In this document: positions 1 through 64,000 of the stretch, piece by piece
Layout of the letters: every line of letters begins with the position of its first letter
Position numbering within the stretch: position 1 is the first letter of the stretch
Assembly: GCF_040536835.1 (NCBI RefSeq)
Contig: NZ_CP159578.1
Location: 2,232,001 to 2,296,000 of the forward strand
DNA from: Salinicola endophyticus
GTDB lineage: Bacteria > Pseudomonadota > Gammaproteobacteria > Pseudomonadales > Halomonadaceae
Length of the DNA: 64,000 bases
Direction of reading: 5' to 3'
Program-made: the position numbers and the translations under genes
The notes under the pieces: generated by a model
The model's input: the letters and a program-made list of their open reading frames with translations, nothing else
Databases searched by the model: none
What the model was told of the DNA's origin: nothing

Positions 1-471
1 AACTTCTCGCTGACGCCGGCGTTGATCAGCCAGAAGGTGGATGCGGTCACCGGAGCCTTCCGCAACTTCGAGCTGGCGCAGATGAAGCAGGAAGGTGTCG
101 AGGGCAAGCCCTTCTATATCGAGGAAGAAGGCGTTCCCACCTATGACGAGCTGATCTTCGTCGCCAATCGCGACACCCTGAATCAGCACCGCGACGCCTA
201 TCGCCGCTTCATGGACGCGATCGGCGAAGCCACCGCCTGGATCATCAACCATCCGGATGAGGGCTGGCAGCGCTTCATCGCCTATGACCCGTCGCTGGAT
301 ACCCCGCTCAACAAGGCGGCCTGGAACGCCACCTTGCCGCGTTTCGCGCTGCGCCCAGCGGCGCTGGACGTCAAGCGCTACCGCGACTTCGAAGCCTTCC
401 TGCTCGAGCGTGGCCAGATCAAGAGCCAGAGCCCGATCTCGCGTCTGGCGGTCGATCTCAACGCGCCCTGA
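1..471 (+). CDS. ABC transporter substrate-binding protein, NMT1/THI5-like, C-terminal part
   Basis: The frame is already open at the window edge and encodes the last 156 residues of a periplasmic binding protein. The text resembles ThiY/NMT1-type binding proteins that capture pyrimidine or thiamine precursors for an ABC importer: a conserved FYIEEEGVPTYDE stretch followed by a helical C-terminal lobe. The N-terminus, signal peptide and partner permease and ATPase lie outside the window, so the ligand cannot be named. It ends 44 bases before cho, on the same strand. The family call is fairly secure and the substrate is an inference. Confidence 0.75.
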   Translation, partial: NFSLTPALISQKVDAVTGAFRNFELAQMKQEGVEGKPFYIEEEGVPTYDELIFVANRDTLNQHRDAYRRFMDAIGEATAWIINHPDEGWQRFIAYDPSLDTPLNKAAWNATLPRFALRPAALDVKRYRDFEAFLLERGQIKSQSPISRLAVDLNAP

Positions 472-474
472 CGC

Positions 475-509
475 GGAATCGGCCAAGGTGAACAGAATCG
501 GCTAAGGTG
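475..509 (+). repeat. Imperfect 16-bp direct repeat upstream of cho
   Basis: Positions 475-490 and 494-509 carry nearly the same 16 bases (AATCGGCCAAGGTG and AATCGGCTAAGGTG at their cores), offset by 19. The second copy supplies the AAGGTGG Shine-Dalgarno of cho. It could be a small duplication or a tandem regulatory site. No LexA box could be recognised here. Confidence 0.6.
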
Positions 510-515
510 GGGAGC

Positions 516-1403
516 ATGAGCTCCCCCATGCCTTTCTACGATCCTCGCCGCGATCCCGCCGAATCGCTGCCCAGCACCGGCATCGATACCCTCGATGCCC
601 TGCCGTCACGCACCGGCGTCTACGTCTTCTTCGGTCATAACGGCCTGCCGCTCTACGTGGGCAAGAGCCTCGACATTCGGACTCGCGTGCGCGCTCACCT
701 GCGCGATCCCGCTTCCGGGCGTCACCGCCACATGATCGAGCAGACCCAGCGTATCGCCTGGATTCTGACCAGTGGCGACCTCGGCGCACAGCTGCTCGAG
801 GCCGACCTGATCAAGCGCTGGGTGCCGCTCTACAATCGCCAGCTGCGTCGCCGCGTCAGGCTGATCAGCTGGGACTGGCCGGAGGGTGAAGCGCACCCCG
901 AACTGAGCGATGGCCAGTGGGTGGTCACCGCGCGCTCGCGCTTCTACGGGCTGTTCCGCAATCGCCATACAGCCCGCGCCACGCTCAAGGATATTGCCAC
1001 CGAGCAGGGGCTGTGCCTGCGGGTGCTGGGGTTGGAGACGGGACGCGGGCGCTGTTTCGGCTATCAGCTGGGGCGCTGTCGCGGTGCCTGCTGCGGCGAA
1101 GAGAGTCTGGAGAGCCACTCCCGGCGTGCCAAGGCGGCAATGGAGCGGCTACGCATCGAGAACTGGCCGTGGCCGGGCCGGGTGGCGTTTCGCGAACGCA
1201 GTGACAGTGGCGACGTCGGGCTGCACGTGGTCGACCACTGGCACTACCAGGGCAGCGTCAGCGAGCTGCACCAGCTCGAGGTACTACCCGACAACCGCGG
1301 TTTCGATATCGATACCTACCGGATCCTCAACCGCTTTCTCGCCGCTCAGCCCGACAATCTCGATATCATCCCGGTGGAGGGAGAGATGGATGACGGCGAT
1401 TGA
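516..1403 (+). CDS. cho: Cho-type excinuclease, UvrC homologue with GIY-YIG nuclease
   Basis: Encodes about 295 residues, the usual length of Cho, the shortened UvrC homologue that makes the 3' incision in UvrAB-dependent nucleotide excision repair. The GIY-YIG nuclease domain lies near residues 30-110, with GVYVFF and LYVGKS as the two signature pieces and the catalytic Arg in DIRTRVRAHL. The Cys-rich GRCFGYQLGRCRGACCG segment near residues 180-200 is typical of UvrC/Cho. An ATG at 516 is preferred over the GTG at 507 because AAGGTGG at 504-510 sits five bases upstream. In E. coli cho is SOS-regulated, but no LexA site is visible here. It converges on ybfF across a palindromic repeat. Confidence 0.9.
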   Translation: MSSPMPFYDPRRDPAESLPSTGIDTLDALPSRTGVYVFFGHNGLPLYVGKSLDIRTRVRAHLRDPASGRHRHMIEQTQRIAWILTSGDLGAQLLEADLIKRWVPLYNRQLRRRVRLISWDWPEGEAHPELSDGQWVVTARSRFYGLFRNRHTARATLKDIATEQGLCLRVLGLETGRGRCFGYQLGRCRGACCGEESLESHSRRAKAAMERLRIENWPWPGRVAFRERSDSGDVGLHVVDHWHYQGSVSELHQLEVLPDNRGFDIDTYRILNRFLAAQPDNLDIIPVEGEMDDGD

Positions 1404-1474
1404 GCGCCACCGGATCACAGGCTGGCAAGCCCCGGCCAGCGACGCATCAGCGGTGGCGAGCCGGTGCCGACTCA

Positions 1475-1615
1475 GAGGGTTTTTACAAAGTCGGCGAGCG
1501 AAGGCAAGACAAGGCAAAATCGGTCGAAAAAGCGGAGTTTACACGGGGTAAATGAGCATTTTGAGGCCGATTTTAACGCCGTATTGCCGAGCGCAGGCAT
1601 TTTGTAAATACCCTC
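1475..1615. repeat. Palindromic intergenic element (family A, copy 1)
   Basis: About 140 bases filling the gap between the convergent cho and ybfF genes. The ends are inverted (GAGGGTTTTTACAAA against TTTTGTAAATACCCTC). Inside are AGGCAAGACAAGGCAAAATCGG and its near-complement TGCCGAGCG / CCGATTTTAACGCCG around a TTTACACGGGGTAAA centre. The element shares its core with copies at 5382-5557 and 20462-20515. It ends directly at the ybfF stop codon. It could fold into a long hairpin and act as a two-way terminator. Confidence 0.75.
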
Positions 1616-2401
1616 TCAGATAGCGGCGAAAAAGCGTGACAGCGCCTGCTGGAACGCCTCCGGCTGCTCGGCGTGGAGCCAGTGTCCGGCCCCTTCCAGC
1701 GTCTGCCAGGTCGCCTCGGGCATCACCGCTGCCACTGCCTCACGGTGGGCGTCGCGCACATAGGTAGAGTCACCGCCGCGCAGCAGCAGCGCGGGCCCCG
1801 GATAGGCACCCTCGCCATCCGGCGCAGCGATGATGTCCGCATAGCCGTCGGCGATCTCGTCCAGCCCTACCCGCCAGCGCAGGATACCGTCGTCGTCGCG
1901 CACCAGATTGGTTGCCAGGAACTGGCGCGTGGCAGCGACATCAACACTTTCGGCCATCAGCGCATCGGCCTCGCGGCGCGACTCAGGCTGGCCCTCGACA
2001 ACCCGGCGCATGGCGGCAAAGATCTCGTCGTGACCATGCTCATAGGGTACCGGGGCGATGTCGGCGACGATCAGGCTGGCCACCGCTTGCGGCCGCTGCC
2101 GGGCCAGGGTGATCGCCACCTTGCCCCCCATCGAATGTCCCAACAGATCGAACTGCGTGATCTCGAGCGCGCCCAGTGACTCGGCGACATCCTCTGCCAT
2201 CTGCGCGTAGCGCATCCCCGGCGCATGCGGCGAACGCCCGTGATTGCGCAGATCGAGCGCAACCACGCGGCGCGTCTGCTGCCACTGCTTGATATGCGAG
2301 CGCCAGTTGTCGGCGCTCCCGAACAGGCCATGCAGCACGACCAGAGGGCGTGTGGCGTCATCGGCGTCGACGATGCCGGTATCGATACAGTGCAGTTGCA
2401 A
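1616..2401 (-). CDS. ybfF: YbfF-type acyl-CoA esterase, alpha/beta hydrolase
   Basis: A single-domain alpha/beta hydrolase of the YbfF family, which hydrolyses short to medium acyl esters including acyl-CoA. Visible are the oxyanion-hole HGLFGSADNW near the start, the LDLRNHG strand, the nucleophile elbow GHSMGG, and the catalytic His in GAGHWLHAEQP near the C-terminus. The frame stays open to a GTG at 2428, but a TTG at 2401 has AGGAGA placed about six bases before it and gives the usual MQLH-type N-terminus, so that start is preferred. No operon partner: cho converges on it and yhhQ lies behind it after about 130 bases. Confidence 0.87.
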   Translation of the reverse strand: MQLHCIDTGIVDADDATRPLVVLHGLFGSADNWRSHIKQWQQTRRVVALDLRNHGRSPHAPGMRYAQMAEDVAESLGALEITQFDLLGHSMGGKVAITLARQRPQAVASLIVADIAPVPYEHGHDEIFAAMRRVVEGQPESRREADALMAESVDVAATRQFLATNLVRDDDGILRWRVGLDEIADGYADIIAAPDGEGAYPGPALLLRGGDSTYVRDAHREAVAAVMPEATWQTLEGAGHWLHAEQPEAFQQALSRFFAAI

Positions 2402-2559
2402 CCTGGCTCTCCTCTCTTTTTCTACCACTCGCCGGCTTTCTCCACCGCTGACTCGCCTTTCAGCCTGCCCTGCGACTACAGCTTGGCGTTGACTTGGCGC
2501 GGGCAGTAAGAATAACAGAGCGCCAGGCAGGCCGTGCCTCGGCCTGCCAGCTCCCCACC

Positions 2560-3231
2560 TCAGCGCCGCGGCAGGCCCGGCAGTGATTCATCGCGGCTAC
2601 TGAGCACGACCCGCCCCAGCCAGGCCAGCAGAACCCCGTAGAGCGGCAGGAAGAACAGCAGGCTGATGGTCAGCTTCACCGCGTAGTCGAACCAGGCGAT
2701 ATCCACCCAGTGCTCGCGCATGAAGGCGTCGGGGCCGTGCCAGAAGGCAATTGCGAAGAACGCAAAGGTATCGGCCAGATTGCCGAGGATAGTCGAAAGG
2801 GTCGGCGCCACCCACCAGGCGCGCAGTCGGCGCAGGCGATCGAAGACATGGATGTCGAGCAGCTGGCCCAGCACGTAGGCCATGAAGCTGGCCAGGGCAA
2901 TGCGCCCGACGAACAGATTCCACTGCCCCAGCGCCTCGAAGCCCTGGAAGCGGCCCTGCTGGAATAGCACCGATACCGCATAGGAGATCATCAGCGCCGG
3001 CACCATCACCCCGGCGATGATACGCCGCGCGGCCGACTTGCCGAACAGCCGCACGGTGAGATCCGTAGCCAGAAAGATGAACGGGAAGCTGAACGCCCCC
3101 CAGGTGGTGTGCAGCCCCCACAGCGTGAACGGCAGCTGCACCAGATAGTTGCTGGCAGTGATCACCGCCACGTGAAACGAGACCAGCCACAAAAGCGTCT
3201 GGCGAATCTGACTCTCGTCGAGCTTGAGCAT
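2560..3231 (-). CDS. yhhQ: YhhQ queuosine-precursor (preQ0/preQ1) transporter
   Basis: A 223-residue integral membrane protein of the Vut_1/YhhQ family (formerly DUF165), which imports 7-deazaguanine precursors for queuosine modification of tRNA. At least six hydrophobic segments can be read. Family signatures include FPFIFLATDLTVRLFGK, the LASFMAYVLGQLLDIHVFD stretch and STILGNLADTFAFFAIAF. The length matches the family. It is divergent from the ArsR gene and its leader holds a candidate preQ1 riboswitch, which fits the function. Confidence 0.92.
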   Translation of the reverse strand: MLKLDESQIRQTLLWLVSFHVAVITASNYLVQLPFTLWGLHTTWGAFSFPFIFLATDLTVRLFGKSAARRIIAGVMVPALMISYAVSVLFQQGRFQGFEALGQWNLFVGRIALASFMAYVLGQLLDIHVFDRLRRLRAWWVAPTLSTILGNLADTFAFFAIAFWHGPDAFMREHWVDIAWFDYAVKLTISLLFFLPLYGVLLAWLGRVVLSSRDESLPGLPRR

Positions 3232-3236
3232 GAAAG

Positions 3237-3282
3237 AACCTTTTTCGTCTGCCGGTCGGCCGAGGGGTAAGGGAACCCTCAG
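3237..3282 (-). promoter_or_regulatory. Candidate preQ1-I riboswitch in the yhhQ leader
   Basis: Reading the minus strand from 3282, CTGAGGG pairs with CCCTCGG over seven pairs around the short loop UUCCCUUAC. This is followed by a GC-rich linker that can make its own small hairpin, then the run GAAAAAGG. The loop CCUU can pair with the AAGG that closes the A-rich tail, giving the H-type pseudoknot of preQ1-I aptamers. AAGG is also the Shine-Dalgarno, seven bases before the yhhQ ATG, so ligand binding would block translation. The linker is longer than in classic members, so this is a candidate only. The gene it precedes makes it more plausible. Confidence 0.5.
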
Positions 3283-3382
3283 TCACATCGTTACCGCCTG
3301 CCATGGCCTCGGGCTGCATCGGCAGGGGGCGGCATTATAGGCACCCCTCCAATACCAGACCAGATGGACCACTAAAAAAACT

Positions 3383-3427
3383 TTGTAACCTAAAGTTACA
3401 GAGGGTAATATAAGAATTGAATGTAAC
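3383..3427 (+). promoter_or_regulatory. sigma70-type promoter overlapped by a TGTAAC palindrome, probable autoregulatory operator
   Basis: TTGTAA at 3383-3388 and TAATAT at 3406-3411 are separated by exactly 17 bases, a good sigma70 promoter. The -35 lies inside the perfect inverted repeat TGTAAC-CTAAA-GTTACA (3384-3400), and a third TGTAAC half-site follows at 3422-3427. The block is AT-rich against GC-rich surroundings and directly precedes an ArsR-family repressor gene, the usual position for an autoregulatory operator. Confidence 0.65.
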
Positions 3428-3466
3428 AGATTGTTCAGCGCCGGCCCTGCGAATGCGGACTTCACT

Positions 3467-3763
3467 ATGATGGAACACACTTTATCGGAAACTCAGTTCG
3501 GGCCCGCCACCGCGACCCTGAAGGCCATGGCCAACGAGAGTCGGCTACGTATTCTGTGCCTACTGATGGCCGGGGAGCGCTCGGTGACCCAGATCAACCA
3601 GCAGATGGCGCTGAGCCAATCGGCGCTGTCGCAGCACCTCGCCGTGCTGCGACAGGAGAGACTGGTCACCACACGGCGCAGCTCTCAGATCATCTACTAC
3701 TCGCTCAACGGTGATACCGCGGGCCGGCTGATCGCCACCCTCGCCAGCCTGGAAATAGGCTAG
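3467..3763 (+). CDS. ArsR-family winged-helix transcriptional regulator
   Basis: About 98 residues, the whole length being one ArsR/SmtB winged-helix domain: LKAMANESRLRILCLLM, then the recognition helix region SQSALSQHLAVLRQ and the wing RRSSQIIYYSL. It looks closest to the HlyU/BigR subgroup, redox or sulfide sensors rather than metal sensors, because the ELCVCDL-type metal-binding motif is absent. It has a single Cys (LRILCLL), so a two-Cys disulfide switch within one subunit is not possible. The frame is open to a TTG at 3431, but the paired ATGs at 3467 and 3470 are more likely given the promoter position. Expected to repress its own promoter through the TGTAAC palindrome. Confidence 0.85.
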   Translation: MMEHTLSETQFGPATATLKAMANESRLRILCLLMAGERSVTQINQQMALSQSALSQHLAVLRQERLVTTRRSSQIIYYSLNGDTAGRLIATLASLEIG

Positions 3764-3837
3764 CCCCGGACGCTGCCACGGGTGGACACGCCGGGGCGAC
3801 AGGTGCGTGAAAACTCGAGGCGTGCACGCGCCAGCGC

Positions 3838-4869
3838 TCAATGACGCTCCCAGCCCAGGCGACCGAGCCGCTCCAGCATCCGGTCAAGCGTCCGCTCGGC
3901 GCCCGTTTCGACGCCTTTGGCCAGGCGCCCGGCAAGACCACGACGGCTTGCCAATGAGATATGCAGCACCCGCGCCTGGCTGGATATTTTCTCCAGCAGA
4001 TAGGCGTCGCTGGTGCCGACGGCATCGACCAAGCCCTGGGATCGCGCTTCACTACCGTACCAGATTTCACCGGTCGCCACCTGATCGAGGTCGAGCTGCG
4101 GGCGGCGCTCGCCGACATAGCGCTTGAACAGGTCGTGGGTCGACTGCAGATCCTCGAGAAACTTGGCCCTGCCCTCCTCGCTGTTCTCGCCCAGCACGGT
4201 CAGGGTGCGCTTGTAGCGTCCCGCCGTCAGCAGCTCGACGTCGACGTCATGCTTCTTGAGCAGCCGGTGCACGTTGGGAATCTGCGCCACCACACCGATC
4301 GAACCGATCACCGCAAAGGGCGCCGCGATCAGGTGATGGGCACAGCACGCCATCATGTAACCGCCACTGGCCGCGACCTTGTCCACACATACCGTGAGTC
4401 GTGCGCCGGCGTCGCGCAGGCGGTCGAGCTGCGCCGCCGCCAGGCCGTAGCTGTGGACCAGCCCACCACCCGAGGTCAGCCGAAGCACCACTTCGTCGCC
4501 CGATTCGAGCTGTGCGATCAGCAGCGACACCAGTTCAGACAGCGCCGGCGTCGCCGAGGCCTTGAGATCGCCCTCGAAGTCCAGCACCCAGACCCGCTCG
4601 TCCACCGCCGCCTTGGCCGCCTGCTTCTCTTCACGCTTGAGTCGCTTGGCCAGTTGGCGCCGTCCCGACTTGGGCGTCGCCGCCAACTGCAGCTGACGCC
4701 GACGTTCGGAGAATCGCGCATCCAGCGAGGTCACCCGCAACTGGCCTCCGCTATCACCACCGCCGCGGCGGCGGCCGCGCGCCACCAGGGCCAGAACTAG
4801 CGCCAGCGCGACGACGAGTGTCGCCGTCTTGGCCAGGAACATACCGTACTCCGCCAGCCATCCGATCAC
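3838..4869 (-). CDS. sohB: SohB inner-membrane serine peptidase, S49 family
   Basis: About 343 residues, typical of SohB, a signal-peptide-peptidase-A-like membrane protease. An N-terminal membrane segment (AKTATLVVALALVLALVA) is followed by a basic linker and then the S49 domain. In it VDKVAASGGYMMACC holds the nucleophile Ser, and HLIAAPFAVIGSIGVVAQIPN and the RYKRTLTVLGENSEEGRAK region supply the general-base Lys side. A GTG at 4869 has AAGGAG six bases upstream and is preferred over the GTG at 4884, which would place the Shine-Dalgarno inside the gene. Divergent from the SCP2 gene. Confidence 0.9.
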   Translation of the reverse strand: MIGWLAEYGMFLAKTATLVVALALVLALVARGRRRGGGDSGGQLRVTSLDARFSERRRQLQLAATPKSGRRQLAKRLKREEKQAAKAAVDERVWVLDFEGDLKASATPALSELVSLLIAQLESGDEVVLRLTSGGGLVHSYGLAAAQLDRLRDAGARLTVCVDKVAASGGYMMACCAHHLIAAPFAVIGSIGVVAQIPNVHRLLKKHDVDVELLTAGRYKRTLTVLGENSEEGRAKFLEDLQSTHDLFKRYVGERRPQLDLDQVATGEIWYGSEARSQGLVDAVGTSDAYLLEKISSQARVLHISLASRRGLAGRLAKGVETGAERTLDRMLERLGRLGWERH

Positions 4870-5063
4870 ATCTCGCTCCTTCACATGGTTTACTTCTAAT
4901 CCAATATCCGCCCAGCCCTCGCTGAGACCCGGTGCAAATCCAGTTGATCATTCGGCAAACGCCGACGCTCTCCGCGGGCAGGCGAGAATCGGCTTGAGAA
5001 ACCGCAACTTGCATAACGCCAAGCGCAGTGGTTTGCTTGTCCTAAAGCCAATGGAGGGCCATC

Positions 5064-5384
5064 ATGGATGACGACCAGCTGATCGCCAAGCTACAACACC
5101 GCTTCGACCCCGCGGCCGCAGGCGATCTCAACGCGACCTACCAGTTCCTGCTGCACGACGCCGACGATCATCATCTGGTGATCGAAGGTGGCAGCCTCAG
5201 CATCCACGCTGGTCACCACACGGCACCCGATGTGACCATCGAGAGTGATACCGCCACCCTCATCGCCCTGATCAAAAAAGAGCTCAATGCCATGCAGGCG
5301 TTGCTCGGTGGCCGGGTCAAGGTCAAGGGCGATATTGGCCTGGCGGCACGTCTGCCCAAGCTGTTCGGCAAGCGCAACGACTAG
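5064..5384 (+). CDS. SCP2 sterol-binding-domain protein
   Basis: A 106-residue protein made entirely of an SCP2-like fold: an N-terminal helix, alternating beta strands (HHLVIEGGSLSIHAG, APDVTIESDTATLIAL), then a helix and the GRVKVKGDIGLAARLPKLF ending typical of small bacterial SCP2 proteins. These bind lipophilic ligands, but the ligand is unknown. A strong Shine-Dalgarno (GGAGG) precedes the ATG. The TAG stop at 5382-5384 is formed by the end of the palindromic element that follows. Confidence 0.85.
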   Translation: MDDDQLIAKLQHRFDPAAAGDLNATYQFLLHDADDHHLVIEGGSLSIHAGHHTAPDVTIESDTATLIALIKKELNAMQALLGGRVKVKGDIGLAARLPKLFGKRND

Positions 5385-5557
5385 GTTTTGTACGAAAACT
5401 ACCTGTGCTCGGCAATACGGCGTTAAGAATCGGCTGGAGCGCCAGCCCGGTCAAAATGCTCATTTACACCCTGTAAACTGGAGCGCCAGCCCGGTCCGCT
5501 TTCGCCGATTTTTGCCTTGTCTTGCCTTAGCTCGATGACTTTTCGTGCAAACCCTAA
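5382..5557. repeat. Palindromic intergenic element (family A, copy 2) with duplicated 19-mer
   Basis: The ends are inverted (CTAGGTTTTGTACGAAAA against TTTTCGTGCAAACCCTAAG), and the internal CGGCGTTAAGAATCGG, AAAATGCTCATTTACA and TTGCCTTGTCTTGCC segments match the reverse complement of copy 1. Compared with copy 1 both arms carry an extra piece. The 19-mer CTGGAGCGCCAGCCCGGTC stands at 5434-5452 and again, identical and in the same direction, at 5478-5496. Each 19-mer is itself a small hairpin. Confidence 0.75.
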
Positions 5558-5635
5558 GCACTCTCCAATGACAACCAAGAACTCTCCGACGGGGCCGTAG
5601 GCGTCGACTGCTCGGCGTGTGACATCGACCGTCTC

Positions 5636-6409
5636 TCAGCGGGTCGCCACCGCGCGCCGGTGAGTCTCTATCAGCTGGCGCGAGATCGAGTAGCTGGGCG
5701 GCAGTTCCGGCAGGCGTTCCGGCGTGAACCAGGCCGCATCGGCAATCTCGTGGCCGTCGATACGAATGCGCCGGCTGGTCGCCTCGGCGAAGAAGCCCAT
5801 CATCAGCGAGTGCGGGAAAGGCCATGACTGGCTCTTGAAGAAACTGACCCGCCCCACCTCGACGCCGACCTCCTCCATCACTTCGCGGCGCACGGCCCCC
5901 TCTACCGCCTCGCCGGGCTCGATGAAGCCGGCCAGCGTCGAGTAACGCCGCGGCGGAAAGCGCGGGCTCCGCGCCAGCAGCATGTCGCGGCCGAAGGTCA
6001 CCAGGGTGATGATACAGGGCGAGATACGCGGGTAGGCACGCAGACCGCACTGCTCGCAGGCCATCGCGAACTCATGTGCCAGGCGCTGGGTAGGATGGCC
6101 ACAGCGCCCGCAGAAACGGTGATCGCGTTCCCAGTGGCTGACCTGCAGCGCCGTCGCCAGCAGTTCGCTCTCGGCCGGCGATATCTGCGCCAGCCAATCC
6201 CGCGCCGCGGGCCACGTCTCGTCGCCCGTCTCGATCGACAGCGCCACCGGCTCGTCGTTCCAGAAGCCCAGGCGCAGCGCCTGCGGCGGCCAGGCTACGT
6301 CACGTTCGAGCACGCCCTGGCCGCCACTGCCCGGCGCCACGCCCTGGGCGTTCATGCGGATAAGCCAGCCTCGTCGCACATCCGCGGGGGGCAGCTCGCG
6401 ACGCAGCAT
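5636..6409 (-). CDS. nudC: NudC NADH pyrophosphatase / NAD-capped RNA decapping hydrolase
   Basis: 257 residues, the normal NudC length. Visible are the four-Cys zinc ribbon (FCGRCG and CEQCG), the Nudix box GFIEPGEAVEGAVRREVMEEVG with all its glutamates, and the SQSWPFPHSLM motif that distinguishes the NADH-specific branch. NudC splits NADH to NMNH and AMP and removes NAD caps from RNA. It starts inside the dnaQ stop codon (TGATG, one shared base at 6409), so translation is likely coupled to dnaQ. Confidence 0.95.
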   Translation of the reverse strand: MLRRELPPADVRRGWLIRMNAQGVAPGSGGQGVLERDVAWPPQALRLGFWNDEPVALSIETGDETWPAARDWLAQISPAESELLATALQVSHWERDHRFCGRCGHPTQRLAHEFAMACEQCGLRAYPRISPCIITLVTFGRDMLLARSPRFPPRRYSTLAGFIEPGEAVEGAVRREVMEEVGVEVGRVSFFKSQSWPFPHSLMMGFFAEATSRRIRIDGHEIADAAWFTPERLPELPPSYSISRQLIETHRRAVATR

Positions 6410-7158
6410 CAGGAGGCGGCCCCATCACCGTTCAGCGCGTCCCAGCGACACTGACCGGCGGCTTGGCGGATCTGCGCCAGGCGCTCGCGGTGCGCCTCCC
6501 ATTCGGCATCGCTGGGCTGCGCCACGACCAGCGGCGTGGCCGCCCGATCGAGCTGGAGATGGGCACCGGCGCCGCTCTCGTTGCGGCTCTCGTTCTCTTC
6601 GCTACCGGCCAGCGACAGCGCCGTCTGGCCACCGGTCATGGCCAGGTAGACCTCGGCCAGGATCTCCGAGTCGAGCAAGGCGCCGTGCAGCACGCGCTGG
6701 CCATTGTCGATATCGTAGCGCTTGCACAACGCATCCAGGCTGTTGCGCTGCCCCGGGTGCATCTGTCGCGCCATCTTGAGGGTGTCGAGCACGCTGCAGT
6801 GCTCGGCTACCGGTCCCAGCACCGGCTCGCCGCGGGCGGCCTTGAGCAGGCGAAACTCATGGTCGAAGAAGCCGACGTCGAACGGCGCGTTGTGGATCAC
6901 CAGCTGGGCGCCACGCATGAACTCCCACAGCTCATCCGCGATCTGCGCAAACACAGGCTCGTTGGCCACCCGCTCGTTGGTGATCCCGTGAATCTCGATC
7001 GCCTCGGCCTCGATATGGCGCTCGGGGTTGACGTACTGATGATAGGTGCGGCCGGTGAAGCGGCGGTTGATCAGCTCGATCCCACCGATCTCGATGATGC
7101 GATGCCCTTCGCGCGGGTCGATCCCGGTGGTTTCCGTATCCATGACGATTTGGCGCAT
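6409..7158 (-). CDS. dnaQ: DNA polymerase III epsilon subunit, 3'-5' proofreading exonuclease
   Basis: About 249 residues. The DEDDh exonuclease motifs are all present: MDTETTGID (Exo I), VIHNAPFDVGFFDHE (Exo II) and HGALLDSEILAEVYLAM (Exo III). QTALSL after the domain matches the beta-clamp-binding motif of the E. coli protein, and a C-terminal tail follows for contact with the alpha subunit. The frame is open to 7224, but the ATG at 7158 follows GAGGAG and gives the canonical MRQIVMDTETTG start. A 15-base tandem duplication lies just upstream. In the same direction as rnhA, as in E. coli relatives where rnhA and dnaQ are adjacent. Confidence 0.95.
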   Translation of the reverse strand: MRQIVMDTETTGIDPREGHRIIEIGGIELINRRFTGRTYHQYVNPERHIEAEAIEIHGITNERVANEPVFAQIADELWEFMRGAQLVIHNAPFDVGFFDHEFRLLKAARGEPVLGPVAEHCSVLDTLKMARQMHPGQRNSLDALCKRYDIDNGQRVLHGALLDSEILAEVYLAMTGGQTALSLAGSEENESRNESGAGAHLQLDRAATPLVVAQPSDAEWEAHRERLAQIRQAAGQCRWDALNGDGAAS

Positions 7159-7180
7159 GCGGCTCTCCTCGCTCTCAAGC

Positions 7181-7210
7181 ACTCGATCTGTAGTAACTCG
7201 ATCTGTAGTA
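7181..7210. repeat. Exact 15-bp tandem duplication upstream of dnaQ
   Basis: ACTCGATCTGTAGTA occurs twice without a gap, 7181-7195 and 7196-7210, in the 91-base space between rnhA and dnaQ. It lies in the dnaQ leader or promoter. A unit of 15 bases keeps the long upstream frame open, but there is no sign that it is translated. Confidence 0.8.
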
Positions 7211-7249
7211 GCACCAGCGCTCACACGCCGGGGCTCTGGTTGGCGCGGG

Positions 7250-7747
7250 TCAGTCGCCAGCGATCACCGCGTCGATCGCCTCGTTGACCAGCCGGTCGGC
7301 CGCCTCGTTACCGGGGTGGCCACTGTGGCCCTTGACCCAGTGCCACTCGATGCGATGCCGCTGGGTCTCCGCCAGCAGTTCACGCCACAGCTCGGCATTC
7401 TTCACCGGCTCTTTGGAGGCGGTCTTCCAGCCACGCTTCTGCCAGCCGTGAATCCACTCGGTGATTCCCTTGCGCAGATACTGGGAGTCGGTCCACAGCG
7501 CCACCTGACAGGGGCGGTCGAGGGCCCGCAGCGCCTGGATCGCCGCCATCAGCTCCATGCGGTTGTTGGTGGTATGACGCTCGCCGCCCTTGAGTGACTT
7601 CTGGTGCTGGCCCGAGACCAGCATCGCCCCCCAGCCGCCGGGGCCGGGGTTACCGCGGCAACCGCCGTCGGTGTAGATGGTGACCTGAGGCGGATTGGCC
7701 TGAGACGTGGCGTCAGCGGCGGAGGCAGATGAAGAGGAAGCTGGCAA
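7250..7747 (-). CDS. rnhA: Ribonuclease HI
   Basis: 165 residues: a Ser/Ala-rich leader of about 20 residues, then a complete RNase H fold. Active-site motifs are [16 protein letters not shown] (first Asp), [10 protein letters not shown] (Glu), WTDSQYL (Asp) and the [16 protein letters not shown] end with the flexible His and last Asp. The KRGWKT basic handle region that binds hybrids is present. It removes RNA from RNA-DNA hybrids, including R-loops. Flanked by dnaQ downstream and a methyltransferase upstream, the classical arrangement. Confidence 0.95.
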
Positions 7748-7773
7748 AACGTGAATTCTCTCTGGCGTATTGG

Positions 7774-7901
7774 CCCATCGACGGCATGCATCGATGGGTA
7801 GTTCGACCGCCCCAACGGCGCCGGGCGGTCGGCTATCGGCGCCTGGCAGCGCCCCGGCATCCTGGGGTCAAGCGTCGTGCGACGTCTCCAGACGTCGCAC
7901 G
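7774..7901. repeat. Three consecutive inverted repeats between rnhA and the methyltransferase gene
   Basis: Three hairpins stand in a row: CCCATCGA/TCGATGGG (7774-7781 with 7791-7798), CGACCGCCC/GGGCGGTCG (7804-7812 with 7823-7831) and a 12-bp stem CGTGCGACGTCT/AGACGTCGCACG (7876-7887 with 7890-7901). The last one overlaps the end of the methyltransferase gene. No T-run follows any of them, so they are not standard intrinsic terminators. Confidence 0.65.
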
Positions 7902-8701
7902 GCGGCATCTTGCAGCGAGCGCGCCGTGGGGGAACCAGTGGCACCGGCGGCTTCCCGTGTCGGTGCCTGCAGATGATGCCGCGCCAATCCCAGCCAGGCA
8001 CCGGACTTGGCCCCCACCAGGGTGGGCTCGCGCAGCGCAATCGGCTGCACCGGCAGCGCCCGGCGCCGGGCGATCAACAGATAGGCCTGCCCCAGCGGCA
8101 CGTTATAGCGCCGGCCGAATGTTTCCAGCCGTCGGTTGCGTGCCGAACGCCAGGGCAGCCGGAAGCCGCAGTAGTCTACTCGCTCGATCTCGAAGTCGAC
8201 AAACTCGAGCCAGTCGCGCAGCCGCCGGGGGGTACGCCAGGCGCGCTGCCAAGGCGGCTGATGCCGACGCGGGACGCCCCCGGTCGGGGCATAGGGGTGC
8301 CAGCCGAAAACCACCAGTCGGCCGTCGGCGCGGGTCACCCGAGCGGCCTCCTGCAACACCTGATGGGGGCGCTCGACCGCCTCGAGCAGATGATGGACCA
8401 CGGTCAGGTCGAGGCTGTCATCGGCCAGCGGCAGGCGCTCCGGCGCGCAGATCAGGGTATTGGGCTGGCGCGCCAGCGCCGCGCTGGGCGCCCACTCCAG
8501 CGCATGGCGGATGGGGCTCATGTCACTGATCAGTGGCGCCATACCCAGCTGCAGGCTGAGCGCACCATGGTGCTGCTCGCAGTGGGGGCCGAGGCAGGCA
8601 CGCTCGGCGCGCCACAGCGCGGCACCGGGCCCGGAGTCCCAGAATTGGCGGCCGCGCCGGACCGCTTCGGCGAGCCGTTGCTGCGTAGACGTGATTGACA
8701 C
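7868..8701 (-). CDS. YafS-like class I SAM-dependent methyltransferase
   Basis: 277 residues with a Methyltransf_11-like core. PERLPLADDSLDLTVVHHLLEAVERP is the acidic and post-motif II region, and RVTRADGRLVVFGWHPY is the strand before the C-terminal cap. It occupies the position of yafS between gloB and rnhA. The glycine-rich SAM motif I is weak at the N-terminus, as in YafS itself. Its substrate is not known. A GTG start at 8701 follows TTAAGG. Divergent from gloB with 215 bases between, in which no clear promoter or structure was recognised. Confidence 0.8.
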   Translation of the reverse strand: MSITSTQQRLAEAVRRGRQFWDSGPGAALWRAERACLGPHCEQHHGALSLQLGMAPLISDMSPIRHALEWAPSAALARQPNTLICAPERLPLADDSLDLTVVHHLLEAVERPHQVLQEAARVTRADGRLVVFGWHPYAPTGGVPRRHQPPWQRAWRTPRRLRDWLEFVDFEIERVDYCGFRLPWRSARNRRLETFGRRYNVPLGQAYLLIARRRALPVQPIALREPTLVGAKSGAWLGLARHHLQAPTREAAGATGSPTARSLQDAAVRRLETSHDA

Positions 8702-8916
8702 GGGCGCCTTAACTCCCCAAGGTTATCGCTTTTTGAGCGGTGCGCGACGCCACCCTCGGCGCAGCCGAAGGCCACATGCGGTGGAACCGGCCGGGTCGAT
8801 CCGGGTCTCAGCGAGGTCGATCGGGTCCAACCTGACATCGTCCCGTCGACAATGCCTTCAACATCGCTGACTGCTTTACCGTCGACACCCGCTCCATCGT
8901 CGCAAGAGGATGACAC

Positions 8917-9684
8917 ATGCTGAGCGTGAAGCCGATTCCCGCGCTGAATGACAACTATATCTGGCTCCTGCGTCAGGACACCACCGATGCCGTTGCCGTG
9001 GTCGATCCGGGCGACGCGGCGCCGGTGATCGACTGGCTCGAGCGCGAACAGCTGCGCCTCGAAAGCATCTTGATCACTCATCACCATCATGATCACACCG
9101 GCGGTCTGCGTGAGCTGATCGAGCGCTACGCGCCGCAGGTCTATGGGCCCGAGAATCCGCGCATCGAAGGTATCGGCCAGCACCTCGGCGAGGGCGACGA
9201 GTGTCGCATACTGGGGCGCCGCTTCGAGGTCTCGAGCGTCCCCGGACACACCCTCGACCATATCGCCTTCTACGCTCCCGGCACGCCGGGGCTGCTGTTC
9301 GCCGGCGACACGCTCTTCTCTGCCGGCTGCGGGCGCCTATTCGAAGGTTCACCGGAGCAGATGCGCCACTCCCTGGCCAAGTTCGATGCCCTGCCCGACG
9401 ACACCCTGGTGTTCCCGGCGCATGAGTACACCTTGGCCAATCTCGCCTTCGCCAGCGCCGCCGAGCCTGACAATGCTGCCCGTGACGCCTACCGCCAGGA
9501 GTGCGAGCAGGCGCGCCGGCTGGAACGCCCGACGCTGCCCACCACGCTGGGCCGCGAACGCCAGATCAATCCATTCCTGCGCCTCGACCAGCCCGCGCTG
9601 CGCCAGACGCTGAGCGAGCAAGGCCCCAGCGCCAGCGCGGCAGAGGCCTTCGCCACGCTGCGCGGCTGGAAGGATCGTTTTTGA
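8917..9684 (+). CDS. gloB: Hydroxyacylglutathione hydrolase (glyoxalase II)
   Basis: 255 residues of the metallo-beta-lactamase fold. The metal motif THHHHDHTGG is near residue 50, followed by the second-metal ligands PGHTLDH and FAGDTLFSAGCGRLFEG, and the C-terminal HEYTLANLAFA. It hydrolyses S-lactoylglutathione to D-lactate and glutathione, finishing methylglyoxal detoxification. The N-terminal LSVKPIPALNDNYIWLL is diagnostic of GloB. The mltD gene follows in the same direction, also typical. Confidence 0.95.
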   Translation: MLSVKPIPALNDNYIWLLRQDTTDAVAVVDPGDAAPVIDWLEREQLRLESILITHHHHDHTGGLRELIERYAPQVYGPENPRIEGIGQHLGEGDECRILGRRFEVSSVPGHTLDHIAFYAPGTPGLLFAGDTLFSAGCGRLFEGSPEQMRHSLAKFDALPDDTLVFPAHEYTLANLAFASAAEPDNAARDAYRQECEQARRLERPTLPTTLGRERQINPFLRLDQPALRQTLSEQGPSASAAEAFATLRGWKDRF

Positions 9685-9754
9685 ACGTTGCCCGCCGACA
9701 CGGCGCCTCGACCGGCGTCGCGGGCGGCAATTTACACCCAAGGATGTCTGCTGC

Positions 9755-10912
9755 ATGAATGCCCGCTCGAGACGCCGCTATCTGGTCATCGGCCTGGCCG
9801 GCAGTCTGCTCTGCTCGGCACTGCCGGCGATGGCCTGGAATGACGCCGGTCAGCGTCAGTCCGCCCAGCCGCGCCAAGCCACCTTCTGGTCAGCGCTGCG
9901 CCTGGCCGAACGGCCCTCGGCCGACGCCTGGGACACCCTGCGCCGTGGCTTCGCGCTCTCCCACGAGACCGACAATCCGCGCGTGGCGCGCTGGCTCGAG
10001 TGGTACCGCCAGCACCCGCACCACGTCGAGCTGGTCGCCGAACAGGCCCGCCCTTGGCTGCACTGGGTGACCCAGCGGCTCGCCGCCAACCATCTGCCCA
10101 CCGAGATCGCCCTGCTGCCGTTCATCGAGAGCGGCTACAATCCGACCGCCACCAATCCCGGCGGCGCCACCGGGCTGTGGCAGTTCATGCCCGCCACCGG
10201 CGATGCCATGGGGCTCTCGCGCACTGCCTGGTACGACGGCCGGCGCGATGTGGTCGCCGCCACCGACGCCGCCATGCGCTATCTGCGTCAGCTTGCCGAT
10301 CGCTGGTATGACGGCGATCTGCTGCTGGCACTGGCCGCTTACAACGCCGGTGCCGGCACCGTCAACGCGGCACGCGACGCCGCCGCCAACCGCGGCGAGC
10401 CAATCGACTACTGGCACCTGCGTCTGCCGAACGAGACCATGAATTACATTCCGCGGCTGCTGGCCCTGGCAGAGGTGATCGCCCGGCCCGCTGACTACGA
10501 TGTCGCGCTACCGTCGATCCCCGACCGCACGCCGTTCGTCAAAGTCGCCACCGACGGCCCGCTGACGCTCTCCATGGCCGCCGAACTCTCGGGGGTCGAC
10601 CCGCACACCCTGCGCCAGCTCAATCCCGGCTTCAAGCGCGCCTCGACCCGGCCCCGCGAGGATGCCAGCATCCTGGTGCCGGTGGCGGCCAAAAAGCGCT
10701 TCCTGGCCAATCTCGCCAGCCTGCCGGCGTCCGAGCGCACGGTGCTCGACCGCTATGTGGTCAAGCGTGGCGATACTCTGTCCGGCATTGCCGCGCGTTT
10801 TGCCACCAGTGTCGGCGACATTCGGCGCGAGAACGGGCTCCACGGGAACACCATCCGTATCGGCCAGGCGCTCTCGGTGCCGGCCCGCGCGCTCGCGAAC
10901 AATTCGCGCTGA
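9755..10912 (+). CDS. mltD: MltD-type lytic murein transglycosylase with LysM
   Basis: 385 residues. An N-terminal export signal (LVIGLAGSLLCSALPAMA) lacks a good lipobox, so the protein may be soluble rather than a lipoprotein as in E. coli. The SLT domain covers about residues 110-230, with catalytic Glu in PFIESGYNPTA, then GGATGLWQFMPATG and LLALAAYNAGAGTV. A clear LysM repeat sits at the C-terminus (YVVKRGDTLSGIA... LHGNTIRIGQALSVP), and a weaker LysM-like segment precedes it. It cleaves peptidoglycan between MurNAc and GlcNAc, forming anhydro-MurNAc. Confidence 0.92.
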   Translation: MNARSRRRYLVIGLAGSLLCSALPAMAWNDAGQRQSAQPRQATFWSALRLAERPSADAWDTLRRGFALSHETDNPRVARWLEWYRQHPHHVELVAEQARPWLHWVTQRLAANHLPTEIALLPFIESGYNPTATNPGGATGLWQFMPATGDAMGLSRTAWYDGRRDVVAATDAAMRYLRQLADRWYDGDLLLALAAYNAGAGTVNAARDAAANRGEPIDYWHLRLPNETMNYIPRLLALAEVIARPADYDVALPSIPDRTPFVKVATDGPLTLSMAAELSGVDPHTLRQLNPGFKRASTRPREDASILVPVAAKKRFLANLASLPASERTVLDRYVVKRGDTLSGIAARFATSVGDIRRENGLHGNTIRIGQALSVPARALANNSR

Positions 10913-11041
10913 GAGCACAGGCCAGCCCATGAATGGCACAGGGTGTTGCCAACGGCGTCGACGCGCGCACGCCGTTTGCGTACAAACCTCTGGGATTCGG
11001 GTATAACTCACGGCCAGACAACGATGAGTACGGGAGCACGC

Positions 11042-12895
11042 ATGCAAGGGGAGCGGCTGCGAGGCGGGGGCTGGAGAGGTGTCCTGGCGCTGGGCGTGGC
11101 ACTGATGCTGATGGCGACCAGTGGCGTGGCCGACACCACGCCGGTGCCCACGGTGCATGCGCTGGCGCTCTACGACGATCCCGCACTGCCGGCGAACTTC
11201 GACCACCTGCCCTACGCCAACCCCGACGCCCCCAAGGGCGGCACCCTGCGCCGCGCCGCCAACGGCAGCTTCGACTCGACCAATCCGTTCATCATCCAGG
11301 GCACCCCCGCCAGCGGGCTCGAGCAGATCTACGATACCTTGATGGCCTCCAGCGCCGATGAGCCCTTCACCATGTACGGGCTACTCGCCGCCGGGGTGCG
11401 ACTCGATCCCGACCGCCACTGGATCGAGTTCGATCTGCGCCCGCAGGCGCGCTTCCACGACGGCACCCCGGTCACCGCCGCCGACGTGGTGTTCAGCTTT
11501 CGCCTGCTGCGCGACAAGGGCTCGCCCTTTTACCGCGCCTACTATGCCAGTGTCGATTCGGTCACCGCACTCGGCACCCATCGGGTGCGCTTCGACTTCC
11601 CCGACAACGACTCCCGCGAACTGCCGCTGATCCTGGGCCAGCTGCCGGTGCTGCCCGAGCACTACTGGCAGGGGCGCGATTTCACCCGCCCGACCCTCGA
11701 CAAGCTGCTCGGCTCCGGTCCCTACGCCATCGCCGATGTCGACCCCGGCAGGCGTATCGTCTATCGCCGGGTCGACGACTACTGGGGGCGCGATCTGCCG
11801 ATCAACCGCGGCCGCTACAATATCGATCGACTGGTCTACGACTACTTCCGCGATCAGTCGGTGGCGCTGGAAGCCTTTCTCGCCGGCGCGCTCGACCTGC
11901 GCCTGGAGAGCAGCGCCAAGAACTGGGCAACCGCCTACGACACCCCGGCAGTGGCAGACGGGGCGATCCGCCGGGTGGTCGTCCCCGACGGACAGCCCGC
12001 CGGCATGCAGGGCTATATCATCAATACCCGCCGCCCGGCGCTTTCCGACACCCGCGTACGCCATGCGCTCAATCTGGCCTTCGACTTCGACTGGCTCAAC
12101 CAGCACATCTTCTATGGCGCCTATCGCCGCACCCAGAGCTATTTCCAGAACTCCGAGATGGCCGCCAGCGGCCTGCCCGGCCCGGCGGAGCTGAAACTGC
12201 TAGCGCCCTACCGCGACCAGCTTCCGGCGGCGGTATTCGACCAACCGCTGCCCATCCCCCAGCCCGAGGAGTTGCGCCCGCGCCTGCGCCAGGCCCTCGA
12301 GCTGCTGCGTGAGGCGGGCTACGAAGTGCGCGACGGAGTCATGGTCGAGCGCCAGAGCGGGCGTCCGCTGACGCTGGAGTTCCTGCTCTACGACAGCCAG
12401 TTCGAGCGCATCACCCAGCCCTTCGTGCACAACCTGGCCCGGCTCGGCATTCAGAGCCGCATCCGCGTGGTCGACGTCAACCAGTATCTGAGCCGGCTGC
12501 GCCAGTTCCAGTTCGACCTGATCGTCGGCAGCTACCCGCAGTCGGCCAATCCGGGCAACGAGCAGCGTGACTTCTGGACCAGTGCCTACGCCGAGACCCC
12601 GCAGAGCCGCAACCTTGCCGGCGTCAGCGATCCGGTGGTCGATGCACTGGTCGACGATCTGATCCGGGCCGACAGCCGCAGCGCACTGGACACCGCCGCC
12701 CGCGCCCTCGACCGGGTCTTGCGCTGGGGCTTCTATGTGGTGCCGCAGTGGAACTTCGACGGCACCCGGGTGGCACTGTGGAACAAGTTCGGCTACCCGC
12801 AGCCGTTCCCGCGCTACACTCCGGACTTCAGCGTGTGGTGGGTCGACCCGAACCGCGCCCCGGCGATCACCGCGCGTCAGCGCGGGCAGGAGTGA
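11042..12895 (+). CDS. yejA: YejA-type periplasmic oligopeptide-binding protein
   Basis: About 617 residues, the usual size of cluster-C (family 5) solute-binding proteins. An N-terminal signal ([17 protein letters not shown]) is followed by [29 protein letters not shown], the YejA hallmark. The ATG at 11042 has GGGAG five bases upstream and places the signal peptide at the N-terminus, although the frame extends further back. It feeds peptides to the YejBEF transporter encoded immediately downstream. In E. coli this system takes up microcin C and in other bacteria antimicrobial or peptidoglycan-derived peptides. Confidence 0.93.
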
Positions 12896-12903
12896 ACGCC
12901 TCC

Positions 12904-13977
12904 ATGGCCAGCTATGTTCTGCGTCGTCTGCTGCTGATGGTCCCCACGCTGCTGGGGATTCTGCTGCTCAATTTCGTGATCGTGCAGGCGGCCCCGGGCG
13001 GCCCCATCGACCAGATGATGGCGCGCTTCGAGGGTTTGAGCAGTAACGCCAGCACCGGCCTGGAAGGCGGCGGCGGGGACAGCGTCGGCGGCCAGCGCGG
13101 CATGCGCACAGCGGGTATCGACGATCAGCTGCGCCAGCAGTTGACCCAGGAGTTCGGCTTCGACAAGCCGGCCTGGGAGCGTTTCGCGCTGATGCTGCGC
13201 GACTACGCCACCTTCGACCTCGGCGACAGCCTGTTCCGCGGACGTCCGGTGCTCGATCTGATTCTCGATCGCCTGCCGGTGTCGATCTCTCTGGGGCTAT
13301 GGACCACGCTGCTGGTCTACTTGATCTCGATCCCGCTGGGCATTCGCAAGGCGCTGCGCCACGGCAGCGCCTTCGACGTCTGGTCGTCGGGGGTGGTGAT
13401 CGTCGGCTACGCCATCCCCGGCTTCCTGTTCGCGATCCTGCTGATCGTGGTGTTTGCCGGTGGCAGCTACCTGAACTGGTTCCCCCTGCGCGGGCTGACC
13501 TCGGCCAATTTCGACGAGCTTTCGCTGCTCGGCAAGGTGCAGGACTACTTCTGGCACATCACCCTGCCGGTGGCCGCCTCGGCGATCGGCAGCTTTGCCA
13601 CCCTGACCATGCTGACCAAGAACAGCTTCCTCGACGAGATCCACAAGCAGTACGTGCTCACCGCTCGCGCCAAGGGCGCCTCCGAGCGCCGCGTGCTCTA
13701 CGGACACGTCTTTCGCAATGCCATGCTGATCATCATCGCCGGGATGCCGGCGGCACTGATCGGTATCTTCTTCACCGGCTCGCTGCTGATCGAGGTGATC
13801 TTCTCGCTCAACGGCCTGGGTCTACTGGGGTTCGAGGCGGTGATGCAGCGCGACTATCCGCTGATCTTCGGCACCCTCTACCTGTATACGCTGATCGGCC
13901 TGCTGCTCAAGCTGATCTCGGATCTCACCTACGTCTGGGTGGATCCGCGCATCGATTTCGCTACCCGAGAGGCGTGA
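12904..13977 (+). CDS. yejB: YejB inner-membrane permease of the oligopeptide importer
   Basis: About 357 residues of the DppB/OppB permease family, with an N-terminal membrane helix ([23 protein letters not shown]) and five further membrane segments. The coupling EAA-like loop is in [29 protein letters not shown] variable loop around residues 40-75, rich in Gly and Ser, is longer than in DppB, as in other YejB proteins. The stop codon overlaps the yejE start (TGATG), so subunits are made together. The start is the ATG at 12904, eight bases after the yejA stop. Confidence 0.93.
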
Positions 13978-15113
13978 TGAGCGACGTGACCCCACCCGTG
14001 AACGCCGAGGCACCATCGACCGAGCGCCGCCACCGCCGCCGTCTCTCCCCCATCGCACGCCGGCGTCTGCAGATCTTCCGCGCCAGTCGTCGCGCACGCG
14101 TCTCACTATGGCTGTTCACCATCCTGTTCGTGGTCAGCCTGGGCGCCGAGCTGATCGCCAACGACAAACCGCTGGTGATGCAGTACCAGGGCCATTGGTA
14201 CGTGCCGCTGCTGGTGGACTATCCGGAGACCGCGTTCGGCGGCTTCCTGCCCACCACCACCGACTATCGCGATCCCTTCGTGCGCGAGCAGATCGAGCGT
14301 CACGGCTGGGCGCTGTGGCCACCGGTACCGTTCTCCTACCAGACCCTGGATCGCGACATCCAGGGCCCGGTGCCTTCGCCGCCCAGCCTGCGCCACTGGC
14401 TCGGCACCGACGACCAGGGCCGCGATGTCTTCGCCCGCGTGCTCTACGGCTTCCGTCTCTCGGTCGCCTTCGCCCTCGCCCTCACCGTCGGCTCGATCGT
14501 GCTCGGGGTGCTGATCGGTGGAGTGCAGGGCTACTACGGCGGTAAGGTCGACCTGTTCGGTCAGCGGCTGATCGAAATCTGGTCGGGTCTGCCGGTGCTG
14601 TTCCTGCTGATCATCCTGGCCAGTCTGGTCGAGCCCAACGTCTGGTGGCTGCTGGGCATCATGCTGCTGTTCTCGTGGCTGGGGCTGGTCGATATCGTGC
14701 GCGCCGAGTTCCTGCGCGCGCGCAACCTGGAGTACGTGCGCGCGGCACGGGCTCTGGGCCTGCCCTCACGGCTGATCATGTGGCGCCACGTACTGCCCAA
14801 CGCCATGGTCGCCACCCTCACCTTCATCCCATTTCTGTTCACCGGTGCCATCACCACCCTGACCGCGCTGGATTTCCTCGGTTTCGGCCTGCCGCCCGGT
14901 TCGCCGTCGCTGGGGGAGCTGGTAGCCCAGGGCAAGAACAATCTGCAGGCACCGTGGCTTGGCATCACCGCCTTTCTTTCGCTCAGCGTGATGCTGTCAC
15001 TGCTGGTGTTCATTGGCGAGGGGCTGCGCGACGCCTTCGACCCGCGTCACATCGTCACCGCCGCCACGCCAGCCGCCGCCGGTGCAACCGAGAGTACGAG
15101 GGCCTTGCCATGA
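13977..15113 (+). CDS. yejE: YejE inner-membrane permease of the oligopeptide importer
   Basis: About 378 residues. A basic cytoplasmic N-terminus (RRHRRRLSPIARRRLQIF) precedes the first membrane helix and a periplasmic loop of roughly 90 residues containing the YejE-typical VDYPETAFGGFLPTTTDYRDP. DppC-like permease helices follow, with the EAA loop LEYVRAARALGLPSRLIMWRHVLPNAM. It overlaps yejB by one base and yejF by four (ATGA), an indication of tight translational coupling. It pairs with YejB to form the membrane channel. Confidence 0.93.
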   Translation: MSDVTPPVNAEAPSTERRHRRRLSPIARRRLQIFRASRRARVSLWLFTILFVVSLGAELIANDKPLVMQYQGHWYVPLLVDYPETAFGGFLPTTTDYRDPFVREQIERHGWALWPPVPFSYQTLDRDIQGPVPSPPSLRHWLGTDDQGRDVFARVLYGFRLSVAFALALTVGSIVLGVLIGGVQGYYGGKVDLFGQRLIEIWSGLPVLFLLIILASLVEPNVWWLLGIMLLFSWLGLVDIVRAEFLRARNLEYVRAARALGLPSRLIMWRHVLPNAMVATLTFIPFLFTGAITTLTALDFLGFGLPPGSPSLGELVAQGKNNLQAPWLGITAFLSLSVMLSLLVFIGEGLRDAFDPRHIVTAATPAAAGATESTRALP

Positions 15114-16693
15114 GTCATCCACCGCTGCTCTCCCTCGAGGGTCTGGCGATCCGCGTCGGCGGCTTTCAGGCCGTGACCCGGCTCGATCTGGAGGTAGCGC
15201 CGGGCGAGACCGTGGCGGTGGTCGGCGAGTCCGGCTCCGGCAAGTCGGTCAGCGCCCTCGGTGCGCTGGGGCTGCTGCCGCCCGGCAGCGAGGTCAGCGG
15301 GCGGCGGTACTTCGCCGGCGAAGACCTGGCGCACCTCACCGCGCGGCAGTGGAATGCCCTGCGCGGCGGGCGCATCGGTTTTGTATTTCAGGAGCCGATG
15401 ACCTCGCTCAACCCGCTGCACACGGTGGGCAAGCAGCTGCGCGAGAGCCTGCGCCTGCATCAGGGCCTGCGCGGTGAGCGCGCCACACGGCGCTGCCGCC
15501 AGCTGCTCGAACAGGTGCGCCTGCCGCGGGTCGAGGAGCTCTTGGAGGCGCGCCCGCATCAGCTCTCCGGCGGCCAGCGCCAGCGGGTGATGATCGCCAT
15601 GGCGATCGCCAACGACCCGCAGCTGTTGATCGCCGACGAGCCGACCACCGCCCTCGACGTCACCGTGCAGCAAGAGATACTCGCCCTGCTCGACGAACTG
15701 CGCCGGGAGCACGGCATGGGCGTCCTGCTGATCAGCCACGACCTCAACCTGGTGCGCCGCCACGCCGATCGGGTGGTGGTCATGCATCGCGGCCAGGTGG
15801 TCGAAAGCGGCCCGACGGCAATGGTATTCAACGCCCCGACGGCGGACTATACCCGCGCCCTGATCGACGCCACTCCTGCCGGTACGCCCTCAGCGCTGCC
15901 CGCCGATGCCCCCACGCTGTTGGCAGCGCGCCGTCTCGGGGTCCACTTCCTGCGCCCGAAGCCACTGCTGCGAGCACGGCCGCCCGCCTTCGTCGCCGTG
16001 GCGCCGCTCTCGCTCAGCCTGCGTCAGGGCGAAACGCTGGGCCTGGTGGGGGAATCCGGCTCGGGCAAGAGCACGCTTGCCGCCGCCCTGATCCGGCTAC
16101 TGCCTGCCCACGGCGAGATCGAGTTCGACGGCGAACGCCTCGACCGCCTCAAGGGCAACGCGCTGCGCCGACGCCGCCCCCAGTTCCAGATCGTTTTCCA
16201 GGATCCCTACGGCTCGCTGTCGCCGCGCATGCCGGTCGCCGATATCATCAGCGAGGGTCTGCGCTTCCACCATCCGGAACTGGACGAAGCCACGCTGAGG
16301 ACACGCGTCGCCGCAGCGCTGGCCGAGGTCCATCTGCCGGCGGACTGCGCCCAGCGCTATCCGCACGAATTCTCCGGCGGCCAGCGTCAGCGCATCGCCA
16401 TCGCCCGGGCGCTGATTCTCAAGCCACGCCTGCTGGTGCTGGACGAGCCTACCTCGGCGCTGGACCGCAGCGTGCAGAAACAGCTGATCGAGCTGCTGCG
16501 CCAGGTGCAGGCGCGCCACGGCATCAGCTATCTCTTCATCAGCCACGATCTCGCCGTGGTGCGCGCCATGGCGCACCAGATCATGGTACTCAAGGCGGGA
16601 GAGGTGGTGGAGAGCGGCGAATGCGCCCGGGTGCTCAACGCCCCGACGAGCGACTACACCCGTGCCCTGATCGCCGCGGCCGCTCTCGACTGA
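15110..16693 (+). CDS. yejF: YejF duplicated ABC ATPase of the oligopeptide importer
   Basis: About 527 residues containing two complete ABC ATPase domains in one chain. Domain 1 has Walker A GESGSGKS, signature LSGGQRQRV and Walker [13 protein letters not shown]. Domain 2 has [18 protein letters not shown] and [12 protein letters not shown]. Single-chain double ATPases are normal for YejF, unlike the separate DppD and DppF. It powers the YejBE channel. Last gene of the yejABEF operon. The 104 bases before the convergent rsuA show no convincing terminator. Confidence 0.95.
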
Positions 16694-16797
16694 CGCGAGC
16701 GTGGTATGCCTCGGAGGTTATATGAGGGATAAAAGACAGGCGGACAAGATAACGGTATAAATCTACAACCCAGCCCACCGACGCAGGAAGATGTGAC

Positions 16798-17499
16798 CTA
16801 GAAGGCCGCGATCTCCTCCGGACGTAGATGCCGGCATTCACCGGGTTCGAGCATTGGGTCGAGGCTGAGCGGGCCGATCGCCTCGCGATGCAGCGAGGTC
16901 AGCGGATAGCCCACCGCCGTCATCATCCGCCGCACCTGGTGATAGCGCCCCTCGGTGACGCCGATCAGTACCTCGTGCGGACCCACCCGCTCGAACGTCG
17001 CCGGCCGGGTCGGTTTCTCTTCCCCTTGCAGGGTGATCCCCTTTTCGAACTGCTGCGCCACCTTGGCTGCGACGCTCTCCGACATCGCCTCGGCGATCTC
17101 CCCGCGGTAGCGTTTGACGCAGGCTCGGTTGGGCGAGGTCACGCGGTGGGTCCATTGGCCATCATCGCTGATCAGCAGCAGGCCCGAGGTGTCGACATCC
17201 AGCCGCCCTACCGGGTGCAGGCGCTCGATCTGCTCGATCTCGATCAGGCTCATCACCGAAGGATAGTGGGCCGGGCGCAGAGAACACTCCACCCCGACCG
17301 GCTTGTGCAGCATCAGGTAGCGCCAGCCGACCCGCGCCAGCGGCGCCCCCTGCCAGCGGATGTCCTGGGTATCCGAGACCTGATACGCGGCATCGCGCAC
17401 GGTCTCGCCATCGACGCTGACTTCCAGCTGACGCAGGGCACGCTTGGCCTGGCTGCGCGTCAGCTCGGTGGCTTCACTGAGAAATCTGTCCAACCGCAT
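16798..17499 (-). CDS. rsuA: 16S rRNA pseudouridine-516 synthase
   Basis: 233 residues in two parts: an N-terminal S4-like RNA-binding domain (MRLDRFLSEATELTRSQAK) and the RsuA-family catalytic domain with the catalytic Asp in HPVGRLDVDTSGLLL. The EGRYHQVRRM motif completes the active site. RsuA converts U516 of 16S rRNA to pseudouridine. The RluE/RluF relatives have similar motifs, but the length and the S4 domain favour RsuA. It is 30 bases downstream of corA on the same strand and may be cotranscribed. Confidence 0.9.
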   Translation of the reverse strand: MRLDRFLSEATELTRSQAKRALRQLEVSVDGETVRDAAYQVSDTQDIRWQGAPLARVGWRYLMLHKPVGVECSLRPAHYPSVMSLIEIEQIERLHPVGRLDVDTSGLLLISDDGQWTHRVTSPNRACVKRYRGEIAEAMSESVAAKVAQQFEKGITLQGEEKPTRPATFERVGPHEVLIGVTEGRYHQVRRMMTAVGYPLTSLHREAIGPLSLDPMLEPGECRHLRPEEIAAF

Positions 17500-17529
17500 G
17501 AATTCGAAACATTCCTTGGGGCAGCGGGC

Positions 17530-18477
17530 TTAGAGCCAGCCGCGATACTTGAAATAGAGATAAGGCGAGACCCCTGACAGCGCCATCAGCCCGATCGCCA
17601 ACGGGTAACCGAAGCTCCAGTCGAGTTCGGGCATCACGTGGAAGTTCATACCGTAGATGCTGGCAATCATGGTCGGCGGTAGAAACACCACCGAGGCGAT
17701 CGAGAAGATCTTGATGATCTGGTTCTGCTCGATATTGATGAAGCCCTGGGTGGTATCCATCAGGAAGTTGACCTTGTCGGACAGGAAGGTGCTGTGCGAC
17801 ATCAGCACCTCGACGTCCTGCAGCGCCTCCTTGGCCTGCTCCTGCAGCTCGGCGTGATAGCGCAGGTGACGAATGAGGAAGTAGAGCGAGCGCTGGGTAT
17901 CCATCAAGCACAGGCGGATCTTGCCCACGCTATCCTCGACCTTGGCCAGTCGATCGATCGCCTCTTCCAGATCGGCATCCTCGATCTCCAGCACCATATG
18001 GCTGACCTGCTCGAGATCGCGGTGCATGTCCTCGATACTGTCGGCGAGGTTCTCGACCTTCTGCTCGAACAGCGTAACGATCAGCGACTGCGGCGAGTGG
18101 GCCTCGGTCTGACCGCGCCGCGCACGCAGCCGGAACAGGCGAAAATCGGCCAGGTCATCTTCACGCAGCGAAAGCAGGCGCTGCGATTGCAGAATGAACA
18201 CCACAGTGTTGGTCTGATGCTTGCCCTCATTGCGTGATAGAAACAGCGAGTGCACGTGCAGGCCATCGGTATCGGTGAAGAAGCGCGCCGATGATTCGAT
18301 CTCCTCGATATCGGTATTGGCCGGCAGCTCCTCGGCGAGGAACGGCTTCAGCGCCTCGCGATCGTCGTCATCGAGATCATAGGCATCGATCCAGTTGGCC
18401 TCCAGCAGGCGTTCGGCGATGGGGCCTTCGCTGAGCTCTTGAAAATCGTTCTGGTCGAGGCGAAAGGTTCGGATCAT
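17530..18477 (-). CDS. corA: CorA-family divalent cation transporter
   Basis: 315 residues, with a long cytoplasmic N-terminal domain rich in acidic helices and two C-terminal membrane helices. The signature GMN is present as ASIYGMNFHVMPELDW between them. The C-terminus ends in a short basic stretch (YFKYRGWL). It most resembles CorA magnesium/cobalt channels rather than ZntB, since the MPEL loop after GMN is of CorA type. The start overlaps the stop of the upstream nitrilase-family gene by four bases (ATGA), so the two form an operon. Confidence 0.92.
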   Translation of the reverse strand: MIRTFRLDQNDFQELSEGPIAERLLEANWIDAYDLDDDDREALKPFLAEELPANTDIEEIESSARFFTDTDGLHVHSLFLSRNEGKHQTNTVVFILQSQRLLSLREDDLADFRLFRLRARRGQTEAHSPQSLIVTLFEQKVENLADSIEDMHRDLEQVSHMVLEIEDADLEEAIDRLAKVEDSVGKIRLCLMDTQRSLYFLIRHLRYHAELQEQAKEALQDVEVLMSHSTFLSDKVNFLMDTTQGFINIEQNQIIKIFSIASVVFLPPTMIASIYGMNFHVMPELDWSFGYPLAIGLMALSGVSPYLYFKYRGWL

Positions 18478-19310
18478 TGCCCATCCTTACTCTGCAGGTC
18501 ATCGTCGAAGTCGGTCAACGCAAAGGCATCTGCGTCTCTCCAGGCGGGGAAGGTATCGCGAAACGATGACAGTGCCGCTGCCGACAGGGTCACCGTCTCG
18601 ACGAAAGGTGTCTCGGGAGGATGATCCACCAGCGGGTCGCCCTTGAAGTCCACGGCCAGGGAGTCGCCACTGTAGGCCAGACCGTTGCCGTCCTCGCCGA
18701 TGCGATTGACGCCGACCACATAGCTCAGGTTCTCCACTGCCCGCGCCTGGAGTAGTGTACGCCATGGGCGCCGCCGGGGCGCCGGCCAGTTGGCCACGCA
18801 CAGCAGCAGATCGTATTCGAAAGCCTCGTCATGGGGCGGCTGCTGGCGCAGCCAGACCGGAAAGCGCAGGTCATAGCAGACCGCGAGCAGAATCCGGAAG
18901 CCGCGATACTCGACCACTCGGCGCCGGCCACCGGCGGCGTAGTAGCGCGGCTCTTCCCCCATCCGAAAGAGATGGCGCTTGTCGTAGGTCAGCGTGCGGC
19001 CTCCGGGCTCGGCCCACACCATGCGGTTGTAGGCACACCCGCCCTCGTTGATCGCCAGACTGCCGGTGATGGCGCAGCCGCGGGCCCGTGCCTGCTGCTC
19101 GAGCCAGGCCAGGGAGGCGCTCGACTCTGCGGGCTCGGCCAGCGCCGCGGCGTTCATGCTGAAACCGGTGGCGAACATCTCGGGCAGCACGATCAGGTCG
19201 GTCTGCGTCGAATCCAGCGCCCCCATCCGTGCCTCGAGCAGTGCCCGGTTGGCCGCCGGATCCTCCCACTGGAGCTCCGTCTGTATCAGCGTGACGCGCA
19301 GATCGCTCAT
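18474..19310 (-). CDS. YafV-like omega-amidase, carbon-nitrogen hydrolase family
   Basis: About 278 residues of the nitrilase superfamily, with the Glu-Lys-Cys triad visible: VLPEMFATGFS (Glu), TYDKRHLFRMGEE (Lys) and AVCYDLRFPVWLR (Cys). The FATGFSM and HLFRMGEEPRYY text is typical of YafV/NIT2 omega-amidases, which deaminate alpha-ketoglutaramate and similar omega-amides as metabolite repair. The ATG at 19310 has AAGGAG in front and gives the expected MSDLRVTLIQ start, whereas the frame is open to 19355. It overlaps corA downstream. Confidence 0.87.
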   Translation of the reverse strand: MSDLRVTLIQTELQWEDPAANRALLEARMGALDSTQTDLIVLPEMFATGFSMNAAALAEPAESSASLAWLEQQARARGCAITGSLAINEGGCAYNRMVWAEPGGRTLTYDKRHLFRMGEEPRYYAAGGRRRVVEYRGFRILLAVCYDLRFPVWLRQQPPHDEAFEYDLLLCVANWPAPRRRPWRTLLQARAVENLSYVVGVNRIGEDGNGLAYSGDSLAVDFKGDPLVDHPPETPFVETVTLSAAALSSFRDTFPAWRDADAFALTDFDDDLQSKDGQ

Positions 19311-19421
19311 GGGTATCTCCTTGTTCGTGGCGGGATTCTGGAACCATTTTCGCACCCGAAGCGCGCCGCGGACATGATAGATTACCGAGCCGTCATATCG
19401 AACAGCCAGAGAATCACCGCC

Positions 19422-20360
19422 ATGTCAGCCGCCCACCGTTCCGCACCGACATCCGCGACGCCAACCGAGAGCGCTACCGCGCAGCGTCGCGAGGCGCGCC
19501 GCGGCGTTGGCTTCGGGCTGGCCGCCTACGGTATCTGGGGCTGTTTTCCGCTGTTCTTCGCCTTGTTCGACGGCGTGCCGGCGGGAGAGATACTGATCCA
19601 CCGCATTCTGTGGTCGTGCCTGTTCCTGGCCCTACTGATCACCCTGATGCGGCGCTGGTCACCAGTGCGGGCAGCCTTCCGCCAGCCCCGCCGGCTGCTG
19701 CCGGTACTCGGTTGCGCGCTGTTGATCGGTCTCAACTGGGGGCTCTACATCTACGCAGTCGAGAGCCAGCACGTGCTCCAGGCCAGCCTGGGCTACTTCA
19801 TCACCCCACTGGTCAACGTCGCCCTCGGCATACTGATACTCAAGGAGCGGCTGAGCCGCTGGCAGGGCGTGGCGATCACCCTGGCCCTGATCGCGATTCT
19901 GATCCAGCTCGTGGTGCTGGGCCGTCTGCCCTGGATCAGTCTGGCACTGGCGGGCAGTTTCGGCACTTACGGCCTGCTGCGCAAGCAGGTCCCTCTCGAC
20001 GGTCTCTCGGGGCTGTTCGCCGAAACCACCCTACTGCTCCCATTCAGCCTCGCAGCCCTGGCCTGGCTGGTGGGCCAGGATGCCTCACACTTCGGCATCG
20101 CACTGACCAACACCACCCTGCTGGTGGTCAGCGGCGTGCTTACCACCCTGCCGCTGCTGGCTTTTGCCGGTGCCGCTCGGCGCCTGCGCCTCTCCACCGT
20201 GGGCTTTCTGATGTACATCAATCCGACGCTGCAGTTCGCACTGGCGCTGTGGGTGTTCGGCGAACCCCTGTCGCTCCCGCAGTTGACCACCTTCGTGCTG
20301 ATCTGGGTGGGCCTGGCCTGCTATTCGCTCGACGCCTGGCGGGGAAGAAGCACCCGCTGA
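19422..20360 (+). CDS. rarD: RarD-type EamA permease
   Basis: About 312 residues with ten hydrophobic segments in the two EamA repeats of the DMT superfamily. The RarD-typical GFGLAAYGIWGCFPLFFALFD, AGEILIHRILWS and LQASLGYFITPLVNV are readable. RarD proteins were linked to chloramphenicol sensitivity, but their natural substrate is unknown. The N-terminus is about 30 residues longer than usual and hydrophilic, and a start further in cannot be excluded. The gene converges with fliE across a hairpin and a short repeat. Confidence 0.9.
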   Translation: MSAAHRSAPTSATPTESATAQRREARRGVGFGLAAYGIWGCFPLFFALFDGVPAGEILIHRILWSCLFLALLITLMRRWSPVRAAFRQPRRLLPVLGCALLIGLNWGLYIYAVESQHVLQASLGYFITPLVNVALGILILKERLSRWQGVAITLALIAILIQLVVLGRLPWISLALAGSFGTYGLLRKQVPLDGLSGLFAETTLLLPFSLAALAWLVGQDASHFGIALTNTTLLVVSGVLTTLPLLAFAGAARRLRLSTVGFLMYINPTLQFALALWVFGEPLSLPQLTTFVLIWVGLACYSLDAWRGRSTR

Positions 20361-20410
20361 CACCGGTACGCGCCACGACGATACGCGACAAGCCGGCCGT
20401 CCAACGCAAA

Positions 20411-20440
20411 GCGCCCACCGCTGAAACCAGCGGCGGGCGC
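20411..20440. terminator. Hairpin between convergent rarD and fliE
   Basis: GCGCCCACCGCTG and CAGCGGCGGGCGC form a stem of 13 positions with one mismatch around an AAAC loop. It lies 50 bases after the rarD stop. No T-run follows on either strand, so it is a probable but not standard terminator. Confidence 0.5.
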
Positions 20441-20461
20441 CATGGTAGCGCGTGAATAGCG

Positions 20462-20515
20462 CTAGGGTGTGTACGAAAAGTCGCCGAGCGCAGGCAGTTT
20501 TCGTGCAGGGCCTAG
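20462..20515. repeat. Short palindromic element (family A, copy 3, internally deleted)
   Basis: The 54 bases start and end with CTAGG/CCTAG and contain the mirrored TGTACGAAAA and TTTTCGTGCA blocks plus CGCCGAGCGCAGGCA, which also occurs in copy 1. The middle of the longer copies is missing. Its right end supplies the TAG stop codon of fliE. Confidence 0.65.
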
Positions 20516-20835
20516 ATCTGCATGCTCATGACATCTTTATAGGCAGTCACCAGGCGGTTGCGCACCTGCACGCCCATTTCGAAGGAGACGCTGGCCTTCT
20601 GCATATCGATCATCACGTCGTTCAGGGCGACGTCGGGATCACCGGCCTGAAACGCCATCGCCTGCTGGTTGGCGCTCTGCTGCATTTGGTTGATCCGCCC
20701 GATCGAGGCCTGGAGCTCGCCGGCGAAGCTACCGGGCTGATCGGGAGCGGCCGCAGCACCGGCACTCTGCCCGGCGGCCTGGTTAGACAGCGCCTGCATC
20801 TGCTGCAGCGCAGCCTGAATGGCGGGAACACTCAT
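20512..20835 (-). CDS. fliE: Flagellar hook-basal body protein FliE
   Basis: 107 residues, the normal FliE length. FliE joins the MS ring to the proximal rod. The C-terminal half shows the family pattern: [34 protein letters not shown] with a hydrophobic heptad spacing, ending in DVMSMQI. The N-terminal half has an Ala/Gln-rich variable segment. The ATG at 20835 is preceded by AGGAAAT. It is alone on this strand, divergent from the fliF operon. Its stop codon lies inside a palindromic repeat. Confidence 0.92.
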
Positions 20836-21153
20836 GCGGATTTCCTGTAAAAGGGTTGCCTGATGACAGAGACCCGATCGGCAGCGCCATGGCACCACAC
20901 GATGGATGGGACGCTCGCAGACTAGCAGCCAGGGTCGCCACGCCATTGCGCTAAATGCGCGCGAAAACAGCGGCTTTTCCCGTCTTCGGGGTTTACGTTC
21001 AAACACATAATGGCTGCCATCACACATATGCCCCCGGAGCGGGGCCCGTGCTCGCCAGCCGGGCCGCGCTCCGGGACGAGCAGTCCGCGATGCAGGGAAC
21101 GGAAAAAACCGTATGTCGTCGAGTCAAATCACGGTCGCTGAGCGGGGCGCGGC
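20836..21153. other. 318-base divergent region between fliE and fliF
   Basis: The stretch must carry promoters for fliE (left) and the fliF operon (right). No convincing sigma28, sigma54 or sigma70 promoter was recognised. The AT-richest part is 20989-21012 (GTTTACGTTCAAACACATAATGG region), with a possible CATAAT -10 at 21006-21011 but no matching -35. A master regulator of the FlhDC or FleQ type is expected here by analogy, but no site could be identified. Confidence 0.4.
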
Positions 21154-22998
21154 ATGAGCACGGCCACGTCGCCCAACGACACTCAGGCAGCCGGCGCGCA
21201 ATCAGCACGTGCCGGCGCCGCGCAGAAGCCCGGTCGCGACTGGCTGGGCAAGCTGCAGGGTAACCCGCGTATCCCCCTGATCGTCGGCGGCGCCGCCGCA
21301 CTGGCGATCATCGTCGCGCTGCTGCTGTGGGCGCGCGCGCCCGATTACCGGGTGCTCTACTCGACCCTCACCGACGCCGACGGCGGACGGATCATCACCC
21401 AGCTCGATACCATGGGCGTGCCCTATCGCTTCAGCGAAGGCGGCCAGGCGCTGCTGGTACCGGCCGACCAGGTGCGTCCGCTGCGCCTCAAGCTCGCTGA
21501 ACAGGGGCTGCCCCAGGCCAGCGGCGTCGGCTTCGAGCTGATGGACGACCAGGCCTTCGGCATCAGCCAGTTCGCCGAGCAGGTCAACTACCAGCGCGCC
21601 CTGGAGGGAGAGCTTGCCCGCACTATCGCCACCCTCGGCAGTGTCGATCGTGCGCGAGTGCACCTGGCCATGGCCAAGCCGTCGGTATTCGTGCGCGAGA
21701 GCCAGCCCGCCAGCGCCTCGGTGGTGATCGACCTGCAGCCCGGACGCGTGCTCAGCCCCGGCCAGGTCAACGCAATCGTGCACATGGTCTCGAGCAGCGT
21801 GCCCGAGCTCGCTACCGATGCCATCACCGTGATCGACCAGAACGGCGACCTGCTGACCCGGGAACAGGGCGATGGCACGCGGCTCGACGGCACCCAGCTC
21901 GACTACGTGCACAATCTGGAAAAGACCTACGCCGAGCGCATCGAAGCGATCCTCGCCCCTATCGTCGGCGCCAAGAACGTCAAGGCCCAGGTGACCGCCC
22001 AGGTCGACTTTGCTCAGCGCGAACAGACCGCCGAGCGCTACGCACCCAACCAGGCCCCCAACGAAGCCGCCGTGCGCAGCGAGCAGAACAGCGCCTCCTA
22101 TCAGAGCGACGCCGATCTCGCCATGGGCATCCCCGGCGCCCTGAGCAACCAGCCCCCAGGCACCGCGGCGTCGCCGATCAACGCCCCGGGCACCCAGGCC
22201 AATGGCAATGCCGGCAATGACAATACCGGTAACAACGCTGCCAACAACGCCGACAATAACAATGGCAACAATGCCGGCAATAATAATGGCAACAACAATG
22301 CCGGCCAGGATCAGACCACCCAGAACGCCAACGCCCGGACCGGGCAGGTACGCCGCGACAGCACCATCAACTACGAGGTGGATCGCACCGTCGAGCACGT
22401 CAAGCAGCACAGCGGCGCCATCGAACGCCTGTCGGTGGCGGTGGTGGTCAACTACCGTGAGACCACCGGCGAGGATGGGCAGACCCAGACGGTCGCCCTG
22501 AGCGACGCCGAAATGGATCAGATCCGTGGTCTGGTGCGTCAGGCCATGGGCTACTCCCAGGCCCGCGGCGACGACCTCGCGGTGGTCAACAGCCCCTTCC
22601 AGACCAGCGAGCCGACCTTCACACCGCTGCCCTGGTGGCAAGCGCCGGAAATCTGGAGTCTGGGCAAGAGCGTGCTGAAGTACCTGCTGGTCGCGCTGGT
22701 CGCCATGTTCCTGTGGTTCAAGGTGGTCAAGCCGCTGATCCGGCGCCAGACTCGCGACGCCCAGCCCGCCGCCTTCAATGCCCCCTCAGGCGTCTCGGGC
22801 GCAGCGGGTGCCGCCAGCTATCAGCAGGTGAGCGAGGCCGGCGGCGACGACGAGCCCGCTCCCGTCAATTCGACTCGCGAACGCAGCCGGCGTCGCTCCT
22901 CCGGCTACGAGCAGGATCTCAAGGACGCGCGTGAGATCGCCCAGGAGGATCCGCGCCTGGTGGCGATGGTGGTCAGAAGCTGGATGGAAAAGCCATGA
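21154..22998 (+). CDS. fliF: Flagellar MS-ring protein FliF
   Basis: 614 residues. A first membrane helix lies at about 41-60, the ring-building domains ([46 protein letters not shown]) at 65-280 and a second helix at about 502-525 before the FliG-binding C-terminus. Between the ring domains lies an unusual Asn/Gly-rich stretch, residues 349-392. The C-terminal ARE...[14 protein letters not shown] is the conserved FliG-binding tail. The first gene of fliFGHI, it overlaps fliG by four bases. Confidence 0.96.
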
Positions 22999-23990
22999 AG
23001 GAAATGAATGGCGCCCGGCGCGGCGCGATCCTCCTGCTCTCGCTCGACGAGGACAGCGCGGCCGAGGTATTCAAATACCTCTCCTCGCGCGAGGTGCAGG
23101 AGATCAGTCAGGAGATGGCCCAGCTCGGCCAGGTATCGCACCAGGACATGGCCGATGTGCTGCGCGATTTTCACAACGAGGCCGAGCAGTTCACCGCCAT
23201 CAACCTGCACACCAACGACCACATCCGTTCGGTGCTGACCAAGGCGCTCGGTAGCGAGCGCGCCAGCAGCCTGATCGAAGACATCCTGGAGAGCTCCAAC
23301 ACGGCCTCCGGTATCGATTCGCTCAATCTGATGGAAGCCTCGATGGTGGCCGAGCTGATCCGCGACGAGCATCCGCAGATCATCGCCACCATCATGGTCC
23401 ACCTCGAGCGCGGCCAGGCCGCCGATATTCTGGAGCTGTTCGATGACAAGCTGCGCAACGATGTGATGCTGCGCATCGCCACCTTTAGTGGCGTACAGCC
23501 GGCGGCGCTGCAGGAATTGACCGAGGTACTCAGCTCGATGCTCGACGGCACCAATCTCAAGCGCAGCAAGATGGGCGGCGTGAGAACTGCCGCCGAGATC
23601 CTCAACCTGATGAACTCTTCCCAGGAGGAGCAGGCTATCGACGTGGTCCGCGCACACAGCGAAGACCTGGCCCAGAAGATCATCGACGAGATGTTCCTGT
23701 TCGAGAACCTGCTCGACATCGACGACCGCGGCATTCAGCTCATCCTGCGCGAGATCGAGACCAACTCGCTGGTCATCGCCCTGCGCGGCGCGGAAGAGGC
23801 ACTCATCGACAAGTTCACCCGCAACATGTCCCAGCGCGCGGCCCAGCTCATGCGCGAGGATATGGAGAACCGCGGCCCGGTGCGCCTTTCCCAGGTGGAG
23901 AACGAGCAGAAAGCGATCCTCGGTGTGGTGCGGCGCCTGGCCGACTCCGGCGAGATCGCTCTGAGCGGTGGCGACGATGGCTACGTCTGA
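22995..23990 (+). CDS. fliG: Flagellar motor switch protein FliG
   Basis: 331 residues. The N-terminal domain binds FliF ([20 protein letters not shown]), the middle domain has the [22 protein letters not shown] pattern with the EHPQ motif for FliM binding, and the C-terminal domain carries the charged torque helix ([33 protein letters not shown]). It transmits torque from MotA to the rotor and sets rotation direction. It starts within the fliF stop (ATGA), and the following fliH start lies inside its last codons. Confidence 0.96.
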
Positions 23991-24765
23991 TCGACGCCGC
24001 GGCAGTCGCCTGGGTGCCGACGGCGAGCGCTGGCACCGCTGGCAGATGGGCGATCTCGAGCGCAAGCGATCGGCGGCGCCCGGCGACAGCGGCCGTGCCG
24101 AGCCCGCAGAGCCCCATCAGCAGGACGCCAAGGCGGCCGCGCTGCGTGCCGAGGCGGAGCTTGCATGCAACGAGGGCTATGCAACGGGCCATGCCGAGGG
24201 GCATGCGGAAGGTTACCGTGACGGCTACGCCGAGGGTCTGGCGGCCGCCAATGCTGCCGCCGAGCTCGAATTCCACAAGCGGGTGTCACTGCATCTGACA
24301 CCGCTTGCCGGCCTCGCCGAGAGTTTCCGTGAGGCGTTGGCGCAGCTCGATGACGAAACCGCCAACCAGCTGGTCGAACTGGCGCTGATCACCGGCCGCC
24401 AGCTGGCTGGCGAGTCGCTGGCCGCCAATCCCGACCATATCCTGAGCGTGGTGCGCGAACTACTAGAGGCGGACCACAGCCTCAACGGCAAGTCGCGCCT
24501 ATGGCTGCACCCAGACGACCTGACCCTGGTCAGCTCGGCGATCGGTGACACTCTCGAAGCCAGCGGCTGGGAGTGCTGCGCCGATCATGCCCTAGAGCGC
24601 GGCGGCTGCCGCGTGACCAGCGCCAGCGGCGGCCTGGACGCCAGCCTGGGCACCCAGTGGAAGGCGATTCTCGACCAGCGCCGACGACGCCAACCACCCT
24701 CGCCGGACGCCACTGGCACGCCCGATACACCCAGCGAGTCGGATGCCACAGATGGCGATGCGTGA
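23977..24765 (+). CDS. fliH: Flagellar export ATPase regulator FliH
   Basis: About 262 residues. FliH holds the FliI ATPase in check and brings it to the export gate. The hallmark GxxxG-like repeat is clear at residues ~55-80 ([21 protein letters not shown]). The C-terminal FliH/VscL domain follows ([21 protein letters not shown], then a [19 protein letters not shown] end). The basic, Trp-containing N-terminus ([10 protein letters not shown]) is the usual docking site for FlhA. An ATG at 23977 within fliG is preferred to the GTG at 23968. It overlaps fliI by about 23 bases. Confidence 0.92.
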
Positions 24766-26161
24766 AACCGAGGTCTCTCCTGCTGACGTAGCGCGCCACC
24801 GGCAGCACTGGCAACAGACGCTGGAGAAGGTGCGCCACCGCGTCGAGGCACTGTCACACTATCGCCACGAAGGACGCATCACGCGTGCCACCGGGCTGGT
24901 GCTGGAGGCGGTAGGTCTGCGCCTGCCACTGGGCAGCGCCTGCCTGATCGAGCTCTCGGGCCAGGGTGACGAACGTTTTGCCGAAGCCGAAGTAGTCGGC
25001 TTTGCCGGCGACAAGCTGTTCTTGATGCCGCTGGCGGACACCAGCGGGTTGCTGCCCGGCGCGCGGGTACTGGCGCTGAGCGGCAACCGACTGGACATCG
25101 CCAGTGCACGCCGCTTTCCCCTCGGCGACGGGCTATTGGGACGCATCGTCGATGGCAACGGGCGTCCGCTCGATACGCGTGGCCCGCTCGATCTCACCCC
25201 CCACGCGCCGCTGGAAACACCGCCGATCAACCCCCTGGCCCGAGCGCCGATCGACACCGCCATCGACGTGGGTATCCGTGCCATCAACGGGCTATTGAGC
25301 GTCGGCCGCGGTCAGCGCATGGGGCTGTTCGCCGGCTCCGGGGTGGGCAAGAGCGTCCTGCTGGGCATGATGGCGCGCTTCACCAACGCCGACGTCATCG
25401 TGGTCGGCCTGATCGGCGAGCGCGGCCGTGAGGTGCAGGACTTCATCGAGAACATTCTCGGCGAGGAGGGGCTGGCACGCGCGGTGGTGGTGGCCGCACC
25501 GGCGGACACCTCCCCGCTGCAGCGCATGCAGGGGGCCGCCTACGCCACCCGCCTGGCCGAGGATTTCCGCGACCAGGGGCGCAACGTGCTGCTGATCATG
25601 GACTCTCTCACCCGCTACGCCATGGCCGCGCGCGAGATCGCCCTGGCGATCGGCGAACCGCCGGCGACCAAGGGCTATCCGCCATCGGTGTTCGCCAAAC
25701 TGCCGGGGCTGGTCGAGCGTGCCGGCAACGGCAAGCGCGGCGGCGGCTCGATCACCGCCTTCTACACCGTACTCACCGAAGGCGACGATCAGCAGGACCC
25801 CATCGCCGACTCGGCGCGCGCCATCCTGGACGGCCATATCGTGCTCTCGCGAGCCCTGGCCGAGAGCGGCCACTACCCGGCGATCGACATCGAAGCCTCG
25901 ATCAGTCGCGCCATGCCGGCGGTGGTCAGCGGCAAGCGACTGCGTCAGGCGCAGCGCTTCAAGCAGCTGATCTCGCGCTACCAGCGCAACCGCGACCTGA
26001 TCAACGTGGGTGCCTATGTGAGCGGTCAGGACCCGCAGCTCGATCGCGCGGTAGCGCTCTACCCGCGGCTGGAGGCCTTTCTTCAGCAAGGAATGGACGA
26101 GATTTCCGACATGGCACACACCCTGGCCGAGCTGGACCGCCTGCTACCCGAGACCGACTAG
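24743..26161 (+). CDS. fliI: Flagellum-specific export ATPase FliI
   Basis: 472 residues, homologous to the F1 beta subunit. Walker A is [13 protein letters not shown] near residue 195 and Walker [14 protein letters not shown] near 285. [15 protein letters not shown] and [26 protein letters not shown] are further FliI signatures. It unfolds and feeds substrates to the flagellar type III gate. Three in-frame ATGs at 24743, 24752 and 24758 are possible starts. An unusually long 171-base gap separates it from fliJ. Confidence 0.96.
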
Positions 26162-26332
26162 ACCAGAGGATAGGGCTGGGCCCGAATTCGCCCCGAGCCG
26201 ATCTCCTCGCATGCCGAATAGCTGCCCTCGGCGCACGCTTATCGAGGCTTTGCCCTGGCCAGATGTGGACCACAATGGCATTCGGTCACGGCTCTCTCAT
26301 CGCGTGACGTCCGGATCACGGAGGTACAGATT

Positions 26333-26791
26333 TTGGCCAACATGCAAGCCATGGCGATGCTGCGCGATCTCGCGCGAGACAGCAGCGACAAGGCGGTCAA
26401 GGATCTGGGTCAGCTGCAGCGCCAGCGCCAGGAGGCCGAGACGCGCCTGGAGCAGCTCTTGCAGTACCGCGAAGAGTATCAGCACAAGCTCCACACCAGC
26501 CTGACCGAAGGCGTCTCCTCGACCCAGTGGCGGGACTTCCAGCAGTTCCTGAGTTCGCTCGACAGCGCCATTGCCCAGCAGCGCCGGCTGCTCAGCGAGC
26601 AGGAGTCTCGGGTCGAGAGCGGCGTTACCCGCTGGCGTGGGGAACAGCGCAAGCTCAACGCCTACGACACACTCTACGCCCGCGGCGAGCGTGATCAGCT
26701 ACAGCACCACGCCCGCGCAGAACAACGACACAGCGACGAGATGGCAGCCCAGCTGCGTCGGCGTCAGCAGGATAACGGCCGCCCCTACTAG
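26333..26791 (+). CDS. fliJ: Flagellar export chaperone FliJ
   Basis: About 152 residues forming one long antiparallel coiled coil, rich in Gln, Arg and Glu (LQRQRQEAETRLEQLLQYREEY). The C-terminal EQRHSDEMAAQL resembles the conserved FliJ end. FliJ sits in the centre of the FliI ring and escorts chaperones. A TTG start at 26333 follows GGAGGT at a usable spacing, and the ATG at 26342 is the alternative. The 171 bases before it contain no readable gene and could hold a separate promoter. Confidence 0.88.
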   Translation: MANMQAMAMLRDLARDSSDKAVKDLGQLQRQRQEAETRLEQLLQYREEYQHKLHTSLTEGVSSTQWRDFQQFLSSLDSAIAQQRRLLSEQESRVESGVTRWRGEQRKLNAYDTLYARGERDQLQHHARAEQRHSDEMAAQLRRRQQDNGRPY

Positions 26792-26854
26792 CCGATGGTT
26801 GGATTGGCGGCAATCAGGCGGTAGCGGGGCATTGAGCCCGACACTTACAGCGAG

Positions 26855-28354
26855 ATGACGACGCGCATGGACGTGACACCGATTCCCCGTATGACCGCTG
26901 CAGGCGACAAGGCAGCAAACGCCAAGTCGAGCGGCGAGGCATCGTCGTCGACGAGCTTCGCCGTGGCGCTGACCCAGGCCGGCGCTAAGCCCCGCTCGCC
27001 GTCGGACGCTGGCGCGGCCGGCAGCCGCGAGGCGCGCCCCGATGCCGCCCGCCTGACCGACGACACCCGCGCTCGACTGCCGGCAGAGCTGGTTGATGCC
27101 CTCGCCAAGCTGGCACTCGAGGAGACGCCCAGTGCCAATGGCGACGACGTTGCCGAGACGCTGAGCGGACTGCTCACCAAGGCCGCCGGCGGCAGTGAAG
27201 ATGGCATTATCGAGGCGCTAAGCGCATTACGCGAGAGCACTAGCGATGCTAGTGGTAACGACATTGCCGAGGCGCTAACCGGCGCGGGCGGTAACCAGGA
27301 AGGGACCACCGAGCAAGCCGATGCGCTGACACTGGCAGCACTGTTCGCCGGCCTGCAGCCACTTAGCGCCAATGCCGATTCGCGCGCGCCGGCGGAGGCC
27401 CGTGACGGGCAACGTCTGACGCCAGCAACCCTGCCATCGAGTGGCCCCGCAGGCTCGGCCAACGTGCTGGCCTCGGCCATCGGACTCGCCACTCGCGACC
27501 TCGGCGGTCAAGCCCCCGCCGACGACCGCGAGACGGCACGTGCCAGCGCACGCGCGCTGTCGTCCGCACTGGACGCTACGGCGGCCCAGCGCCATGGCGA
27601 CACCCTGGCCCAGCGCGACGCGCAGGCTCGCGGCGAGTCGCCACTCGCCGCTCTGCTCACGCGCTCAGCGGCGGGGCATCAGGCCTCGACCCAGGCACAG
27701 GCCACCGCCACTACGGACGCCCCTTTGACCGCGGAGCAGCTGGCCGCACGCGCCCAAACTGCGCCCCAGGGGGTAGAGCTCTCCTCGCTGAGCCGCGGTC
27801 ATGGCGCTTCCACCGAGGCCACTGCGGGCTTTGCCGGCCAGTTGCAGCAGCAGAGCGGCTCACCGCTGGCGATGCCCACCAGCACCGCTCCCGCGGCCGT
27901 GCCGAGTCAGGCCCTGCCAGTCGCGGTTCAGTCGCCCCAGTGGCCCGCCTCGCTGGGTCAACAGGTACTGCAGATGCAGCAGCGCGGTGACAGCCAGATG
28001 GAATTGAAGCTGCACCCCCGCGAGCTCGGCGCTCTGAGCGTCAGTCTGAATGTCCACGACAATCAGGCCCAGCTGCAGATTCTCTCCGCGCACGCGCCGG
28101 TACGCGCGGCTGTCGAAGCCGCCCTGCCGCAGCTGCGTGAGGCGCTGGCCCAGAGCGGCATCGCCCTCGGGGAAGCGATGGTCGGCGATCATGGCCAGTT
28201 CCAGCGCGAACAGCAGGAAGGCGACGGCCGTGGCACCCCGGGCGGCGCGCTCAACGCCACCGGGCTGGCCAGTCTCGACGAATCGGCCGACGCCGCCACC
28301 ACCACGCTGAACACGCTGCTCGGGGCCCGCGGCAATATCAACCTTTATGCCTGA
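26855..28354 (+). CDS. fliK: Flagellar hook-length control protein FliK
   Basis: 499 residues. Residues 1 to about 340 are low-complexity (Ala, Ser, Thr, Gln), as expected for the secreted molecular-ruler part. The C-terminal Flg_hook domain lies at about 365-450, with MELKLHPRELGALSVSLNVHDNQAQLQI matching the consensus LxLxPxxLGxVxVxL. FliK measures hook length and switches export from hook to filament type. Near residues 95-145 two related segments (GDDVAETLSGL and GNDIAEALTGA) suggest a small internal duplication. An ATG at 26867 is a possible later start. Confidence 0.92.
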   Translation: MTTRMDVTPIPRMTAAGDKAANAKSSGEASSSTSFAVALTQAGAKPRSPSDAGAAGSREARPDAARLTDDTRARLPAELVDALAKLALEETPSANGDDVAETLSGLLTKAAGGSEDGIIEALSALRESTSDASGNDIAEALTGAGGNQEGTTEQADALTLAALFAGLQPLSANADSRAPAEARDGQRLTPATLPSSGPAGSANVLASAIGLATRDLGGQAPADDRETARASARALSSALDATAAQRHGDTLAQRDAQARGESPLAALLTRSAAGHQASTQAQATATTDAPLTAEQLAARAQTAPQGVELSSLSRGHGASTEATAGFAGQLQQQSGSPLAMPTSTAPAAVPSQALPVAVQSPQWPASLGQQVLQMQQRGDSQMELKLHPRELGALSVSLNVHDNQAQLQILSAHAPVRAAVEAALPQLREALAQSGIALGEAMVGDHGQFQREQQEGDGRGTPGGALNATGLASLDESADAATTTLNTLLGARGNINLYA

Positions 28355-28536
28355 TCCGCACTGCCGATAATACGGGGGCCGGCACTCGCCGGCACCACCC
28401 TTGCTGTCGTGCGGTTCACGAGGGGCCGACCACCGTCTGAAAGGCGCAGTTAGCGCAAAGGATGGGGCCCTTTTCCGGCAATGACCGGGCACCACGACAG
28501 CGCATAATCCGCTGCAACTTCCCAGGGTTTCTATTC

Positions 28537-29031
28537 ATGGCAGAAGCAATGGCTGCACCTCAAGCCGCGCCGCGCAAGAAGCGCTCGCGCCTGATCATCG
28601 GGCTGTTGATCGTGCTGCTGGCCGCCGCCAGCTCCGCCGCGATCTACTTCTTCCTCCACTCGCGTGGCGATGCCGAGCAGACCGCCGCCGTCGAGGAGAA
28701 GCCGGCCGAGCCGCCGACGCCGATCTTCGTCACCATCGCCCCGTTCACCGTGAACCTGCAGAGCGACTACGGCGACCGCCTGCTCTATGTGGGGCTGTCA
28801 CTGCGCGTCGGCGATCAGGCGACCAGCGATTTCCTGGTTCAGCATATGCCCGAGATCCGCAGCCGACTGCTGATGCTGCTGTCAGGCAAGAGTGCCGACG
28901 AGCTGATCAAGCCACAGGGCAAGATCGAACTGAAGCAGGAGATTCTGGGCCTGTTCGACAAGCCGATCACCACGCCGCAGCCCGAGCTGTCGATCGACGA
29001 CGTGCTGTTCTCCGATTTCATCGTGCAGTAA
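28537..29031 (+). CDS. fliL: Flagellar basal-body-associated protein FliL
   Basis: About 164 residues: a basic cytoplasmic end (RKKRSRL), one membrane helix (IIGLLIVLLAAASSAAIYFFL) and a periplasmic stomatin-like domain with the FliL pattern PFTVNLQ...RLLYVGLSLRV and LKQEILGLF near the end. FliL supports stator function under load. The ATG at 28537 gives the short N-terminus typical of the family, although the frame is open further upstream. The 182-base gap after fliK holds a GCCGGC-type hairpin (28378-28393). Confidence 0.93.
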   Translation: MAEAMAAPQAAPRKKRSRLIIGLLIVLLAAASSAAIYFFLHSRGDAEQTAAVEEKPAEPPTPIFVTIAPFTVNLQSDYGDRLLYVGLSLRVGDQATSDFLVQHMPEIRSRLLMLLSGKSADELIKPQGKIELKQEILGLFDKPITTPQPELSIDDVLFSDFIVQ

Positions 29032-29048
29032 GCGGCGCCAGGTTACCC

Positions 29049-30056
29049 ATGTCCCAAGACGATTTGCTGTCGCAGGAAGAGATCGACGCCCTCCTCAATG
29101 GCGTCAGCGGCGACGACGACAAGCAAGCCGAGGAGGCGCCCAGTGAGAAGCGCGCGCGTCCGTTCGATCCAGCCAATCAGCACCGGATCATCCGCGAACG
29201 CCTGCAATCGCTGGACATCATCAACGAGCGCTTCGCGCGCCTGTTCCGTGTGGCGCTGTTCAACCTGATCCGGCGCAGCGCCGACATCACGGTGTCCGGC
29301 GTGCGCTACCAGAGCTACAGCCAGTTCGCGCGCAATCTGCCGGTTCCGACCAACCTCAACCTGATCAGCCTCAAGCCGCTGAAGGGCACCGCCCTGCTGG
29401 TCTTTCCGCCCAGCCTGGTGTTCATGGTGGTCGACAACCTGTTCGGCGGCGATGGGCGCTTCCCGACCAAATCCGACGGGCGTGAGTTCACCGCCACCGA
29501 GCAGCGCATCATCCAGCGTCTGATGTCGCTGGCGCTGGAGTGCTACGGCGATGCGTGGAAGTCGGTCTACCCGCTGGAGATCGAGTACATGCGCTCGGAG
29601 ATGCAGGTGCGTTTCGCCAACATCACCAACTCGCCCAACGAGATCGTGGTCAACAGCACCTTCCACCTCGAGGTGGGCAACCTGGCCAGCGACTTCAATA
29701 TCTGTATTCCGTTCTCGATGATCGAGCCGATCCGTGACGTGCTGTCGAGTCCGATCGGCGTGTACGGCAGCAACGACGCCCAGTGGGAGTCGCGCATGGC
29801 CGGCGAGATCCGCCAGACCGAGGTCGAACTGATCGCCGACTTCACCGAGGTCGACGCCACTCTCGGCGAAGTCATGGCACTGGAAGTCGGCGACGTCCTG
29901 CCCATCGACCTGCCGCAGACCCTCGACGTGCGGGTCGACGGCGTGCCGGTCATGGCCTGCGAATACGGCACGCGTCAGGGCCAGCGCGCTCTGCGCGTCA
30001 AGCATCTGATCGACCATGGTACCTACTCCGCCATGAAGGACTTCGACAATGAGTGA
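29049..30056 (+). CDS. fliM: Flagellar motor switch protein FliM
   Basis: 335 residues. The N-terminal DDLLSQEEIDALLNG is the CheY-P-binding helix. The CheC-like middle domain includes FDPANQHRIIRERLQSLDIINERFARLFR and the GGxG-type LFGGDGRFPTK. The C-terminal SpoA domain contains LEVGDVLPIDLP. FliM forms the C-ring wall and switches rotation on CheY-P binding. It overlaps fliN by eight bases. Confidence 0.96.
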   Translation: MSQDDLLSQEEIDALLNGVSGDDDKQAEEAPSEKRARPFDPANQHRIIRERLQSLDIINERFARLFRVALFNLIRRSADITVSGVRYQSYSQFARNLPVPTNLNLISLKPLKGTALLVFPPSLVFMVVDNLFGGDGRFPTKSDGREFTATEQRIIQRLMSLALECYGDAWKSVYPLEIEYMRSEMQVRFANITNSPNEIVVNSTFHLEVGNLASDFNICIPFSMIEPIRDVLSSPIGVYGSNDAQWESRMAGEIRQTEVELIADFTEVDATLGEVMALEVGDVLPIDLPQTLDVRVDGVPVMACEYGTRQGQRALRVKHLIDHGTYSAMKDFDNE

Positions 30057-30600
30057 CGACAAAAAGCCCGGCTCTCCGGCCGACGACGCCAAGCCGCAGG
30101 ATGAGCAATCCCAGGCGGAGACGCAGGAAGACGCCGAGGATCTCTGGGCTGCCGCCATGGCCGAACAGGGCGTCGAGCCCGAGCCCGAGCCGGAACCCGC
30201 CCCCAAACCGACACCGCGGCCGGCGCCCAAACCGGCCAAGCAGGAGAAAAAGGATAGCGACAACGCGGCCTTCGTCAGCGCCGCCGACGAGCGCACGATG
30301 TTCCAGTCGTTCGATGAAGGGGGCCCGTCCCACTCGACCCGCGATCTCGGCGTGATCATGGATATCCCGGTGAAGCTCTCGGTGGAGCTCGGACGCACGC
30401 GGATCACCATCAAGCAGCTGCTGGAACTCGCCCAGGGTTCAGTGGTAGAGCTCGACGGCCTGGCCGGGGAGCCGATGGACATCCTGATCAACGGCTACCT
30501 GATCGCCCAGGGCGAGGTCGTGGTGGTCGACGATAAATACGGCATCCGTATCACCGAGATCATCACTCCCTCCGAGCGCGTGCAGAAACTCAACCGATGA
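30049..30600 (+). CDS. fliN: Flagellar motor switch protein FliN
   Basis: 183 residues, somewhat longer than the 137 of E. coli because of an acidic and Pro-rich N-terminal part with a run of Glu-Pro and Pro-Lys pairs (residues ~43-65). The C-terminal SpoA domain is standard: [57 protein letters not shown]. FliN forms the base of the C-ring and docks FliH. It overlaps fliM by eight bases and fliO by four. Confidence 0.95.
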
Positions 30601-31040
30601 AGGAAGACGTCGTGCACCAGGCCGAACCACTGGTCGGCGGTGCCAGCAACGACATCGGCCTGCTGATGATGGGCAAGACCGCCGTCTCGCTGCTGGTGGT
30701 CGTCGCCATCATTCTGCTCTGCACCTGGTTACTCAAGCGCCTCGGCACCCAGCGCCGCGGCGGCGGCAAGCACCTGCGTGTAGTCGCCAGCACCTCGGTA
30801 GGCCAGCGCGAGCGCGTGGTCATCGTCGAGGTCGAGAATCGCTGGCTGGTGCTCGGCGTGGGCGGTGGCCAGGTCACCAAACTCGACACCCTGGACTCAC
30901 CGCCAGTGCCGCCGCCGGCCCCCGAGGGTCCAGCAAGCCCGCCACTCACCGGCAGCTTCGCCAGTCGCCTGCGCCAGGCGATGCAGCACAACCTGCGTCA
31001 GTCACGCCCAGCGCGCCAACGCCGGGAGGACGAGTCGTGA
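30597..31040 (+). CDS. fliO: Flagellar export apparatus assembly protein FliO
   Basis: 147 residues with one membrane helix near residues 25-45 ([17 protein letters not shown]) and a small cytoplasmic domain with the FliO pattern [37 protein letters not shown]. The tail is Pro-rich and then basic. FliO helps fold and assemble FliP in the export gate. It starts in the fliN stop (ATGA) and its own stop overlaps the fliP GTG (GTGA). Confidence 0.92.
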
Positions 31041-31804
31041 ACCTGCACCGCCGTCTGCCTGGTGTCGCCCTCGCGCTGACCGCTGCCGCCCTGCTGCTGG
31101 CGCCAGCGACGCAAGCGCTGGCCCAGACCCTTCCGGGTATCGTCAGCGAGCCGCTGAGCGACGGCGGGCAGCGCTGGTCGCTCAGCCTGCAGACGCTGCT
31201 GTTCCTGTCGTCGCTGGCGTTCCTGCCCGCCCTGCTACTGATGATGACCTGCTTCACCCGCATCATCATCGTGCTGGGGCTGCTGCGTACCGCCATGAGC
31301 ACGCAGTCGTCACCGCCGACCCAGGTGCTGATCGGCCTGGCGCTGTTCTTGACCTTCTTCGTGATGTCGCCGGTACTCGATCGCGTCTACCAGGACGCCT
31401 GGCAGCCATATGCGGCCGAGCAGATCTCGCTGGAGCAGGCGCTCGAGCGCGGCAGCCAGCCGATCCGTGAATTCATGCTGGCGCAGACCCGCAAGAGCGA
31501 TCTGGCGATGTTCGCGCGAATCGCCAAGGTCGGTGAGATGCAGGGGCCGGAGGACGTACCGATGCGTATCCTGGTACCCGCCTACGCCACCAGCGAGCTG
31601 AAGACCGCGTTCCAGATCGGCTTCACCATCTTCATACCGTTTCTGATCATCGATCTGGTGGTCGCCAGCGTGCTGATGTCGCTGGGGATGATGATGGTGC
31701 CGCCGGCCACGATTTCGCTGCCGTTCAAGCTGATGCTGTTCGTGCTGGTGGATGGCTGGCAGCTGCTGATCGGTTCGCTGACTCAGAGCTTCTACATGAG
31801 CTGA
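31037..31804 (+). CDS. fliP: Flagellar export gate protein FliP
   Basis: 255 residues with a cleavable signal peptide ([19 protein letters not shown]), a known peculiarity of FliP, then four membrane helices. Signatures are [38 protein letters not shown] and the C-terminal [31 protein letters not shown]. It forms the core of the export gate with FliQ and FliR. GTG start overlapping fliO. Confidence 0.96.
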
Positions 31805-31843
31805 CACGCACGGTCACTGCCGTGACCGGCCCGGAGGTGTGCA

Positions 31844-32113
31844 ATGACGCCCGAAATGGTTATGAGCCTGGCCTACCAGGGGATGAAACTGACGCTGATG
31901 ATGGCCGGCCCCCTGCTGCTCACGGCACTGCTGATCGGTCTGCTGGTGAGCCTGTTTCAGGCCGCGACCCAGATCAACGAAATGACGCTGTCTTTCATCC
32001 CCAAGATCCTCGGCGTCTTCACCGCGCTGATCATTTCCGGCTCGTGGCTGATCCAGCTGCTGAGCAACTTCACCATCGAGCTGCTGACGAATATCCCGCA
32101 GATGGTCAACTGA
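31844..32113 (+). CDS. fliQ: Flagellar export gate protein FliQ
   Basis: 89 residues in two membrane helices, the fixed size of FliQ. TPEMVMSLAYQGMKLTLMMAGPLL and LVSLFQAATQINEMTLSFIPKIL match the family closely. GGAGGTG precedes the ATG. Four copies wrap the FliP/FliR core in the export gate. It is separated by 39 bases from fliP and 7 from fliR. Confidence 0.96.
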   Translation: MTPEMVMSLAYQGMKLTLMMAGPLLLTALLIGLLVSLFQAATQINEMTLSFIPKILGVFTALIISGSWLIQLLSNFTIELLTNIPQMVN

Positions 32114-32120
32114 CAGCGGC

Positions 32121-32912
32121 ATGATCGATATCACCAGCGCCCAGTGGCAGGCCTGGCTCCAGCTCTTCGGCTGGCCCAGCGTGCGCATCCTGGCGTTCCT
32201 GGCCGCCTCACCGATCTGGAGCTGGTCGAGCGTGCCGCGCCAGTTCAAGCTGCTGTTCGGTGTGGCCATGGCCTTCGCCATTGCGCCGTCGCTGCCGCCG
32301 ATGCCCAACGTGCCGCTGTTCTCGCTGGAGAGCGTCGGCATCATGCTGCAGCAGATTCTGATCGGTGCCGCCATGGGCCTGGTACTGCGGATCATGATCG
32401 CGGTGGTGATCAACGCCGGCGAATACATCAGCATGCAGATGGGCCTGGGCTTCGCGACCTTCTTCTCGCCAGATTCAGGCACCAACACCATGGTGCTGTC
32501 GCGCTTTCTGGAAATGATCACACTGCTGATGTTCCTGGCCATGAATGGCCACCTGATCACCCTCGAGATCCTGGCCTGGACCTTCGAAGTGCTTCCGGTG
32601 GGTGCGACATCGATCGATGCCAGCTTCGCCGAAACACTGGCACGCTGGGGCGGCACCATCTTCACCTCGGGGCTGCTGCTGGCCCTGCCTGTGGTCGCCT
32701 CGCTGCTGCTGATCAATCTGTCGCTGGGGATTCTCAACCGCGCCTCGCCGCAGCTGACGATCTTCTCCATCGGCTTCCCCATGACCCTCACCGCCGGCCT
32801 GGCGATGATTCTGGCGTTGACGCCCAACCTGGGTGGCTTCCTGAGCGACCTGTTCGAGCACCAGCTGCAGTTCATGCAGGGCATGATCGAACAGATGGCC
32901 GGTACTGGCTGA
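32121..32912 (+). CDS. fliR: Flagellar export gate protein FliR
   Basis: 263 residues with six membrane segments. Family text includes ASPIWSWSSVPRQFKLLFGVAMAF, ISMQMGLGFATFFSPDSG and LLINLSLGILNRASPQLTIFSIGFPMTLTAGL. It completes the FliPQR gate. This is the last gene of the fliF-fliR run. flhB, often next, is absent, and the convergent flgL follows after a strong palindrome. Confidence 0.96.
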   Translation: MIDITSAQWQAWLQLFGWPSVRILAFLAASPIWSWSSVPRQFKLLFGVAMAFAIAPSLPPMPNVPLFSLESVGIMLQQILIGAAMGLVLRIMIAVVINAGEYISMQMGLGFATFFSPDSGTNTMVLSRFLEMITLLMFLAMNGHLITLEILAWTFEVLPVGATSIDASFAETLARWGGTIFTSGLLLALPVVASLLLINLSLGILNRASPQLTIFSIGFPMTLTAGLAMILALTPNLGGFLSDLFEHQLQFMQGMIEQMAGTG

Positions 32913-32988
32913 GATCCCCTTCGCCCCTTCGGCGCTACTTGACCCACTTAGGCACGACTTGACTTGACAACGTCGATCGAAAACGCTG

Positions 32989-33022
32989 ACGCCCGGCTGC
33001 GAAGTACTTCGCAGCCGGGCGT
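32989..33022. terminator. Perfect palindrome between convergent fliR and flgL
   Basis: ACGCCCGGCTGCGAAG (32989-33004) is followed after TA by its exact complement (33007-33022), a 16-bp stem of which the last pairs must open for the loop. Being symmetric, it can stop transcription from both sides. No U-tract is obvious, though GTGTTTG follows on the plus strand. Confidence 0.7.
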
Positions 33023-33066
33023 CGTGTTTGGGTTCGTCGAGCCAGATAACGGTATACCGGTGTTCG

Positions 33067-34272
33067 TCAAACCAGGTCGAACAGCGAAGTACCCTGGAGA
33101 TTCATGAACGACTTCTGAGCCGCCTGCAGCCCGACCTGACGCAGCACGTACTCGGAGACCGCCGAGTTGTAGTCGAGATCGATCAGGTCACTCTTGGTCT
33201 GGGTATAGGCGACATTGCGATCATTACCCACGGTATCCAGTACGTCGAGCTCGTTGAGACGTGCCCCGACGGATGCACGTACGGTCAGCACGTTGTCCAG
33301 CGCGTTGTCCATCTCGCGACTGGTGGTGGAGAGCGTATTGGTGAAGGCTGCCTGAGCCTGATCGGAATCGATCGGGGTCTCCAGCACACCGAGCATCTTC
33401 TCGAGCGCGCCGAAGACGTCGGGATTCATGTTCTGGGCGCGCCCCATGGTGAGCGTATCACCGTCCGCCGGACGCCCCTCGAGCTTGAGGCGCACGCCAC
33501 CGATCTCGATCGCACCGCTCTTGCCGTCGTAGGTACCGCTGCCGCCCGGGCCACCGCTCACGTTGTAGTCGTAAGTACCATCACCGTTGTCACTGAAGCT
33601 GATGTCGAAGGTACTGCCATAGCCGTTCGCCGTGCTGTCGATGATCTCGGGGCCGGTGAAGGTGAGCGAGCCGCCATTGCCGTCCCCCGCCCGCGCCAGA
33701 TAGCCGGCACCGCTGGCCACGCGCTGAAATACCTCGTCGCCGGTATTACCTACCGCCATCAGGCGTGACGGCCCGACCTTCTGCTCGCGCCCCTCGGTGG
33801 CCCCCTGATAGCTGATGCCACCGCTGGTCTCGACAAAAGGCGCCGCGCCATCCTTGTAGCCGCCGAAGAGGTAGTTGCCGCTGCCATCGGTGGCATTGGC
33901 CTGCCCCACCAGCGCCTCGTAGACACCGCGCAGCTCGGTGGCCATGGACTGGCGGGCAGCATCGTTCAGCGTGCCGTTGCCGCCCTGTACCAGCAGCTCC
34001 TTGGCCCGACTCAGCGCGTCGGTCACGCTATTGAGTGAGCTCTCTTCTTGGCTCAGCGCGTTGCGCGCGGTGATACGGCTGTCCGACTGTTGATTGTTGG
34101 TCGCCATCGACTGCGAAACGCCGACCGCACGCGCTGCCGCCTGGGGGTCGTCCGACGGGCGCACGACGCGCTTGCCGGAGGCGATCTTCTCGCCGATCTC
34201 CATGAACTGGCCCTGCTGCCGGTTCATCGAACTGACACTGCGCTCGAACATGATGACGGTGCTGACGCGCAT
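33067..34272 (-). CDS. flgL: Flagellar hook-filament junction protein FlgL (HAP3)
   Basis: 401 residues. The flagellin-like N-terminus MRVSTVIMFERSVSSMNRQQ and C-terminus SEYVLRQVGLQAAQKSFMNLQGTSLFDLV are typical of FlgL, with a Gly-rich central domain (YGSTFDISFSDNGDGTYDYNVSGG). It joins the hook to the filament together with FlgK. AGGAG stands in front of the ATG. It follows flgK by 86 bases and probably shares the sigma28 promoter at 36047-36073. Confidence 0.94.
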   Translation of the reverse strand: MRVSTVIMFERSVSSMNRQQGQFMEIGEKIASGKRVVRPSDDPQAAARAVGVSQSMATNNQQSDSRITARNALSQEESSLNSVTDALSRAKELLVQGGNGTLNDAARQSMATELRGVYEALVGQANATDGSGNYLFGGYKDGAAPFVETSGGISYQGATEGREQKVGPSRLMAVGNTGDEVFQRVASGAGYLARAGDGNGGSLTFTGPEIIDSTANGYGSTFDISFSDNGDGTYDYNVSGGPGGSGTYDGKSGAIEIGGVRLKLEGRPADGDTLTMGRAQNMNPDVFGALEKMLGVLETPIDSDQAQAAFTNTLSTTSREMDNALDNVLTVRASVGARLNELDVLDTVGNDRNVAYTQTKSDLIDLDYNSAVSEYVLRQVGLQAAQKSFMNLQGTSLFDLV

Positions 34273-34358
34273 GACACTCTCCTGACTGGGTGCCCGCGGC
34301 GGGCACGCGCTTGGTCGATTCGATACGCGGCCTTCTCCCGGGGGCGAAGGCCAGAGGC

Positions 34359-35990
34359 TTAACTTCTCAGGCCGAGAATCGTGTCGAGCACCGAAGTGCC
34401 GGCGTCGATGATCTTGGCGTTGGCGGTGTAGTACTGCTGATAGCGCAGCAGGTTGGCGTACTCTTCGTCCAGGTTGACCCCGGAATCGGCCTGCTGATAG
34501 CTGTAGAGCTGATCCGCCAGCCCCTGCTGAGTGGTGAGATTGGCATTGACGATCGCCGACTGATTACCGACGTCGCTGACCAGCGCAGCGTAGGCGCCGC
34601 TGAACGTGGCCTGCCCGCCCACCTGCTTCTGGTTCTGCAGATCCAGCAGCTTGAGCGCATTGCCATTGTCGCCACTGCCACCGTTGGCGCTGGCCGCCGC
34701 CGCAAACAGGCTGGTATCGGTGAAGGCGATCTCGAAGCCCGCCGCGGCATTGCGCGTCGGCTGTACCAGGAAGGTATCGCCGTCTGCCGGCGTGCCGCTG
34801 GGCGTGACCGAGACGCCGCCGAAGACCAGATCACCGTCCGCATTGGTCGCGATGGTCGAGGTCTCGCCGCTGGTCAGGTTCTCCAGCTGATAGTCGTCGC
34901 TGGCGCTCTGATAGGTGAGGCGATAGTCGTCAGCGCTCACCGGCGTCGCGTCGCTGTAGCTGGCACTCATAGTCACGTTGGAGACATTGCGCGTATTCGC
35001 CTGGGCAGCGGGAGAACCGATCGAGAAGAAGGCCTGACCCGGATCGCCGTCGAGATCGAAGCCCTGCTCCTGCACCGCATTGAAGCTGGTCGCCAGGCTG
35101 GCGGCCAGCTGGCCCAGCTTGTTCTGCGCGCCGTCCAGTGTGTCGTCACGGAAGCGCAACAGGCCGCCGAGCTCACCGCCCTGAATCACGGAGGCATTGA
35201 GCTGACGCACGCCACCGGTGGCGTTGCGGTAGCCGATCGCCTGATTGGCGCTGTCCTCTTCGCCGGACATGGCGCGCAGCTGATAGCTCTTGTTACCCGC
35301 TACCAGCGGCAAGCCATTGGAGAGCGATACCTGATAGGTGGAGCCGTCCTGGATGGTCACATCGACATCCACCAGCTTGCTCAGATCGCCGACCAGCTTG
35401 TCGCGCTGATCGAGCAGCGCATTGGGCTCTTCGCCAGTCTTGGCCCGTGCCAGGGTGATCTGCTTGTTGAGATCGGCGACCTGACCGCTGAGATCGTTGA
35501 CCTGGGAGACGACGCTACCGATCTGACCGTTGACGCCGTCACGCATGTCCTGGAGGTAGGTATCGAAGGCGCGGAACTGTGCCACCATGCTCTGCGCCGT
35601 CCCCAGCACCCCCTCACGAGCCGCCGCGTCCGACGGCGAGCCGGAGAGATCCTCGAGACTGGAGAAGAACTTCTGCATCAGCGTCGTGAGCCCGGAGTCG
35701 CCATCCGCCAGCAGGTCATCGACCTGGTTGATCTGTTTCTGATAGGTCTCGAGCGCTGTCTCGCGGCTGTTGGCCTGATTGAGCTGGCCACTGATATAGG
35801 CGTTGTACTGGCGCTGAACGCCGTTCACCTGAACACCAGTCCCCATTTCGCCGCTGCTGGCGTTCTCGCCGAGCTGGACCAGCTGACGGTTGTAGCCATC
35901 GGTATAGACGTTGGTGATGTTGTTACTGGTGGTGGAGAGCGCGGACTGCGCCGCCCCCAGACCACTCAATCCAATCGAGAACAGGCTCAT
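34359..35990 (-). CDS. flgK: Flagellar hook-associated protein FlgK (HAP1)
   Basis: 543 residues. The N-terminal rod/hook motif SIGLSGLGAAQSALSTTSNNITNVYTDGYNRQ and the C-terminal LDEEYANLLRYQQYYTANAKIIDAG are classical for FlgK. The middle is a variable surface domain. It caps the growing hook and forms the first junction zone. A well-formed sigma28 promoter lies about 60 bases upstream, so flgKL are late (class III) genes independent of the flgB-J operon. Confidence 0.95.
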   Translation of the reverse strand: MSLFSIGLSGLGAAQSALSTTSNNITNVYTDGYNRQLVQLGENASSGEMGTGVQVNGVQRQYNAYISGQLNQANSRETALETYQKQINQVDDLLADGDSGLTTLMQKFFSSLEDLSGSPSDAAAREGVLGTAQSMVAQFRAFDTYLQDMRDGVNGQIGSVVSQVNDLSGQVADLNKQITLARAKTGEEPNALLDQRDKLVGDLSKLVDVDVTIQDGSTYQVSLSNGLPLVAGNKSYQLRAMSGEEDSANQAIGYRNATGGVRQLNASVIQGGELGGLLRFRDDTLDGAQNKLGQLAASLATSFNAVQEQGFDLDGDPGQAFFSIGSPAAQANTRNVSNVTMSASYSDATPVSADDYRLTYQSASDDYQLENLTSGETSTIATNADGDLVFGGVSVTPSGTPADGDTFLVQPTRNAAAGFEIAFTDTSLFAAAASANGGSGDNGNALKLLDLQNQKQVGGQATFSGAYAALVSDVGNQSAIVNANLTTQQGLADQLYSYQQADSGVNLDEEYANLLRYQQYYTANAKIIDAGTSVLDTILGLRS

Positions 35991-36046
35991 GTCGAATCCC
36001 TGTCAGATGCCATGCTGCATGGCGAGTTGCAATCACGTTGAGATCT

Positions 36047-36073
36047 TTATCGGCGCCAGCGCAACGCGCTTTA
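36047..36073 (-). promoter_or_regulatory. sigma28 (FliA) promoter of flgKL
   Basis: On the minus strand TAAAGCGC (36073-36066) and GCCGATAA (36054-36047) are separated by 11 bases, matching the FliA consensus (TAAAGTTT, 11, GCCGATAA) in the conserved positions. The -10 ends 56 bases before the flgK ATG. Confidence 0.88.
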
Positions 36074-36142
36074 ACGTTACGGTCGTTGATTTCGCAATGT
36101 TTTGTAATCGGCCTCGCCGGCACCAGACGCTCGACATTCGGC

Positions 36143-37180
36143 TCAGAACAAAGTGGTCGGCGCCCGCGCCAGCGAGTAGGGGTCGGAGGCAGCGGCAAGC
36201 GTCGGCTCGGCCGATACCGGGGCGAGATCGCCAAACTGGCCGATGATCCGATTGAGCTTGTCGGCATAGTTGGGATCGGTGGCGTAGCCGGCTCTCTGGA
36301 TGGCATGGGCTGCCTGCTGCGGCGATCCGGCTGCGACCACGTTGCTATAGCGCGGGTTGTCACCGATCAACGCTGCGTAGTCGGCAAAGGCATCGGCGTA
36401 GGAGTCGTAGACGCGGAAGCGATCCACGGTCTGGATCGGGCGACCATTGACGTACTCGGTGGTGGCGATGTCAGTGGTCTTGCCCTGCCAGGCACTCCCC
36501 GCCTTGATCCCGAACAGGTTGTGACTGTTGCCACCGGATTCCGTAGGAATTTCCCGTTTGCCCCAGCCCGTCTCCAGCGCGGCCTGCGCCAGGATCAGCT
36601 CGGCGGGCACGCCGGAAGCCTGCTCGGCGCGCTTGGCCGGCGCCGCCAGTTTGGCGAGGAAGTCGGCAACATGTGCGGCGCGTCCGGCGAACTGGGTCGC
36701 AGCGCCGGCCACACTGGCCGCCGACGTCGCGAGCTGATCCGCGGCCGCGCCAGGCGCCACATCGCCCGCCACCGGTGTGCGCAGCGCATTCGTCAAGGGT
36801 GTGGGGATACCGCGCGGAATGCCGGCGATCAGCTTGCTGATATCCTCCTGCTGCGGGCGGGCCGGCTGGGTACCGGGCAGGCCGCTACTCTCGAGCTGCG
36901 TCACCAGCTGTTCGGCCAGGCCGAAGCCCTTGCCGGCCAGCTGCTGGGCCCACTGCTGGTCCTGCATCGACTGCAACATATCGCCCTGCTGGCTGTGCAG
37001 CAGATCCGACTTGGGGGTGGCTTCGCGCATGCTCTTGAGCATCATCTGCAGGAAGACCGCTTCGAACTGCTTGGCGGCCTCCTTCAGACTGCCTTGAGGC
37101 GAATGCCCGGCACTGTACTTGAGCTTCTGGATACCCTGGACATCCAGCGCGAACTGCGACGAGAGGTCGTTGCCGGTCAT
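36143..37180 (-). CDS. flgJ: FlgJ rod-cap protein with peptidoglycan hydrolase domain
   Basis: 345 residues in two domains. Residues ~20-105 form the rod-binding part (AAKQFEAVFLQMMLKSMREATP), an Ala-rich linker follows, and residues ~190-330 form a GH73 glucosaminidase (PAELILAQAALETGWGKREIP with the catalytic Glu, then NSHNLFGIKAGSAWQGK). This is the two-domain beta/gammaproteobacterial form that digests murein for rod passage. The start shares one base with the flgI stop (TGATG). Confidence 0.95.
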   Translation of the reverse strand: MTGNDLSSQFALDVQGIQKLKYSAGHSPQGSLKEAAKQFEAVFLQMMLKSMREATPKSDLLHSQQGDMLQSMQDQQWAQQLAGKGFGLAEQLVTQLESSGLPGTQPARPQQEDISKLIAGIPRGIPTPLTNALRTPVAGDVAPGAAADQLATSAASVAGAATQFAGRAAHVADFLAKLAAPAKRAEQASGVPAELILAQAALETGWGKREIPTESGGNSHNLFGIKAGSAWQGKTTDIATTEYVNGRPIQTVDRFRVYDSYADAFADYAALIGDNPRYSNVVAAGSPQQAAHAIQRAGYATDPNYADKLNRIIGQFGDLAPVSAEPTLAAASDPYSLARAPTTLF

Positions 37181-38313
37181 CAGATGATCTCCAGTTCGGC
37201 GTTCAGCGAGCCGGCGGCCTTGAGTGCCTGCAGGATCGACATCAGATCCTGGGGCGAGGCACCCAGCGCATTCAGCGCATTGACCACGTCCATCAGGTCG
37301 GCACTGGTCTGCACTATCTGCAGCGCACCGCCCTCCTGCTGCACGTTGATGCTGGCGTTGGGCACGATCGCCGTGGTGCCACCGGAGAGCGCATTGGGCT
37401 GGCTGACCTGCGGATTCGAATCGATCACCACCGAGAGATTGCCGTGGGCGACCGCCGCGCGATTGAGCGTCACCGTATCCGACAGCACCACCGAGCCGGT
37501 ACGCGAGTTGACGATCACCTTGGCCGGCCCACGATCGGCGGTCACGTCGACCCCCTGAACCCGCGCCAGGAAGTTGACCCGGGCATTGGGGTCCGCCGGC
37601 AGCTGCAGCCGCACGGTGCGGCCATCCAGCGCCGCGGCGACCGGCGCGCCGAATTCCTGATTGATCGCTGTCACCACGCGTCGCGCATTCTCGAAGTCGG
37701 AGCGCTTGAGGAACATGTCGAGAGAACCATCGGCGGCCCCCAAACGTACCGGTACCTCCTGCTCGACGAGACCGCCACCCGGGATGCGCCCTGCTGCCTG
37801 ATGGTTGATCGCCACGCTGCTGCCTCCGGCCTGAGCGCCGACGCCGCCGACGTAGACGTTGCCCTGGGCCAGGGCATAGACACGGCCGTCGGCCCCTTTC
37901 AACGGGGTCATCAGCAGGGTCCCGCCACGCAGGCTGTTGGCGTTACCCACCGAGGAGACGGTGACATCTAACTCCTGTCCCTGGCGCGAGAACGGCGGCA
38001 ACTGGGCGGTGACCATCACCGCTGCCACGTTGCGCAGCTGCATGTTGGTGCCGGCCGGAACGGTCACGCCGAGCTGCGACAGCAGATTGACGATGCTCTG
38101 CCCAGTGAATGGCGCCTGGGTGGTCTGGTCACCGGTGCCATCGAGGCCGACCACCAGACCGTAGCCCACCAGCGGGTTGTCACGTACGCCGGCGAAGTTG
38201 GCCAGATCCTGAATCGGCTGGGCCTGGACGCTGGCAGTGGCTACCAGCGTCGCAACGAGGAGCAGCCAGCGAGAGAGACGAGTGCGGCAGCGGGATAGCA
38301 GTGTCATAAGCAT
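37180..38313 (-). CDS. flgI: Flagellar P-ring protein FlgI
   Basis: 377 residues with a signal peptide (WLLLVATLVATASVQA), then RIxDLAxxxGxRxNxLxGYGLVVGL represented as QDLANFAGVRDNPLVGYGLVVGLDGTGD. NAMQLRNVAAV-like and FLKRSDFENARRVVTAINQEFG stretches are also family features. It is exported by Sec and forms the peptidoglycan-level bushing. M1 or M3 may start translation. It shares one base with the flgH stop and with the flgJ start. Confidence 0.95.
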   Translation of the reverse strand: MLMTLLSRCRTRLSRWLLLVATLVATASVQAQPIQDLANFAGVRDNPLVGYGLVVGLDGTGDQTTQAPFTGQSIVNLLSQLGVTVPAGTNMQLRNVAAVMVTAQLPPFSRQGQELDVTVSSVGNANSLRGGTLLMTPLKGADGRVYALAQGNVYVGGVGAQAGGSSVAINHQAAGRIPGGGLVEQEVPVRLGAADGSLDMFLKRSDFENARRVVTAINQEFGAPVAAALDGRTVRLQLPADPNARVNFLARVQGVDVTADRGPAKVIVNSRTGSVVLSDTVTLNRAAVAHGNLSVVIDSNPQVSQPNALSGGTTAIVPNASINVQQEGGALQIVQTSADLMDVVNALNALGASPQDLMSILQALKAAGSLNAELEII

Positions 38314-39026
38314 CAGAACGGCGCGATATTGAGGAAGAAACGCTGCAACCAGCCCATGGTCTGCGCCTCGTTGATGTAGCCATCGCCGACATACTCGATA
38401 CGGGCATCGGCTACCTGAGTCGACTGCACGGTGTTGGAACCGCTGATCGAGCGCGGATTGACCACCCCGGAGAAGCGGATGTACTCGGTGCCCTGATTGA
38501 TCGCGATCTGCTTCTCGCCACGCACCTTGAGATTGCCGTTGGCGAGCAGATCGTAGACCGTCACCGTGATGGTGCCGGTGAAGGTATTGTTGGCGTTGGC
38601 CCCCCCCGACCCGTTGAAGACATTACTGCCCTCCACATCGGTACCGTAGTCCTCGAGCACGCTGAGCGGGCTTGGCACCTGGTTTACCGTCAGGCCGATG
38701 GTGCCGTCGCGCGAGGCTTGCGCCGCAGAGCTCTTGCTCGCGCTCACCTGCTCGTCGAGCACGATGGTGATGATGTCGCCGACCTGGCGCGGGCGCCGAT
38801 CCTCGAACAGCGGCTGGAAGCCGAAGCGCGCCTGATAGATCGAGCCGTTGGCCTGGGACGGTGGCGTCGAGGGAATTTCGACAGGCGACGAGTTCTCGAC
38901 CACCGAGTGGCGCGGTATCTGAGCACAGCCGCTCATACCCACGAGCAGGCAGAGCAGCACGACACGGCGGCTGCGAAAGCCGCCTTCGGTCAGCAGCCGC
39001 CAGGTGCGCAACAGCAAAGATCCCAT
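38313..39026 (-). CDS. flgH: Flagellar L-ring lipoprotein FlgH
   Basis: 237 residues. The signal peptide ends in a lipobox, [12 protein letters not shown], with the lipidated Cys near residue 33. The ring domain follows with [27 protein letters not shown] and [34 protein letters not shown], both well conserved. It assembles the outer-membrane bushing around the rod. Confidence 0.94.
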
Positions 39027-39042
39027 GAATGCTTGGCCTCGG

Positions 39043-39825
39043 TTACAGCTGGCTCAGACGCGCGAGCATCTGATCGGAGGTCTCGACGGCCTTGCTGTTG
39101 ATCTCGTAGGCGCGCTGGGTCTCGATCATGCTGACCATCTCCTCGACCACGTTGACATTGGAGGTCTCCACGTAGCCCTGATAGACCGTACCGGCGCCTT
39201 GCAGGCCCGGGGTCAGGCTGGTGCTCGGGCCGGACGCATCGGTTTCGAGATAGAGGTTCTGGCCGATGCTCTGCAGACCGGTCGGGTTGATGAAGGTGGA
39301 AACCATGATCTGACCCACCTGATTGCTCTGCGAGGTCCCCGGCTGGGTGACCGAGACCGTGCCATCCTGGGCCACGCTGATCGACAGCGCGTTCTGCGGA
39401 ATGGTGATCGGCGGATCGACCGGGTAGCCACCAGCGGTCACCAGCTGGCCGTTCTGATTGACCTGGAAGCTGCCATCGCGGGTGTAGCCGGTGGTGCCAT
39501 CGGGCATCTGCACGGCAAAGAAACCCTTGCCGTTGATCGCCAGATCGCGCGAGTTCTCGGTATTCTGCAGACCACCCTGGGTATGCAGACGCTCGGTGGC
39601 CACCGGGCGTACCCCGGTACCCACCTGCATGCCGGAGGGCAGCGTGTCGACGACCGAGGACTGGGCGCCGGGCTGGCGCACGTTCTGATAGAGCAGGTCC
39701 TCGAACACGGCGCGCGAGCGCTTGAAGCCGTTGGTCGAGACGTTGGCCAGGTTGTTGGAAATGACGTCCAGCTTGACCTGCTGTGCTTCCAGGCCGGTCT
39801 TGGCGGTCCAGAGTGATTTGATCAT
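39043..39825 (-). CDS. flgG: Flagellar distal rod protein FlgG
   Basis: 260 residues, exactly FlgG length. [39 protein letters not shown] is the rod-family N-terminus, and [34 protein letters not shown] the C-terminus. It builds the distal rod. Overall near-identity of the rod motifs to other gammaproteobacterial FlgG is plain by eye. A 40-base gap to flgF and a 16-base gap to flgH indicate one operon. Confidence 0.96.
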
Positions 39826-39865
39826 GATGGCATTCTCATAGTCGTGAGCTCGGCACCGAGCGGGC

Positions 39866-40627
39866 TCAGGTCAGCGACAGCAGGCTATTGGCACGCTGCT
39901 CGTTTTCGTCCGCGCTCTCGATCATCTTCATATGCATGTCGTAGCGGCGGGAAGAGTCGATCATCGAGATCATCGCCTCGGTGGGCGTCACGTTGCTGCC
40001 TTCGAGCGCACCGGGAATCACCCGCAGGGTATCGTCCGCCGGTACCGGATTGGCGTTCTGCTGCCCCGGCGGCGGAGTCATGCGGAACAGGCCGTCTTCA
40101 CCGCGGACCAGGTTCTCGTTGCCCGGGGCCACCAGCTTCAGTTTCGCCAGCGGCGCAATGGAGTCCGGGTTCTGGCCCGGCTCGAGCACGCTGATCGAGC
40201 CATCCGCCCCGATGGTGACATCCGCCCCCACAGGGATCACGATCGCCTGACCGTTGTCGCCCATTACCGGGTTGCCGAGCGAGGTCAAGAGCCCGGTGGC
40301 ATCGACCTGCAGGTCGCCGCGGCGGGTATAGGCTTCACCGCCACCCGGCGGCTGCACCGCCAGCCAGGCATCGCCCTGCAGCGCCAAGTCCAAGCTGCGC
40401 CCGGTGGTGCTGATGTTGCCCTGGGTGAAGTCGGACCCCGGCGTGGTCATCATCGACGCCACGCGGGTCGGCAGACGCGCCTCACCCTCGATCGGGACGG
40501 CGCGCATCGCCATCAGCTCGCCGCGGAAACCCGGGGTCGAGACGTTGGCCAGATTGTTGTTGACCACCGCCTGCTGCGCCATGGTCTGGCTGGCGCCACC
40601 GCCGGCTGTGTAGAGAATACGGTCCAT
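39866..40627 (-). CDS. flgF: Flagellar proximal rod protein FlgF
   Basis: 253 residues. [38 protein letters not shown] is the FlgF N-terminus, with [29 protein letters not shown] at the C-terminus. It forms part of the proximal rod between FlgC and FlgG. The order flgE, flgF, flgG is as in other proteobacteria. Confidence 0.95.
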
Positions 40628-40699
40628 CTTGAGGCCCTCGGCAGGGCCGGCGTCACTGCACGCTCAGGCGTGCAGTGATCGGCCGACGTATTGCTGACA

Positions 40700-41917
40700 T
40701 CAACGCAGGTTGACGACGGTCTGCAGCACCTGGTCCTGCGTCTTGATGGTGTTGGAGTTGGCCTGGAAGTTACGCTGGGCGATGATCAGATCGACCAGCT
40801 CCTTGCTCAGATCGACGTTGGAGGCTTCCAACGTGCCCGATTGCAGGGCTCCGAAGGAGCCGCTGCCAGCCACGCCCACCACCGCCTGACCGGAGGCGGT
40901 CGTCTCCTGCCACAGGTTGTCACCGATCGGTTTGAGCCCCTCGACGTTGGCAAAGTCCGAGAGCACCACCCGGCCCAGGGCAACGCTCTGGTCGTTGGAG
41001 TAGCTGCCACGAATCGTGCCGTCCTTGTCGATACTCACCCCCACCAGCTGGCCGGCGGCATAGCCGTCCTGGTTGGGGGAGTTGATCGCATAGGACTGTT
41101 CGGTCTGGGTGGAGCCGGCGAAATCGAAATCGAAGTCCACGGCATTGGCGCCATTATTAGGATCGAAGTTGATCGCCAACGTCGAGGGGTCGTTGGTCAG
41201 GCGGCCATTGGCATCGAAGTCGAGGTTGCCGCCGCCAGCGTTGGCGACAGTGCCATCATCCAGCGCCACCCGCGAATCGACGCGCCACTCATTTTCACCA
41301 GTCTTGGTGAAGTAGAGCTGCAGGTTGTGTGACACGCCCAGCGAGTCATAGACCGTGGTCGAGGTGCTGTAGTTGAAGGTATCCGGATTGTTGGCATCGA
41401 AGTTGGCAGCGATGGTGTCGCCACTGGCATCAAGATCGATCGTCGCGGAGGCATTGGCGGTCGCCTTGGCGGTGATCGAACCACTGGGGATCTGGATCAC
41501 TTCCGGCTGGCCACCGGTCGGCAGCGTCGCGGCGACATTGGGATCGTTGAAGTTGCGCACGTTGTAGCCCATCAACGTCCCACCCTGGGCGTTGGCCAGA
41601 TAGCCTTCGGTGGTCATCGTCAACTGGCCGTTACGCGAGTAGCCGACCTGGTTGCCCTGCTGGAAGCGGAAGAAGCCGTCGCCGCTGATCCCCAGATCGA
41701 GGTTGCGGTTGGTGCTCTCCAGCGTGCCATTACCGAAGTCCTGCAGCACACCGGCCACGCTGGTGCCCAGACCGATCCTGCTGCTGGCGTAGACATCGGC
41801 GAACTGCACAGATGAGCTCTTGAAGCCCTTGGTCTGGGAGTTGGCGATGTTGTTGCCGATGGCGTCGAGCTGCTGCGACGCTGCGTTCATACCGCTGAGC
41901 GCTTGTGAAAAGCCCAT
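40700..41917 (-). CDS. flgE: Flagellar hook protein FlgE
   Basis: 405 residues. The N-terminus MGFSQALSGMNAASQQLDAIGNNIANSQTKGFKSSSVQFADVY and C-terminus GTLEASNVDLSKELVDLIIAQRNFQANSNTIKTQDQVLQTVVNLR are both canonical. The central domain is Asp/Asn/Gly-rich, as expected of an exposed region, and acidic, which fits a halophile. It polymerises into the hook. Confidence 0.96.
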   Translation of the reverse strand: MGFSQALSGMNAASQQLDAIGNNIANSQTKGFKSSSVQFADVYASSRIGLGTSVAGVLQDFGNGTLESTNRNLDLGISGDGFFRFQQGNQVGYSRNGQLTMTTEGYLANAQGGTLMGYNVRNFNDPNVAATLPTGGQPEVIQIPSGSITAKATANASATIDLDASGDTIAANFDANNPDTFNYSTSTTVYDSLGVSHNLQLYFTKTGENEWRVDSRVALDDGTVANAGGGNLDFDANGRLTNDPSTLAINFDPNNGANAVDFDFDFAGSTQTEQSYAINSPNQDGYAAGQLVGVSIDKDGTIRGSYSNDQSVALGRVVLSDFANVEGLKPIGDNLWQETTASGQAVVGVAGSGSFGALQSGTLEASNVDLSKELVDLIIAQRNFQANSNTIKTQDQVLQTVVNLR

Positions 41918-42003
41918 GTTCGTATCCCTGCGTTAGCGTTGCGGGCCGATCGCCGGGATGGCGATCGAGATGCGTATCGAGAAAAGCGTGCTGGCGTCGC
42001 CGG

Positions 42004-42708
42004 TCACAAAATCTGACGGACTTCGCCCAGCGTCACCGGACTGCGGTTGAAACCGAGATCCAGCTTCACGCCGTCGTCACCCTGCATCACACCGTTGACG
42101 AGGGCGTAGTTGAGAACCTTGGGCGATGTGCTGCTGTCGCCATCCAACACTTTCATCTCCACCGTATAGGTGCTGTCGCTGGCGGCCATGGAGCCATCCT
42201 CAAGCTTGCCGTCCCAGGTGAAGCTATGGACGCCGGCATTCAGTGCGCCGGTCGAGAACGAACGCACCACCTGTCCGTTGGCGCCCTTGATGGAGACCTG
42301 CAGATCGCCGACCGCGCGATCCAGATCGACACCGACCGGCGTGGTGGCCACGGCGCCGGTGGTGGTATCGGCATTGCCGACCAGAATCCGATCCCCCGGC
42401 ACCATGACGCCCTTGCCGATCAGGGCGGTGGCCTGCAGCGCCTTGCCGGCGTCGATCTGCTCGGTGATCGCCTGCAGGCTATCGTTGAGCTTGTTGATAC
42501 CGCTGACGGTATTGATCTGGGCCAACTGCGCGGTCATCTGCGAGTTGTCCATTGGATTGGTCGGATCCTGATTCTTCAACTGCGTGACCAGAAGCGTCAT
42601 GAAGCGGTCATTGAGCTCACTGCCGGAATTGGTGCCGGTCGCCTTGCTCGGGGACGCGGTGCCATTGATATTGGCGAGCGTGCTGCTGCCGATGACTGGA
42701 CTGGACAT
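42004..42708 (-). CDS. flgD: Flagellar hook-cap protein FlgD
   Basis: 234 residues. The N-terminal export and capping part contains FMTLLVTQLKNQDPTNPMDNSQMTAQLAQINTVSGINKLN, a diagnostic FlgD stretch. The C-terminal part is a FlgD Ig-like/Tudor domain ending in GVKLDLGFNRSPVTLGEVRQIL. It scaffolds FlgE polymerisation and is replaced by FlgK when the hook is complete. Confidence 0.95.
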   Translation of the reverse strand: MSSPVIGSSTLANINGTASPSKATGTNSGSELNDRFMTLLVTQLKNQDPTNPMDNSQMTAQLAQINTVSGINKLNDSLQAITEQIDAGKALQATALIGKGVMVPGDRILVGNADTTTGAVATTPVGVDLDRAVGDLQVSIKGANGQVVRSFSTGALNAGVHSFTWDGKLEDGSMAASDSTYTVEMKVLDGDSSTSPKVLNYALVNGVMQGDDGVKLDLGFNRSPVTLGEVRQIL

Positions 42709-42774
42709 ACCGTTTCTCCTTGGCGTCCGACCTCCGCAGCGGAGACCGCGACTACCTTGAGCTGCGCCTTAGGC

Positions 42775-43185
42775 TCAGCCTTCGCCGATGGTTAGGGTCT
42801 TGGTCATCAACGTCTTGGCGGTATTCATCACCTCGACGTTGGCCTGGTAGGAGCGCGACGCCGAGATCATGTCCACCATCTCATTGACGGGGTCGACATT
42901 GGGCAGCGACACGTAACCCTGTGCATCCGCCAGCGGATGCCCCGGGCGGTACTCCTGGCGCAACGGTGTGGTGGTATCCTCCACCACGCGGTCGACGCGC
43001 ACGCCGCCGGGGCTGCCGCCCGACTGCCCCAGCGCCTGGAACATGACCTGACGTGCGTAATAAGGCTTACCGTCAGGCCCGGCTACGCTGTCGGCGTTGG
43101 CCAGGTTACTGGCGGTCACGTTCATGCGCTGGGAGTTGGCCGTCAGCGCCGAGCCTGAAATTTCGAAAACACTGAACATCGACAT
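42775..43185 (-). CDS. flgC: Flagellar proximal rod protein FlgC
   Basis: 136 residues, the usual size. [33 protein letters not shown] is the N-terminal rod motif and [40 protein letters not shown] the C-terminal one. It forms part of the proximal rod with FlgB and FlgF. It begins four bases after the flgB stop. Confidence 0.95.
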
Positions 43186-43189
43186 CGGT

Positions 43190-43609
43190 TTACTCCGGTT
43201 GCATCGCCTTCTTCATCCCCTGGATCCGGCGACTGACGAAGGTGACATCCGCCTGGTAGCGCACCGAGTTATCGGCGAAGGCGGCACGTTCGCGGTTCAT
43301 GTCGACGGTGTTGCCGTCGAGACTGGGCTGATCCGGCACGCGATAAAGGAGGTCGTCGACGCTCGAGACGCGCGGCCCCTCGGCCGCAATATGCCGGCTG
43401 GACGTGCGGCTCAACGAGAGACCGCCCTCACCTGCCGAACGCCCCTGCTGCATGACTCGATCGAGCTCGGCACGAAAGTCGAAATCCCGCGCCTTGAAGT
43501 TGGGGGTGTCGGCATTGGCTATGTTGTTGGCCAGCACCTTCTGGCGCTCGGCGCGCAGGTTGAGCGCCTCCTGCTGATAGCGCAGCGCACTCTCCAACTT
43601 GTCGAACAT
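43190..43609 (-). CDS. flgB: Flagellar proximal rod protein FlgB
   Basis: 139 residues. [45 protein letters not shown] is standard FlgB, and the C-terminus has [27 protein letters not shown]. First gene of the leftward flgBCDEFGHIJ operon, divergent from flgA. Its promoter must lie within the 258 bases to flgA, where two inverted repeats are visible. Confidence 0.95.
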
Positions 43610-43743
43610 GCCGATGATCTCCTGATGATGGCCAGACGGCAGCGAGACCAGTGATGCGTCCGCGTCCGTCGACTTTCTTGGACAGGGTGGAGAATAGCGG
43701 CGAGTTACGCATGGTAAACTCGTAAACAGACCGTCAATTGCGC

Positions 43744-43802
43744 GTCATTTCCCGCAATGACTCCTACCGCTTCGCTCTACAATCGCTTTCCATGATGGAA
43801 AG
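43744..43802. promoter_or_regulatory. Two inverted repeats in the flgB-flgA divergent region, possible operator sites
   Basis: GTCATT-TCCCGC-AATGAC occupies 43744-43761. The 17-base perfect palindrome CTTTCCAT-G-ATGGAAAG occupies 43786-43802. The region is the shared control region of flgB (left) and flgA (right). Neither matches a flagellar master-regulator site that can be named with confidence from the sequence. Confidence 0.5.
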
Positions 43803-43867
43803 AACCGCACGGGTCGGGTTCGGCAGGCCTGTCCACCGGTGAGGTCTTTTCGATACCGACACGAAGC

Positions 43868-44644
43868 ATGCAGCTGGAAAACCCCATGACAGCGCCCAGA
43901 CCGGAAGGCCCACAAGATGCCTGGCTCGCACGCCGCCCGCGCCTGCGCCGCCTGCTGCTGACGGGAGCCGGCATGCTGCTGCTGACGCTCTTTGGTCTCG
44001 CACTGCTACCACTGCCTTCGATCGCCCAGGCGCAGGACGCCGACCCGCTGGCTGCCAGCGTCAAGCGTTTCCTGCTCACCCAGACGCGCTCGCTGGGTGA
44101 TCAAGTCAGTGTGAAAGTGCACGACAACACCGCCCGTCTCGGCCCCTGCGTGGCCCCGGAGCCGTTTCTGCCGCGCCCGGGGACTCCCCAGGGCCGCGTC
44201 ACGGTCGGGGTCAACTGCCAGGGGGAAGAGCGTTCCCGTTACGTCCAGGCAACGGTATCGGCCAGCGTCAGACATCTGGTGGCAGCCCGCACGCTCGAAC
44301 CCGGGGAACCCATCGACGCCACGGCGCTGAAATGGCAATCCTCCGATGTCACCCGCCTGCAGCGAGGCTATCTCAGCGCCATGACCGATGCGGCCGGACG
44401 TGTCGCCACGCGGCGAATACCTGCCGGAGCAACGCTCACCGAGGCGATGGTAAGACAGCCCTGGCTGGTCAAGCGCGGCGACACCGTAGTGCTGACAGCC
44501 CAGGGTCCAGGCTTTCGCGTCAGTCGCAGCGTCGAAGCGCTGGAGAATGGCGGCATGGGTAACACCATCCGCCTCAAGACCGAAGGCAATCAGATCCTGC
44601 AGGGTCAGGTCGTCGGCCCCGATCAGCTGCGAGTCAACTTCTAG
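43868..44644 (+). CDS. flgA: P-ring assembly chaperone FlgA
   Basis: 258 residues from the first ATG; an ATG at 43886 is an equally good start. An N-terminal membrane/signal segment (LLLTGAGMLLLTLFGLALLPLPSIAQA) is followed by the SAF-like domain: RVTVGVNCQGEERSRYVQATVSA, LVAARTLEPGEPIDATALKW and the C-terminal GDTVVLTAQGPGFRVSRSVEALENGGMGNTIRLK. It assists FlgI assembly in the periplasm. The N-terminal hydrophilic extension of about 30 residues is longer than usual. Confidence 0.93.
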   Translation: MQLENPMTAPRPEGPQDAWLARRPRLRRLLLTGAGMLLLTLFGLALLPLPSIAQAQDADPLAASVKRFLLTQTRSLGDQVSVKVHDNTARLGPCVAPEPFLPRPGTPQGRVTVGVNCQGEERSRYVQATVSASVRHLVAARTLEPGEPIDATALKWQSSDVTRLQRGYLSAMTDAAGRVATRRIPAGATLTEAMVRQPWLVKRGDTVVLTAQGPGFRVSRSVEALENGGMGNTIRLKTEGNQILQGQVVGPDQLRVNF

Positions 44645-44704
44645 CGCCACACAATCTGCATACGCAATTGCAAACTTTTTTGACAAATCTCTGCGTGGCC
44701 AGCT

Positions 44705-44731
44705 TTCAGTTTCGGCCATGGCTGCCGATAA
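44705..44731 (+). promoter_or_regulatory. sigma28 (FliA) promoter of flgMN
   Basis: TTCAGTTT (44705-44712) and a perfect GCCGATAA (44724-44731) are 11 bases apart. The -10 ends 72 bases before the flgM ATG. This is the usual late-gene control of the anti-sigma factor gene, closing a feedback loop. Confidence 0.9.
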
Positions 44732-44803
44732 TCCTTGCAAGCGGGCCAAGGCCCTACACTATCGGCAAGCACATGACCGTGGGCATCGCCCAGAGGTGAC
44801 GAG

Positions 44804-45082
44804 ATGAAGATTGACCAGACAAACTCGCTGACGCGCCTGACGCAGAGCGACGCCCTCGACCAGAAGCGCAACATCAAGAACACCGAGGGCGCCGCAGCGC
44901 CGGCGGGCTCCAAGACCACGCTGAGCCAGATCGATACCCAGAATGCCAACGGCGATATCGATACTGCCCGGGTTACAGAGATTCGTCAGGCGATCGCCGA
45001 TGGCACGCTGCAGCTCGATACCAGCAAGATCGCCGATGGCCTGCTCCAGAGCGTGCGTGACATGCTCGACGAGCGCGGCTAA
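44804..45082 (+). CDS. flgM: Anti-sigma28 factor FlgM
   Basis: 92 residues. The C-terminal half, which binds FliA, reads ARVTEIRQAIADGTLQLDTSKIADGLLQSVRDML and matches the family. The N-terminal half is low-complexity and likely unfolded, as needed for export through the flagellum. FlgM holds FliA until the hook is finished. Cotranscribed with flgN, 45 bases further on. Confidence 0.95.
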   Translation: MKIDQTNSLTRLTQSDALDQKRNIKNTEGAAAPAGSKTTLSQIDTQNANGDIDTARVTEIRQAIADGTLQLDTSKIADGLLQSVRDMLDERG

Positions 45083-45127
45083 GCAACGCTCGCGCCCTAT
45101 TTGGCATATCCTTCTCGAGAGCCTTAG

Positions 45128-45580
45128 ATGAACGTCACAGACCTGCTCACCGAACAGTTGCATCAGCTCGAACAGCTTCTGCAGACGCTGACGGCAGAAC
45201 GAGAGTGCCTGAAGGAGGGCCGCGCCGACGGCGAGGTTCTCAACACGCTAGCGACCCACAAGCAGGCGCAACTCGCCGAGCTCGAACGCCTCGAACATCT
45301 GCGCCGCGAAGCGCAGCAGGCGCAAGGCCTGGGAGATGGCGCCCGCGGTGCCGAGCAGCTGGCCAGCATGCACGACGCAGATCAGCTCTGGGGACAGATT
45401 CGCCAGCAGGCAGACCGCCTGAAGCAGATGAACCGCCTCAATGGCTTTGTCATCTCCCAGCGCATGGAACACAACCAGCGCGCGATCGATTTTCTCGAGC
45501 GAGCCGTGGGTGGCAGCGTCTATGGCCGCAATGGCCAGGCCAAACCCAAGAATTTCAGCGGCATCAGTTCCCGCGCCTGA
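45128..45580 (+). CDS. flgN: Flagellar export chaperone FlgN
   Basis: 150 residues, nearly all helical: LTEQLHQLEQLLQTLTAERECLKEG, then repeated Glu/Gln/Leu heptads, then QMNRLNGFVISQRMEHNQRAIDFLERAVGG, which is the FlgN family C-terminal pattern. FlgN escorts FlgK and FlgL to the export gate. A hairpin follows 15 bases after the stop. Confidence 0.92.
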   Translation: MNVTDLLTEQLHQLEQLLQTLTAERECLKEGRADGEVLNTLATHKQAQLAELERLEHLRREAQQAQGLGDGARGAEQLASMHDADQLWGQIRQQADRLKQMNRLNGFVISQRMEHNQRAIDFLERAVGGSVYGRNGQAKPKNFSGISSRA

Positions 45581-45594
45581 CCCTCATCGGATGA

Positions 45595-45619
45595 CCTTGC
45601 GCTTCAGCACGGCGCAAGG
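45595..45619 (+). terminator. Hairpin after flgMN
   Basis: CCTTGCGC (45595-45602) pairs with GCGCAAGG (45612-45619) over eight bases. It lies 14 bases past the flgN stop. A U-tract is absent, so termination is only probable. The rest of 45620-45920 shows no gene; it is ordinary intergenic DNA before the fliC promoter. Confidence 0.5.
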
Positions 45620-45921
45620 CAGATCATGACCCTCTCGCCGGTGTTTGACACTCAGTCATTCATACCGCCAGCGGCTGACAATCCGGGCAACATCACAGGT
45701 GTTTTCGAGCGCCTTGTCCAGCTGTCATTCTTGCCCTTCCCCCGATACATTTCTAGCGAAGCACGTGGTGCCGCGCGGCCATCGGCTGGCGTCCGCTCTT
45801 GAGCAGACGCAGGCAACCTCCTGTTTTCCCTGATCAACTGATCGAAGCCCTGCGCGTGCCTACACAATATCCCCGCCACCCCCTTCGACACATTTTTTCA
45901 CAAAAAGCGAAAATCTTTTTC

Positions 45922-45948
45922 TAAAGCTCCCCGGGGTAGCGCCGATAA
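45922..45948 (+). promoter_or_regulatory. sigma28 (FliA) promoter of fliC
   Basis: TAAAGCTC (45922-45929) and GCCGATAA (45941-45948) are separated by 11 bases, a near-consensus FliA promoter. An A/T-rich stretch (45896-45925) directly upstream could act as an UP-like element. The leader is about 95 bases long. Confidence 0.92.
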
Positions 45949-46052
45949 ATGGGACAACGGCCAAGGGGCCGTTGCAGCAGGATCCGACAGCCATTCGACG
46001 TTCTGCGGATCAGGCCCAAATTGCCCTCTCACTATGAGAAAGGAATACGACA

Positions 46053-46949
46053 ATGGCAGTTATCAATACCAACATCACCGCGCTGATCGGTCAGAACAAC
46101 CTGAACAAGTCGCAGAGCCAGCTCTCGACCGCCATGGAGCGTCTCTCCTCCGGCCTGCGTATCAACAGTGCCAAGGACGACGCCGCCGGCCAGGCCATCG
46201 CCAACCGCATGAGCAGCCAGATCACCGGTCTCAACCAGGCCAGCCGTAACGCCAACGACGGTATCTCGCTGTCGCAGACTGCCGAAGGCGCCCTGGACCA
46301 GGTCAACGACAACCTGCAGCGCATCCGTGAGCTGACCGTTCAGGCTCAGAACGGCACCAACAGCGCCGACGACATCGACTCCATCCAGAAGGAAGTCAAC
46401 CAGCGTCTGGAAGAGATCAACCGTGTCACCGAACAGACCACGTTCAACGGCACCAACGTCTTCAAGACCAGCACCAGCAACTCCTCGTTCAGCATCCAGG
46501 TCGGTGCGAACGATGGCGAAACCATCAACATCACCATCGGTGGGGCCAGCGCTTCCGGCACCTCGACCAACGCTGCCAGCGGCTGGAACATGTACTCCTC
46601 CACTGCGACTGCCGGCGCATCGGCTGCCAACGGCGGCACCCGCTCCGTCAGCGCCAGCGGCTTCGACGTGCTCGCCACCGACGCCCTCAAGGTCCTCGAC
46701 AACAAGCTCAACAACGTCGACACCGAGCGCAGCAACCTGGGTGCGGTCCAGAACCGTTTCGAAACCGCGATCGACAACATCACCACCACCTCGACCAACC
46801 TGTCGGCAGCCCGTTCGCGCATCGAAGATGCCGACTACGCCACCGAAGTGTCGAACATGACCCGCGCGCAGATCCTGCAGCAGGCTGGCACCTCGGTCCT
46901 GTCCCAGGCGAACCAGACCCCGCAGACAGTTCTCTCGCTGCTGCGTTAA
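46053..46949 (+). CDS. fliC: Flagellin FliC
   Basis: 298 residues, a short flagellin with intact D0/D1 ends ([21 protein letters not shown] at the start, [25 protein letters not shown] at the end). The variable centre is reduced to about residues 139-205 and is Ser/Thr-rich ([36 protein letters not shown]). Such patches are typical O-glycan acceptor sites. AAGGAA precedes the ATG. Flanked by a sigma28 promoter and an intrinsic terminator, so it is transcribed alone. The gene that follows is a large modification enzyme, which supports glycosylation of this flagellin. Confidence 0.97.
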
Positions 46950-46970
46950 TCCCTCCCCAGGGAGTGATGG

Positions 46971-46996
46971 AAGGCCGGCATCTTGCCGGCCTTTTT
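46971..46996 (+). terminator. Rho-independent terminator of fliC
   Basis: AAGGCCGGCA and TGCCGGCCTT form a 10-bp GC-rich stem with a three-base loop, ending in a run of five T. It lies 22 bases after the fliC stop. It also shows that the next gene cannot start before about 47000 as part of the fliC message. Confidence 0.92.
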
Positions 46997-47129
46997 CGTT
47001 GCCTATCCGCCACCCAGAAAGCCCGCGACCGAGAATGGCGCCGTCAAGGCCAACTATTCGCCGCTTCGCGCTTCTCGAGACATGGGAAGCTTGAAAGACT
47101 CCTCACCTCCTGTCGGAACATTGCTGCTC

Positions 47130-50100
47130 ATGAACCATAGCCAACACGTCCCCGCCCCACTGCAAAAGCGCTTCATGGACCTCTATCGGCAAGGTGACTA
47201 TCAGCACGCCAGGAAAGAAGCCGAGTCCTTGGCACAGCGCTACCCACAGGATGCCTTTTCCTGGAAAGCGTTGGGCAATAGCCAGCTGCAGACCGGCGAT
47301 GCCGCCGGTGCGCTCTCCTCGCTGGAGCGGGCCATGACGCTGACTCCGACGGACCCTCTGGTACTGACGGCGCTGTCGAAAGCGTACTTCAAGCAGGGGC
47401 AGAAGGAGCGCGCCTTCGAGCTGCAAACCCGCAGTCTGGAGATCGACGGTGACAGCGCCCAGGCTCATTTCAACATGGCCAACATGTGCTATGAGATCGG
47501 CGCCTACCCCCGCGCGGAAAAGCATCTGGCACAAGCCGAGCGGGCAGGACATCCGGAAGCGGAGATCCTGGCCATGCGCAGCATCCTGTTTTCACTGCAT
47601 TTCGAGTTCCAGAAGGGCCTGGAAGCGTTGGAGCGCCTACACACGCTCAAGCCGAAAGACCCCTCGGTGCTCAATACGCTCGGCAACTATCACAAGGATA
47701 TGACCGACTTCGCGGCGGCGGAGCGTTACTACGCCCAGGCGCTGCGACTGAGCCCACAGTACTACACGGCTTACTCCAACGGACTGCTGAACGACCACTA
47801 CAATCCCGCGGCCTCGGCCGAAAGCATTCTGCGCAAATCCAAGGCGTGGAAGGACCACTTCACGCCGCCACGACTATTGACGCACGATGCCAAGGATCGC
47901 ACCTCAGATCGTACGCTCAAGGTCGGACTGCTCTCGAGCAACCTCAGGGTTCACCCGGTAGGCTGGATGGTGAGCAGTGCTCTGGAGAATCTTGCCAGCG
48001 ATATCGAGCTCTACGCCTACACCGATAACGACGCTCACGATCCGATTGCCGAAAAAATCAAGCGACGCTGCCACTGGATACCTACCTATCATCTAAGCCA
48101 CCAGCAGCTCGCCGATAGAATTGTTGCCGACGATATCGATATCCTGATCGATCTGGCGGGTCACGGCGCCCAGAGCCGACTCCCGGTCGTCGACATGAAG
48201 CCGGCACCGATCATCATCAAATGGGTCGGCATGCAGATCAGCAGCATGGGCATGGCGGCGTTCGACTATTTCTTGAGCGACCCATATGAAACGCCGCCCG
48301 GGGTGGATCATCTCTATACCGAGAAGCTGATCCGCCTGCCCAATGACTACATCTGCTATACGCCGCCCGCCTATACCCCCGCGATCACGTCGTTGCCGGC
48401 CATCAGCAACGGTTACGTGACCTTCGGCTGCTTCAACAACCCAGCCAAGGTGAACGACGTGCTGCTGGCCGAGTGGGCCAAGCTGATGCACCAGGTGCCC
48501 GGCAGCCGCCTCTTCCTAAAAGGGGGGCAGTACACCAGCCCCGACGTGTGCCAGCGTATTCTGTCTACGCTTGAGCATCACGGCATCGAATCCGGGCGTG
48601 TCATGCTCGAAGGGCCCTCGGACCATGAAACGCTGCTCAAGAGCTACAACCGTGTCGATATTGCCCTGGATACCTGGCCCTACTCAGGAGGCTTGACGAC
48701 CTGTGAAGCGCTGCTGATGGGCGTTCCCGTAGTCACGCATGTCGGCCCGACCTTCGCCGGACGGCATAGCGCCACGCACTTGTCGAACACCGGCATGCCG
48801 GAACTGGTCACGGATAGCTGGGAAGCGTTCCGCGAGCGAGTGATCGAACTCGCGTCCGACCTGCCGAGCCTGGCAGTGATCCGCGCGGCGCTGAGAACCT
48901 ATCTCGAACACTCTCCGATCTGCGACGCGCCCAAGTTCGGTCGCCATCTGCGCAAGGCACTGAGAGCCGTCTGGCAGCGCTATTGCGAAAGCGCAGAGCC
49001 GGCCGCCCTCACCTTCGACGGCCATGGACGCGCTTATTTCGAGGATCGCGACGAGCCGGTGGAAGTGCCCCGTCCTCCGGCGCTCGAAACCGACGATGGC
49101 TTCGGCTGGCCGCTCGAAGAGCCGATCATCGCCATCGACAACGGTGGACAGCTACTGAACGATGAGAACGTCGAGAAGCTGCTGCGGGACGAGCGCCTCG
49201 AATTGATCGTGTTCGATCCTTCAAGGGACGCGGCCCATCATCCCATGAGCCGTGCCGAGCGCGTACATTACTATGCCGGCCATGGCCTGGGCACGGGCTC
49301 ACCGGCCACCCTGTTCACGCCAAGCCCCAATTCGCCGAGCGCACTGCCAGCGGATCGCCAGCATGAGCAGCGGCAGCCTCAGGTAGCGGCCGAACCCCAC
49401 GCTTTCGACACCCTTGCTCTGGACAGCATCGAAGGCCTGCCGGCTCTGGACTGGCTGGTGCTGGACGACACCAGCGATGCTGCCGACATTCTTAGCCATG
49501 GCAGTCAGTCGCTGGCCGCGGCGCTACTGATTCAGGTCAAGATCGCCTTCCAGCCGACCCACGAGCGCCAGCCCGATCTGGGCGAGGTTCAGCGCTGGGC
49601 CAAGGAGAATGGCTTCCGCCTCTACCACCTGCACGATCAGCACCATCGCAGCGCCCTGCCCATGGATGAGATCCATGCCGACGTGGCCGCCTCCGAGCTG
49701 TGGTCCGCCCAGGCGCTACTGCTACCCGACCAGACGCGCATGGCCAGCCTGAGCGATAGCCAGCGGATCAAGCTGGCTTTCCTCCTGCACGTCGTCTATG
49801 GATTCAAAGATGTGACCGGCAGCCTGTTGCATCAGTTGGATGCAGCGCTGGCCCGCCGCTATCTCGACAGATTCCTCTCCTCGGAGAGCGAACCGCTGGA
49901 GGCCTCGTCACAGAAATCGCTTGGTGAAACGACGCCACTCCAGACGGCGTCTACCAGGCCAGATGGCGTTCAGCTCGCCCCCCTGGAACGCCTAAGCCGC
50001 GCACTTGGCAAGCGCAAACTGTGCCTGATCGACACCGGCAACCAGGCCAATCACGGTATCATCAAGCGTGGCATGCACGGGATGTTCCGCACGCTGCAGG

Positions 50101-51875
50101 GTGCCGGCTGTCCGGTGGAGTGGGTAAATGCCGATAACATCGGCCCCAAGACCATACTCAAGCTGGCCACCTCTGCAGACCATGTCCTGTTGGGCGGCAA
50201 TCGCTACTTCGACTTTTCGCTCAATATCAGCGGCTATGGCAGTAGCAATGTCTTTCACAGTTATGGCCACCCCATCATCGGCGCGGTCAATGACCACCCT
50301 TATGCCGATTTCATGCTCGATAGGATGCGCCATGCCTCGCCGAGCGGACTATTTGTCGCGCGCGCCTCGCTGAGTAGCGAACTCGCTTTTGTCAGACCCG
50401 ATATCTCGTTCATATTCAGCCCGACAACGGAGTCGTCCCCCAAGGTGTGGGAAGGGGGTGACAGACCACATATAGAACGGGATATCGACATTCTGGTGCC
50501 GATGAATCTCAGCTACGCGCCGCGTGCTGATGTGCTATATAACGAACTGTTGGATAAAGCCACGAGTTATGGCGATGACTACGTCACGCTCGTGAATGAA
50601 GTGCTCGAGCAGTTCACCGACTTCTCACGCCCGCTGCTATCGATCTTTCGGGAAACCTACCAACGTATTTTCGGATACAAATGGCAAGTTTACTACCCTT
50701 GGTCGGAGGAAGACGAGCGCCTGCTGGGCCTGCTCAGCCTGCTCGACGATGTGAGCCGTGGACGCGCCAGGCTCAAGGCCATCGAAGTGCTGGCGCAGAT
50801 GCCATCTTCAGCCAACATTGTCGTGCTAGCGCCAGAGGTCGCCCGGCAAGTACTAGGAAGGTTTGTGGGTATCGACGCCATTCGCCACTGGCAGTTTATC
50901 GGCGAGAAAACGTTCGATGAGCTTCAGTCTCTGTATACACGGGCTCGCTATGTACTCAACGTCTCACCGACTTATCACGATTGGCTGCATGAGCGCATAA
51001 GACATGCGGCCATCTCGGGTTGCGCGGTTCTTTCCAACCTAACGCAACGCGCAGACCAGTTTTTCAATCAGGGCCAGGATATTCTCTTCTTCGAGCGCAC
51101 CTCTCAGGAGGCTATCTACTCGGAAGACCGAAGTCATAGCGAGTCATTGGGCTTCGCCGCGCGTGACAAGGTCATGAACCAGCTGCCCAGCGAAAAGGAA
51201 ACCTTCGCTAACGCCATCGATGCTTATGCCGATTATCTTGAGCGGTTCGACAACCAGTCGGCCGGCACTGGCGGCATGGATGACGTACAGCAGACCTTGG
51301 AGTTGCCCGACGCGCCCTTTATGAGCAGCGCAGAGAAGGGACTCTTCCGCGATGCGCTGAGGTCCGCGAGCAGCTACTTCGAATTTGGGTCGGGTGGCTC
51401 TACCGTCTGGGCCATCGAAAACGGCCTGGTAGTGGAAGGTGTCGAGAGTGATGGCAAGTGGATACATGCACTGAAAGCAAAACTCGGCGAGAAGTGCCGT
51501 TTGGCCTACATCGATATCGGCCCAACTGGCGCTTGGGGTTTCCCCACCTCGAATGCGGCGATCGCAAACTATGGCAACTATAGTCGCCACATCCTCGATT
51601 TTACCGCGACTTTCGATTTGACACTGATCGATGGCAGGTTCCGAGTTGCTTGTGTCGTGGCGACCGTGATTCACATCATGAAAACGGCCGACGATGTCAG
51701 CAAGCCCCGGATTTTCATCCACGACTTCTGGAATCGTCCCCACTATCACATTGTGCTCGACTATCTGCAGCCGGTACGACGGGTCGATACTGCGGGGCTC
51801 TTCAGCGTCAAGCCGAACCTCGCCCTCGATGATCTCGAGAAAAGGCTTGCCGAATACCTCAACGATCCTCGTTAA
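47130..51875 (+). CDS. Multidomain flagellin-modification candidate: TPR, GT41 (OGT-like), FkbM-like, GT-B-like and methyltransferase-like domains
   Basis: About 1,581 residues in one frame. Residues 1-235 are TPR repeats. Residues 260-620 are an OGT/SPINDLY-type GT41 domain (DLAGHGAQSRLPVVDMKPAP, FGCFNNPAKVND, LDTWPYSGGLTTCEALLMGVPVVT). Residues ~650-905 look like an FkbM methyltransferase that lost its KxDxxGAE core (LVLDDTSDAADIL instead). Residues ~960-1370 resemble a CgeB/GT-B glycosyltransferase (VLNVSPTYHDWLHERIRHAAISGCAVLSN, GQDILFF). Residues 1395-1581 look like a Rossmann methyltransferase (YFEFGSGGSTVWA, VEGVESDGKW). It lies directly after fliC, so flagellin is the likely substrate. 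The ATG at 47130 is uncertain; 47082 is possible. No strong Shine-Dalgarno or sigma28 promoter is seen in front. Confidence 0.82.
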   Translation: MNHSQHVPAPLQKRFMDLYRQGDYQHARKEAESLAQRYPQDAFSWKALGNSQLQTGDAAGALSSLERAMTLTPTDPLVLTALSKAYFKQGQKERAFELQTRSLEIDGDSAQAHFNMANMCYEIGAYPRAEKHLAQAERAGHPEAEILAMRSILFSLHFEFQKGLEALERLHTLKPKDPSVLNTLGNYHKDMTDFAAAERYYAQALRLSPQYYTAYSNGLLNDHYNPAASAESILRKSKAWKDHFTPPRLLTHDAKDRTSDRTLKVGLLSSNLRVHPVGWMVSSALENLASDIELYAYTDNDAHDPIAEKIKRRCHWIPTYHLSHQQLADRIVADDIDILIDLAGHGAQSRLPVVDMKPAPIIIKWVGMQISSMGMAAFDYFLSDPYETPPGVDHLYTEKLIRLPNDYICYTPPAYTPAITSLPAISNGYVTFGCFNNPAKVNDVLLAEWAKLMHQVPGSRLFLKGGQYTSPDVCQRILSTLEHHGIESGRVMLEGPSDHETLLKSYNRVDIALDTWPYSGGLTTCEALLMGVPVVTHVGPTFAGRHSATHLSNTGMPELVTDSWEAFRERVIELASDLPSLAVIRAALRTYLEHSPICDAPKFGRHLRKALRAVWQRYCESAEPAALTFDGHGRAYFEDRDEPVEVPRPPALETDDGFGWPLEEPIIAIDNGGQLLNDENVEKLLRDERLELIVFDPSRDAAHHPMSRAERVHYYAGHGLGTGSPATLFTPSPNSPSALPADRQHEQRQPQVAAEPHAFDTLALDSIEGLPALDWLVLDDTSDAADILSHGSQSLAAALLIQVKIAFQPTHERQPDLGEVQRWAKENGFRLYHLHDQHHRSALPMDEIHADVAASELWSAQALLLPDQTRMASLSDSQRIKLAFLLHVVYGFKDVTGSLLHQLDAALARRYLDRFLSSESEPLEASSQKSLGETTPLQTASTRPDGVQLAPLERLSRALGKRKLCLIDTGNQANHGIIKRGMHGMFRTLQGAGCPVEWVNADNIGPKTILKLATSADHVLLGGNRYFDFSLNISGYGSSNVFHSYGHPIIGAVNDHPYADFMLDRMRHASPSGLFVARASLSSELAFVRPDISFIFSPTTESSPKVWEGGDRPHIERDIDILVPMNLSYAPRADVLYNELLDKATSYGDDYVTLVNEVLEQFTDFSRPLLSIFRETYQRIFGYKWQVYYPWSEEDERLLGLLSLLDDVSRGRARLKAIEVLAQMPSSANIVVLAPEVARQVLGRFVGIDAIRHWQFIGEKTFDELQSLYTRARYVLNVSPTYHDWLHERIRHAAISGCAVLSNLTQRADQFFNQGQDILFFERTSQEAIYSEDRSHSESLGFAARDKVMNQLPSEKETFANAIDAYADYLERFDNQSAGTGGMDDVQQTLELPDAPFMSSAEKGLFRDALRSASSYFEFGSGGSTVWAIENGLVVEGVESDGKWIHALKAKLGEKCRLAYIDIGPTGAWGFPTSNAAIANYGNYSRHILDFTATFDLTLIDGRFRVACVVATVIHIMKTADDVSKPRIFIHDFWNRPHYHIVLDYLQPVRRVDTAGLFSVKPNLALDDLEKRLAEYLNDPR

Positions 51876-51899
51876 CCCGAAACCCTTTATCAAGAGCAA

Positions 51900-51928
51900 C
51901 CCGGCTGGGCATGTCCTCGCCCGCCGGG
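51900..51928. terminator. Possible two-way terminator hairpin between convergent genes
   Basis: CCCGGC, a bulged T, GGGC, an 8-base loop, GCCC and GCCGGG form a stem between the end of the large glycosyltransferase gene and the end of the opposite operon. No U-tract is seen. The remaining bases to 52011 show no gene. Confidence 0.4.
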
Positions 51929-52011
51929 ATCAGGCCCCGCTATACATTCACAATCAACGTCCCTGGTCAACAAATCGGTGACTTGACAACTCACCCCACA
52001 GCCCAAAGGAC

Positions 52012-53343
52012 TCAAACAGCAAACAACCGCTGATACTCGTCGAAACGGGAGAGCCCAAGGGTCTCGAAGAACGTCATCGGCCAGCCGTAACAACTAGTGA
52101 AATAGCCATGGGGTAGCGCATTGGCAGCGGGCTTCGGTTCGATGTCTGTGTCGAGCATGAGTGCCAGCGCCTCGCGAGTATCGGGCTCGTAAACGGCATC
52201 GAGGCCGCTATAGATGGCCTTACCCAGCATGATGCTCGGCACCCCCATATAGGCCGCCTCGACACCCACCGTCGAGAAAAAGCACAGAACCTTGGCAGCA
52301 CCCTGCATGAGATCGTAAGAACTGACGACGGAATCGCTCTGAATGACATCGACATTGTCACCGGCCAGACCATGCCAGTAGTCGAAATCACGACGACAGA
52401 TACCCGCTTGATTGGGGTGGTTACGAATAACCAATTGGTAGCGAGACTGGTTGGCAGCCCAGCTTATCAGCCATGCAACGGCTTCACGCTGGGTCGCAAA
52501 AATAGTCGACAACTTTATTCTCGGATCTAGAGATGCATACTCGTCTTCGCTAGACACAAAATAGACGATGTACTCGCGACACCTGGCTGGCATCTCAGAA
52601 AACTTATCGGCAAACACATTGGCTCTTTGCTTGGCAAAAAAAGCCTCCGCCTTTTCCACCTTCCGTGGATCACTGGACGCTTCCCAAAAATCCTTGACTA
52701 CCGCAGACATAGCTCCAAAGTCATGTATACGACAAGGCTGAATCCTGAGTGCTGCCCCTGCATTCATTCTTTCATAATAGACAACCTGCTGTCCGATTCG
52801 CTCCAGCATCAATGTTTGTGGGTAAGTATTATATGAGCGCCCATTATAAATATAAACACAATCACCCGACTCCAGGCCAACCGACTGCACGCTGGTCTCA
52901 AAGTGATCTACGAAAAGTATCGCCTGAAAAAGATAAGACTCGACCTCTGACCAACAGCTGTCGATATCCAACGAGACACAACGGTAGCGCGAGATCAGGT
53001 TAGAGACGATGGCCACCCCAATATTGAGGTCTCGATAGGTGACGGCCCTCAAGGCTTCGATATCAGTCACCGGCCGCAGCAGCTCATCGACCAGCACCGA
53101 TATCTCCCTGGAAGACTCGGCAGACCTAGTTGTCGTTTGATAGTAGCCCTGATGATCTCCGAGGATTCGGGAGACAACTGACCGAATATCGGCGAGACGT
53201 TCAGCATCCCGCTCCCCCACAATGACCCACGGGACAACTTGGAAGCCACCTTGCACGCTGAGCCTATGCAGCATCTCCAGAAAAGTCCCGAAGACCTGGT
53301 AATTCCTCAGGTCGCTACAAAAAACAAAGGCTTTCCTCGCCAT
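52012..53343 (-). CDS. KpsC/KpsS-like polysaccharide glycosyltransferase
   Basis: 443 residues. The C-terminal half carries the capsule-synthesis (KpsC/LpsZ) type pattern: YQLVIRNHPNQAG, a DVIQSDSVVSSYDLMQGAAKVLCFFSTVGVEAAYMGVPSIMLGK segment with the donor-binding Gly and Glu, and a tail. The N-terminal half (KAFVFCSDLRNYQVFG) is a Rossmann-like start. These enzymes transfer sugars to polysaccharide or protein-linked acceptors. Base composition is clearly more AT-rich than the neighbours, suggesting acquired DNA. It starts three bases after the stop of the ATP-grasp/epimerase gene. It is the last gene of the operon. Confidence 0.7.
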   Translation of the reverse strand: MARKAFVFCSDLRNYQVFGTFLEMLHRLSVQGGFQVVPWVIVGERDAERLADIRSVVSRILGDHQGYYQTTTRSAESSREISVLVDELLRPVTDIEALRAVTYRDLNIGVAIVSNLISRYRCVSLDIDSCWSEVESYLFQAILFVDHFETSVQSVGLESGDCVYIYNGRSYNTYPQTLMLERIGQQVVYYERMNAGAALRIQPCRIHDFGAMSAVVKDFWEASSDPRKVEKAEAFFAKQRANVFADKFSEMPARCREYIVYFVSSEDEYASLDPRIKLSTIFATQREAVAWLISWAANQSRYQLVIRNHPNQAGICRRDFDYWHGLAGDNVDVIQSDSVVSSYDLMQGAAKVLCFFSTVGVEAAYMGVPSIMLGKAIYSGLDAVYEPDTREALALMLDTDIEPKPAANALPHGYFTSCYGWPMTFFETLGLSRFDEYQRLFAV

Positions 53344-53346
53344 GCG

Positions 53347-55299
53347 TTATTTCCTGAAGCTGTCAATGGTACTTTGCATATCGTGACGTGGATACCAGGT
53401 ATACTCTTGATGGGCTTTATGGCTGGAGATGATCAGGTCATCAGGCACACCCTCAGCATACGACGCCATGACGCGATAACTCGCCCCCAACCTCTCTACC
53501 GCGGCATCGAGAACCTCTCCTAGAGAAGGCGTGCTGCCGGGGCCTATATTGATGATGTCGAAGAAGCCATGCTGCGACTCGCGCTTTGTAAAATGAAGCA
53601 ACGCATCGACAGCGTCTCTATAGTCAATCTTACTGATCCGACGCGATAAGTGTCTTGCCGACACTTCACCGCCGCCCGCCAATGTCGACATCATGGATGA
53701 GTAAGCTTCCTGTTCAACTAGCGCATCCAGCGGCCCCATGACGGAAGAGAGCCGCAAGATCGTGAATCGAGTTTCCCGGGTCATCTGTGAAAGCGATTTC
53801 AAGTGATCTTCCACGAGCACTTTGGCTTGGGCGTAAGAGCTTTCCGGGCGTAGCAGAGACGCCTCAGACAACACGTCTTTCGAATTCCCGTAGACACTTT
53901 GAGAGGAGAGGAAGATGATCTTCGCAGGCGCCATGCACATGCAGGCCCGCAAGAATTCCATACTCGTCTGAATGGCGGCAAAATGATCTTCAGGCCCGTG
54001 GTGAGGCCTGGCAAAGGCGCCATGGAGCACTACATCGATACCGCGAATATCTGCCACTCCGGAGCGCAGCTCCTCAAAACAGTAAGCCTGTCTAATCCCC
54101 TGTCTTCCGTTACGGTGGCGGTCGACTGTATAGACTTCAAAGTCGGTGTCAGAGAGCAGGCGATCCAACAAGAGCCCCCCGAGCAATCCGGTACTACCAG
54201 AGAGCAACACCCTCCTCACCCCCGATACCTCAGCGCGATGCCCCGAGTCCGAGGCTGGCCAACGCGATGGGGGCAGATCGATCTTTTTACTCGCCACCTG
54301 CCTGACACCGGCATGTCTCGACGATAGACGAGGCTGCAAACATGGCTGCTTCATCAGCAATCCAATGACCACATACTCGACCTCATTGAACCCGAGCTTG
54401 GCTCTGAGCCCAGTAATACCGGTAAAGCGCGGATTGATCTCGAAGACTTTAAAACCTTCGTCCGTCATGCGTCCTTGTACATTGATAGGTCCAAAAGCAC
54501 TCCATCGAAGCATCGATCGGCAAAAGGCCTCGATAAAGTGATTGAGCGGTGCAAGATCGATTGGAACGATCTCGATCGGCACGCCGTTGACCAGACGATT
54601 AGTCGTGGCACAGCAGGCCCGCAGCTTTGAACCTTGATCGAAAATCAACTGTAAGGAGATCTCGCTGACTTGTCGATTCTCTCCACGTGACAAGCTGCTC
54701 CTGTACTCAACAGAGAGATCGTCGCCACTAGCCGGCATGGCGATTTCTTGATAGATATGGCTTTCCCCGTCATCGACCGCATTCAAACCCTGCCGATTCG
54801 CAATGACGCTAATGCTTTTAGATGCGTACCCTGATCGCGGCTTTTTGATCAGTGGAAAGATGTCCTCGTCAGCGTCAAGCAACTCTTGATGAGTATAACT
54901 TTTCACAAAAAAAGGCGCAGCTTCTTGAAACGTCTCCGTATAGCTGTATTTATCCCTACACATCGCAATCAGTGCTTCCGGCGCGGCCAGCACTCCGATA
55001 CCGTGCGCCCCGAGTTTTTCTCTATTTTTTGCCAGTATATACGCCTCATCGTCGTGTCCCGGGATGAGTAACGTGATATTTTCTTCTGTCGCGACCTCGA
55101 TCAATCTCTCTATATAGCCGCCGTCATGGTAACCAGGAATCAGCCGGCTGCGATCGCACTCCGTCGCGCCGAAGGCCGAGGGAGTGTTCCCCAAACCGAC
55201 TGTCTGAACGGCACCCGGCTTGAACAGCTTGCATGAGTCGATCACCGATTGCCCGACACCACTACCAATTGAACAGATGCCGATCACAAGCTTATCCAT
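53347..55299 (-). CDS. ATP-grasp enzyme fused to an NAD-dependent epimerase/dehydratase
   Basis: About 650 residues with two enzyme domains. Residues 1 to about 345 are ATP-grasp of the carbamoyl-phosphate-synthase-like type: LVIGICSIGSGVGQSV preATP fold, FPLIKKPRSGYASKSI nucleotide loop, FGPINVQGRMTDEGFKVFEINPRFTG metal-binding end. Residues ~385-645 are a short-chain epimerase/dehydratase: LLSGSTGLLGG NAD motif, FLSSQSVYGN and the catalytic SYAQAK. The ATP-grasp half could ligate an amino acid or acyl carboxylate to an amino sugar, and the reductase half could modify a sugar nucleotide; both are inference. ATG 55299 follows GAGG. It overlaps the aminotransferase gene by eight bases. Confidence 0.78.
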   Translation of the reverse strand: MDKLVIGICSIGSGVGQSVIDSCKLFKPGAVQTVGLGNTPSAFGATECDRSRLIPGYHDGGYIERLIEVATEENITLLIPGHDDEAYILAKNREKLGAHGIGVLAAPEALIAMCRDKYSYTETFQEAAPFFVKSYTHQELLDADEDIFPLIKKPRSGYASKSISVIANRQGLNAVDDGESHIYQEIAMPASGDDLSVEYRSSLSRGENRQVSEISLQLIFDQGSKLRACCATTNRLVNGVPIEIVPIDLAPLNHFIEAFCRSMLRWSAFGPINVQGRMTDEGFKVFEINPRFTGITGLRAKLGFNEVEYVVIGLLMKQPCLQPRLSSRHAGVRQVASKKIDLPPSRWPASDSGHRAEVSGVRRVLLSGSTGLLGGLLLDRLLSDTDFEVYTVDRHRNGRQGIRQAYCFEELRSGVADIRGIDVVLHGAFARPHHGPEDHFAAIQTSMEFLRACMCMAPAKIIFLSSQSVYGNSKDVLSEASLLRPESSYAQAKVLVEDHLKSLSQMTRETRFTILRLSSVMGPLDALVEQEAYSSMMSTLAGGGEVSARHLSRRISKIDYRDAVDALLHFTKRESQHGFFDIINIGPGSTPSLGEVLDAAVERLGASYRVMASYAEGVPDDLIISSHKAHQEYTWYPRHDMQSTIDSFRK

Positions 55300-56422
55300 A
55301 CGACACCTCACCCCGAGACGCTCTGACAATCTGGCAAATGAATTCGACCTGTTCTTCAGAAAGAGAAGCTGACATTGGCAAACAAATCACTTCATCCGCA
55401 GCGCTGCGTGCGTGACTCAAGGATGACGGCGTCAGGCTTTCTCCCCCGCGATACACCGAGTGGTCACTAACGAGCGGATAAAAGTAGCGCCGCGCATAAA
55501 TATCCTGTGCTCGCAAGCGCTCGTACAGGTCATCTCTACTCAATCCGTAGCCGCGACCGACACGCACAGGAAAATAGGCATAGTTGGAGACGACCTGCCG
55601 GTGAAAATCCGGCAGCTGGATGCCGTCGACACCTTTCAAGCGATGTCTATATAAGTGGTCCACTTCCGCACGACGGCGTATCGCACCATCGATATGCTTC
55701 AGCTGCAGCAGACCAAAGGCCGCGTTGATCTCGCTCATCTTGCCATTGATACCCGATGCCACCACCGTCGTCTCGTTGACGATGCCGAAATTCTTGAGGT
55801 TATCGATATGGCGCTTGGTCTTGGCGTCGGGGCAAACAATGGCGCCACCTTCGAAGGTGTTGAAGACCTTGGTGGCGTGGAAGCTGATTGCACTCAGGTC
55901 GCCATGACGCAGAATGCTGCCCCCTTTGTCCTCGACGCCGAAGGCGTGAGCGGCGTCGTAGATCACCTTGAGGTTGTAGGTATCGGCAATCTCCTGGATC
56001 GCTGCGACATCGCAGGGGTTGCCGTAACAGTGCACGGGCATGATCGCGGTCGTCCGCGGCGTGATAGCCGCCTCGATCTTCCGGGGGTCGAGATTGAAGG
56101 TCTGCGGATCGATATCGACGAAGACCGGCGTGATGCCGTTCCAGAGCAGAGCATGCCCGGTGGCCACGAACGAAAACGGCGTAGTGATCACCTCGCCGCT
56201 GATTCTGAGCGCCTGCAACGCGGTCAGCAGCGCAATGGTGCCGTTGTTGAAGAGCGCGATCTCCGGTACGCCCAGGTAATCACGGAGCGCTGCTTCAAGC
56301 TGCTGGTGCATCGGCCCGTTGTTGGTCAGCTTCTTGCTCGCCCATATCTGTTCGAGATAGGGGATGAACTCGTCAAGCGGTGGCAGATAGGGCTCGGTGA
56401 CATAGATGGGCTTGTCGTTCAT
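55292..56422 (-). CDS. vioA: DegT/DnrJ/EryC1-family sugar aminotransferase, VioA-like
   Basis: 376 residues of the PLP-dependent sugar aminotransferases. The N-terminus KPIYVTEPYLPPLDEFIPYLEQIWASKKLTNNGP closely resembles VioA, which makes dTDP-4-amino-4,6-dideoxy-D-glucose (viosamine). PLP-binding Lys is K185 in SFHATKVFNTFEGG, with YDAAHAFGV upstream. Substrate choice between 4-keto and 3-keto sugars cannot be proven by eye, but a dTDP-4-keto-6-deoxyglucose substrate fits rmlA and rmlB next to it. In Pseudomonas syringae VioA makes the modified viosamine of the flagellin glycan. It is 70 bases after rmlA. Confidence 0.85.
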   Translation of the reverse strand: MNDKPIYVTEPYLPPLDEFIPYLEQIWASKKLTNNGPMHQQLEAALRDYLGVPEIALFNNGTIALLTALQALRISGEVITTPFSFVATGHALLWNGITPVFVDIDPQTFNLDPRKIEAAITPRTTAIMPVHCYGNPCDVAAIQEIADTYNLKVIYDAAHAFGVEDKGGSILRHGDLSAISFHATKVFNTFEGGAIVCPDAKTKRHIDNLKNFGIVNETTVVASGINGKMSEINAAFGLLQLKHIDGAIRRRAEVDHLYRHRLKGVDGIQLPDFHRQVVSNYAYFPVRVGRGYGLSRDDLYERLRAQDIYARRYFYPLVSDHSVYRGGESLTPSSLSHARSAADEVICLPMSASLSEEQVEFICQIVRASRGEVSYG

Positions 56423-56492
56423 GAATTACCTTTTCTCGGATACCCACCGGCCCCACTGGTATCGTGAGCTGATTGGCCCTTGTTGATCGTGG

Positions 56493-57374
56493 TTATGAGG
56501 ACTCTTCGAGAAACTCGAGCAGATAACGCCCATAACCATTCTTGGCGAAGACTTTGGCCGCCGCGGCCAGCTCGCTTTCACTCAGCCACCCTTGGCGCCA
56601 GGCGATCTCCTCCAGGCAAGCGATCTTGTACCCTTGGCGTTTCTCTATGGTCTCGACGAACTGGGCGGCTTCCAGCAGGCTTTCGTGGGTACCGGTATCG
56701 AGCCAGGCAAAGCCGCGCCCTAGCAGTTGAACCTGCAAGTCACCTCGCTCGAGATAGGCGCGATTGACATCGGTAATTTCCAACTCGCCTCGACTCGAAG
56801 GCTTCAGATGCTTGGCGATCTCGATAACGTCGTTGTCGTAGAAGTAGAGCCCGGTGACCGCATAATGGGACCGCGGTTGGCTCGGCTTTTCCTCGAGTGA
56901 CAGTACGCGACGCTCGGCATCGAACTCGACCACGCCGAAACGCTCCGGATCCTTGACCTGGTAGCCGAACACTGTAGCGCCAGAGGCACATGCCATGGCT
57001 CTTCTGAGCTTGGGACTGAACGCCTGCCCGTAGAAGATGTTGTCGCCGAGCACCAGGCAGACGTTGTCCTGACCGATGAAGGACTCGCCGATCAAAAACG
57101 CCTGTGCCAAACCCTCAGGTCGCGGTTGCACGGCGTATTGCAAATCGATACCGAAGCGCGCGCCGTCGCCCAGCAGACGCTGGAAGTTGTCTCGATCTTC
57201 GGGGGTGGTAATGATCAGAATGTCGCGTATCCCCGCCAGCATGAGCACCGACAGCGGATAGTAGATCATCGGCTTGTCGTAGATCGGTAGTAGCTGCTTG
57301 GAGACACCCATGGTGATCGGGTGCAGACGGCTACCGGCACCGCCAGCCAGCACGATACCCTTGTAGCGCGTCAT
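56493..57374 (-). CDS. rmlA: Glucose-1-phosphate thymidylyltransferase RmlA
   Basis: 293 residues, normal RmlA length. The nucleotide-binding signature is [16 protein letters not shown] with [29 protein letters not shown] and [19 protein letters not shown] are the catalytic and allosteric regions. It makes dTDP-glucose from dTTP and glucose-1-phosphate, the first step to dTDP-4-amino sugars and dTDP-rhamnose. It starts within the stop of the truncated rmlB (ATGA). Confidence 0.95.
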
Positions 57375-57910
57375 GCCGGCGTCCCCAGTCGAGACAAGTC
57401 CAGCCCGTCGGCCCCCGCCTTGCTGGCCGAATAGGGGGAGTTGGGAGCGTAGGGCGAGTTCTCATCGAAGCGCGCCGCGCGATCTGCGCCGAGATCGCCG
57501 AACACTTCATCGGTGGAGACATGGTGAAAGCGAAACGCCTCACGGCGGGCCGGGGTGAGTCCACGCCAGTGGCTTCGCGTCACCTCCAGCAGCGTGGCCG
57601 TACCGAGGACGTTGTGATGCACGAACGAGAGCGGATCGTCGATGGAGCGGTCGACATGCGTCTCCGCAGCCAGATGCATGACGGCGTCAGGCGAATGGCG
57701 CCCGAAGACCTGCTCCAGGGCCGCCCGATCATTGATATCGATCGGCTCCATCCAGTAGCGGCCGGCATAGGCGTCAACCAGACTGTTATCCGGGTGCGAG
57801 GCATAGCCGAGCTTGTCGATATTGACGACGCTATGCTCGGTAGCCGTCAGCAGGTGTTGAACCAGAGCTCTGCCGATGAAACCCGCACCGCCCGTGACCA
57901 CTATTTTCAT
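57371..57910 (-). pseudogene. rmlB: Truncated dTDP-glucose 4,6-dehydratase (rmlB), N-terminal half only
   Basis: 179 codons against the usual ~350. The NAD site GGAGFIGRAL, the MHLAAETHVDRSIDDP stretch, STDEVFGDLG and the catalytic YSASKAGAD are all intact. The next residues, [11 protein letters not shown] and a stop, no longer match RmlB, and the stop overlaps the rmlA start, so the sugar-binding C-terminal half is deleted rather than shifted into another frame. Most likely inactive alone. A full rmlB must then be elsewhere in the genome if dTDP-4-keto-6-deoxyglucose is made. Confidence 0.85.
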
Positions 57911-58100
57911 GCCGCACCCGTCGAGAGTTCTCCGCTGACTGCCAGCATGCCCGCATCGGCAGCGAACGTTACGGTGAATAAGTGCCTCCAGGCGCTCCAG
58001 TTCGTCGCTTATCGGACGACGGAACGCCACGTTCGACACGCCCCTTCAGAGACGAGCGGCCAGTCAGCGAGCGGCGAGACGACTGGCGTGTCTTACCGAC

Positions 58101-58631
58101 TCATTCGACCGGCCGGTCGGCGTGGGTCTCGTCCTCCGCTTCGTCGCTTTCCGCTACGGCTGACGGTGTCACCCTGTCGCCCCGGGGCTCGCCACCAAAC
58201 GCCTCGCGCAGTACATCGTGCTCGGGATTCATATCGATGTTGCCGTGGAAGGCCGCACCATCCTCGAGGATCAAACCAGGGGCGTAGAGCTCACCCTGGA
58301 CCGCGGCCGTAGCTTTCAGCGTGATCCGCTCGGCCGCGATGAGCTGCCCCTCGACCCGCCCTTTCACCGTGATCTCGCGGGCGATCAGGCGCCCCTCGAC
58401 CTGGCCATCACTGCCGACCGTCACCGCATGATGGGGAAAGCTGACATCGCCGACGATTCGGCCTTCGATCAGCAGGTCTTCGTCGCCGTTGACATCGCCA
58501 CGAATCGTAGTCCTGGCGCCAATCCGCGACATGCCGTGTAGCGGTTGGGTAGGCTCACTACCACGCGCCGGCGTGCTGATGGTCTCACTCGAAGCGGTCT
58601 GGCGAAGCGCTTGGCTGGATTTGGGAAACAT
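58101..58631 (-). CDS. Bactofilin (cytosolic, with N-terminal tail)
   Basis: About 176 residues with a bactofilin (DUF583) beta-helix core at about residues 35-130: IGARTTIRGDVNGDEDLLIEGRIVGDV, then six-residue periodic V/I and G rungs (VEGRLIAREITVKGRVEGQL, LYAPGLILEDGAAFHGNI). Bactofilins polymerise without nucleotides into filaments that organise cell wall and envelope enzymes. An acidic C-terminal tail (SDEAEDETHADRPVE) is unusual. The ATG at 58631 is preferred. No membrane anchor. Divergent from a second, anchored bactofilin. The 190 bases to the truncated rmlB show no readable gene. Confidence 0.87.
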   Translation of the reverse strand: MFPKSSQALRQTASSETISTPARGSEPTQPLHGMSRIGARTTIRGDVNGDEDLLIEGRIVGDVSFPHHAVTVGSDGQVEGRLIAREITVKGRVEGQLIAAERITLKATAAVQGELYAPGLILEDGAAFHGNIDMNPEHDVLREAFGGEPRGDRVTPSAVAESDEAEDETHADRPVE

Positions 58632-58694
58632 CGGACAGCTCTCGATCACGGGTTGGCGATATTCGGGCGCAAGCTGCCCGAACGCTGAATTCCT

Positions 58695-58721
58695 TCATCG
58701 GCGATCATGCCGATATCTTGA
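58695..58721 (-). promoter_or_regulatory. Candidate sigma28-like promoter of the leftward bactofilin gene
   Basis: On the minus strand TCAAGATA (58721-58714) and GCCGATGA (58702-58695) are 11 bases apart. The -10 differs from GCCGATAA at one base; the -35 matches at about five of eight. The -10 ends 64 bases before the ATG. Confidence 0.4.
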
Positions 58722-58866
58722 CCACGAAAGGCCTCACCCTCGCGTTTCCGCGTCCGCGCGCGATTTCATTCGCCCCCTAGCCGGGATCAAACCTTACTCA
58801 CTCTCATTCGTCGACGCGTACGACGGACGGCACCGCGTGCCGTGCTACAGAAGAGTCACGGCTACC

Positions 58867-58893
58867 TTCAGGTTTGCGTATCAGCGCCGATAC
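58867..58893 (+). promoter_or_regulatory. Candidate sigma28-like promoter of the rightward bactofilin and flaG
   Basis: TTCAGGTT (58867-58874) and GCCGATAC (58886-58893) are 11 bases apart, one base each from the flgM promoter parts TTCAGTTT and GCCGATAA. The -10 ends about 100 bases before the ATG. Together with 58695-58721 it fills the 361-base divergent gap, in which no further gene was seen. Confidence 0.5.
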
Positions 58894-58992
58894 AAGGATC
58901 AAATGCCTCCGTCAAGATGATGGTCGGCGCCGAGCCTGCACCCTGCCAACGCCAGGAGACGGATGCGGGCATCAGTACAAGAAGAGGGCAGC

Positions 58993-59589
58993 ATGGATTT
59001 GGGAGAGTGGCTTCTACTGGGCGGCCTAGGCTGCTGTCTGCTGCTGCTGCTCGACGGCTACCGTCGGGCACGTGGGCGGCGTGAGCGCGTGCTGACAGCC
59101 CAGTCATCGTCGTCGCTGCAGGCGACGCGCATCGAGAGTCCGCAGCATGAAGCCCAGCCAATGCCGGCCGAAGTCGACGCCTCATCTTCCTGCCCACCCG
59201 CGCCTTCCCCGCAGCCAGCAGCCCCTTCGCCCAGCCTAGCGCGCGACAGCGCGGCCACGTTGATCGGCGCCAGTGTGAGAGTGATTGGTGACATCGACTG
59301 CGCCGAATCGATCCGTGTCGAAGGGCGGCTCGACGGCACGCTGGCAGCCGACGAACATGATGTCGTCATCGGATCGCAGGCCGAGGTCGGCCCGCGGTTG
59401 AGGGCAGGCACGCTGCGCATCTCAGGTCGGGTATCGGGCGAGCAGCGTGTCAAGGGTACGGCAATGATCGCTCCCGGCGCGCGGGTGCAGGGCACGCTCA
59501 AGGCGCATCGCCTGCAGTGCGACGAGGGCGCAAGCCTGTCAGGAAACGTCAATGTCGGCGGCCCTCGCGTGGGCAACCCGCCGCGTTGA
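58993..59589 (+). CDS. Membrane-anchored bactofilin with ZipA-like N-terminus
   Basis: About 198 residues. Residues 1-33 (MDLGEWLLLGGLGCCLLLLL then DGYRRARGRRER) look like the membrane anchor and basic cap of ZipA, including the DGYRRARG that mimics DGWRRMRG. A Pro/Ser/Ala-rich linker follows at about 45-85, then a bactofilin core (LIGASVRVIGDIDCAESIRVEGRLDGTLAA, GTLRISGRVSGEQRVKGTAMIAPGARVQGTL). The bactofilin part is therefore held on the cytoplasmic side by one helix. The ATG at 58993 follows GAGGG. flaG is 88 bases downstream in the same direction. Confidence 0.83.
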   Translation: MDLGEWLLLGGLGCCLLLLLDGYRRARGRRERVLTAQSSSSLQATRIESPQHEAQPMPAEVDASSSCPPAPSPQPAAPSPSLARDSAATLIGASVRVIGDIDCAESIRVEGRLDGTLAADEHDVVIGSQAEVGPRLRAGTLRISGRVSGEQRVKGTAMIAPGARVQGTLKAHRLQCDEGASLSGNVNVGGPRVGNPPR

Positions 59590-59677
59590 GTCGACCAGTC
59601 AACAAAAATGGCTGACAGCGGCTGGATGCTGGCAGCAGAGGCCTCTGATCCAAGTATCGCAACGGGAGTGACAAGCC

Positions 59678-60049
59678 ATGCCCAGCCCCATCGATCTCAA
59701 CACACTATCGCTCAACCTGGGAACCGGGAGCTCGCCGCAGCAGCGCCTCGACACCCTGATGCAGCAGGCGCGACAGAATCTGCCCTTCGCTCAGGAGACC
59801 AGTGCGGCCGCCAACGATGAGGAACGCAAGGGCAAGGGCTACTTGAGCGACCAGATCAACGAGCTCAACGCCGTGATGTATCAATACGGCCTGCGCTTCG
59901 AACTGAGTGACTTCGACAGCCAGGTGATCACCCAGGTCGTCGATCGGGCTACCGGCGAGGTCATCCGTCAGATCCCGTCGGAAGAGATGCTGCGCATCGC
60001 CCAGGCTTTCGCCGATGATCAGGGGCGCCTGGTCGACGCCTCGGCCTGA
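59678..60049 (+). CDS. flaG: FlaG-family flagellar filament-length protein
   Basis: 123 residues. The C-terminal half is a FlaG domain: LSDQINELNAVMYQYGLRFELSDFDSQVITQVVDRATGEVIRQIPSEEMLRIAQAF. The N-terminal half is low-complexity. FlaG proteins affect filament length or stability, by an unknown mechanism. It stands after the anchored bactofilin and probably shares its promoter. A GGGAG Shine-Dalgarno precedes the ATG. Confidence 0.92.
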   Translation: MPSPIDLNTLSLNLGTGSSPQQRLDTLMQQARQNLPFAQETSAAANDEERKGKGYLSDQINELNAVMYQYGLRFELSDFDSQVITQVVDRATGEVIRQIPSEEMLRIAQAFADDQGRLVDASA

Positions 60050-60204
60050 CGCCAGGGTCGCCCCCTCCCGCCACCGGCCTGCTCACTGAGGCAACACAAC
60101 GTCTTGGAGAGCGTGAAAGCACTCGTGGCACAAGGTTTCGACTCGTCGAATCACGCGCCAGCGCTTACGCTGAGGTCACGACTGATGGCCGAGGGAGCGG
60201 CGAG

Positions 60205-61173
60205 ATGATGGGTCGATGGGTGGTGAAAAGGAGAACGCGATCGGTGGCGCGCGCGATGCGTGCCCTGCGAAGCTTGAAAGGCATGGGGATCTGGCTACTG
60301 ATAAGCCTGGCGCTGGGCGGCTGTTCGACCTACGTCAACGCGCCCGACGATGCCGGCGCCGCGGCAGCCCGCACCCCACAGGGGCTCGACTACCAGGTTC
60401 TGCATGATCAACGCTTCACCCCGGCCGACTGGCCGCAAGCGCTGATGGCGGATGTCTATCTGCCCGACAGCTCGAGCACCGAGCTGCGCCCGGCGGTGAT
60501 GATGGTGCACGGCGGCGGCTGGGAGGGTCGCTCGAAAGACGACATGACACCGATCGCCAAGCGTTTCGCGCGCCACGGCTACGTGGTGGTCAACGTCAGC
60601 TACCGTTTCGCCCCCGAGTTCCGCTTTCCGGCACAGTTGCACGACCTGCAGCTGGCGCGTCACTGGATCGATGCCCACGCCCGCGAGTGGCGGATCGACC
60701 CGGATCGCATCGCCGGTCTGGGCTACTCCTCCGGCGCCCACCTGGTCAGCCTGCTAGCGCTGGTGGCCGGCACCGATAGCCCGCTCGATCGCCCCTACGG
60801 TGGCGCGGATACCGGCTTTGCCGCGGTGGTCTCCGGGGGCACACCGGCAGATCTACGACTCTGGGACAGCGGCCGATTGCTGATACAGCTGCTGGGTGGC
60901 ACCAAGCAGGAACTCCCTGAAGCCTATGCCGCCGCATCGCCGTTGACCCATGTTCACGCCGGAGCTCCGCCCTTCTTCCTGTTCCATGGTACCTGGGACG
61001 ATCTGGTGCCGCCCGAGCACGCCCGGGGGCTGTTCAGCGCCCTGCAGTCCCACGGCGTCCACGCCGAGCTCTACTGGATGCGCTGGCGCGGCCATATCAC
61101 CGCCTTCCTGCTGCGTGGCGATGCCGAAGCAGCGGCGCTCGATTTTCTCGCCCGTGAGATGCCCGCCCGTTGA
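60205..61173 (+). CDS. Alpha/beta hydrolase esterase, probable lipoprotein
   Basis: About 322 residues from the ATG at 60205. A basic N-terminus is followed by a hydrophobic segment ending in a lipobox (SLALGGCSTY, Cys ~41). A start at about residue 19 or 27 would give a normal lipoprotein signal. The hydrolase domain has HGGGWEGR (oxyanion hole), GYSSGAHLVSL (nucleophile), GTWDDLVPPE (Asp) and RGHITAF (His). It resembles BD-FAE/carboxylesterases with unknown ester substrate. It probably acts in the periplasm or outer membrane. Confidence 0.8.
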   Translation: MMGRWVVKRRTRSVARAMRALRSLKGMGIWLLISLALGGCSTYVNAPDDAGAAAARTPQGLDYQVLHDQRFTPADWPQALMADVYLPDSSSTELRPAVMMVHGGGWEGRSKDDMTPIAKRFARHGYVVVNVSYRFAPEFRFPAQLHDLQLARHWIDAHAREWRIDPDRIAGLGYSSGAHLVSLLALVAGTDSPLDRPYGGADTGFAAVVSGGTPADLRLWDSGRLLIQLLGGTKQELPEAYAAASPLTHVHAGAPPFFLFHGTWDDLVPPEHARGLFSALQSHGVHAELYWMRWRGHITAFLLRGDAEAAALDFLAREMPAR

Positions 61174-61222
61174 GCACGTTCGGCGGCGGCTCGCTTGCAT
61201 GCACTCCGGCGAGCGCGCACCA

Positions 61223-61241
61223 TTATCGCTTCCAACGATAA
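61223..61241. promoter_or_regulatory. Inverted repeat TTATCG-N7-CGATAA upstream of the SulP gene
   Basis: Six-base arms TTATCG (61223-61228) and CGATAA (61236-61241) enclose CTTCCAA. It lies 27 bases before the sulP ATG and could be an operator or short mRNA hairpin near the ribosome-binding site. Confidence 0.4.
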
Positions 61242-61267
61242 GCTTATGAACAGAGGCCGAAAACACC

Positions 61268-63079
61268 ATGAGCCGATGGCGCCGATGGCTCGCTAGCGAG
61301 CCCCGCGAACGGATTCGGCTGCGCGCTCGCATCGCCGGCTACTTTCCCATCACCACCTGGCTGCCCTACTACAATCGTCATCTGCTCGGCGAAGATCTGA
61401 TCGCAGCGGTCATCGTGACCCTGATGGTGATACCGCAGGCGCTGGCCTACGCCATTCTCGCCGGGCTGCCGGCGGTCGCCGGGCTCTATGCCAGTATGCT
61501 GCCGCTGATCGCCTACACCCTGTTCGGCACCAGCCGCACCCTTGCCGTCGGCCCCATGGCGATCGTCTCGCTGATGACCGCCGCGGCACTGTCACCGCTG
61601 TTCGTGCCCGGCAGCGTCGCCTACAGCCAGGGTGCGGTCACTCTGGCGCTGCTTTCTGGGCTGATTCTGGCACTCATGGGTCTGCTGCGGCTGGGCTTCT
61701 TCGCCAACTTCCTGAGTCACCCGGTGGTCTCGGGCCTGCTGACCGCCTCGGGCGTGCTGATCGCCGCCAGCCAGATCGCCAGCCTCATGGGTATCGGCGG
61801 CTCCGGCTTCACGCTACTCGACCAGCTATTGCACATTCTGCGCCAGCTCGACCAGTTACACTGGCCCACGCTGGGCCTGGGGCTGAGTGCGCTGATGTTC
61901 CTGCTGCTGATGCGCCGCGCCGCACCGTTACTGCGCCGCCTGGGGCTTGCCGCCGGCACCGCCACCTTCATTGTGCGCCTGGGCCCGGTGATGGCGGTGG
62001 CCATCACCACATTACTCTCGTGGACACTCGACCTGCCCGCCCTGGGGGTGGCCGTAGTCGGCGAGATTCCCGCCCACCTGCCGCCGCTCAGCCTGCCCTC
62101 GCTCGACCCGTCCGTGTGGCGCGAGCTGCTGCTGCCGGCCTTTCTGATCAGCGTAGTGGGATTCATCGAGTCGGTGTCGCTGGCGCAGATGCTGGCCGCC
62201 CGGCGGCGCGAGCGCATCTCGCCCGATCAGGAGCTGATCGGTCTGGGCAGTGCCAACCTCGCCGCCGCCTTCACCTCGGGCATGCCGGTCACCGGCAGCC
62301 TGTCGCGGACCGTGATCAACTTCGATGCCGGTGCGCGGACCCCCGCCGCCGGCGCGCTGGCGGCGCTCGGCGTGGGTCTGGTGATCCTGTGCCTGACGCC
62401 GCTGATCGCCTATCTGCCGATCGCCACCCTGGCCGCCAGCATCATCGTCTCGGCGATGACCCTGGTCGACCTGCCCGGGCTCAAGCGGACCTGGCGCTAC
62501 TCACAAAGCGACTTCGCCGCCATGCTGATCACCATCGTGCTCACCTTCCTGGAAGGGGTAGAGGCTGGCGTGATGGCAGGAGTGGGCGTATCGCTGGCAC
62601 TCTATCTCTACCGTACCAGCCGGCCGCACACCGCGGTGGTGGGCCGGCTGCCGGGTACCGAACACTTTCGCAACGTACGCCGCCACGAGGCCGAGATCGA
62701 TGCCGAGATCGCGCTGCTGCGAATCGACGAGAGTCTCTATTTCGCCAACGCGCGCTATCTCGAGGATACCGTCTACGCGCTGATCGCCGATCGATCGGCC
62801 ATGCGCCATCTGGTGCTCATCTGCTCGGCGGTCAATATGATCGACGCCTCGGCGCTGGAGAGCCTGGAAGCGATCAATGCGCGCCTGGCCGACTCCCAGA
62901 TCGCGCTCAACCTGGCCGAGGTCAAGGGCCCGGTGATGGATCGGCTCAAGAAGAGCGACTTTCTCGACCACCTGAGCGGCGAGGTCTACCTCAGCACCTA
63001 CGCCGCCTGGACCGAGCTGCGCCACCGCCTGGACGATGAAGCCCGAGCCAACGCCGAATCACCGGACGCCGCCAGTTGA
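61268..63079 (+). CDS. SulP-family (SLC26) anion transporter with STAS domain
   Basis: 603 residues. About 12 membrane segments begin after a basic N-terminus. LGEDLIAAVIVTLMVIPQALAYAILAGLPAVAGLYASM is the SulP signature, and GFIESVSLAQMLA and TSGMPVTGSLSRTVINFDAGARTP are further core motifs. A C-terminal STAS domain spans about 460-580 (LLRIDESLYFANARYLED, LICSAVNMIDASALESLE). Substrate may be sulfate, bicarbonate or dicarboxylate, which the sequence does not show. It starts 94 bases after the esterase gene. Confidence 0.92.
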   Translation: MSRWRRWLASEPRERIRLRARIAGYFPITTWLPYYNRHLLGEDLIAAVIVTLMVIPQALAYAILAGLPAVAGLYASMLPLIAYTLFGTSRTLAVGPMAIVSLMTAAALSPLFVPGSVAYSQGAVTLALLSGLILALMGLLRLGFFANFLSHPVVSGLLTASGVLIAASQIASLMGIGGSGFTLLDQLLHILRQLDQLHWPTLGLGLSALMFLLLMRRAAPLLRRLGLAAGTATFIVRLGPVMAVAITTLLSWTLDLPALGVAVVGEIPAHLPPLSLPSLDPSVWRELLLPAFLISVVGFIESVSLAQMLAARRRERISPDQELIGLGSANLAAAFTSGMPVTGSLSRTVINFDAGARTPAAGALAALGVGLVILCLTPLIAYLPIATLAASIIVSAMTLVDLPGLKRTWRYSQSDFAAMLITIVLTFLEGVEAGVMAGVGVSLALYLYRTSRPHTAVVGRLPGTEHFRNVRRHEAEIDAEIALLRIDESLYFANARYLEDTVYALIADRSAMRHLVLICSAVNMIDASALESLEAINARLADSQIALNLAEVKGPVMDRLKKSDFLDHLSGEVYLSTYAAWTELRHRLDDEARANAESPDAAS

Positions 63080-63250
63080 GGCCTTAGAGCTCATTTCCAA
63101 ACTTTCTGACGATGGGCGCCGGAGGCAAGGCAAAGCGAGGGTCCTTTGCCAGGGATGGCAAAGGTAGCGCCCAGGGAGGGGTTCACAGCGCCCTCGCGAT
63201 GCCCTGCCGCCGGACAAGCCCACGCCGTCTAGCGGTTGTGAAAGACCCTC
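63080..63250. repeat. Structured intergenic element (family B) between convergent genes
   Basis: The 171 bases fill the whole gap between the sulP stop and the stop of the sugar epimerase. They contain the hairpin CCTTTGCCA-GGGA-TGGCAAAGG (63143-63164), the pair GGCGCC/GGCAAGGCAAAGC and AAACTTTCTGACGATGGGC near the left end. TTGTGAAAGACCCTC stands at the right end. The sequence is unlike family A. It resembles small repeats of Halomonadaceae genomes by eye, which is an impression and not a database result. Confidence 0.55.
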
Positions 63251-64000
63251 TTAGGCATCGGCGAACCCGCCGCCGATGACGTGCCCCGGTCTCTCCAGCC
63301 CTTCGCGGCGACGCAGGATCGGCAGCAGCAGATAGCAGGTGGCCAGTGGGCGGCGGTCGGTCTTGCCCAGCGGGCTCTTCTCACGCGAATAGGGGCGATT
63401 GTCCGCGGTCAGCGTGGCATACCAGCCCCCACGTGCGCCGTCGATCATATGCTGGCCGCAGTAGTCGGCGATGCGGTCGTACCAGCGCCAGTAGCGCGGC
63501 TGCCCGGTAGCGTCGCCGAGCAGCGCCGCGGCGGCCAGGCTCTCCGCCTGAACCCAGTGCTGCTTGTCACGATTGACCACCTCGCGGCGCATGTCCACGC
63601 CGCTGAACAGCCCGCCATGCACACCATCCCAGCCCGCCTCCATCGCCCCTGCGAATAGCGACCCGGCGGTATCCAGCAGCCAGCCACGCGCACTTGGCAC
63701 CCACGCGGCGAGTCGCGTCATCAGCTTGGCCCACTGGGCGAGATGGCCGATCTGAAAGCCCCACGGGCGGTAGCGGTCATCGGGGCGGTAGCGGTGCAGC
63801 TCGAAATCCACCCGCCAGTCGCGATCGAAGTGCTCCCATAGCCAGCCGCCGGCGAGCGGTGCCAACTGCTGCCAGACGCTGCGGGTGACACTCAACGCCC
63901 GCGCCAGAGGCTCGGCATCGCTGCTCACCGCCTGGCAGGCCAGCAGCGCCTCGCACATCTCCAGGTTGGCGCGCTGACTGCGGTAGGGTGCGATCCGCCA
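63251..64000 (-). CDS. AGE-family epimerase/isomerase, C-terminal part
   Basis: The frame stays open to the right window edge, so the 5' part is missing. The visible 249 residues fit the (alpha/alpha)6 barrel of N-acylglucosamine 2-epimerases and mannose isomerases: YRSQRANLEMCEALLAC, RVDFELHRYRPDDRYRPWGFQIGHLAQWAKLM with the HxxxW-type catalytic His region, HWVQAESLAAAALL and CGQHMIDGARGGWYATLTADNRP. Specificity (AGE, mannose or cellobiose isomerase, or YihS) cannot be assigned. It converges on sulP. Confidence 0.87.
   Translation of the reverse strand, partial: WRIAPYRSQRANLEMCEALLACQAVSSDAEPLARALSVTRSVWQQLAPLAGGWLWEHFDRDWRVDFELHRYRPDDRYRPWGFQIGHLAQWAKLMTRLAAWVPSARGWLLDTAGSLFAGAMEAGWDGVHGGLFSGVDMRREVVNRDKQHWVQAESLAAAALLGDATGQPRYWRWYDRIADYCGQHMIDGARGGWYATLTADNRPYSREKSPLGKTDRRPLATCYLLLPILRRREGLERPGHVIGGGFADA

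Follow-up and report, generated by a model that had tools for sequence, protein, structure and literature searches.

What a single protein with five kinds of domain does beside a flagellin gene is the question raised by this locus of the salt-loving bacterium Salinicola endophyticus. In the window, by which we mean the whole 64,000-nucleotide stretch of DNA that was analyzed, an earlier note had described one large multidomain protein next to fliC. This observation was confirmed, and the domain types that it had read from motifs (TPR, GT41, FkbM-like, GT-B and methyltransferase) were supported by Pfam, profile and fold comparison. The features discussed below are:

46053..46949, + strand: fliC, flagellin, 298 residues, with a Ser/Thr-rich variable part
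46971..46997, + strand: terminator-like hairpin with a T run, located after fliC and ahead of the large gene, read by eye and by folding
47130..51875, + strand: TPR-GT41-FkbM-like-GT-B-methyltransferase gene, 1,581 residues
47166..47780, + strand: TPR region, residues 13–217; flagellin binding likely, by analogy with FlmG
47877..49007, + strand: GT41 catalytic domain, residues 250–626; active site SPINDLY-like or intermediate
49050..49865, + strand: constant FkbM-like domain, residues 641–912, lacking the FkbM signature motifs
49866..49946, + strand: junction; relatives exchange the tail on its 3' side
49947..51269, + strand: GT-B (GT4-like) cassette, residues 940–1380
51291..51869, + strand: C-terminal class I methyltransferase of the 3cvo type, residues 1388–1580
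52012..58039, − strand: convergent sugar cluster, comprising a PF05159-like transferase, an ATP-grasp and epimerase fusion, a DegT aminotransferase, rmlA and a short rmlB

Ser and Thr make up 24 of the 72 residues at positions 140–211 of FliC, versus 44 of 226 elsewhere. Because the terminator-like hairpin precedes the large gene, it is uncertain whether that gene is co-expressed with fliC. A scan for promoter and terminator consensus sequences did not return this hairpin and gave nothing useful for the large gene, and sigma-28-like consensus matches in the window were not above chance (13, shuffle mean 10.4).

The earlier note had inferred the connection to flagellin from location; it now rests on 80 named loci (the best 80 of 175) and 151 genomes of the family. 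When the core of the protein (residues 1–912) was used as the query against the family genomes, at a threshold of our own choosing (E ≤ 1e-60), it was found in 50 of the 151, all of which have flagellin. A flagellin match was present in 138 genomes, 137 of them over the cut-off. The phylogenetic co-occurrence that the earlier note had suggested looking for was thus observed, with the core in 50 of 138 flagellin-bearing genomes and in none of the 13 without a flagellin match (Fisher p = 0.004, counting related genomes as independent). Its absence from the other 88 flagellated genomes shows that the gene is dispensable for flagella. Among the matches listed, flagellin lay upstream on the same strand in 43 of the 50 core genomes; by tblastn, it was directly upstream in six of the remaining seven (a partial match in G007) and ≈3.2 kb away in G008, making 49 of 50 within ≈2 kb.

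A collection of genomes from 84,980 species was also scanned with two peptide patterns, and the best 80 of 175 confirmed stretches were kept. In 77 of these 80 loci, a same-strand flagellin gene lay upstream, with a largest gap of ≈1.7 kb (L089). Flagellin was a divergent neighbor in two Marinobacterium loci (L111 and L115), and one locus (L112) ended at a contig edge. The loci came from Halomonadaceae, Pseudomonas, Azotobacter, Bordetella, Achromobacter, Microbulbifer, Alcanivorax relatives, Halieaceae, Chromatiaceae, Marinobacter and Marinobacterium, among others. In Alloalcanivorax profundimaris (L129:8022-14348), two TPR-GT41-FkbM-like matches occur in tandem. As a contrast set, 369 genomes of the class were scored with two candidates per genome; 46 besides its own had a TPR-GT41 match, none extending beyond residue 635. 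Fourteen of the 46 had no flagellin match, and for 13 the place of flagellin was not among the matches listed; where it was (19 genomes), two lay within 2 kb and two at ≈7 and ≈11 kb. We consider it very improbable that the protein regulates cytosolic proteins in general, by O-GlcNAc or O-fucose, and lies beside fliC by chance: although the solved glycosyltransferases nearest to it by sequence are SPINDLY and OGT, flagellin is adjacent in 79 of the 80 loci (best 80 of 175), in several families, and the gene is missing from all 13 flagellin-less relatives.

In a flagellin O-glycosyltransferase, the reading that we prefer, the GT41 domain would act first. Pfam assigned it to PF13844 at 109.8 bits, compared with a curated cut-off of 25. 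Active-site residues were paired with those of SPINDLY by hand counting on an alignment (K440 with K665, H275 with H495, K464 with K689, S505 with A731, Y518 with Y744, E526 with E752) and surveyed in 120 rows, comprising the window protein and 119 of 120 listed homologues (the best 120 of 580; P0107 was left out). H275, K440, Y518 and E526 were invariant in all 120 rows, while position 464 was K in 103, R in 16 and I in one, and position 505 was A in 46, T in 39, S in 27 and C in 8. K689, A731 and Y744 are the three residues that separate SPINDLY from OGT, according to the part of the account that we consulted (PMC10027727). Two of their equivalents in the window protein are SPINDLY-like (K464 and Y518), the third is a small residue (S505, not the A of SPINDLY), and none is OGT-like. 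The window protein thus resembles plant SPINDLY, as far as described in the sections consulted (PMC10027727, PMC9715652), in its TPR-GT41 order and in the equivalents of K665, K689, Y744 and E752. It differs in its fusion partners and in the SPINDLY contacts to fucose and ribose, S496, T747 and T748, for which all 120 rows have P276, G521 and L522. The GT41 assignment of the earlier note stands, but its wording as OGT-type is better replaced by SPINDLY-like or intermediate; PMC10027727 mentions an intermediate clan into which this family may fall.

Fold-search rows for the first structure model covered mainly the C-terminal methyltransferase, so the FkbM-like domain was judged by sequence profile. 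A profile of 18 such domains matched one built from six FkbM domains, taken from the tails of relatives, with an hhalign probability of 99.96 and E = 8.1e-39. PF05050 was matched by all six tail domains versus only three of the 18 constant ones, weakly (best E = 0.00042), and the window's own domain had no Pfam match at E ≤ 1. The constant domain is thus homologous to FkbM by profile, without the signature motifs or a match at the Pfam cut-off: D-W-L-K-I-D-I-Q-G-G-E has become D-W-L-V/I-L-D-D-x-x-D, and the glycine-rich loop is altered. Conservation of the domain in 118 of the 120 homologues (best 120 of 580), together with the acidic residues kept at the two positions aligned with the SAM motif (of 120 rows, 117 have D and three have E at position 670, and 119 have D at 696), might indicate a methyltransferase that is still active with unusual motifs. 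Given the replaced motif and loop, the poor Pfam matches and the occurrence of genuine FkbM copies in some tails, this is quite unlikely. We infer that the constant domain is a scaffold rather than an enzyme, which leaves three plausible enzymes where the earlier note had counted four enzyme-like modules; the domain types themselves hold. In four of the 50 family genomes with the core (G007, G031, G090 and G109), the match ends at residues 637–650, indicating that some members do without the FkbM-like domain; in G147 the match ends at 772. One homologue without the domain, P0006, has TPR-GT41 fused to GT-B and methyltransferase, and Kushneria sinocarnis (L135) has TPR-GT41 with neither the FkbM-like domain nor a recognized tail.

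The first structure model, covering residues 619–1581, had a pLDDT of 73.8 and was weak over the GT-B region, where MAFFT also aligned only four of eight GT-B-bearing rows. When residues 940–1380 were folded again alone and compared, a GT-B fold was found, in the region where the earlier note had placed it (960–1370). The cassette had no PDB match by sequence. Queried as a stand-alone protein against the 7,999 candidates with the most words in common, residues 946–1380 gave no relative at E ≤ 0.001, although relatives of this kind may still exist; with whole-protein length allowed, five proteins were found, one of them the near-identical P0001. The C-terminal domain has both a class I SAM fold and the glycine-rich motif.

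Behind the core, relatives carry different tails (methyltransferase here denotes the 3cvo type, detected by a locally built profile). Among the best 120 of 580 homologues, the core was followed directly by the methyltransferase in 77, by a cassette and the methyltransferase in 19, and by another tail without the methyltransferase in 19; three were core only, one lacked the FkbM-like domain (P0006) and one had a triple GT41 (P0107). The corresponding figures for the best 80 of 175 loci were 32 with another tail, 19 with the methyltransferase, 16 with the core only and 11 with cassette and methyltransferase, plus one broken frame (L058) and one without the FkbM-like domain (L135). Pfam matches on 43 tails included GT2 (16), Sulfotransfer_3 (12), Sulfotransfer_1 (11), FkbM (10), GT56 (5), Sulfotransfer_4 (4) and PF13524 (3), among others. 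Apart from one glycerophosphotransferase-like domain, the families found were all glycosyl-, methyl- or sulfotransferases; the tail of L078 had no match. Tail labels were read singly for 38 of the 43, from Pfam for L057, from local profiles for L056, and after L059 for L060–L062.

On a core tree of 78 loci (L058 and L135 left out; quick search, LG+G4), 24 tail states required at least 49 changes, compared with a mean of 53.7 for shuffled labels, of which 1 in 200 was as low; these states depend on Pfam and local-profile detection, and some are perhaps split too finely. Reducing the states to three (no tail, methyltransferase alone, or anything else) lowered the requirement to 28 changes. Tail type thus tracks core ancestry only weakly.

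The junction was examined by blastn in 13 pairs of loci, 11 of which had different tails, with distances measured by hand. In all 11, homology stopped no more than ≈140 bases from the end of the FkbM-like domain. It resumed behind the tail in seven (L080 against L079, L087, L083 and L075; L082/L070; L109/L106; L068/L121), with 87% identity on both sides of the tail in L109/L106. In the other four (L086/L131, L075/L086, L096/L097 and L071/L065) it did not resume; L131 and L075 hold less than 0.9 kb after the gene. Both same-tail pairs (L060/L062 and L106/L107) aligned straight through. Loci close to the window's own strain behave similarly. In 50-residue blocks against the window protein, L058 had 84–98% identity over residues 601–900 and 40–74% thereafter; L057 fell from 82–96% to 20–66%, with no match from residue 1401 on; and L056 had 68–96% except for a dip to 52% at 901–950. 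In Salinicola tamaricis (L058, also L044), two frameshifts, at about residues 76 and 1153, interrupt the homologous gene, and the adjoining PF05159-like gene matches in three pieces, reflecting a pseudogene or sequencing error.

The loose tie between tail and core phylogeny would also be expected if the core glycosylated flagellin while the tail modules modified other surface glycans or rode along passively. We regard this as unlikely, since resumption of homology behind the tail in seven of 11 pairs points to replacement within one frame of a flagellin-linked gene, and the tail families are the transferases named above. In addition, some tail-less cores look as if the step were supplied in trans. 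Homologues of a 186-residue hexapeptide acyltransferase were found near 11 of the 16 tail-less cores versus two of the 64 other loci (L120 and L135), and those of a 275-residue ORF near 10 of 16 versus one of 64 (L135). Both mostly lay directly downstream (for example, the pair at L067:10856-12237). Pfam named the hexapeptide acyltransferase in all three scanned and had no match for the 275-residue ORF in any of three; a GRTGTT stretch in the latter presumably resembles sulfotransferase P-loops. Judging from these sequences, enzymes fused as a tail in some strains may stand alone in others.

We lean towards a polymorphic flagellar-glycan system, in which a constant core for docking and the first sugar would receive different finishing tails by recombination at a fixed junction, like the C-termini of polymorphic toxins, so that flagellar glycans could be altered quickly, with phages that bind flagella as one possible selective force. 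Fusions of GT41 and methyltransferase near fliC have been published for Enterobacteriaceae (PMC4875605); on the constant FkbM-like domain and the tail exchange, we found no open-licence paper for this protein family.

The convergent cluster at 52012..58039 could possibly supply the sugar donor. Its rmlA and short rmlB were named from sequence rather than from a family scan. RmlB is usually about 355 residues long, and the rmlB-like ORF (57371-58039, −) is shorter, at 222. The fusion of ATP-grasp (carbamoyl-phosphate-synthase-like) and NAD-dependent epimerase (53347-55329, −) is possibly an amino-sugar acylation enzyme. Near the 80 cores (best 80 of 175), homologues were found of the PF05159-like gene in two cases, the ATP-grasp fusion in one, DegT in 10, rmlA in five and rmlB-like genes in nine. 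Both loci with the PF05159-like gene, L056 and L058, carry a GT-B cassette. Two further loci have the cassette: L065 lacks the gene, and L057 is cut off by a contig edge. This co-occurrence gives a hint of donor supply, no more. By annotation, the cluster resembles the Dickeya flagellin island, for which the part consulted lists transaminase, carbamoyl-phosphate-synthase-like and oxidoreductase genes (PMC6637903). A profile search for gmd gave nothing over the cut-off in the Salinicola genome, which speaks against GDP-fucose made through Gmd and leaves a donor pathway by that route unsupported; further matches to the gmd profile lie elsewhere in the genome.

Taken together, we think it likely that 47130..51875 encodes a cytoplasmic flagellin O-glycosyltransferase of this Salinicola-like strain. 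By analogy with FlmG, the TPRs would hold newly made FliC; GT41 chemistry suggests that this domain would place the first sugar on Ser or Thr of the FliC variable region. The FkbM-like domain would join core and tail as a constant scaffold, the GT-B cassette would attach a second sugar, and the C-terminal methyltransferase would O-methylate the glycan. Building and capping of the glycan on one bound FliC is plausible. The proposed order of steps follows precedents in Clostridioides difficile GT2 and Dickeya dadantii. What the computation itself establishes is the order and folds of the domains, a core that stays largely constant, its linkage to flagellin genes and absence from the flagellin-less relatives examined, and recurrent tail replacement at a single junction.

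The earlier note had held that known flagellin glycosyltransferases are usually single-domain, which overlooks several systems (the sources cited here were seen in part, and the comparisons are limited to those parts). Like fliC-linked enzymes of the flagellin-island (FGI) type, the window protein is encoded beside fliC. Enterobacterial islands carry SPINDLY-type GT41 proteins in the fliC region, all but eight with an AdoMet methyltransferase domain (PMC4875605, De Maayer and Cowan 2016), and by description are alike in these three respects; they come from different taxa, and the part of that account consulted mentions no constant FkbM-like domain and no exchange of tails at a single junction. 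In Dickeya dadantii, the O-GlcNAc-transferase-like gene Dda3937_03424 adjoins fliC, together with transaminase, carbamoyl-phosphate-synthase-like, oxidoreductase and methyltransferase genes; by description, the second transferase is a separate gene rather than fused. Mutants in two glycosyltransferase genes had FliC masses of 28,890 and 31,034 Da, versus 32,170 Da for wild type, with unchanged motility (PMC6637903); motility may therefore be a weak readout of such modification. Caulobacter FlmG binds flagellin through its TPR N-terminus and transfers sugar through its GT-B C-terminus (PMC7591256), the same order of TPR and GT-B-type GT41 as read here from sequence; unlike the window protein, it has 596 residues, only these two domains and a pseudaminic acid donor. 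The C. difficile type B GT2 attaches rhamnoses and has been proposed to methylate these as well (PMC5207246). Like the enzyme predicted here, it unites extension of a flagellin glycan with a methyltransferase domain on a single chain, but its transferase is PF00535, and TPR and GT41 are not mentioned in the part consulted. Listeria GmaR is a flagellin glycosyltransferase with TPRs and further domains (PMC9638930), its extra part being an antirepressor rather than glycan enzymes. Fgt1/VioT (PMC3927599) and the Dickeya zeae islands (PMC7575072) may, by description, be relatives in function.

If this reading is true, a single gene would determine, in each strain, both the sites and the kind of flagellar decoration, and a natural collection of many tails joined to the same core would already exist. 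Two questions would become testable: how a protein glycosyltransferase passes the glycan, as it grows, to a module fused with it, and how the flagellar surface can vary when flagellin itself is conserved. The variety of sugar-adding, methylating and sulfating tails may let bacteria alter their flagellar coat quickly.
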